Source: a virus. From it: 20,481 nucleotides of DNA. The stretch's first letter is position 1. Each line of letters starts with the position of its first letter. Of the stretch, positions 1-20,481 are shown one piece after another. The notes below the pieces were generated by a model, which had not been told where the DNA came from, made no database searches, and saw only the letters and a program-made list of their open reading frames with translations. The stretch lies in IMG/VR virus record IMGVR_UViG_3300042475_004839, positions 1-20,481 of that record, one strand, 5' to 3'. A program made the translations under genes and the position numbers.

Positions 1-2
1 AT

Positions 3-911
3 GGCCAGCGGGCGGTCCACAAGTCGGTTGGCGAGGCGGTCGATCATTACTTGAAAGTCGCGCAGATTGACACGAAGCAGACCAATGTCAATCGCCTCCT
101 GCGCATGCTGCGGCTGGTGCTCGAGGAGGACAACGAGCAGGTGCGCGCCCACCCGCTGACCGTAGTCTCGCCGGACACCGCGGCCAAATACCGCACGACC
201 TACCAAGGCAGCGCCTACACGATGCGCTCGGTGCTCTCCGGGGCGCGCAGCGTCTTCTGCAATCCCATGGACTGGCGCGGCTTCCCGCTGCCGGACTGCA
301 TCAAAGAGTTTGCCGCCATGACCAAGGGCATGAAGGCGCCGGTCGCGACCTTCGTCCGCATCCCGCCCGAGACGCTGGAAGGGATGGAGGCCAGCAGCAA
401 GGCCATCGGCGGGGCCACGCGGCGGGCGTTCCTACTGACCCGCTACCTGGGCATGACGCCCAAGGAGGTCGCCTACTGCCGCAGGGGCTGGATCGAAGAC
501 CGCGGCGACCGGCATGTGATGGTGCTCGTCGAGCGGGAGAGTGAGGGGCTGAAGCTCAAGACCGGCGCCAAGCGCGGGCGGGTCATGTCGGTGCCGCCGT
601 GGATGGTGCCAGAGCTGCTGGCCGCGGAGGACTTCATGGTGCCGGGGCGCACCAAGGGCATGCGGGTGAAATTCATGGAGCGCAACTTCAATATGTGGGT
701 GCGCGAGTTCCTGCCAGACCGGAGGGCGGCGGCCTACGAGTTGCGCAAGCAGGCGGGCAGCGACGTGCTCAATGAGACCGGCCGGATCAGCTTGGTGCAG
801 CACATGCTTGGCCATAAGGAACCGTCCACCACGGCCCGCTTCTACGCCGTCTTCGACCGCGAGGTGGATCTCCGGGATGTCTGGCAAAAAGAAAGGGCCA
901 GCCGTAGCTGA
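3..911 (+). CDS. int: Tyrosine recombinase (phage integrase), 5' end outside window
   Basis: Site-specific tyrosine recombinase, probably the integrase that inserts or excises the phage. The frame is open to the left edge (it reads GQRAVHKSVGEAVDHYLKVA before the first possible TTG start at 51), so the N-terminus is missing. An N-terminal core-binding-like helical part (VNRLLRMLRLVLEE, then AYTMRSVLSGARSVF) precedes the catalytic domain. The C-terminal boxes are clear: YELRKQAGS at about 735-761 with the second catalytic Arg, MLGHKEPSTT with the conserved His at 813-815, and FYA with the Tyr nucleophile at 843-845. A lysine in LKLKTGAKRGR fits the beta-hairpin Lys. Odd: where the family has G-L-R (first catalytic Arg) this protein reads G-M-T (450-458), and the His of the HxLR box is Tyr. 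It is the only gene on the plus strand and converges on the late operon. The family call is firm; the activity is not. Confidence 0.85.
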   Translation, partial: GQRAVHKSVGEAVDHYLKVAQIDTKQTNVNRLLRMLRLVLEEDNEQVRAHPLTVVSPDTAAKYRTTYQGSAYTMRSVLSGARSVFCNPMDWRGFPLPDCIKEFAAMTKGMKAPVATFVRIPPETLEGMEASSKAIGGATRRAFLLTRYLGMTPKEVAYCRRGWIEDRGDRHVMVLVERESEGLKLKTGAKRGRVMSVPPWMVPELLAAEDFMVPGRTKGMRVKFMERNFNMWVREFLPDRRAAAYELRKQAGSDVLNETGRISLVQHMLGHKEPSTTARFYAVFDREVDLRDVWQKERASRS

Positions 912-914
912 CCC
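886..914 (-). terminator. Rho-independent terminator of the leftward operon, inside the integrase 3' end
   Basis: An 8-bp stem (895-902 with 907-914) with a CGTA loop lies at the convergent junction. On the minus strand the stem is fully paired with one G-T wobble and is followed by TTTCTTTTT (894 down to 886), the classic layout for ending the long leftward transcript. On the plus strand the same stem has one C-A mismatch and is followed by a weaker T-rich stretch, so it may also act for the integrase. It overlaps the last integrase codons and its stop codon. An outer inverted repeat (TCTGGCA 880-886 with TGCCAGA 933-939) encloses it. Confidence 0.72.
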
Positions 915-943
915 TTAGTCTCTTTCTGGACGTGCCAGATGAG

Positions 944-3900
944 CTATTTCTTCGGCTTGCGAAGGCTGATGTCCCGCAGCCTGTTGAGCAGCGCCTCGTA
1001 GCCTTCGCGCGTGTAGCTTGCGCCCTCACCAGCCGTGGCTGGTTTGTTTTCGCTATCAAAGACTAAGCCGCGCATCGGCTCATCCGAGTGCAGCCAGTCG
1101 AAGAACTCCTTCACCGGAATGCGCTGGCGATACATGGAGTTGCGCGTGTCAACGAAGCCAACGAGTGCGTTCCTGTCCTCGTTGATGTCCATATCGGCGT
1201 AGGCGTTGGCCAGCACCGCACCGAGGTCGTCGCCGGCCTCATTGATAAATTGCTCCATGGGAACGTAGCGGCGGGGCGCACTAAGCATCCCATCACCCCT
1301 ACCAGAAACCGGAGCATCCGGCATCGCCTGCCCACGCGGGGCGGCTTTCGGCTTCTGCAGCTTAATCCCATCAAAGACAAACAAGTCCTCACCCATCTGG
1401 GTCGCGTGGTATCCCTCTGACTTGAGTAGCGCTGTCCATTTCTTGGTTGGGAACATGAAGAGGTCTGCCGGCTCCTCGCCAGCCAGCACGTCATTGTTCA
1501 GCGCTGCAGCCTCATCCGGGTGCTTGCGGGCAAAGCGCTTGGCAAGTTGCATGGCCTCGCTGTCCTCAATGCTCAAAACCTTCAGACCTCTTGGGACTCC
1601 AACGGCAGACACATCACCATACTGCCCAGCCGCCTCGGCGCTTGTGCTCACAAATGTGCCCGGGAAGTCTCCAGCTCCGCTCGGTCCTCCGCGGTAGGCG
1701 ATGATGTGCTTGGTCTCGTCTATGCCGCTTGTATCCGGCATCGCCTGCCCACGCCTCTGCAGCGCCCGCTGCAACTGCGGATCTTCCGACCGCACGCCGC
1801 GGCGCTCCAGCTCGGCGCTGATCGCCTCGTTGCGCCGGAGCAGCTCGCGGGTCTGCGCGGCGCCGCCACGCACCGGACGGCCCTCACGCATGCCCAGAGT
1901 GGACAGCCCGAGGTAGCCTTGGTTCTCCTCGTATTGGCGTTGGAGTTGGTCGGTGGGAACGGACTCGAGGGAGTCTGGCATGGCTTGGGCGCGCGGGGCG
2001 GCTGATGGGGTGGCTTGCGGCCGTGACGCAATCAACGCCTCGTAGATGTCTGTCTGTCCGGGCTTTGTCTTGATGCGGGCGATGGGAATGTTGCCCTCGT
2101 CCAGCCAAGGGTTGAGATTGCCGGGGCGGTATTTCAGTTTGCTTGAGACAAATAGGTAGGCATTGTCTCCGGCCATTTTGCCGCCAGCCCATGTGTGGTT
2201 GCGGCCCCAAGCGCCAACGCTGTCCACCATGCCAGACTGCAATCCGCGCTCCATGATCTGCTGCGCGCGCGCGTCCGATCCCGGCCGAATGTCTTGGTGG
2301 ACTGAAAGGTGAGGAGCAATCTCGTTAAACTCTTCTCGCGTCCACTCGTAGGGGCTTTTCTCGCCAATCCCAACCATCCGCGCGATTTCCTTGGTAGTGC
2401 CGGTTGCTGGCAGCCCAAGGTCTTTTGCTCGTTGCTGAAGCGACTTGCGATCCGGCATCCCATCAGACCTACCAGAAGCCGGAGCATCCGGCATCCCCTG
2501 AGCCTCCCGCGGGATCTGCTGGGGCATGCTTTCCTGTGGCAGGTCAATGTCCACGTCTGGCCGCGGCGGCTGGTCGGGCATGAAGTTGCCGTTGGCCCAA
2601 TTGTAGTCCATGGCGGCGCCCTTGCGACCGGTGCCGCTCACGGCGTTGATGCCCTCAAGGATTAGCGTCTTGATGGCGCTGCCCTTGCCCATGCTGCCGG
2701 CGAGCGGGTTCTTGCCACGGTTGAGTGTGGTGCCGGGGTTGATTAGCGCGTTGACGATGTTCTTGCGGTCGGGGCCAATGGTCGCCTCGCCAGCCTTGCC
2801 GGCGCGCTTGTCTGCCATCCATTGGTTCACGTCGTCCATGATGGCCTGCAAGCTGTAGCCGGGGCCGCCATTGGCCGGATCAAGCGCGGGGTTGCGCTCG
2901 CCGATGGCGCGCATGGCGCGGTTGCGCATGGCGGTGAGGTCGAGGAACTGGGCCAGCAGGTCGCCGGCGGCATTGGTTGTCCACTGGTCGAAAACCATCT
3001 CGCGGTTGATAGCGTCCACGTCCTTGAGCTTGGCGGTCTTCACTTTGTCTGCCGAATTGCCGACCGCAAAATAGCGCACCTGCACTGACTCGCCGGAGTC
3101 GGCCATGCCCTCGAGCATATTGATGATCGGCAGCCACGGCTTCCAGTGGTTCTGCAGAATAATGCTCTGTGGCAATCGGCGGCCGCCAGCGCGCACCCGG
3201 CCATCACCCCAGCGCTTGAGGCCAAAGGCTGCGTCTCCCGGCGCCAACAGGTTGCGGCCCGCCATGTTCTTGACTTGGGAGTTGCGCGCCTTGCGCTCGT
3301 CGCGGCGTTGCTTGGGTTGCTTCTCAACAACACGGCCGTCCGGTCCCAGCACGCCAAAGGTGTTTTCCCGCGGCGCGGTCGGGTCGTCCGGGTTGATGCT
3401 GTAGAAATCTACGTTGGGATTGTTGGCCAAACTCTGCACGTTGCCGTCACGCGCCACCTTCACACCGCTCGGCACCTCTTGCGACGGGTCGTTGAGCCAT
3501 GCGTTGTAGGTCTTGATGTAGGCGCGCAGGTTGCGGTTGACGATGGGGTCGTCGGCCGCCACAGGGTTTTCCTTGAAAAGCTGGTCGGGCGTGATGGCCT
3601 TGCCGGTCTCTGGGTCAATGCGCACGCCAGACAGCCCGAGTGCGCGGGCATTGGCACCGAGTATGTTCTCGACGAACGTCACGGGGTTGGCGCCCGCGGG
3701 CACGCCGCGACGCAGCCGAGCATAGTCGGTGCCGGCCATCCGCCACTCCTCCACCATGATCTCGCGCCGCGCCCAGTCCGCTGGGTCTTGTCCGCCGCGG
3801 CCCAGCTCGTCCTGCGCCAGCTCGTCCATTTTGGCACGGATCTGATCGTCACTAACAACCAAGTTTTCGTTGGGGAAGTTGCGCGCGTTTTCCGACTTAA

Positions 3901-6151
3901 TCATCTGCTCGGCATATTCGCGGGCGCGGGCCATCACGCCCTCGGGGCCGTAGCGGGCATCGACCTCGGCGCGCATCGCCGCCTTTTGTTCCGACGAAAA
4001 GGCATCGCTGGAGAAGAACGCCTCACCAAATTCATGTGCGTCCACATCAGCGCGGCGGGCATCGAGGTTGACGAATAGACGCGGGCGGGCGCCGTCCGAG
4101 TTGTGCAAATAGAATCCCGCCGCACCACTCTGACCATGCGCCTTGGCGTTAAGCGCGAAGTCCGCATCGTTGAGGGGCACATAATCCACGTTGCGAAATA
4201 GCCCCTGCATGGCCGCCGTGCGGGCGATCTCGTCGAAGCTGCGCGCTTGGAACATGTGCGCAATATCGCCGCCCGCCAGCTCCACATCGGTAAGGAATCG
4301 GTTTAGCTCGCGGTCAAACCACTGGTTACGCTTCACCGCACCTTGCCGCTGCAGTTCGGGAACGGTGGCCTGGATGTCCACCAGCATACGGCCGATGTCG
4401 CTTTCGGCTCTGGCGACAGTGCGATTGCGGGCACCCAAGACCCGGCTGGCCGCGCCACCGGCCCCGCCGAGCGCAGTCCCTGCGCCATAAATCAGATTAG
4501 CGCCCTCTTCGTCGCCGCCGCCACGGGTCAGCTCGGCAAACGGCGCAGAGACGATGGCGCCCTTGGTCGCGCCGGTGGCCACCGCGGAGGCACCGCGAAC
4601 GCCCTGCACTACATAAAAGTTGGACAACCGCTCCATCATCTTGCGCGTCTTGGGCGACAGTGTCTCGTTGCGTGCCAGTCTGGCTGGCGTTGACTCCATT
4701 GCCATGAACTGGCTGGGTTTGGCTACCCGCTCGCGGATGCCAGCGGGGATCTTGGGGTTCTTGGCAATCGCCTGCCGCGCCATAATGTCGGCACCGTTAA
4801 GCGGGTCAGCCGCCTCGCGCAACATGACCGCCGCCTGCGGGAACTTGTCGCCGACCCAACGCAGCGTGCCAGCGCCCCCCTTGTGGATGACGTAAGCCGC
4901 CGCTGCCACGTTCATGGCATTCTTGAGCGGCTCAGGCAGGCTGCTGTAATTCATGCCGGCCAAGCCGCCGGCGTAAAGCGCCACGCGCCCCTTGCTCCAC
5001 ACGGCATTCTGGAATCGCTGCACCTCGCGCAGAGACTGCTCGGTTGGGCGGGCCATCTTCTGCGCGCCCTTGCCAATAGCATCCAAGATGCGCGCACCGC
5101 CGCCCTTGGCCGCGGTCGAAACACCAAGCCGCGTCAGCCCAGCACCAAAAGATGTCCAGACTAGCGGGTCGGCCCCCATTTGCATAACCATGGCCTGCGA
5201 CTCCGCAGGCATCTTTTTACCCCAGACCTGATCCATGTAGTTGGAGCCGGTCAGCCAGTCAAGCGGGGCGGCACCGGCAGTCATTAGCGAGGACGTTGCA
5301 ACTTCTGGACCAGCGCCCTCGGTGCGCTTTTGCTCTATCGACTTGAGCCGCCCGCGGAAGCGCAGGTGCTGCTGGTATTCAAATTCTTCGACATCCTCCG
5401 GCGTCACCGGCTCCAGCGTCATGCCTTGGGCGGCGTATTGCTTAATCAGCGCGTCATCGCTCGAATCTCCAGCCAGCCCGCCGGTCTGCGCGACCTTGGT
5501 GCGATACATGGCGCGGTCCATCTCGGTGATGAACTCGCCAGTTTCCTTGATCTTGTAGCGCGGCCCGCCAAGTCCGGCCAAGCCGTCGTTCATTATGCCA
5601 TATCCTTGCTGAAGCAACTCGCCAGCGTAATTGAGCGTAGCGGGCGAGCGGTTGATGGCGTCAGAAACCGCTGCGGGCCACATCGCCGGATTGTAACGAG
5701 AAATATATTCCAGCCCGTCCTTGGCCGGAATGACATCGCCGTCCTCGTTTCGAGGATCGTAACGCAGCGGCGACGTTACGCCGTCCGCAATAGTCACCAC
5801 CAGCCCGCCAACGCCCTTGGCTGTGGCCATGAAATCGCTGTCCAACAGACCCTGCTCTTGCAGCGTCTTCTTGAGCTGGGTGCGGCGGCGCCACTCGTCC
5901 TTGGGCAGGTCTGGCGCATTCGGGTCGTTAAGCTCCAAGACCTGCTGCACCAGCACCTGCTCGGCGGGAATCTCAGCTTGGGCCTCTGCCGCCTGCATGG
6001 TGACGACCTCTTCGGGCGTATACTCCGGTCCGTCCGAGAACATAGCCTTGCCCATGGGCGTGGCCAGCAACGTGGAGAGGCGAGTTGTTTCCTCGTCACG
6101 CTTCATCGCCACGACTTCCTCGGGCGACAGCTCTTGTCCGGGTTGTAGCAT
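944..6151 (-). CDS. Giant multidomain phage protein (putative ejection / polyvalent protein), 1735 aa
   Basis: Last and largest gene of the late operon, following three internal virion-like proteins, so it is probably packaged in the virion and injected into the host. The N-terminal ~1190 residues look like an ejection protein: long helical stretches with Ala/Gly-rich, weakly hydrophobic parts near residues 400-430 and 525-575. At residues ~704-712 there is VDAHEFGEAFF, like a zinc-peptidase helix but with Glu where HExxH has the second His (H706). After residue 1190 come modules separated by a repeated Q-A/G-M-P-D linker (Met at 1220, 1391, 1471, 1610; an FMPD at 1191). They are a SAP-like helix pair (about 1233-1260, KDLGLPATGTTKEIARMVG), an unassigned beta-rich part to ~1385, a helical part (1392-1470), an ADP-ribosyltransferase-like part (1475-1605: IIAYRGG, FVSTS, AGQYG, later EDLFVFDG), and an unknown C-terminal domain (1623-1735). 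Multidomain phage proteins carrying peptidase and ADP-ribosyltransferase domains are known as polyvalent proteins. Assigning this one to that class is an inference; single domain calls are by eye. Confidence 0.72.
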   Translation of the reverse strand: MLQPGQELSPEEVVAMKRDEETTRLSTLLATPMGKAMFSDGPEYTPEEVVTMQAAEAQAEIPAEQVLVQQVLELNDPNAPDLPKDEWRRRTQLKKTLQEQGLLDSDFMATAKGVGGLVVTIADGVTSPLRYDPRNEDGDVIPAKDGLEYISRYNPAMWPAAVSDAINRSPATLNYAGELLQQGYGIMNDGLAGLGGPRYKIKETGEFITEMDRAMYRTKVAQTGGLAGDSSDDALIKQYAAQGMTLEPVTPEDVEEFEYQQHLRFRGRLKSIEQKRTEGAGPEVATSSLMTAGAAPLDWLTGSNYMDQVWGKKMPAESQAMVMQMGADPLVWTSFGAGLTRLGVSTAAKGGGARILDAIGKGAQKMARPTEQSLREVQRFQNAVWSKGRVALYAGGLAGMNYSSLPEPLKNAMNVAAAAYVIHKGGAGTLRWVGDKFPQAAVMLREAADPLNGADIMARQAIAKNPKIPAGIRERVAKPSQFMAMESTPARLARNETLSPKTRKMMERLSNFYVVQGVRGASAVATGATKGAIVSAPFAELTRGGGDEEGANLIYGAGTALGGAGGAASRVLGARNRTVARAESDIGRMLVDIQATVPELQRQGAVKRNQWFDRELNRFLTDVELAGGDIAHMFQARSFDEIARTAAMQGLFRNVDYVPLNDADFALNAKAHGQSGAAGFYLHNSDGARPRLFVNLDARRADVDAHEFGEAFFSSDAFSSEQKAAMRAEVDARYGPEGVMARAREYAEQMIKSENARNFPNENLVVSDDQIRAKMDELAQDELGRGGQDPADWARREIMVEEWRMAGTDYARLRRGVPAGANPVTFVENILGANARALGLSGVRIDPETGKAITPDQLFKENPVAADDPIVNRNLRAYIKTYNAWLNDPSQEVPSGVKVARDGNVQSLANNPNVDFYSINPDDPTAPRENTFGVLGPDGRVVEKQPKQRRDERKARNSQVKNMAGRNLLAPGDAAFGLKRWGDGRVRAGGRRLPQSIILQNHWKPWLPIINMLEGMADSGESVQVRYFAVGNSADKVKTAKLKDVDAINREMVFDQWTTNAAGDLLAQFLDLTAMRNRAMRAIGERNPALDPANGGPGYSLQAIMDDVNQWMADKRAGKAGEATIGPDRKNIVNALINPGTTLNRGKNPLAGSMGKGSAIKTLILEGINAVSGTGRKGAAMDYNWANGNFMPDQPPRPDVDIDLPQESMPQQIPREAQGMPDAPASGRSDGMPDRKSLQQRAKDLGLPATGTTKEIARMVGIGEKSPYEWTREEFNEIAPHLSVHQDIRPGSDARAQQIMERGLQSGMVDSVGAWGRNHTWAGGKMAGDNAYLFVSSKLKYRPGNLNPWLDEGNIPIARIKTKPGQTDIYEALIASRPQATPSAAPRAQAMPDSLESVPTDQLQRQYEENQGYLGLSTLGMREGRPVRGGAAQTRELLRRNEAISAELERRGVRSEDPQLQRALQRRGQAMPDTSGIDETKHIIAYRGGPSGAGDFPGTFVSTSAEAAGQYGDVSAVGVPRGLKVLSIEDSEAMQLAKRFARKHPDEAAALNNDVLAGEEPADLFMFPTKKWTALLKSEGYHATQMGEDLFVFDGIKLQKPKAAPRGQAMPDAPVSGRGDGMLSAPRRYVPMEQFINEAGDDLGAVLANAYADMDINEDRNALVGFVDTRNSMYRQRIPVKEFFDWLHSDEPMRGLVFDSENKPATAGEGASYTREGYEALLNRLRDISLRKPKK

Positions 6152-6153
6152 TA

Positions 6154-7185
6154 TTACTGCTGGTTGACTGGGCCGATGACCTTGTAGGTCACGCGGCCGT
6201 CAGGATGAACAACGCGCTGCGCGCGGTTGCCACCAATCACAGTTTCTTCGCCTAGCGAGGCGATGGCCGCCTTGATTGGATCAGTCATCGCCGCTTGCCT
6301 CGCTGGAGTCATTACCGGGGTCGGCGCGGGAGATGCGGAGGGGGCCGGCGATCCGGTCGGCGATGGCGTGCGAGACGGGTCGGCCGCCGGCATAGGCGAG
6401 CGGCTCTGCACAATTTCCTCTACCGGCCGTCCAGTCATGCGCGACTCCAGGCGATCCAAAAAGTTCTCAATGTCGTTTTCTGCTTGGGTAAAATCTTCCA
6501 TCGGTAGCTTGGTCGAAAGGCGGCTCACCGACTGCTGGGCCTTTTGACCTTCCACGTCCGTCACGGGTCCGGCGCCCTTCAGTTCGGGGAAGACGACTCG
6601 AAACACGCCACCCTCGATCTGTTTGAGCAAGCCCTCAAAGCCAGCCGCCGCGGTGCCAGCCTGCGCCTCGTTGGCAAGGCCAAACATATATTCTGGCCGA
6701 CCAACCTTGTAGCCGATGGCTGCGGGGCGCCCCTTGTGGTTGCGCAATTGATTGAGTGCGTCTCGCATGATGTAAATATTGTCCAGCGAGCGCTTCTTTT
6801 CTTCTTCCGGTTTTTTTTGAAAGTCCGCCAGCTTTAGTTGCAGCTCTTCCTGTTGCATCTTGCGCATGGGGTCGTTCGCCGCCGCCGCCGCTTGGCGCTC
6901 GGCCTTCATTGATTGCGACATGTCTTCAGCCGCTTGTGCTGGCGTTGTGCTTATGCCCAGCATGTGGTATTTTTCCCACTCATCCTTTATGGCGTCTGGC
7001 CAGCTCTCGTTGTAGGGCTGCCTTAGAAAATCAAGATTGGCCTGCCTGCCTGTTGGGGCAATGGCCATGTTGGCAAAATCTTGTGGCGTTGGCTCTCGAA
7101 CGCCCTCCGGTTCTGGGGCGATGTCCAGCGTAGCCAAAGAATTACGAATGCTGGTTTCGTTGGGGTCGTAGGTTGGGGCGCTCAT
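6154..7185 (-). CDS. Putative internal virion protein, 343 aa
   Basis: The start is taken at the ATG at 7183-7185 (MSAPTYDPNE), which overlaps the upstream stop as TAATG. A longer reading from 7254 would run 70 bases into the previous gene and is unlikely. The protein has a charged, probably coiled-coil section at residues 83-148 (EDMSQSMKAERQ through EEELQLKLADFQKK-type sequence). A central motif, FPELKGAGPVTDVEGQKA at about 199-216, resembles the LKGxGxVT/ITxxE motif seen in many phage structural proteins. A Pro/Ser/Thr-rich linker (263-296, SPTGSPAPSASPAP) then leads to a small C-terminal part with DGRVTYKVIGP. It stands between another internal virion-like gene and the giant protein, only 2 bases before the latter, so the two are probably translated together. 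The role as a minor virion or ejection protein is inferred from position and the motif. Confidence 0.6.
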   Translation of the reverse strand: MSAPTYDPNETSIRNSLATLDIAPEPEGVREPTPQDFANMAIAPTGRQANLDFLRQPYNESWPDAIKDEWEKYHMLGISTTPAQAAEDMSQSMKAERQAAAAANDPMRKMQQEELQLKLADFQKKPEEEKKRSLDNIYIMRDALNQLRNHKGRPAAIGYKVGRPEYMFGLANEAQAGTAAAGFEGLLKQIEGGVFRVVFPELKGAGPVTDVEGQKAQQSVSRLSTKLPMEDFTQAENDIENFLDRLESRMTGRPVEEIVQSRSPMPAADPSRTPSPTGSPAPSASPAPTPVMTPARQAAMTDPIKAAIASLGEETVIGGNRAQRVVHPDGRVTYKVIGPVNQQ

Positions 7186-7832
7186 TAGATACCAGGAGGA
7201 TAAGGAAGCGGCTTGAGTCCATTGGCTGCGCGGCGGCGGTTGGCCGCGTCCCATGAGGCGCGTCCTCCGGGAATGGCCGGCGCTGGTGTTGCTGCGGGAG
7301 TTGGTGCGCCGGCGAGAGCGGGAAGCGGCGTGTCCACGGATGGCGCAGGCCCGCCTGTCGGCAGCGGAGGCTCAACCGGAGCCATGCCAGCCGGCGGCGT
7401 GTAGGTCGCATTGCCGCCTGCGATATTCCCGGCATTCTTTAGCCCCGCATTCACAAACGGCTGCTGCTGCTGCACGCCAAGTTTATTACCAACCAACTGC
7501 GCGTTGATCATCGACGGCATCAGCGGCGAGATGGTTTCGCTCACATTGTACCAATCCATGTCATTCTTGAGCTTGCCGCCAGAGACCGCTTCAAGCTGAT
7601 CCATGGAGATGCCCATCGATGGCGAGACGACCTTGAAGACATCCTTGAAGGCGCGGCCCTTGGCCTTGCGTCCTTCGATTTCACCATACATCTGCCCGAT
7701 GCCGGCCAGCGCCCCGCCAATATCCTGGCCGAGCTGTCCCATGGACTGGGCGTTGGTTTGCGCGGCGCCCATCATGCCTTGGGCGATGATGCGTCCGCTT
7801 TGATCTGAATCTTGGGGTGCGTATCCAAACAT
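7185..7832 (-). CDS. Putative internal virion protein, 215 aa
   Basis: The ATG at 7830-7832 is preceded by GAAGGAGAAC, a good Shine-Dalgarno sequence about 8 bases upstream, which supports the start. The N-terminus is rich in Gly, Ala, Met and Gln (IIAQGMMGAAQTNAQSMGQ), then QLGQDIGGALAGIGQMYGEIEG, a weakly hydrophobic amphipathic helix typical of phage ejection proteins. The middle (residues ~60-125) is ordinary globular sequence. The C-terminal third is a Pro/Ala-rich linker (PPLPTGGPAPSVDTPLPALAG and onward) ending in a basic patch, NRRRAANGLKPLPYPPGI. It sits between the PAPS reductase-family gene and the 343-residue protein, with which it shares TAATG. No enzyme motif is visible. The function is inferred from composition and context. 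Confidence 0.55.
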   Translation of the reverse strand: MFGYAPQDSDQSGRIIAQGMMGAAQTNAQSMGQLGQDIGGALAGIGQMYGEIEGRKAKGRAFKDVFKVVSPSMGISMDQLEAVSGGKLKNDMDWYNVSETISPLMPSMINAQLVGNKLGVQQQQPFVNAGLKNAGNIAGGNATYTPPAGMAPVEPPLPTGGPAPSVDTPLPALAGAPTPAATPAPAIPGGRASWDAANRRRAANGLKPLPYPPGI

Positions 7833-7856
7833 AGTTTTGTTCTCCTTCGTTGTTGA

Positions 7857-8666
7857 TTAAGCTGCTTCCGCCCGCAGGTAGCTGGGGCGTTCTTTTTGTG
7901 ACCATCTGAGCTGATCACTCACATTGCTCACCAGTTGGCCAAGCCGTGGGCACAGCACCTCGGCGGGTCCGTCCTTGGCCATGCACGCCGTGCAGGCGGT
8001 CACATAGTCAGGGTTGTCGGTCTTGTCGTCCCGCTCCTGCCATGACTCGCCGACCTTCTCGTAGCGTCCATGGTGGATGGGCAAATTGTTCTCCTCGATG
8101 TAGCGCCACACGTCCTCATCGGTGAAGAGGCGGATGGGGAAGACGAGGCTGGCGCTGTCCAGATTGCGCGCCACATCGGTGCGGATCGTGATGTCGCCGT
8201 AGACCGCATCCGTATCGCTCGCCTTGTGGCCATGGAACATCGCATCCCACGGCCAGTTGAACGTGCCGGTCGGCCGCTGGTAGATGTCCGCAAGTCCGCA
8301 GACAAAGTCCTCGCCGTCCTTCGGGGCGCGGATGCCGGTCGGCAGCATATTGTAGCGGGCGCCGATCTGGTAGTATCCGGCGATCTCCACCTCGCCCCCG
8401 CCGTCCTGCACCATCGTGGCCGAGGGCGGGAAATCGTAGACGCGCAGTCCGTAGTGCTGGATCACCGCATCGGCGAACCGATACTTGTGCGGCTGCCAAG
8501 GCTCGCGGTGGAAGACAACCGGCAAGTCATCCCGGTGACGCCGCACCAAGTCCAGCACCACCATGCTATCCTTGCCGAAAGAGCAAGCGATGCACGGATT
8601 GCCAAACTCAACGAGCGACTGCTCAATGAGCCGGTGGGCGTAAGAGACTTTGTCTTCGTAGGTCAT
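7857..8666 (-). CDS. PAPS reductase-family (PP-loop ATPase) enzyme, 269 aa
   Basis: Member of the phosphoadenosine phosphosulfate reductase / adenine nucleotide alpha-hydrolase family. The PP-loop is plain at residues 28-36 (CSFGKDSMV; K32, D33, S34), and the family's C-terminal signature FTDEDVWRYIEENNLPI occurs at 181-197. Cysteines at 25, 28, 123, 225, 228 and 239, including C-TAC-TAC spacing at 225-228, could bind a metal or Fe-S cluster; the short Cys tail motif of true CysH-type assimilatory enzymes is not obvious. The start overlaps the upstream stop as TAATG. Phage relatives are commonly annotated as PAPS reductases but most have no proven substrate; sulfur transfer to DNA or RNA (DndC or tRNA-type reactions) is possible. 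It is the only metabolic-type gene here and lies inside the internal virion protein cluster, like a cargo gene. Family call firm, reaction unknown. Confidence 0.85.
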   Translation of the reverse strand: MTYEDKVSYAHRLIEQSLVEFGNPCIACSFGKDSMVVLDLVRRHRDDLPVVFHREPWQPHKYRFADAVIQHYGLRVYDFPPSATMVQDGGGEVEIAGYYQIGARYNMLPTGIRAPKDGEDFVCGLADIYQRPTGTFNWPWDAMFHGHKASDTDAVYGDITIRTDVARNLDSASLVFPIRLFTDEDVWRYIEENNLPIHHGRYEKVGESWQERDDKTDNPDYVTACTACMAKDGPAEVLCPRLGQLVSNVSDQLRWSQKERPSYLRAEAA

Positions 8667-9535
8667 TAGAAAGAAACGCCGCCGAGGGCCATGCCCATGC
8701 CGACCGAGCCGAGGCCAGAGGCCACACCGCCGCCGATCCCGCCGAGCATGCCCATCATGCCTGCGTTTTGCTGCGCACCGGCCTGCATCGCCGCAGCCTG
8801 CATGGCGGCGTTATTGTTAAGCGCAGAATTTCTCAAGCTCATCCCCATATTCGTGTTGAAGCTGCTTACGTTGCCACTTTGCTGGAGCGAGTTGTTAAAG
8901 ATGTTACTCACCTGATTCTGCGAGGTGCGCAGTGTGTCGCCGCCGAGGCCGAAGGCGGGTCCGAGCGCCTGACGATATGGATCTGTCTCCATATACATCC
9001 CGCCGAGACCAATCCGCCGCTGACGCCGCGCCAGATCCATCTGGTTCACGCCAGCCGCAAACCCACGGCGCGCATCCAAACGCTGTTGCCCATAGGCATC
9101 GCGGTTGAGGATTTCCGCCGCGCTGCTACCCATCGAGGTGCTGAGACCGCGAGCGGCAAATGCCGCGCGCGCAGACTGCGAGGCTTCGCGCTGCTGCTCC
9201 GGTGAGAGCGAGCGGCCGAGCGCGAGTTCAGACTCCGCATCCCGCTGGAGCTGCGCCTCAATGGCATTAGGCGCGGACGCCGCTTGCAGCTCCTCGCCGA
9301 CAACGCCGCGAGCGCGCTGGAGGTATTCGTTGTTGAGACGACCGGCGAGCTGGTCGGCGGTGCCGAACTGCATGTTGATGTATTGCGGATAAAGCCGCTT
9401 GATCGACTCCTCTTCGGCGGCGATCTGTGCATTGGCCACGCGGATCGACGCGGCGGCCATTTTATCGTAGTCAATCGGCGCGGGCGCCGCTGGCACTGGT
9501 TGTGGCGCGGGCGCGCTTGGTCCTTTTCCTCCCAT
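8666..9535 (-). CDS. Putative internal virion / ejection protein, 289 aa
   Basis: The ATG at 9533-9535 follows CAGGAGGATAATACT, the strongest Shine-Dalgarno of the window. A Pro/Ala-rich N-terminus (GPSAPAPQPVPAAPAP, residues 5-20) is followed by long alpha-helical stretches rich in Ala, Gln, Arg and Glu (about 25-185). A C-terminal 70-residue part is rich in Asn, Ala, Met and Gly and ends in a glycine-rich hydrophobic stretch (GMLGGIGGGVASGLGSVGMG). Helical proteins with such a Gly-rich hydrophobic tail are typical of the DNA-ejection (internal core) proteins of podoviruses, although no specific family is certain. The last base of the stop is shared with the next start (TAATG). It follows the tail genes and precedes the other internal virion-like genes, which fits a role inside the head or in DNA ejection. 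Confidence 0.6.
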   Translation of the reverse strand: MGGKGPSAPAPQPVPAAPAPIDYDKMAAASIRVANAQIAAEEESIKRLYPQYINMQFGTADQLAGRLNNEYLQRARGVVGEELQAASAPNAIEAQLQRDAESELALGRSLSPEQQREASQSARAAFAARGLSTSMGSSAAEILNRDAYGQQRLDARRGFAAGVNQMDLARRQRRIGLGGMYMETDPYRQALGPAFGLGGDTLRTSQNQVSNIFNNSLQQSGNVSSFNTNMGMSLRNSALNNNAAMQAAAMQAGAQQNAGMMGMLGGIGGGVASGLGSVGMGMALGGVSF

Positions 9536-9539
9536 AGTA

Positions 9540-9884
9540 TTATCCTCCTGTTTTGCTAATTAGTTTGTTCCAATCGTAGACTCGCGGCTCAAAGCTGCCC
9601 CTGCGGCACCATGCCGCGTATTGCTGCGGATGCGGCGCCACGCGCATAAACTCCCTAACAGGGTTTGCGCGGCCAGCAGCAGCAGCCAAAGTGACGAACC
9701 AACAATTTGGCTCGCCGCTTTCAAAGGCTTGATCCTCCGCGTTCCACCGCAACTCCGAGGCGAGCAGAAACACTTCCGGCGTGGCGTGGACTAAGCCGGA
9801 CGACAGATGCTCGCCGACAAGCTCCCAGAAGTCTTGCGTCGAGTGGTTGTCCCACCAGTGTTTTGCCTTTTGCCATGGGGTCAT
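9540..9884 (-). CDS. Hypothetical phage protein, 114 aa
   Basis: The start is placed at the ATG 9882-9884 (MTPWQKAKHWWDNHS), 2 bases after the stop of the collar protein; the longer frame begins with TTG inside that gene and is less likely. No Shine-Dalgarno is seen, so translation probably depends on coupling. The protein is small, soluble-looking and rich in Trp (HWW, DFWEL, LRWN, NCWF, AAWC, DWNK). No domain or motif is recognised. It lies between the tail-collar gene and the first ejection-type gene, 4 bases before the latter's coding region, so it is part of the virion operon. It could be an assembly factor or minor component; the sequence does not say. Confidence 0.6.
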   Translation of the reverse strand: MTPWQKAKHWWDNHSTQDFWELVGEHLSSGLVHATPEVFLLASELRWNAEDQAFESGEPNCWFVTLAAAAGRANPVREFMRVAPHPQQYAAWCRRGSFEPRVYDWNKLISKTGG

Positions 9885-9886
9885 GC

Positions 9887-10549
9887 TTAGAACTTGATGC
9901 AATAGAGCATGGCAATGTTCTTCGGGCGGGTTTCGGTGCCGCCGGTTGCCGCTAAAAAGTCCCTGCCATAATCGGCATTGTCGCCCCCAACAGCAATCGA
10001 GTTAGTGGTCACTCCAGTTCTTCCGTAAAGGTAGGTAAGCGCAGCGCCGTGCGTATGGCTTTTTAGTTCATCCGCCTGCTTCGCTCCAAACGTCCCAGAC
10101 GCAGTGCCGTCGCTATTGGTTCCGCTGCCGCGCACAAAGATGCCGCGCAGGTCTGGCAAGGCGAAAGTCGTGCTGCCGTCGCCCACACCGTAGGTCGTGC
10201 CGATAGCGGCAAAGAGCGCGGCGTAGGTGCTGCGGCTTACTGCGGTGCCGTCTGCTGCCAGCCAGCCAGCGGGGGCGCTGTTCATGGCGAAGGCTTGGAC
10301 GGCACCAGCCGGAACAAGCGACTGCTGCACAGCGGTGACGAGCTTGGCCAAAGTTACGTTGCCGTCCAGAATGTTTGCCGTGGCAACGGTTATGGCTGTC
10401 GGAAGGGCGCCTGTGGCCAGTTTGCTTAGTCCAATCGCCGCATCGCTCTTGATGTCGGCGTTGACGATCTCGCTGACTGTGCGGGCGTTGTTTAGCTTGG
10501 TCGGGGTGACGGTGTCGCCGCTAGTGAATGTGTATGCGTAGGAGGCCAT
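9887..10549 (-). CDS. Tail fibre protein with phage tail-collar domain, 220 aa
   Basis: A typical phage tail-collar domain occupies residues ~80-141: VPAGAVQAFAMNSAPAGWL, then a Y-A-x-L-F-A-x-I-G-T-x-Y-G stretch, and TFALPDLRGIFVRG. The C-terminus ETRPKNIAMLYCIKF (206-220) is also characteristic of these fibre tips. The N-terminal ~75 residues are a low-complexity repeat-like fibre segment (IKSDAAIGLSKLATGALP, GNVTLAKLVTA). It is probably a distal fibre or spike protein for host recognition. No Shine-Dalgarno: the start is preceded by four 7-base repeats (10556-10583) ending 6 bases before the ATG. It follows the nozzle-like protein. Confidence 0.88.
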   Translation of the reverse strand: MASYAYTFTSGDTVTPTKLNNARTVSEIVNADIKSDAAIGLSKLATGALPTAITVATANILDGNVTLAKLVTAVQQSLVPAGAVQAFAMNSAPAGWLAADGTAVSRSTYAALFAAIGTTYGVGDGSTTFALPDLRGIFVRGSGTNSDGTASGTFGAKQADELKSHTHGAALTYLYGRTGVTTNSIAVGGDNADYGRDFLAATGGTETRPKNIAMLYCIKF

Positions 10550-10555
10550 AGGGTA

Positions 10556-10583
10556 GTTGAGAGATGAGGGTTGAGCGTTGAGA
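10556..10583 (-). repeat. Heptad repeat (YCTCAAC)4 upstream of the tail-collar gene
   Basis: On the coding strand four 7-base units read TCTCAAC, GCTCAAC, CCTCATC, TCTCAAC. The array fills almost the whole gap between the stop of the nozzle-like gene (10586) and the start of the collar gene, leaving a 6-base spacer (TACCCT). No Shine-Dalgarno is present. Confidence 0.85.
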
Positions 10584-10585
10584 GA

Positions 10586-12706
10586 TTAGGCGGCAGAGCG
10601 CGTTTCCGTAGGCGGTAGCGACTTGGGCGAGGCTTCGATGCTGGCGCTGCGGATCTCCGGTCGGCCGTTGGATGTTTCGTAAATGACTTCGGCGCTGTGC
10701 GCTTTGTAGCGCACCGGAGATTTCATATTGTAGTCCTCGCTGGTCGCGTTGCTGTTGGTCAGCGTTCCGATGGTTGTTTCAGTGTCAGGGTTGATCGTGC
10801 TGATCTTGGTTGTGACGCTGGCGCCTGCGGGAATGACGACATCGGCGATGGTGCGGAGGAAGCGTTTGCTGTGCATATCTCCAAAGTCGTAGCGGCGGGT
10901 CCGGATGCTGCCGGTGATGGGGCTGGTGCCCGCGTTGACTGCGTTGTCGTCCAGTGCGGTGTTCTCTTGTTCCAGCAAATACAGGTTGCCGGAGCGCGGC
11001 ACCGAGAAGACGCGGCGCTGGTTGTCGTAGGTTCCGACGAGGATCTGGTTGACCGATGCGCTGCTCGGATAGATGTCGCGGTATTCCCATTGAGAATTTA
11101 AGGCATTCCAAGCAATGACCAACTGGTTGCCGTCCAAGGGGTCTGTGCTGGTAGGAAGCGCAACGAGATACCTGTTGTTGTGCCAGATGCCGAAGGCGCT
11201 GCGCTCTACGCGGCTCTGCACCACTTGGCTGAAAAGGTCGGCGATGGGTTCGCTGAGAGGCTTGGTATCGCCGCGAACTTTGAGGTCGAGGGCGCGGTCT
11301 AGGCGGTAGATACCGGCGTCACTGAGGAAGAAGACAAAGTTACCGGCGGTGACGATGGTGTTGCGGGCGCTGCATCCGATCTCGTTGGTCAGGAGCGTGA
11401 GTTGCGAGACCGGAGTGTCTACGGAAAAGTCGCTGCCATCGGTTGAGGCGAATTGATTGAGCGTGGCGAGCCAGATGCTTTTGCGGCAGAAGACGAGTGC
11501 TTGGCCTTCGACCCATGGGTGGACGGCGACAATGCGGTCATCACCACCTGCGCCTGCGCGGAAGCTGTTCCAGAAAGGGTCGTAGAGGTCAGGGTCGAGA
11601 ACGTCGCTGATCGCCACGGTGTCGCGGTTCTTTGCAATCCAGAGGCGGTTGTTGTGGTAGCTGGCCCAGCCGACACTCGGCATGGTCGTGTAGGTCACAC
11701 CTGCGGCGGGAACGCCTGCGGTGGCGCGGGTGAAGTTGCCGCTGCCGCCGTCCCAGTAGATCGGCGGCTTTGTTCTCCGCACCTTGATCGTGGCGGCGGC
11801 ATGCGTGGCGGTGCCGCTCGGCACAGTGATCGTAAATGAATCTGTGGCGGCCGTTTGGATGTCGTATTCGTGTCCGTCGAAGGCGGGCGTCGTGCTGCCT
11901 TCGATGCGGACACGGGCGCCAGCCGGATAGCCATGGGCCGTGACGTTGACTGTGGCCGTGGTCGAGGAAACGGTAATGCCGGAGGCAGTCGTCAGCTTTT
12001 CCTCATAGCCGGTGGCGGAGCGAGAGGCTTCGCGGAGGATATACAAGCGATCAAAGGCTTGTAGCACGCTGACAGTGTCGGTGCCTTCGATCTTCTCGGC
12101 GGGGCTGGTCGGGTAGGTTTTAACTACTGGCGATTGTCCCTGCCGGTAAAGCGTGGCGCTGTCTGATCCGGCGAGCACGATAAATTCGTTGGCGTTGTCG
12201 TAGTTCTGGCTGGCGAACACTCCGGCGGCATACAGTCCGCCGTCGTAGCTGTCGCGCACTTCGGGGCCGTTGTTGGCGATGATGGTGCCGGTGGCCGGTG
12301 TCGCGGGGCTGCCGCTGACGGTGTAGGTGAAAGTATTGGCGTCCGTCACAGTGACGATGAAGTCGCCGTTGTAGTCCGTCTGCACGGCGCCACGGATGTT
12401 CACCTGGTCGCCGGTCGTGAATCCGTGGGCGGTGGCGGTGACGGTCGCGGTGGTCGAGGCTCGGGTGATCGAGGTGACAGTCCTGTCGGTGCCGAGGGTA
12501 AAGTCGAGAGTCAGCGGGGCGCCGGTCGTGCCGATGGTGTCCGTTAGGCGCTTGCTGCCCTTGCGGGTTTGTGCAACGCCCCTGTCCAAGCGCATGTTGA
12601 CCGAGTCTTGCAGCATTCCGGCGGGAAGCGTCAGCGGGTTCAAGCGGCTGGCGAAGCCGATGAAGCCGTTGTCGCCGTCGCGCTGGACTGGAGATTCGAG
12701 GGACAT
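10586..12706 (-). CDS. Tail nozzle / tubular protein (T7 gp12-like), 706 aa
   Basis: Large beta-rich protein in the place of a podovirus nozzle protein. The N-terminal signature (GFASRLNPLTLPAGMLQDSV, then NMRLDRGVAQTRKGSKRL) is characteristic of this phage tail family, which recognises a subset of the genome as 'tail tubular B' type. Two copies of a ~65-residue beta domain occur at residues 79-143 and 243-309: both have the pattern STTATV-x-T-A-H-G-[FY]-x-[TA]-G, then x-FTITV or TFTYTV. The middle and C-terminal parts (from ~330: NNRLWIAKNRDTVAISDV, AVHPWVEGQALVFCRKSIW, FFLSDAGIYRLD) look like a beta-propeller. No fold is proven; identity is inferred from the N-terminus, size and position between the lysis cassette and the collar fibre. 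Stop TAA at 10586-10588 borders a heptad repeat. Confidence 0.75.
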   Translation of the reverse strand: MSLESPVQRDGDNGFIGFASRLNPLTLPAGMLQDSVNMRLDRGVAQTRKGSKRLTDTIGTTGAPLTLDFTLGTDRTVTSITRASTTATVTATAHGFTTGDQVNIRGAVQTDYNGDFIVTVTDANTFTYTVSGSPATPATGTIIANNGPEVRDSYDGGLYAAGVFASQNYDNANEFIVLAGSDSATLYRQGQSPVVKTYPTSPAEKIEGTDTVSVLQAFDRLYILREASRSATGYEEKLTTASGITVSSTTATVNVTAHGYPAGARVRIEGSTTPAFDGHEYDIQTAATDSFTITVPSGTATHAAATIKVRRTKPPIYWDGGSGNFTRATAGVPAAGVTYTTMPSVGWASYHNNRLWIAKNRDTVAISDVLDPDLYDPFWNSFRAGAGGDDRIVAVHPWVEGQALVFCRKSIWLATLNQFASTDGSDFSVDTPVSQLTLLTNEIGCSARNTIVTAGNFVFFLSDAGIYRLDRALDLKVRGDTKPLSEPIADLFSQVVQSRVERSAFGIWHNNRYLVALPTSTDPLDGNQLVIAWNALNSQWEYRDIYPSSASVNQILVGTYDNQRRVFSVPRSGNLYLLEQENTALDDNAVNAGTSPITGSIRTRRYDFGDMHSKRFLRTIADVVIPAGASVTTKISTINPDTETTIGTLTNSNATSEDYNMKSPVRYKAHSAEVIYETSNGRPEIRSASIEASPKSLPPTETRSAA

Positions 12707-12710
12707 GGGG

Positions 12711-12741
12711 AAGTTGGCAGTCGTCAGTTAGCAGGCGTCAG
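12711..12741 (-). repeat. Short imperfect repeat at the amidase / nozzle-gene junction
   Basis: The coding strand reads CTGACGCCTGCTAACTGACG, then ACTGCCAACTT, with near-repeats of CTGACG/CTAACTGACGACTG. The last codons and the TGA stop of the amidase gene (12724-12726) lie inside it. It is weaker than the other junction repeats. Confidence 0.4.
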
Positions 12742-13320
12742 GGCAGAACGGAGTCTGCTTTTGAACCGCGCTGCATCACCGGGGGAGATGTCGGTTTTGC
12801 GGGTTGGGGCGACTTGTTGGTGGGTGAGGACGAGGTTCAGCGGGATGTTCCACTTCTTCATGCGGGGGACCAGGTATTCGAGGGCGCTGTTCATGGCGGC
12901 TTCGCCCAGCGGGTCTTCGTAGGTGTTGCCGTCCCAGGCCACGCCGAGGCTCCAACTGTTGAGATCGGAGCGGCCCTGCCACGAGCTGCGGCCGGCGTGC
13001 CAGCAGCGGTCGGTGTCGTTGGCGAAGACGGTGCGGCGGCCGTCGCGGGCGATGAGGACGTGGTAGCTCACCTTACTTGCGGGGTTGGTGATCCAGGCGC
13101 AGCTGCCCCGGTAGCTGCCGTCCGAATGATGCAGGACGACGGCTTGCGGCTTGATGCGGTTGGCTTGTTTGTTCGGCGTGCTGAGACGGCGTTCGTCGTA
13201 GGTCGTCAGCGGTGGCTCGACGGTGAAGCTCGTTGTGGATGCGGAGGGCAAATTCGGCGAGGCCGGCGCTGGGGTAGCGTCGGATTTGTTGCCAAAGATT
13301 CTCTTGATCCAGGTCCACAT
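12724..13320 (-). CDS. N-acetylmuramoyl-L-alanine amidase (endolysin), 198 aa
   Basis: Zinc-dependent Amidase_2 / T7 lysozyme-like enzyme that cleaves the bond between MurNAc and L-Ala in peptidoglycan at lysis. Visible catalytic features are VVLHHSDGSY (first ligand H64 or H65), KVSYHVLI with the Tyr of the family (Y86), a CWHAG box (H108), LTHQQV (H167) and RKTDISPGDAARF (K175, D177), in the order and spacing of T7 lysozyme's His, Tyr, His, Lys, Cys/Asp set. The first ~55 residues (MWTWIKRIFG, then a Pro/Ala/Ser-rich spacer) may be a membrane-near N-terminal part or a SAR-like leader, but are not a typical signal peptide. The gene closes the lysis cassette, next to the small lipoprotein and membrane-protein genes. 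The stop is embedded in a junction repeat. Confidence 0.9.
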   Translation of the reverse strand: MWTWIKRIFGNKSDATPAPASPNLPSASTTSFTVEPPLTTYDERRLSTPNKQANRIKPQAVVLHHSDGSYRGSCAWITNPASKVSYHVLIARDGRRTVFANDTDRCWHAGRSSWQGRSDLNSWSLGVAWDGNTYEDPLGEAAMNSALEYLVPRMKKWNIPLNLVLTHQQVAPTRKTDISPGDAARFKSRLRSALTPAN

Positions 13321-13323
13321 GGG

Positions 13324-13500
13324 TTATTTCGCGTAGCCTTTGGTGCTCGGTGTGACGGTCACGGTGGCCTGCTGCTTCACGAAGTCGTAGCCGAGCGTCA
13401 CGCAACCGCTCATCGACAGGGCGATGAGCGCGAGGGCTGAGACTTGGAGGCAGCGGCGGGTCCGGAGGCCCCGCCCTACCTGGTCGGCTTGCGGTTTCAT
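13324..13500 (-). CDS. Small lipoprotein (Rz1-like outer spanin candidate), 58 aa
   Basis: A 58-residue frame starting at ATG 13498-13500. After a basic n-region (KPQADQVGRGLRTRRCLQ) comes a hydrophobic stretch (VSALALIALSM) and a lipobox-type ending SGC at C33, then a short Thr/Val/Lys-rich mature part (VTLGYDFVKQQATVTVTPST and on). This is the layout of a lipoprotein, and its place just before the amidase gene suits an outer spanin, but no inner spanin partner is seen in overlap, and the mature part is only ~26 residues. A GC-rich hairpin (13455-13475) lies in the n-region coding sequence. The hydrophobic-plus-Cys structure is direct; the spanin role is inferred. Confidence 0.6.
   Translation of the reverse strand: MKPQADQVGRGLRTRRCLQVSALALIALSMSGCVTLGYDFVKQQATVTVTPSTKGYAK
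13455..13475. repeat. GC-rich inverted repeat within the lipoprotein gene
   Basis: Six-base arms GGCGGG (13455-13460) and CCCGCC (13470-13475) enclose a 9-base loop; the loop contains the palindrome TCCGGA. It encodes the unusually Arg-rich n-region of the lipoprotein, so it may be a short inserted palindromic element. Other copies do not occur in this window. Confidence 0.45.
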
Positions 13501-13508
13501 CTTTCGTC

Positions 13509-13682
13509 TTAGAGCCGGGCGTCGTTATCCTTCGCAACAATTAGTCCCCAGCCGGCGGTGATCGCGGCGAGGTGCATGGCGAGGTCGCCGACGGGCGTGC
13601 CTTCGAGGACGCTCTTCACCACGGTCAAAGCCGAGATGAGGATGGTGGTAACTCCGAGGATGGTCGTTTTGATATTACGCAT
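13509..13682 (-). CDS. Small membrane protein of the lysis cassette (holin-like), 57 aa
   Basis: Reads MRNIKTTILGVTTILISALT, VVKSVLEGTPVGDLAMHLAA, ITAGWGLIVAKDNDARL. Two hydrophobic stretches (residues ~5-24 and ~33-50) suggest two membrane segments. The end GWGLIVAKDNDA is common in small phage membrane proteins next to endolysins. The ATG at 13680-13682 has AAGGA about 10 bases upstream, supplied by a 9-base repeat. It lies between the other small membrane protein and the lipoprotein gene, within the lysis cassette. It may be a holin or antiholin; this cannot be decided from sequence. Confidence 0.65.
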   Translation of the reverse strand: MRNIKTTILGVTTILISALTVVKSVLEGTPVGDLAMHLAAITAGWGLIVAKDNDARL

Positions 13683-13686
13683 AATG

Positions 13687-13905
13687 TTATTCCTTCGTTT
13701 GCTTCGTTAGCTTTTGTTTATTTCTGAGGTCGTGGAGGACCGAAATTAGGGTGACTACGCCGACGGCGAGGCCGACACATAGACCGGCGACTCGCAGGGT
13801 TGTCTCTAAATGGGGCAGCATGCTGAAGGCCGAGGAGCCGAGGGATGTGACCGTGCCGATCACGCCCTTCTCGGTTGTTGAAAAATGTGTGTGCCAATAC
13901 GTCAT
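13687..13905 (-). CDS. Small membrane protein (holin candidate), 72 aa
   Basis: One clear membrane segment at residues ~37-58 (LRVAGLCVGLAVGVVTLISV), followed by a basic tail, DLRNKQKLTKQTKE. The size and topology fit a holin, and it starts the lysis group that goes on with the 57-residue membrane protein, the lipoprotein and the amidase. The start overlaps the upstream stop as ATGA (13902-13905); there is no Shine-Dalgarno but a heptad repeat ends 6 bases before the ATG. The last residues KLTKQTKE and the TAA are coded by tandem 9-base repeats (AAGCTAACG, AAGCAAACG, AAGGAATAA), so the natural end of the gene has run into a repeat. Role inferred. Confidence 0.6.
   Translation of the reverse strand: MTYWHTHFSTTEKGVIGTVTSLGSSAFSMLPHLETTLRVAGLCVGLAVGVVTLISVLHDLRNKQKLTKQTKE
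13692..13717 (-). repeat. Nonamer repeat (AAGCTAACG-type) at the holin-gene 3' end
   Basis: The coding strand reads AAAAGCTAACGAAGCAAACG then AAGGA. It is the same sequence as at 15512-15537, with small changes. It codes the C-terminus of the 72-residue protein and provides the AAGGA in front of the next gene. Confidence 0.75.
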
Positions 13906-14252
13906 GGGGCAGTTGAGGGTTGCGAGATGAGGGTTGAGAGTTGTTCTTCCGTCAGTTGTTCGACGCCGGCGATCTCGCCTGCGTCAAAGGCGGCGGCGAG
14001 GTCGGCTTGCCAGAGGCAGCGAAACGCGAGGCGTCCGTCTGTGAGCGGTTGGCCGGTGATCGTGCCGTCCGTGAGGCTGGCGGCGCGGATGCGGGTCTTC
14101 TCGGCGTCGTCCCAGTGCCCGCCGATGGTGAGGATGCTGCGTCCGGCGTCGGGCAGTTCTTCGCCATACTGCGCGAGGAGGTCGGGGAACATCGTGCCTA
14201 CCGCTTCGGCGGGCACGGCGATGATGCGTTCGGTGGTCTCGAAGTTGCTCAT
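13902..14252 (-). CDS. Hypothetical phage protein, 116 aa
   Basis: Start ATG at 14250-14252 overlaps the stop of the lectin-like gene by 4 bases (ATGA), and its own TGA overlaps the next gene in the same way. The protein is soluble and acidic, with no membrane segment or known motif (SNFETTERIIAVPAEAVGTM, a middle IRAASLTDGTITGQPLTDGR). The last residues, EQLSTLISQPSTAP, are translated from heptad repeats, suggesting the original 3' end was lost or extended. Between a fibre-like protein and the lysis genes; its function is unknown, with fibre chaperone or lysis regulator as speculation only. Confidence 0.6.
   Translation of the reverse strand: MSNFETTERIIAVPAEAVGTMFPDLLAQYGEELPDAGRSILTIGGHWDDAEKTRIRAASLTDGTITGQPLTDGRLAFRCLWQADLAAAFDAGEIAGVEQLTEEQLSTLISQPSTAP
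13912..13939 (-). repeat. Heptad repeat (YCTCAAC)4 upstream of the holin candidate
   Basis: Four units on the coding strand: TCTCAAC, CCTCATC, TCGCAAC, CCTCAAC, then a 6-base spacer TGCCCC and the ATG. The array lies inside the coding sequence of the preceding gene, which reads it as part of its C-terminus. Confidence 0.85.
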
Positions 14253-15001
14253 GGTAAGCCGAGGCCGGTGCCGAGGGTGGCGCGGTAGAGGTTGTTGACG
14301 CTTAAATATTGCGTGGTTGTTAGCTCTGTTGCGAACACCGCATAAAACGCCATCACGCCCGAATAGAATTGAGTGGAACTGCCTAGGTCTCTCGCCGCTA
14401 ACATCGTGAAAGTGTTTTCGCTGGCGACAACTGCGTTGCCAGAAACTATTGAGGCGCTTGTAGTGTTTAGAAACGAGAAAGATGCGTTTGGCCGGTTGTA
14501 AAGCGCGGCCGACATCTTGAACTGTCCTGCTGAGGTAAAATCTCTAAATTTTCCTTGCAGTGCTCCATCTCCAAAAAGCGCGGCATCGTCCCTAAAGCGC
14601 GTTCCCTTGGTATTTACATTACTAAGGTTTCCGCCGTAACACCGAGTAACGCTAGTGGTAGTGCTGTTTGAAACGACAATGTGAGCCTGCGCTCCTCCTG
14701 AGATAACCCACGATGTTCTTATGTCGCCATTTGCCGAGTTGGTGACCCCATCCAACCCCCAAGTCGGCCCATTGGTCAGCGTCCCATCAAACGTCCCCAG
14801 CCCACCCAGCGAATACGCCGTGGTGCCGGTGCCAGCGTTTTGCTCCGAGCGAAGGGGCCAGCAGACCATGCTTTCCCACAATCCGAGATCCTTCACGCCG
14901 CGCACGAAGGCATTGATGGCAGCGCGGTCGGTCGCTCCACTGCGGGCGCAGAAGGCGGCGGCATCCGGGTCGGTGCGGCGGACTGTGAAGGGAAGCGGCA
15001 T
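14249..15001 (-). CDS. Lectin-like (LamG/concanavalin-type) fibre protein, 250 aa
   Basis: An N-terminal module (FTVRRTDPDAAAFCARSG, ATDRAAINAFVRGVKDLGLW, then WPLRSEQNAGTGTTAYSLGG) of a kind seen in phage fibre and lectin-like proteins precedes a beta-rich part. That part has repeated short strands and Asn/Thr/Ser-rich loops and ends with YSGVMAFYAVFATELTTTQY, LSVNNLYRATLGTGLGLP, which is characteristic of concanavalin A-like phage proteins. It is probably a fibre or appendage component that binds carbohydrate. The neighbours are virion genes and the lysis cassette. The lectin fold is judged from sequence pattern only. Confidence 0.68.
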   Translation of the reverse strand: MPLPFTVRRTDPDAAAFCARSGATDRAAINAFVRGVKDLGLWESMVCWPLRSEQNAGTGTTAYSLGGLGTFDGTLTNGPTWGLDGVTNSANGDIRTSWVISGGAQAHIVVSNSTTTSVTRCYGGNLSNVNTKGTRFRDDAALFGDGALQGKFRDFTSAGQFKMSAALYNRPNASFSFLNTTSASIVSGNAVVASENTFTMLAARDLGSSTQFYSGVMAFYAVFATELTTTQYLSVNNLYRATLGTGLGLP

Positions 15002-15003
15002 GC

Positions 15004-15474
15004 TTAGTTTTCGGTGTGGACTTCGATGGTGACGCGGAGTTTGAGGCCGCTGGCGCTGTGGGTGCCGGCGCCGCCGGTGCTGGCGGCAACAAAGAGGCTG
15101 CCGCTGTTGACGGTGAAGGGCAGGCCGATGTCGGTGTTTTGTCCGAAACGGCTGCCGATGAGATCCGTGCTGGTGGTGACGGCGGCGGTGCCGAGGAGCT
15201 TCTCGGCGTCTGCGTCGCTGATGCTGATGGCGCTATTGGCCGTGCCGAGGGTGAAGGTGGACCCGGCGAAATACAGCGTGATGGTCTGCGAGGCTTGGTC
15301 GTCGGTGTCGAGGATCGAGGCGTGCTTGATGACGCCGCTGACGAGGGCGTTGCCGAAGTCGAGTTCGATGGTCGGGAACAGAACGTCGTTCGCCGTGTAG
15401 GCGTTGGTGTCGAGCACCGGCGTGACGGTGACGGTGCGGTTGATGAAGTTGGCGATGCGTGTGTTGGCGTTCAT
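15004..15474 (-). CDS. Putative virion structural protein, 156 aa
   Basis: A beta-rich small protein with Thr/Ser/Gly-rich strands (VTVTPVLDTNAYTANDVLFP, ITLYFAGSTFTLGTANSAIS, LRVTIEVHTEN). No membrane segment or catalytic motif. It follows the adaptor gene and precedes the lectin-like fibre gene by two bases (TAAGCATG). Start ATG at 15472-15474 has no Shine-Dalgarno but follows a heptad repeat with a 5-base spacer. Such proteins are commonly virion decoration or tail components; the exact place is unknown. Confidence 0.6.
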   Translation of the reverse strand: MNANTRIANFINRTVTVTPVLDTNAYTANDVLFPTIELDFGNALVSGVIKHASILDTDDQASQTITLYFAGSTFTLGTANSAISISDADAEKLLGTAAVTTSTDLIGSRFGQNTDIGLPFTVNSGSLFVAASTGGAGTHSASGLKLRVTIEVHTEN

Positions 15475-15479
15475 GAAGA

Positions 15480-15500
15480 GTTGAGAGTTGAGGGTTGAGG
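15480..15500 (-). repeat. Heptad repeat (YCTCAAC)3 upstream of the 156-aa gene
   Basis: Coding-strand units CCTCAAC, CCTCAAC, TCTCAAC, then spacer TCTTC (5 bases) and ATG. It adjoins a nonamer repeat at 15512-15537, so the whole 62-base gap is made of repeats. Confidence 0.85.
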
Positions 15501-15511
15501 GTTTGGAAATA

Positions 15512-15537
15512 CCTTCGTTAGCTTCGTTGGCTTTTGT
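15512..15537 (-). repeat. Nonamer repeat at the adaptor-gene 3' end
   Basis: The coding strand reads AACAAAAGCCAACGAAGCTA then ACGAAGG. It starts within or just after the TAA of the adaptor gene and matches the repeat at 13692-13717. Confidence 0.75.
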
Positions 15538-16157
15538 TAATAATGTCCGATTCGGGCGGACCAGGCTTGGGGTTGGTTTTGCTGGAAGTAGAACTTGTCT
15601 CGTTCGGTCACTAATTCATTCATGGCTTTTTCTTCCATGAGCGTTGATTTCGTGAGCTGGCCGTCTTCTTCGAGAAGCGAGGCTGTCAGGAGATAACCGA
15701 CGGCTTTGCTCAACACGGCGGGGACGGTGGCCGAGAGGTTGCTCGTGGTGTAGGTGTCGGGGCGCGTGCGGTAGCGGACCCAGGCGGTGGCGGGGATGTC
15801 GGTGTCGTCCGGAAGGCGGATGCTGTCGCCGAGGAGACTGTATTGGAGTTCGCGGGGTGAGGCTGTTTTGTTCGGGTTGTCCCTGGTGATGTTAAAGACT
15901 TCGCCCATCGGGGTCTCGCCGCCGCCTTGGTCGTAGTCGATGTAGAAGCCGTTCGTTTCGTCGCCCTGGATGGTGCGCTCTTCGATGCGGCACAGCTCGG
16001 GCCAATCCGCCCAGGTCCAGCAGGTCTCGATGGCGTCGTTCGCCGCGGCGACGAGCATGGTCTGCGCACCGGAGGGAATATTTGCCAACGCAGAGGCGTC
16101 GTTGCCGACTCTCTGCCAGGCGCGTAACAAAATGCTTTGGAGTGTGACGGTGCGCAT
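15537..16157 (-). CDS. Head-tail adaptor (T7 gp11-like tail tubular protein A), 206 aa
   Basis: The length and pattern fit the podovirus adaptor: an N-terminal helical part (LQSILLRAWQRVGN, MLVAAANDAIETCWTWADWP), a central beta part with ELCRIEERTIQGDETNGFYI, a C-terminal helical part with AVGYLLTASLLEEDGQLTKS, and a C-terminal ERDKFYFQQNQPQAW. It would join the portal to the tail nozzle. The start ATG at 16155-16157 has no Shine-Dalgarno and is preceded by heptad repeats. The nearest upstream genes are fibre-like, not capsid genes, which is unusual. Family by eye; fairly likely. Confidence 0.72.
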   Translation of the reverse strand: MRTVTLQSILLRAWQRVGNDASALANIPSGAQTMLVAAANDAIETCWTWADWPELCRIEERTIQGDETNGFYIDYDQGGGETPMGEVFNITRDNPNKTASPRELQYSLLGDSIRLPDDTDIPATAWVRYRTRPDTYTTSNLSATVPAVLSKAVGYLLTASLLEEDGQLTKSTLMEEKAMNELVTERDKFYFQQNQPQAWSARIGHY

Positions 16158-16164
16158 TTTGTCA

Positions 16165-16192
16165 GTTGAGGGTTGAGGGTTGAGAGTTGAGG
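16165..16192 (-). repeat. Heptad repeat (YCTCAAC)4 upstream of the adaptor gene
   Basis: Coding-strand units CCTCAAC, TCTCAAC, CCTCAAC, CCTCAAC, then spacer TGACAAA (7 bases) and ATG. It begins 4 bases after the preceding stop and is the most regular copy. Confidence 0.88.
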
Positions 16193-16196
16193 GACA

Positions 16197-16634
16197 TTAG
16201 GAGTTGAGGGCCTGCATGGCGGACTGCACGGCGGCTTCAAAGGTGACGCTGGGATTCGGCCAATCGTTACGCGGCGCCGGATTGGCGGCGAACATGGTGA
16301 GGACTTGCTGCAAGTAGGCTTCGACGGCGTCCAGCTCGGCGCAGGTTTTGCCTGCGGCGGTGATGGACTGGCGCAGATACAAAAGTGTGGGCTGGCGACT
16401 GCCGCCGAGGCCGACAGACTCAAGGTGTTCTTCGGCGGTGACAGCGGGCGGAGGCGTGGGGATGAGCGTGCGACTGGCGGCGTCCCAGATGAGGCTGCCG
16501 TTTTGCAGTCCTTCGCCTTGCTCGTCGGTGAGCGGCAGCGCGGTGATGCCTGCCGGTAGCGGATCGGCAATGACGGTGCCGATGCTGACGCTTTGGCCTG
16601 TCGTGGTGTTATAAAGGAGGTGCCAGTTTTGCAT
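16197..16634 (-). CDS. Hypothetical phage protein, 145 aa
   Basis: The N-terminal half (NWHLLYNTTTGQSVSIGTVI, ADPLPAGITALPLTDEQGEG, IWDAASRTLIPTPPP) is like the short beta modules of fibre-associated proteins. The C-terminal half (from ~65) is helical: EEHLESVGLGGSRQPTLLYL, RQSITAAGKTCAELDAVEAY. No catalytic motif. It lies directly after the 279-residue virion protein (3-base gap) and before the adaptor. It may be a fibre assembly or attachment protein, an inference from position only. Start at ATG 16632-16634 lacks a Shine-Dalgarno. Confidence 0.6.
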   Translation of the reverse strand: MQNWHLLYNTTTGQSVSIGTVIADPLPAGITALPLTDEQGEGLQNGSLIWDAASRTLIPTPPPAVTAEEHLESVGLGGSRQPTLLYLRQSITAAGKTCAELDAVEAYLQQVLTMFAANPAPRNDWPNPSVTFEAAVQSAMQALNS

Positions 16635-16637
16635 GAC

Positions 16638-17477
16638 TTAGGGGATGCCGATGAGGGTGAAGCCGTAGCTGCTGGGACCTGTCGCTATGTTGTGCCTCAC
16701 GGCGAGGCGGCTGCCTGCTGGGATGCTTCTGCCGAACAGGCTTAAATACGGCGGCGCGCTTTGGACGGCTTCGGAGTTGTTGTAGGCCACAAGTGTTATA
16801 CCGAAGACCACTTCGCTGCCCGAAGCCCCAACGCCGAGGTCAAGCTGCGGTCCAATAGACGAAATGGCTGCGCTGTGTGCAGACGGAATTATTGCAACGG
16901 CGCGGTATGCTTGTGATGTCGATGCCGTTGCTTGCACCCATGTTCCGCTGGCTCCGCTGAAGCTGATTCCTTGGCTGTTTGCCGTGTTGCCGCCGATTAC
17001 GTCAACGCTGGTCGGCGCGGTGGCAAAATCGCCAACGTCGAACAAGAAAGCTTGAACTGACGCAGTCTTGCCGCCTGTGACGACAGACTGGATGCGGGCG
17101 GACAGGCGGGTGCCGCTGGCGATTTTGAGCGGAATAGTAATGGCAACGCCTACAGGTCCCGCGGTGGTTTGTGCACTACCGATTGCTATGTCGGAGGCAA
17201 CAGCGGATTCAGAGCCGCTGGCTCCTGTGGCCAGATCAAGAAGCGTTGCTGTAGCCGTTGACACCGCTGAGACATCTTGCACATGCAGCACCAACAGCGA
17301 GGCGTTAGCGGAAGCGCTGGCGATAAGTTCAGACCACGATCCTTTGGTGTGCGCGGAGGTGTTCGCAGTGACGGTGACAAGACCGCTGTCGTTGACCAGC
17401 GTGTAGGCGTCCTCAAACCAGTCCTTACTGCGGAAGAGCGGCGTGGCACCGAGATAGGCTTTTTGCAGGAGGGCCAT
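16638..17477 (-). CDS. Putative virion or fibre protein, 279 aa
   Basis: A low-complexity, beta-rich protein with many Ala, Ser, Thr and Gly residues and no charged helix: ALLQKAYLGATPLFRSKDWF at the start, LDLATGASGSESAVASDIAI, VSVDVIGGN-like central loops, then PYLSLFGRSIPAGSRLAVRH and SYGFTLIGIP at the end. The composition fits a trimeric fibre or a surface appendage protein. Its end borders the 145-residue gene; its start follows the previous stop with TGACCCATG and no Shine-Dalgarno. It is not obviously a capsid protein. The role is inferred from composition and position. Confidence 0.55.
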   Translation of the reverse strand: MALLQKAYLGATPLFRSKDWFEDAYTLVNDSGLVTVTANTSAHTKGSWSELIASASANASLLVLHVQDVSAVSTATATLLDLATGASGSESAVASDIAIGSAQTTAGPVGVAITIPLKIASGTRLSARIQSVVTGGKTASVQAFLFDVGDFATAPTSVDVIGGNTANSQGISFSGASGTWVQATASTSQAYRAVAIIPSAHSAAISSIGPQLDLGVGASGSEVVFGITLVAYNNSEAVQSAPPYLSLFGRSIPAGSRLAVRHNIATGPSSYGFTLIGIP

Positions 17478-17480
17478 GGG

Positions 17481-18014
17481 TCAGGGATCGGTGATGAGGA
17501 AAAGCGTGGCCGCGTCGGGTGAACCGATGGCGTTGTATTCCGCTTGGGTAAGCGAAACGATGTTGTTGACCACGTCGGAGCCAGTGCCTGCGGAGGTGTC
17601 GCTGACGACGTTGACGCCGGAGCGGTCGGCGGCCGTGAGCGTGCGGGTGGTGCCGGTGGTGATGCCGGAGAGTTGGAACTTCAGATTCTTGGTGGCGTCG
17701 CCGTCGTCGTAGATGAGGAATGCGGCGTCTGACATCACATCGTGGAAGGACGTGTCGGTGAGCTGGTAGTCGTTGTCGCGGGAGGCGCCGACGATGGCTT
17801 TGCGGACATACACGCCGGCTTGTTTGTAGGAGCTGAAGGGCCAGGTGCCGGAGTTCGAGCGAACGAGCCAGCGGCTATCGAGGGCCGCCGATCCGTCGAG
17901 CGGGAGATCGGCATAGGTTGCCACTTCGCCTGCGAAGAAGGCAGAGCCGCCGCCGCCTCCGCCAGAACCTTTCTGGTCGAAGTTGCCGGTGAACGGATTG
18001 AAGGCGAAGCCCAT
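17481..18014 (-). CDS. Putative tail fibre-type protein, 177 aa
   Basis: The N-terminus GFAFNPFTGNFDQKGSGGGGGG is a fibre-type linker seen before many phage appendage modules: a short conserved start then a Gly run at residues ~16-23. The following AFFAGEVATYADLPLDGSAAL and DSRWLVRSNSGTWPFSSYKQ are also found in fibre proteins; the C-terminus (SLTQAEYNAIGSPDAATLF, LITDP) is the typical end of a small fibre module. No trimer motif or enzyme is seen. The start is preceded by a repeat-like sequence (CCAATTTCTAATTTCCA) rather than a Shine-Dalgarno. Confidence 0.65.
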   Translation of the reverse strand: MGFAFNPFTGNFDQKGSGGGGGGSAFFAGEVATYADLPLDGSAALDSRWLVRSNSGTWPFSSYKQAGVYVRKAIVGASRDNDYQLTDTSFHDVMSDAAFLIYDDGDATKNLKFQLSGITTGTTRTLTAADRSGVNVVSDTSAGTGSDVVNNIVSLTQAEYNAIGSPDAATLFLITDP

Positions 18015-18037
18015 TGGAAATTAGAAATTGGAGATTT
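18013..18037 (-). repeat. AATTTCC/AATTTCT repeat upstream of the 177-aa gene
   Basis: The coding strand reads AAATCTCCAATTTCTAATTT then CCAAT, with CCAATTTCT and TAATTTCC repeated, ending at the ATG. It starts inside the TAA of the preceding gene. It is a third distinct junction-repeat family. Confidence 0.55.
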
Positions 18038-18245
18038 AAGAGCGGGTGACGGTGGCGATGCGGGCGTCATCGCTGGACGGCGTGCCGCCGACATAGGTGA
18101 AGGTGAGCGTGGCGACTGTCTGGCTGCCTTCTTTGTAGACCACCGTGGAAAGATTGTTTGTCGTGGAAACGTAATTCAGCTCAACGGCGTTGTGCTGGGG
18201 AATATTTAGACCGGCGATGTTTCTGACGGAGACGTTTGGATGCAT
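18036..18245 (-). CDS. Hypothetical small phage protein, 69 aa
   Basis: A short, probably all-beta protein (HPNVSVRNIAGLNIPQHNAV, ELNYVSTTNNLSTVVYKEGS, QTVATLTFTYVGGTPSSDDA). No recognised domain. It lies between the portal and the fibre-like protein, in the right place for a small virion or appendage-associated protein. The start ATG at 18243-18245 is preceded by an octamer repeat (AGTCTCTT) and CTCCTCCC, with no usual Shine-Dalgarno. Confidence 0.55.
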   Translation of the reverse strand: MHPNVSVRNIAGLNIPQHNAVELNYVSTTNNLSTVVYKEGSQTVATLTFTYVGGTPSSDDARIATVTRS

Positions 18246-18252
18246 GGGAGGA

Positions 18253-18292
18253 GAGACGAAGAGACTAAAAGACTAAGAGACTAAGAGACGGG
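18253..18292 (-). repeat. Octamer repeat (AGTCTCTT-type) at the portal 3' end
   Basis: Seen on the plus strand as GAGACGAA, GAGACTAA, AAGACTAA, GAGACTAA, GAGACGGG. The TAG stop of the portal gene (18281-18283) lies inside it, so the portal reads into the repeat and stops there. Confidence 0.85.
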
Positions 18293-20389
18293 AGATGCGG
18301 ACATGCCGAGTTGCTGGTCTTGGGCCATCTTTTGCAGCGCGGGCTGGGCGCCGGTGCGGCCGATTACGGCGTTTTGCTGCTGCTGGAGCTGGAACTGGAA
18401 AGCCTGTGCTCTCGCGTCGATCATTGAGCGGAAGATTTCGTCTTGCTGGTAGCGCTGCTGGACGGCGGGGTTGGACTGAATGATTTGCTGCAGGGTTTGC
18501 AGCCTTACCTGCGCGTTTTGGCCGCCCTCCTTGAGCGGGGGTTCGGTGCCTGCGGCGATTTTTGCGAAGGCTCCTTGCTCGTCTTCTTGCTCGGCGGCGG
18601 TGGCTTGGCCGATGTCCTGGACGAGGATTCCGGCGAGGTTGGGGTCAACCGCTTGGAACATGTATTTCACAAGACCGGCGCGGTCGATAACGCCGAAGCT
18701 GTCCAGGGGAACCAAGACTTTGGCGAGGTAATCTAATTTGGCGCCGAGGGCTTCGGAGTCGAGCAGTCGGGCGTCGAACTCGCATGTCACGTCAAAGCGG
18801 CCGCGGATGTCGGCGGGGCTGGCGGTGAGCGGGAGATTGGGGTTGCCGGTGACGCGGGCGACTTCTTCGTCGGTCATGTATTGTTGACAGAGCGAGAGCG
18901 TCTGGACGAGGCAGAGCTTCATGTCGAGGAGCCACGAATCGACCAGCTCCTGAGTGTGCAGCATGTAGCGTTGCGGCGGGACGGCTTCGGAGATTCGTCC
19001 GAAGTAGTTGTCCACGTCGTTGCGGATGGACATCTCAACTTCGATGCTGCCGGCGTCAGGCTGCGGCGGGTTCATCCAAGAGATCTCGCCGGGGCGGCGC
19101 TCGGGGATTTGCACGCCCGGTCCCATGATGAGGTCCATCTTGCCGCGCGCGGCGGGGGTTTTGAGCGGGGGCAAGGTGACGATGCTGGCGCGGTCGCCTC
19201 GCATGTCGCGTTGGATTTTGACTTCTTCCTGGGCGGTCTGGACGATCTCCGGCACGCCGCGGGACTCCAAGATGGGGCGCGAGGCGCGCTCGCGGGGCAG
19301 CTCGACGAAGGGATAAAGCGCGTGGGCGTAGGGCAGGATGTCGTGGACGGCGGTGCGATCCGGGACGTGGTAGCTGAGGACGGTGCGGGTGACGCGCATC
19401 GCCTTGGTGCGGTCGTCGTGCTCCTTCCTGTAGACGTGCCAGATCTCGATCATGTCGCGCTGGTGGTCGTAGAGGAACTGGTCGCTGCGGTGGAGGTTCA
19501 GCGAGATGCGGCGGATGTCGCCTTTCTTCTCTACGACTTGCTCGACCCACTTGTCGTCCCAACCCTCGACAGCGGCACGTTCGCGCAACTCCGGTTCGGT
19601 CATTAGCTCGCGTCGGGCAACGAACGCGGCACGCTGTAATGAGTAGGTCTGGGCGGGGAAGATGATGTCTTCCCAAGGCTCAAGCGCGGTCCACTGGGGC
19701 CGGCTTTCAAAAACGTAGGGTTGCTCCCATTCGACGAAGCCTTTTTCGCGGAAGGCGCGGACTTTGGCGGTGCTGCCGAGTTCCGGGATGACTTCGCCCA
19801 TCAACTGCGCGGCCAACTCCTCTTGTTCCGGGTCAAGGACGACTTCGAGAAGGGCTTGCAGGTTGGGGTCTTGCGACTCCTGCAGCATCATCATGGCGTC
19901 TTCCATGCTGAAGCTCTTGATCTCGGTGCGGGTGGTCTTGATCCAATCGACGGCCATGACGGCGAGGCCGTAGGTCTCGCGGAAGTTTGCGGCGAGCTGC
20001 ACTTCGCGCCGGAGGTCATCCAAGACGTGCTGAAAGAGGAGCCACTTGAGGACGGACTCCGCGGCGCTGCGCTTGTCGATGTCCATGGACTCGACGGGCT
20101 GGACCTGGACGCGCGCCTTGAAGAAGGCGTTGGTCAGCATGGCAACGTGATCTCGGACGATGGTGTCGGCCATGCGCACGCGGGAATCTAAACTTTTGTC
20201 CCATGGGAATGGGCGCTTGCCGAGAGCCTCTTGGTGCTTGCGGCCGTCGTCGGTCTGGCCGGCCCAGATGCAGAAGCGGGTGTTCCAGTTGCGGAGCTTC
20301 CGCTGGACGTAGCCGCTGCCATCGGCGTCGGCTTCATCGATGTCCGAAAGGATTTCGGAGATTTTGTCGCGGTCGGGTGCTTTGATCAT
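18281..20389 (-). CDS. Portal protein, 702 aa
   Basis: Forms the DNA-entry ring at the head vertex. The N-terminal part has WAGQTDDGRKHQEALGKRPF, PWDKSLDSRVRMADTIVRDH and VAMLTNAFFKARVQV, the signature of P22- and podovirus-like portals. The middle is mixed alpha/beta with LEPWEDIIFPAQTYSLQRAA (the stem/wing region), and the C-terminal ~90 residues are Gln-rich and helical (VRLQTLQQIIQSNPAVQQRY, FQFQLQQQQNAVIG), like the barrel/crown of large portals. The start directly follows the TAA of the upstream gene (TAAATG). The stop TAG is provided by an octamer repeat. The size (~700) matches podovirus-type portals. Confidence 0.85.
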   Translation of the reverse strand: MIKAPDRDKISEILSDIDEADADGSGYVQRKLRNWNTRFCIWAGQTDDGRKHQEALGKRPFPWDKSLDSRVRMADTIVRDHVAMLTNAFFKARVQVQPVESMDIDKRSAAESVLKWLLFQHVLDDLRREVQLAANFRETYGLAVMAVDWIKTTRTEIKSFSMEDAMMMLQESQDPNLQALLEVVLDPEQEELAAQLMGEVIPELGSTAKVRAFREKGFVEWEQPYVFESRPQWTALEPWEDIIFPAQTYSLQRAAFVARRELMTEPELRERAAVEGWDDKWVEQVVEKKGDIRRISLNLHRSDQFLYDHQRDMIEIWHVYRKEHDDRTKAMRVTRTVLSYHVPDRTAVHDILPYAHALYPFVELPRERASRPILESRGVPEIVQTAQEEVKIQRDMRGDRASIVTLPPLKTPAARGKMDLIMGPGVQIPERRPGEISWMNPPQPDAGSIEVEMSIRNDVDNYFGRISEAVPPQRYMLHTQELVDSWLLDMKLCLVQTLSLCQQYMTDEEVARVTGNPNLPLTASPADIRGRFDVTCEFDARLLDSEALGAKLDYLAKVLVPLDSFGVIDRAGLVKYMFQAVDPNLAGILVQDIGQATAAEQEDEQGAFAKIAAGTEPPLKEGGQNAQVRLQTLQQIIQSNPAVQQRYQQDEIFRSMIDARAQAFQFQLQQQQNAVIGRTGAQPALQKMAQDQQLGMSASPVS

Positions 20390-20479
20390 TTAAGGGACAA
20401 GCACCGTGGTGCGGCGCGGGGTGTAGTGGACGGCGGTCTCGGGGTGGCGCTTTTTGAAGTCATCGCGCCAGCCTTTGTC
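20390..20479 (-). CDS. Unidentified gene, C-terminal 29 codons only
   Basis: A leftward frame enters from the right edge and ends at TAA (20390-20392), directly followed by the portal ATG. It reads DKGWRDDFKKRHPETAVHYT then PRRTTVLVP. In phages the gene before the portal is often the terminase, but this tail is too short to identify it, so no function is assigned. The contact with the portal start suggests translational coupling. Confidence 0.55.
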   Translation of the reverse strand, partial: DKGWRDDFKKRHPETAVHYTPRRTTVLVP

Positions 20480-20481
20480 GG

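What the first reader, a model, noticed from the sequence alone, without database searches (positions are those of the whole stretch)
1286..2581. Giant protein: repeated Q-A/G-M-P-D linkers separate unrelated C-terminal domains
Met residues of the motif are at 1220, 1391, 1471 and 1610 (plus FMPD at 1191), each at a domain border. Two copies extend to a 15-residue near-identical unit (QGMPDAPASGRSDGM, 1218-1232; QAMPDAPVSGRGDGM, 1608-1622) and are alike at DNA level too. Between them are a SAP-like, a beta-rich, a helical, an ART-like and an unknown module. The linkers may be recombination seams for swapping toxin-type modules, or protease sites releasing single effectors after injection.
Basis: partly seen in the sequence, partly recalled or inferred. 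Interest (0 to 1): 0.8.

Follow-up and report, generated by a model that had tools for sequence, protein, structure and literature searches.

The report
Phage protein with swappable in-frame cassettes
A large phage protein, probably one injected into the host, ends in a row of interchangeable domains joined by the same short sequence, and phages whose genes are otherwise very different carry nearly identical copies of these domains cut and pasted exactly at that sequence.

Summary
The motif is real, at the stated positions, and far above chance (4 Q[AG]MPD; shuffled mean 0.0025). The window is an environmental temperate-phage contig. The 1735-aa protein lies next to a homologue of a protein released on infection and belongs with the "polyvalent" phage proteins. 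In IMG/VR I found 82 distinct relatives: a roughly 1,200-aa core followed by 1-5 modules from about 55 families, in 46 architectures among 60 complete tails. Cores can be only 24-30% identical while shared modules are 95-100% identical, also in DNA. Breakpoints fall at the motif: DNA identity stops a median 10 nt past its ATG. The motif uses uncommon codons across unrelated modules. A 42-nt stretch ending the core is 97% identical between cores 28% alike, while the 99 nt before it are 34% identical. The last module is followed directly by a conserved hairpin and terminator. Some end modules carry their own small overlapping gene. The recombination-seam idea is therefore supported. The protease idea is not shown: the peptide is conserved with other codons in other clades, but the core's zincin-like HEXXH is degenerate in the window's clade, and one relative joins the same two modules without the motif.

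The parts
944..6151 (-). Giant protein gene, 1735 aa
   Evidence: ORF; 82 distinct relatives
2582..6151 (-). Core, residues 1-1190, shared by the family
4022..4036 (-). HEFGE (706-710): degenerate counterpart of the HEXXH present in most relatives' cores
   Evidence: zincin-like topology predicted for relative L012, no significant fold match
2573..2581 (-). FMPD at the end of the core (MPD codons; Met 1191)
2486..2530 (-). Left anchor: last 45 nt up to and including ATGCCGGAT; near-identical DNA in distant cores
2486..2500 (-). Motif 1, QGMPD (residues 1218-1222)
2459..2494 (-). First-position linker MPDAPASGRSDG (residues 1220-1231), first copy of the 15-residue unit; related linkers begin the first module after the core in relatives
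1982..2458 (-). Module M19 (residues 1232-1390), SAP-like start (weak); 94% identical in L003 whose core is 59% identical
1973..1987 (-). Motif 2, QAMPD (residues 1389-1393)
1742..1981 (-). Module M2 (residues 1391-1470), 80 aa, in 23 relatives with 14 different right-hand neighbours
1733..1747 (-). Motif 3, QAMPD (residues 1469-1473)
1325..1741 (-). Module M34 (residues 1471-1609), ART-like by eye only
   Evidence: no family match
1316..1330 (-). Motif 4, QAMPD (residues 1608-1612)
947..1324 (-). Module M5 (residues 1610-1735), last here, first after the core in L019 and L061; carries second copy of the 15-residue unit
891..943 (-). Right anchor: hairpin plus intrinsic terminator starting directly after the stop codon
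6154..7254 (-). Upstream gene, related to phrog_2534 'released from the phage upon host infection'
   Evidence: E=5e-13
3..911 (+). Tyrosine integrase, convergent, its 3' end overlapping the right anchor

Best explanation
The gene encodes a phage polyvalent protein (probably carried in the virion and injected; inferred) whose C-terminal third is an in-frame array of exchangeable domain cassettes. Each cassette starts at the codons ATG CCG GAT of the QxMPD motif and runs to the next motif, or to a stop codon followed by a fixed hairpin-terminator. The repeated coding sequence (about 20 nt at each internal seam, about 42 nt at the end of the core, about 50 nt after the stop) gives short DNA homology, so recombination between co-infecting phages or prophages can swap, insert or delete whole domains without breaking the reading frame. 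Shown: cassette structure, breakpoint position, DNA-level identity, purifying selection on modules. Inferred: that the shared seam DNA itself drives the exchange, that the protein is injected, and that modules act as early anti-host or anti-defence effectors. Open: a second role of the peptide, such as hinge or cleavage site.
For: Same core, different modules joined at the motif. Cores 24-30% identical share modules at 95-100% aa and up to 100% DNA identity, e.g. L018 and L067 M8, 527 aa, 100% DNA. In 102 distinct right-edge comparisons DNA identity ends 5-26 nt (median 10) past the A of ATG; in 50 left-edge comparisons it ends 0-28 nt (median 6) upstream. Across unrelated modules GAT is used 38 of 43 times against a background of 0.33 (p=6e-14) and GGG 13 of 15 against 0.13 (p=2e-10), although the search pattern allowed every synonymous codon there. 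Left anchor: 97% identical over 42 nt in 155 pairs of cores averaging 28% identity, the 99 nt before it 34%. Right anchor directly after the last stop whatever the last module. Modules under purifying selection, dN/dS 0.04-0.24. Several architectures recovered in independent samples, e.g. L017 and L051, L047 and L069, L064 and L065.
Against: No recombination was observed; the exchange is read from comparison. No RecT or Erf was found in 20 records of 35-42 kb, so the enzyme is unknown. Virion packaging and injection are inferred from the neighbouring phrog_2534 gene and from family resemblance only. Metagenome assemblers can join contigs wrongly at repeats, though repeat recovery in separate samples argues against this. 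One clade (L120-L129) joins some of the same modules with a different linker, and L129 joins M3 and M14 without the motif. No host or isolate was found.
Confidence: 0.8

Rival explanations
1. The motif is primarily a proteolytic processing site: a metallopeptidase domain in the core, or another protease, cuts at QxMPD and frees single effectors. The DNA conservation is secondary.
For: The peptide [GA]-[QS]-[AFG]-[ML]-P-[DE] is kept in divergent clades with other codons (GGC CAA GCC ATG CCG GAT; GGA CAG GCG CTG CCT GAC). 17 of 20 diverse cores carry HEXXH, and the predicted topology fits a zincin: three strands, a HEXXH helix, then a later Glu-bearing helix. Autoprocessing by such domains is proposed for polyvalent proteins (PMC5512222).
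Against: HEXXH is degenerate in the window's clade (HEFGE, HEYFE) and absent in L075, yet the motif persists. No significant fold match. No S78 or S49 protease in 20 records. L129 lacks the motif between M3 and M14. Protease choice alone does not explain synonymous-codon conservation across unrelated modules.
Confidence: 0.25
2. The modules are exchanged by recombination anywhere, and selection keeps only junctions at flexible linkers; the seam DNA has no active role.
For: Known phage mosaicism often lacks identifiable boundary sequences (PMC3029335). Selection for folded domains alone would also put breaks at linkers.
Against: Does not predict uncommon-codon identity at the seams, the 42-nt near-identical left anchor, or a fixed right anchor after any last module.
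Confidence: 0.15
3. The motif's ATG is an internal translation start that makes the array, or single modules, separately.
For: The first motif in many cores has GGGAGG 8 nt before ATG (energy -10.3). ATG is invariant in the main clade.
Against: Across motif ATGs the median anti-SD energy is -2.8 against -2.9 for other internal ATGs, with similar strong fractions, 0.16 and 0.14. Another clade has Leu (CTG or TTG) in place of Met.
Confidence: 0.05
4. The mosaic is an artefact of metagenome assembly at shared repeats.
For: All relatives are metagenomic contigs; modules are natural repeats.
Against: Reading frames always stay open, the same architecture is recovered in separate samples, and near-identical modules exist on all core types in full-length records.
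Confidence: 0.04

Closest known systems
Phage polyvalent proteins (Iyer et al. 2017, PMC5512222)
   Same: Large multidomain phage protein with disparate domains: ART-PolyVal, LPD38 in a related array, C5 methylase, a zincin-like HEXXH in most cores, next to virion genes.
   Different: That paper describes domain accretion and cassettes near a kinase locus; the word 'linker' does not occur in it. Here one short repeated coding sequence separates the domains, and near-identical cassettes sit on very different cores.
CdiA / Rhs polymorphic toxins (PMC3150448)
   Same: Constant front part, variable C-terminal modules exchanged at a short conserved coding sequence (VENN), where homology starts and stops abruptly; some end modules have a small module-specific downstream gene.
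   Different: Here several modules sit in series in one reading frame in a phage gene; no orphan cassettes were seen downstream; immunity of the small genes is untested; no secretion system.
Conserved boundary sequences in mosaic phage genomes (discussed in PMC3029335)
   Same: Short conserved DNA at module junctions that could guide homologous recombination.
   Different: Boundaries normally lie between genes; here they lie inside one gene, repeated and in frame.
Domain shuffling in phage proteins (PMC10684548)
   Same: Recent exchange of protein fragments between diverse phages.
   Different: A find-in-text check showed no mention of polyvalent or ejection proteins or of linkers.

Membership tests
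Phage polyvalent proteins | Several domains of disparate activity in one polypeptide | tested here: met
   ART-PolyVal, C5 DNA methylase, DUF7178, LPD38 in arrays of relatives; the window's own modules have no significant hit
Phage polyvalent proteins | Encoded by a phage, near virion structural genes | tested here: met
   Upstream phrog_2534; tail, capsid, scaffold and terminase genes in a relative's genome
Phage polyvalent proteins | Zincin-like metallopeptidase domain (common, not universal) | tested here: not met
   HEXXH in most cores but HEFGE in the window; not a required feature
Phage polyvalent proteins | Packaged in the virion and injected | not testable with these tools
   needs virion proteomics
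CdiA/Rhs polymorphic toxins | Constant N-terminal part and variable C-terminal modules joined at a conserved motif | tested here: met
CdiA/Rhs polymorphic toxins | Cognate immunity gene after the variable module | tested here: inconclusive
   61-79 aa ORF overlapping the stop after M8, M9, M20 and M14 (L050) only; no family match
CdiA/Rhs polymorphic toxins | Orphan cassettes downstream | tested here: not met
   Of 317 module hits, 315 lay in giant or cut ORFs; the other 2 were distant (28-30%) homologues in other phages
CdiA/Rhs polymorphic toxins | Two-partner, T6SS or Rhs delivery machinery | tested here: not met
   No such family hit in core or window genes

The most novel reading that the evidence does not exclude
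The seam works twice: as DNA it is the exchange site that lets phages reload an injected multi-effector payload, and as peptide it is the cut or hinge that frees each effector. Some terminal effectors travel with a small cognate inhibitor gene, giving a phage counterpart of modular toxin-immunity arrays.
Probability: 0.2. Interest if true: 0.88.

Novelty: new variant of a known kind. Interest (0 to 1): 0.72.

Why it matters
How phage mosaic junctions arise is an old question, and boundary sequences are usually not found. Here short sequences lie inside a gene, repeated and in frame, with recent exchanges between proteins only 24-30% identical elsewhere. That makes seam-guided recombination directly testable. 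The cassettes are also a ready list of about 55 mostly unknown phage effector domains, four of them with a small partner gene.

Tried and rejected
Known phages: no tblastn match for the whole protein or for the tail of L031. Host: two genome scans found no relative. Rfam: nothing at the anchors. Internal translation starts: rejected as a general explanation. Prohead proteases S78 and S49, RecT and Erf: not found in 20 near-genome-size records; absence of recognisable families does not exclude unknown ones. AlphaFold of the window tail: pLDDT 41, motifs in coil but uninformative. Foldseek of the core domain: no hit under E=0.001. Orphan cassettes: none. Seven small ORFs with RGQAMPD in unrelated contigs were set aside as chance matches.

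Full report
WHAT IS THERE. The window is an IMG/VR virus record with one strand of virion genes: a probable portal (702 aa), a long tail-region protein, an amidase, a small gene cluster, a gene related to phrog_2534 ('released from the phage upon host infection'), and then the 1735-aa gene at 944-6151(-), followed convergently by a tyrosine integrase. A relative's 39-kb genome has the same layout with scaffolding, major head, terminase and DnaB genes.

RELATIVES. Searches of IMG/VR by protein, by the degenerate motif DNA and by the core alignment gave 82 distinct giant ORFs after dereplication. All but a few share a core of about 1,180-1,290 aa. Splitting them at the motif gives about 55 module families and 46 architectures among 60 ORFs with a complete 3' end. 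Small inner modules (80-320 aa) usually precede one large terminal module (420-700 aa). In the window the array is M19-M2-M34-M5 and no large terminal module is present. M2 (80 aa) occurs in 23 proteins with 14 different right-hand neighbours.

EXCHANGE. Cores 24-30% identical share modules 95-100% identical in protein, and up to 100% in DNA. A later pairwise global alignment puts the same core pairs at about 32-38% because it counts differently; the contrast is unchanged. Comparing pairs that share a module but differ in its neighbour, DNA identity ends 5-26 nt past the A of the next ATG (102 distinct comparisons, median 10) and 0-28 nt before the module's own ATG (50 comparisons, median 6). 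So the break lies at the motif itself.

DNA OR PEPTIDE? Both. Within the main clade the seam is conserved at synonymous positions across unrelated modules: Asp is GAT 38 of 43 times against 33% background, Gly is GGG 13 of 15 against 13%. The search pattern accepted any synonymous codon at these positions, except that Arg had to be CGN, so this is not a search artefact. The end of the core is a DNA anchor: in 155 pairs of cores averaging 28% amino-acid identity the last 42 nt are 97% identical and the 99 nt before them 34%. On the other side, a hairpin plus terminator starts right after the stop codon of the last module, whatever that module is; the hairpin stem varies in matched pairs (TCTGG...CCAGA and TCCGG...CCGGA). 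In more distant clades the peptide is kept with different codons and with Met/Leu, Asp/Glu and Gln/Ser changes, which implies some constraint on the peptide too.

LIMITS OF THE PEPTIDE ROLE. In the L120-L129 clade the core ends in an ALPRDA-type linker, and L129 joins M3 to M14 (DPPGLEQMGGPTDQQT) where L034 has DPPGLERGGAQRGQAMPDAAGQQT. So the motif can be lost at a junction. The core carries HEXXH in 17 of 20 diverse representatives with a predicted fold that fits a zincin (pLDDT 75), but no fold match is significant, and the window's clade has HEFGE or HEYFE. Cleavage by that domain is thus possible in relatives and doubtful in the window.

PARTNER GENES. When the last module is M8, M9, M20 or M14 (L050), a 61-79 aa ORF starts in the ATGA overlap with its stop codon and, in the main clade, the right anchor follows that ORF's stop exactly. 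The partner is specific to the module and recurs with it in other clades. Immunity or inhibitor function is a guess; no family matches.

FUNCTION. Recognisable modules are ART-PolyVal (L031, L033, with weaker hits in L090 and L077), a C5 cytosine methylase (L085), DUF7178 (L034, L050) and LPD38 in a related array with another core (L048). This fits the polyvalent proteins of Iyer et al. (PMC5512222). Modules are under purifying selection (dN/dS 0.04-0.24), so they are functional protein domains. I therefore read the array as a reloadable set of early effectors; injection and targets are inferred.

THE 15-RESIDUE UNIT. Similar starts (MPD[AV]xxSGRxxGM) begin the first module after the core in L019, L061, L039 and L031. 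In L019 and L061 that first module is M5. In the window M5 stands last and still carries its linker, which is what a moved cassette should look like.

Noticed in passing
L067:714-923(-), L102:12277-12513(+), L007:3752-3934(+), L050:424-618(-): Small ORFs (61-79 aa) overlapping the stop of particular terminal modules by ATGA, specific to the module and conserved with it in other clades; possible cognate inhibitors.
   Followed up: partly
window 891-943 and 53 loci: Right anchor hairpin TCYGGCACGYCCRGA whose stem varies in matched pairs, followed by an intrinsic terminator; no Rfam match.
   Followed up: partly
L169:12574-13698(+): Gene matching a phage 'kinase' family (phrog_18508) between the giant gene and the integrase in a relative.
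   Followed up: no
window 7857-8666(-): PAPS-reductase-like gene placed among the virion genes just upstream of the ejection-type genes.
   Followed up: no
window 9887-10549(-): Protein whose sequence looks like a phage tail-collar domain (by eye).
   Followed up: no
L048:538-7542(-): A different giant protein (core unrelated by the clustering used, LPD38 near its C terminus) that also carries RGQAMPD with nearly the same codons.
   Followed up: partly
L120-L129: A clade with the same modules but an ALPRDA-type linker in place of QAMPD.
   Followed up: partly

Follow-up and report, generated by a model that had tools for sequence, protein, structure and literature searches.

Phage genes labelled 'cysH' are counted as auxiliary genes of sulfate assimilation, 167 of them in freshwater phage genomes according to the accessible part of one study (PMC10914622). 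The closest described gene arrangement is that of phage JC1. In the accessible sections of its description (PMC9144972), whole-lane mass spectrometry of CsCl-purified virions recovered gp64 (9 peptides), gp67 (7), gp68 (9) and gp69 (51); this virion list holds neither gp65, a 'PAPS reductase', nor the small gp66, and gp65 is named in the section on moron genes alone, where the authors regard it as a moron with a probable role in sulfate reduction. The PAPS reductase of phage 186 is non-essential, as stated in the available text of the CSP3 paper (PMC10269572). The facts on JC1 and phage 186 concern other proteins and are applied to our locus by analogy. In the literature searched, which lay mostly outside subscription journals, the available text portions link a PAPS-reductase-like gene with ejection genes only in the 'moron' descriptions of JC1 and CSP3, and the phiGT1 paper does not mention the gene. 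DndC is an enzyme of the PP-loop type in which three cysteines carry a 4Fe-4S centre, IscS can replace DndA, and dnd systems share DndD/CxC and DndE as their constant core (PMC10853773, accessible part). A related enzyme functions in type-4 BREX (PMC12839542), and a paper on a Thermus phage (PMC11437467) considers that phage homologues of PAPS reductase may have roles outside sulfur metabolism too, in the portions available of both sources.

We analysed an IMG/VR virus record of 20,481 bases, referred to here as the window, in which a gene at positions 7857-8666 of the minus strand would be labelled a sulfate-assimilation enzyme by databases. Judging by its sequence, this gene belongs to a separate family that lacks the key residue of that reaction. 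Given the missing residue and the place of the gene behind a probable virion gene, its product probably performs a different reaction late in infection, one driven by ATP and perhaps involving iron-sulfur chemistry.

The gene and its neighbours

The gene is an open reading frame with an ATG start that encodes 269 amino acids, and it lies in the following arrangement.

7857..8666, minus strand: PP-loop/PAPS-reductase-fold protein of 269 amino acids, the gene studied (Pfam, PHROG, AlphaFold2)
8664..8668, minus strand: TAATG stop/start overlap without a Shine-Dalgarno sequence, suggesting translational coupling (sequence)
8666..9535, minus strand: upstream gene, 289 amino acids, 55% A/G/Q/S/N/T, likely an internal virion or ejection protein (composition, profile)
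9540..9902, minus strand: open reading frame of 120 amino acids upstream of 8666..9535, kept in the three relatives compared; its start is probably at 9884 (comparison)
7185..7832, minus strand: downstream gene, 215 amino acids, with a homologue directly after the upstream gene in 12 loci with an empty slot (locus comparison)
6154..7254, minus strand: protein of 366 amino acids, presumably injected, with a match (5.3e-13) to phrog_2534 'released from the phage upon host infection' (PHROG)
944..6151, minus strand: giant protein of 1735 amino acids at the end of the module, without a Pfam match at E 0.01 (open reading frame, Pfam)

A first-pass annotation of this DNA had reported that the gene shares TAATG with one gene and lies 24 bases from the next, and both statements hold in the sequence: at 8664-8668 the stop codon TAA of 8666..9535 and the start codon ATG of the gene have one base in common, and a gap of 24 bases precedes 7185..7832. 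The search of relatives for the same position that it had proposed found the one-base overlap at an identical offset in all 32 loci that carry the window's version of the gene among the best 80 of 146 loci. No Shine-Dalgarno sequence stands before the ATG (sequence GCGTTTCTTTCTAATG), and both neighbours have one (AGGAGG and AAGGAGAA). The overlap and the missing signal suggest that the gene is translated by re-initiation after the upstream gene. Of the late expression with structural genes that had been claimed, the co-expression is thus supported by the overlap, the missing Shine-Dalgarno sequence and the 32 loci, and the word 'late' is deduced from position.

By its gene order, the minus strand appears to be a podovirus-like late operon, which in the window extends from a 702-amino-acid open reading frame in the portal position to the giant protein. 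An integrase is encoded at 3-911 on the plus strand, relatives also carry an integrase, and the window holds no tRNA genes. The annotation had further taken the neighbours for virion genes. This is plausible from the phrog_2534 match, the place before the 1735-amino-acid open reading frame and the analogy with the JC1 gene order, although 8666..9535 itself matches neither Pfam nor PHROG at E 0.01. A PHROG scan of five further upstream and five downstream neighbours gave one weak match (E 0.0074), to a family of unassigned function.

The adjoining upstream open reading frame consists of at least 45% A/G/Q/S/N/T in 44 of 44 family loci, and in 38 of them (six being without a match) it matches the profile of 8666..9535, which was grown by iteration over the same adjoining frames on which it was scored. 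Among 634 open reading frames from family loci and six cellular control loci, this profile matched 34 adjoining and three other frames and no cellular one. The same neighbour type is kept across family members of 32-65% identity.

In the giant protein (944-6151), four (A/G)MPD linkers at about residues 1218-1612 separate C-terminal segments, as if modules had been joined in series. One of the segments shows a pattern like YRGG..STS, which we take to mark a candidate ADP-ribosyltransferase-like segment.

Turnover and distribution of the gene

The occupants of the slot behind the upstream gene were counted by searching with the upstream protein. Among the best 80 of 146 loci, the slot holds the window's version (version A) in 32, a second version (version B) in 30 and another gene in one, is empty in 12 and is cut in five; many of the loci compared here nearly duplicate one another or come from overlapping parts of a single contig, and counts of them are not independent. 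Version B is 32-35% identical to the window's version (five compared). At the 12 empty loci, the homologue of 7185..7832 lies 16-22 bases past the stop codon of the upstream gene. When the slot states are mapped on a quickly built tree of the upstream protein, parsimony requires ten changes, and well-supported branches force at least four for version A. Across 17 loci, the DNA of the gene is identical in three near-copies of the window, 95-97% identical in nine loci, 90-91% in four and 76% in L031. At the nine loci with 95-97% identity, the upstream gene is mostly 69-89% identical in DNA, and the 6154..7254 and giant proteins fall to about 26-30% of amino acids or are unmatched. The mean dN/dS among 18 distinct close copies of the gene is 0.077, leaving out L021, L022 and L032, which carry a one-residue indel in an ungapped comparison; this value and the 101 distinct full-length family proteins indicate more than a chance reading frame. 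Taken with the census and the uneven identity of the neighbours, it shows that the gene is under selection, exchangeable and dispensable, and dispensability, shown by the 12 empty slots, weakens any claim of a core role in assembly.

This pattern bears on a reading in which the product modifies nucleosides, tRNA or a small molecule, or is a moron for lysogen fitness or anti-defence, tied to its neighbours only by a late promoter and an insertion-tolerant site. Such a moron would account for the cassette turnover and the empty slots, for the near-identity of the gene at nine of 17 loci despite diverged neighbours and for the integrases of the window and its relatives, and the non-essential reductase of phage 186 offers a parallel. 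However, the neighbour type is kept both across the whole identity range of the family and beside the separate JC1-type clade (86 of 87 loci, see below), which is more than a mere insertion-tolerant site predicts, and we consider this reading possible but rather unlikely.

A protein with a CxxCxxCC motif directly follows version B in 24 of 24 loci checked (of 52 fetched) and in 14 of 22 in another set; two of the eight version-B loci without it were inspected (L134 and L166), and both are of a divergent B type. After version A this protein was seen in none of 32 loci, many of which are cut soon after the gene. At L170 (4940-5218), the small overlapping CxxCxxCC protein after version B matches PF03692 (putative zinc- or iron-chelating domain, 5.6e-9), and the motif follows version B also in L151, L129, L150, L144, L169 and others. 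At L076 (4654-5049), a SET-domain protein (PF00856, 7.1e-6, L076 alone having been scanned) overlaps the end of the PP-loop gene, and a 131-amino-acid open reading frame stands at the same offset in L078, L079 and L083, all of one phage group.

The family is almost purely viral and rare in cellular genomes. A first genome scan confirmed none of its 101 pattern matches as relatives. A scan with a wider profile yielded 36, and in the seven best of them (L172-L178, 28-38% identity) the match extends into the C-terminal cysteine region. Among these seven, L172, L173, L174 and L177 have phage-like genes around them, L175 and L178 appear to be chromosomal, and L176 is near a primase-like open reading frame, as judged by eye. 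A further sequence, L203, matches up to residue 263 with 21% identity and was placed beside CysD in the tree. At E 1e-25, the family profile matched one of 288 and one of 398 species genomes, both of them previously found. Searches with tblastn against plasmids and INPHARED gave distant matches or none, and the neighbours of the match in SPbetaL8 are annotated as hypothetical only. The versions of L172 (7992-8810) and L173 (7992-8798) are encoded on two contigs that are filed under a Euryarchaeota MAG and have phage-like gene content. The gene of L175 (4800-5615) stands between sodium:solute symporter and methyltransferase genes, and that of L178 (7914-8747) follows open reading frames of 556 and 285 amino acids, both without a Pfam match. 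L174, a phage-like contig of a Chthoniobacter flavus MAG with version B, was assigned to the bin of a Verrucomicrobiota genome, which hints weakly at Verrucomicrobiota as the host group.

Fold, conserved residues and kinship

The assignment of the gene to the PAPS reductase family in the first-pass annotation is borne out by Pfam (PF01507 PAPS_reduct, 4.5e-13, 50 bits where the cut-off is 22.5) and by matches to phrog_424 and phrog_2302, which are labelled phosphoadenosine phosphosulfate reductase. No NCBIfam cut-off is reached, the CysH/phosphoadenylyl-sulfate reductase models giving 41.7 against 154 and 34.1 against 165.1 bits and the DndC model TIGR03183 giving 14.3 against 290.4 bits. The PADLOC model of BrxP (BREX type 4) matches residues 26-73 only (E 0.00047, 16.5 bits), and the Pfam lists of the proteins picked from related contigs contain no BREX-type family; membership in BrxP was set aside. 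An AlphaFold2 model of the 269-amino-acid protein, made from an alignment of 30 relatives, has a mean pLDDT of 91.6 and a pTM of 0.89. In the VIA comparison, which hardly covers residues past 231, its neighbours are FAD synthase and CysD (Z 14.8), APS/PAPS reductases (12-14) and the sulfur transferases TtuA (5b4e, Z 12.2), [4Fe-4S] LarE (8cnz, 10.2) and NcsA (6scy, 10.2), and Foldseek concurs for CysD, APS reductase and TtuA. The BFVD entry A0A6J7XPH8, from an uncultured Caudovirales phage and named 'Phosphoadenosine phosphosulphate reductase', has a TM-score of 0.93-0.94 and 34% identity and apparently belongs to this family.

The family set comprises 151 complete open reading frames, 101 of them distinct, with the window and three cellular ones included. 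Its conserved features in the window are the following.

8565..8582, minus strand: PP-loop SFGKDS, residues 29-34 (family alignment)
8298..8300, minus strand: Cys123, in 99 of 101 family proteins
8223..8231, minus strand: GHK, residues 146-148 of GHKxxDxD (family alignment)
7983..7994, minus strand: Cys225-x-x-Cys228, Cys225 in 99 and Cys228 in 101 of 101 family proteins
7947..7952, minus strand: Cys239-Pro240, Cys239 in 101 of 101 family proteins and absent from the aligned reference proteins

Residues S29, G31, K32, D33 and S34 of the SxGKDS PP-loop are present in all 101 distinct proteins, as are G146, K148, D151 and D153 of GHKxxDxD, in which the second position is H in 55, Q in 43, S in two and V in one. 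The six cysteines counted earlier are indeed found, at residues 25, 28, 123, 225, 228 and 239. The last four are kept together in 99 of 101 proteins; in the other two, L172 and L173, both Cys123 and Cys225 are missing. Cys123 aligns with the second cysteine of the CC motif of APS reductases and with the cysteine of the DndC motif RWC, and Cys225-x-x-Cys228 aligns with the CxxC of three APS reductases and of DndC. In APS reductases, the positions aligned with Cys123, Cys225 and Cys228 are presumably ligands of the iron-sulfur cluster; a structural zinc site would also fit the four cysteines. The cysteine of the C-terminal ECG[LI]H motif is catalytic in CysH. This motif is present in five reference CysH proteins, and ECG[LIM]H occurs in none of the 101 distinct family proteins. 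Cellular proteins that combine an SFGKDS PP-loop and CxxC with a retained ECGIH also exist, so that an intact PP-loop alone leaves reductase chemistry possible.

In three trees, the family forms one clade (SH-aLRT 98-100), and CysH, CysD and DndC form separate clades; long-branch rows were left out of the second and third trees, and L263 and L265 were assigned to the DndC and CysD groups after inspection of the first. AU tests of the sister group gave p 0.247 for CysH, 0.392 for DndC and 0.064 for CysD; they do not decide between these three, and CysH and DndC are not rejected. A joint clade of the family with the JC1-type enzymes was not rejected either (p 0.326), and JC1 gp65 falls inside the family in the first tree (support 86) and outside it in the third.

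The cysteine positions and PP-loop type, the unrejected sister relation to DndC and the position in a late module would suit a DndC/SspD-like enzyme that introduces phosphorothioate or a related sulfur modification into phage DNA before packaging, with host IscS, known to replace DndA, as the donor. Against this stand the TIGR03183 score, far below its cut-off, and the branching of the family outside the DndC clade. Of the partner genes that the first-pass annotation had suggested looking for, those of the dnd type did not appear: the 18 + 22 Pfam families of 46 + 53 proteins, a subset of the open reading frames of four related, incomplete contigs (the first set without giant proteins), include no dnd/ssp-type partner, cysteine desulfurase or ParB. 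DNA phosphorothioation in its known form is therefore unlikely, and we regard the DndC/SspD-like reading as improbable. Among the 46 proteins, from L104-L107 (contigs G002 and G007), are a match to FGE-sulfatase (PF03781) and another to C-5 cytosine methylase (PF00145).

The usual reading, a viral CysH acting as an auxiliary metabolic gene that raises the supply of cysteine during infection, draws on the PAPS_reduct domain, the PHROG labels, the unrejected sister relation to CysH and the publication of similar phage genes as assimilatory, in the accessible parts of two papers (PMC10914622; PMC9144972). Domain and fold agree with it, whereas the NCBIfam scores are far below cut-off, the catalytic motif is absent throughout, the family does not branch within the CysH clade and the gene overlaps a virion-type gene. 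The first-pass annotation was right to find sulfate assimilation an odd fit, and the clustering with assimilatory CysH enzymes that would have spoken for it is not seen in the trees. We consider this reading quite improbable. Since a family that goes by this label is devoid of the catalytic motif and stands as a separate clade, part of the ecological bookkeeping of phage 'cysH' may be wrong.

Proposed function and comparison with known systems

The first-pass annotation had raised the idea of a virion-borne enzyme, and the place of the gene between virion-type and injected-protein-type genes would suit an enzyme that travels in the virion and enters the host along with the ejection proteins. 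This is very improbable, since its analogue from another clade, JC1 gp65, is off the virion list that holds gp64, gp67, gp68 and gp69 (gp66 is also off; PMC9144972, accessible part) and the BcepIL02 record names the neighbours virion-associated and not the PP-loop gene.

An intact PP-loop, cysteines of the iron-sulfur type and the lack of the reductase motif favour ATP-driven adenylation with transfer of sulfur, as by DndC or TtuA, over PAPS reduction. The reading that we prefer, and to which we give an even chance, is that of a phage-borne PP-loop ATP-pyrophosphatase family whose members act as iron-sulfur, ATP-activating, sulfur-transfer-type enzymes in the infected cell and not in the virion. 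The protein would bind a [4Fe-4S] cluster, use ATP to adenylate a substrate and pass sulfur or a similar group to it, as in DndC or TtuA/NcsA/LarE. It would be made late, through re-initiation after the upstream gene, and would act inside the infected cell on a substrate made or handled at assembly, which may be an ejection protein or the DNA being packaged. The conserved slot in the ejection-protein module suggests such an assembly-stage substrate rather than cysteine synthesis.

A survey of 102 JC1-type loci, 15 of which have no adjoining upstream open reading frame and were uncounted, found an A/G/Q/S/N/T-rich adjoining upstream frame in 86 of 87, mostly overlapping, against 166 of 450 control frames; this control for the 45% composition threshold was drawn solely from the same JC1-type loci. 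An open reading frame of at least 700 amino acids lies downstream in 22 of 52 loci with room for one, against 72 of 395 control frames, and a giant protein is thus no constant partner. The recurrent slot behind ejection-type genes in two clades is a concrete hint at the real role of such enzymes. It is conceivable, though on balance unlikely, that both cysteine-bearing PP-loop clades lie, mostly with overlapping frames, behind the gene of an A/G/Q-rich ejection-type protein of podovirus-like phages because they modify this protein or the DNA packaged with it. Their task would then be a sulfur-transfer step, peculiar to phages, in the assembly of the genome-ejection apparatus. The trees are compatible with separate origins of the clades or with one ancient origin.

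Among described enzymes, the [4Fe-4S] sulfur transferases TtuA, NcsA and LarE have, according to the predicted model, the same kind of PP-loop fold as the window protein. CysH enzymes share the PAPS_reduct fold, and Cys123 and Cys225/228 align with the APS-type CC..CxxC; the family differs in lacking ECG[LI]H, in its SxGKDS PP-loop, in having REPW/F where the references show DT, and in forming its own clade. DndC/SspD shares the SxGKDS PP-loop with a cysteine and CxxC, whereas the five DndC proteins compared have 436-523 amino acids against 269, and the family has the extra Cys239 and a clade of its own. In Caudoviricetes sp. MW202711, a reductase of the JC1-type clade, unlike the window family, lies directly between a protein matching phrog_4287 'DNA ejection protein' and one whose several matches include phrog_342 'internal virion protein with endolysin domain'. 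The Lessievirus (Bcep22-like) 'PAPS reductases' JC1 gp65 and BcepIL02 gp67 belong to this other clade. JC1 gp65 is 25% identical to the window protein (E 0.003; hhalign 96% over 60 columns), and its gene is 11 bases from the upstream gene, whereas the window gene overlaps its own. Homology between JC1 gp64 and 8666..9535 was considered and is unsupported (hhalign 54% over 42 C-terminal columns, 0.6% and 3.2% in the other two comparisons). The JC1 order is gp64 (virion protein), gp65 (PAPS reductase), gp66, gp67, gp68 and the giant gp69. Like the window protein, the JC1 and BcepIL02 enzymes have a PP-loop with CC..CxxC and are encoded between an A/G/Q-rich virion protein and further virion proteins followed by a giant one.
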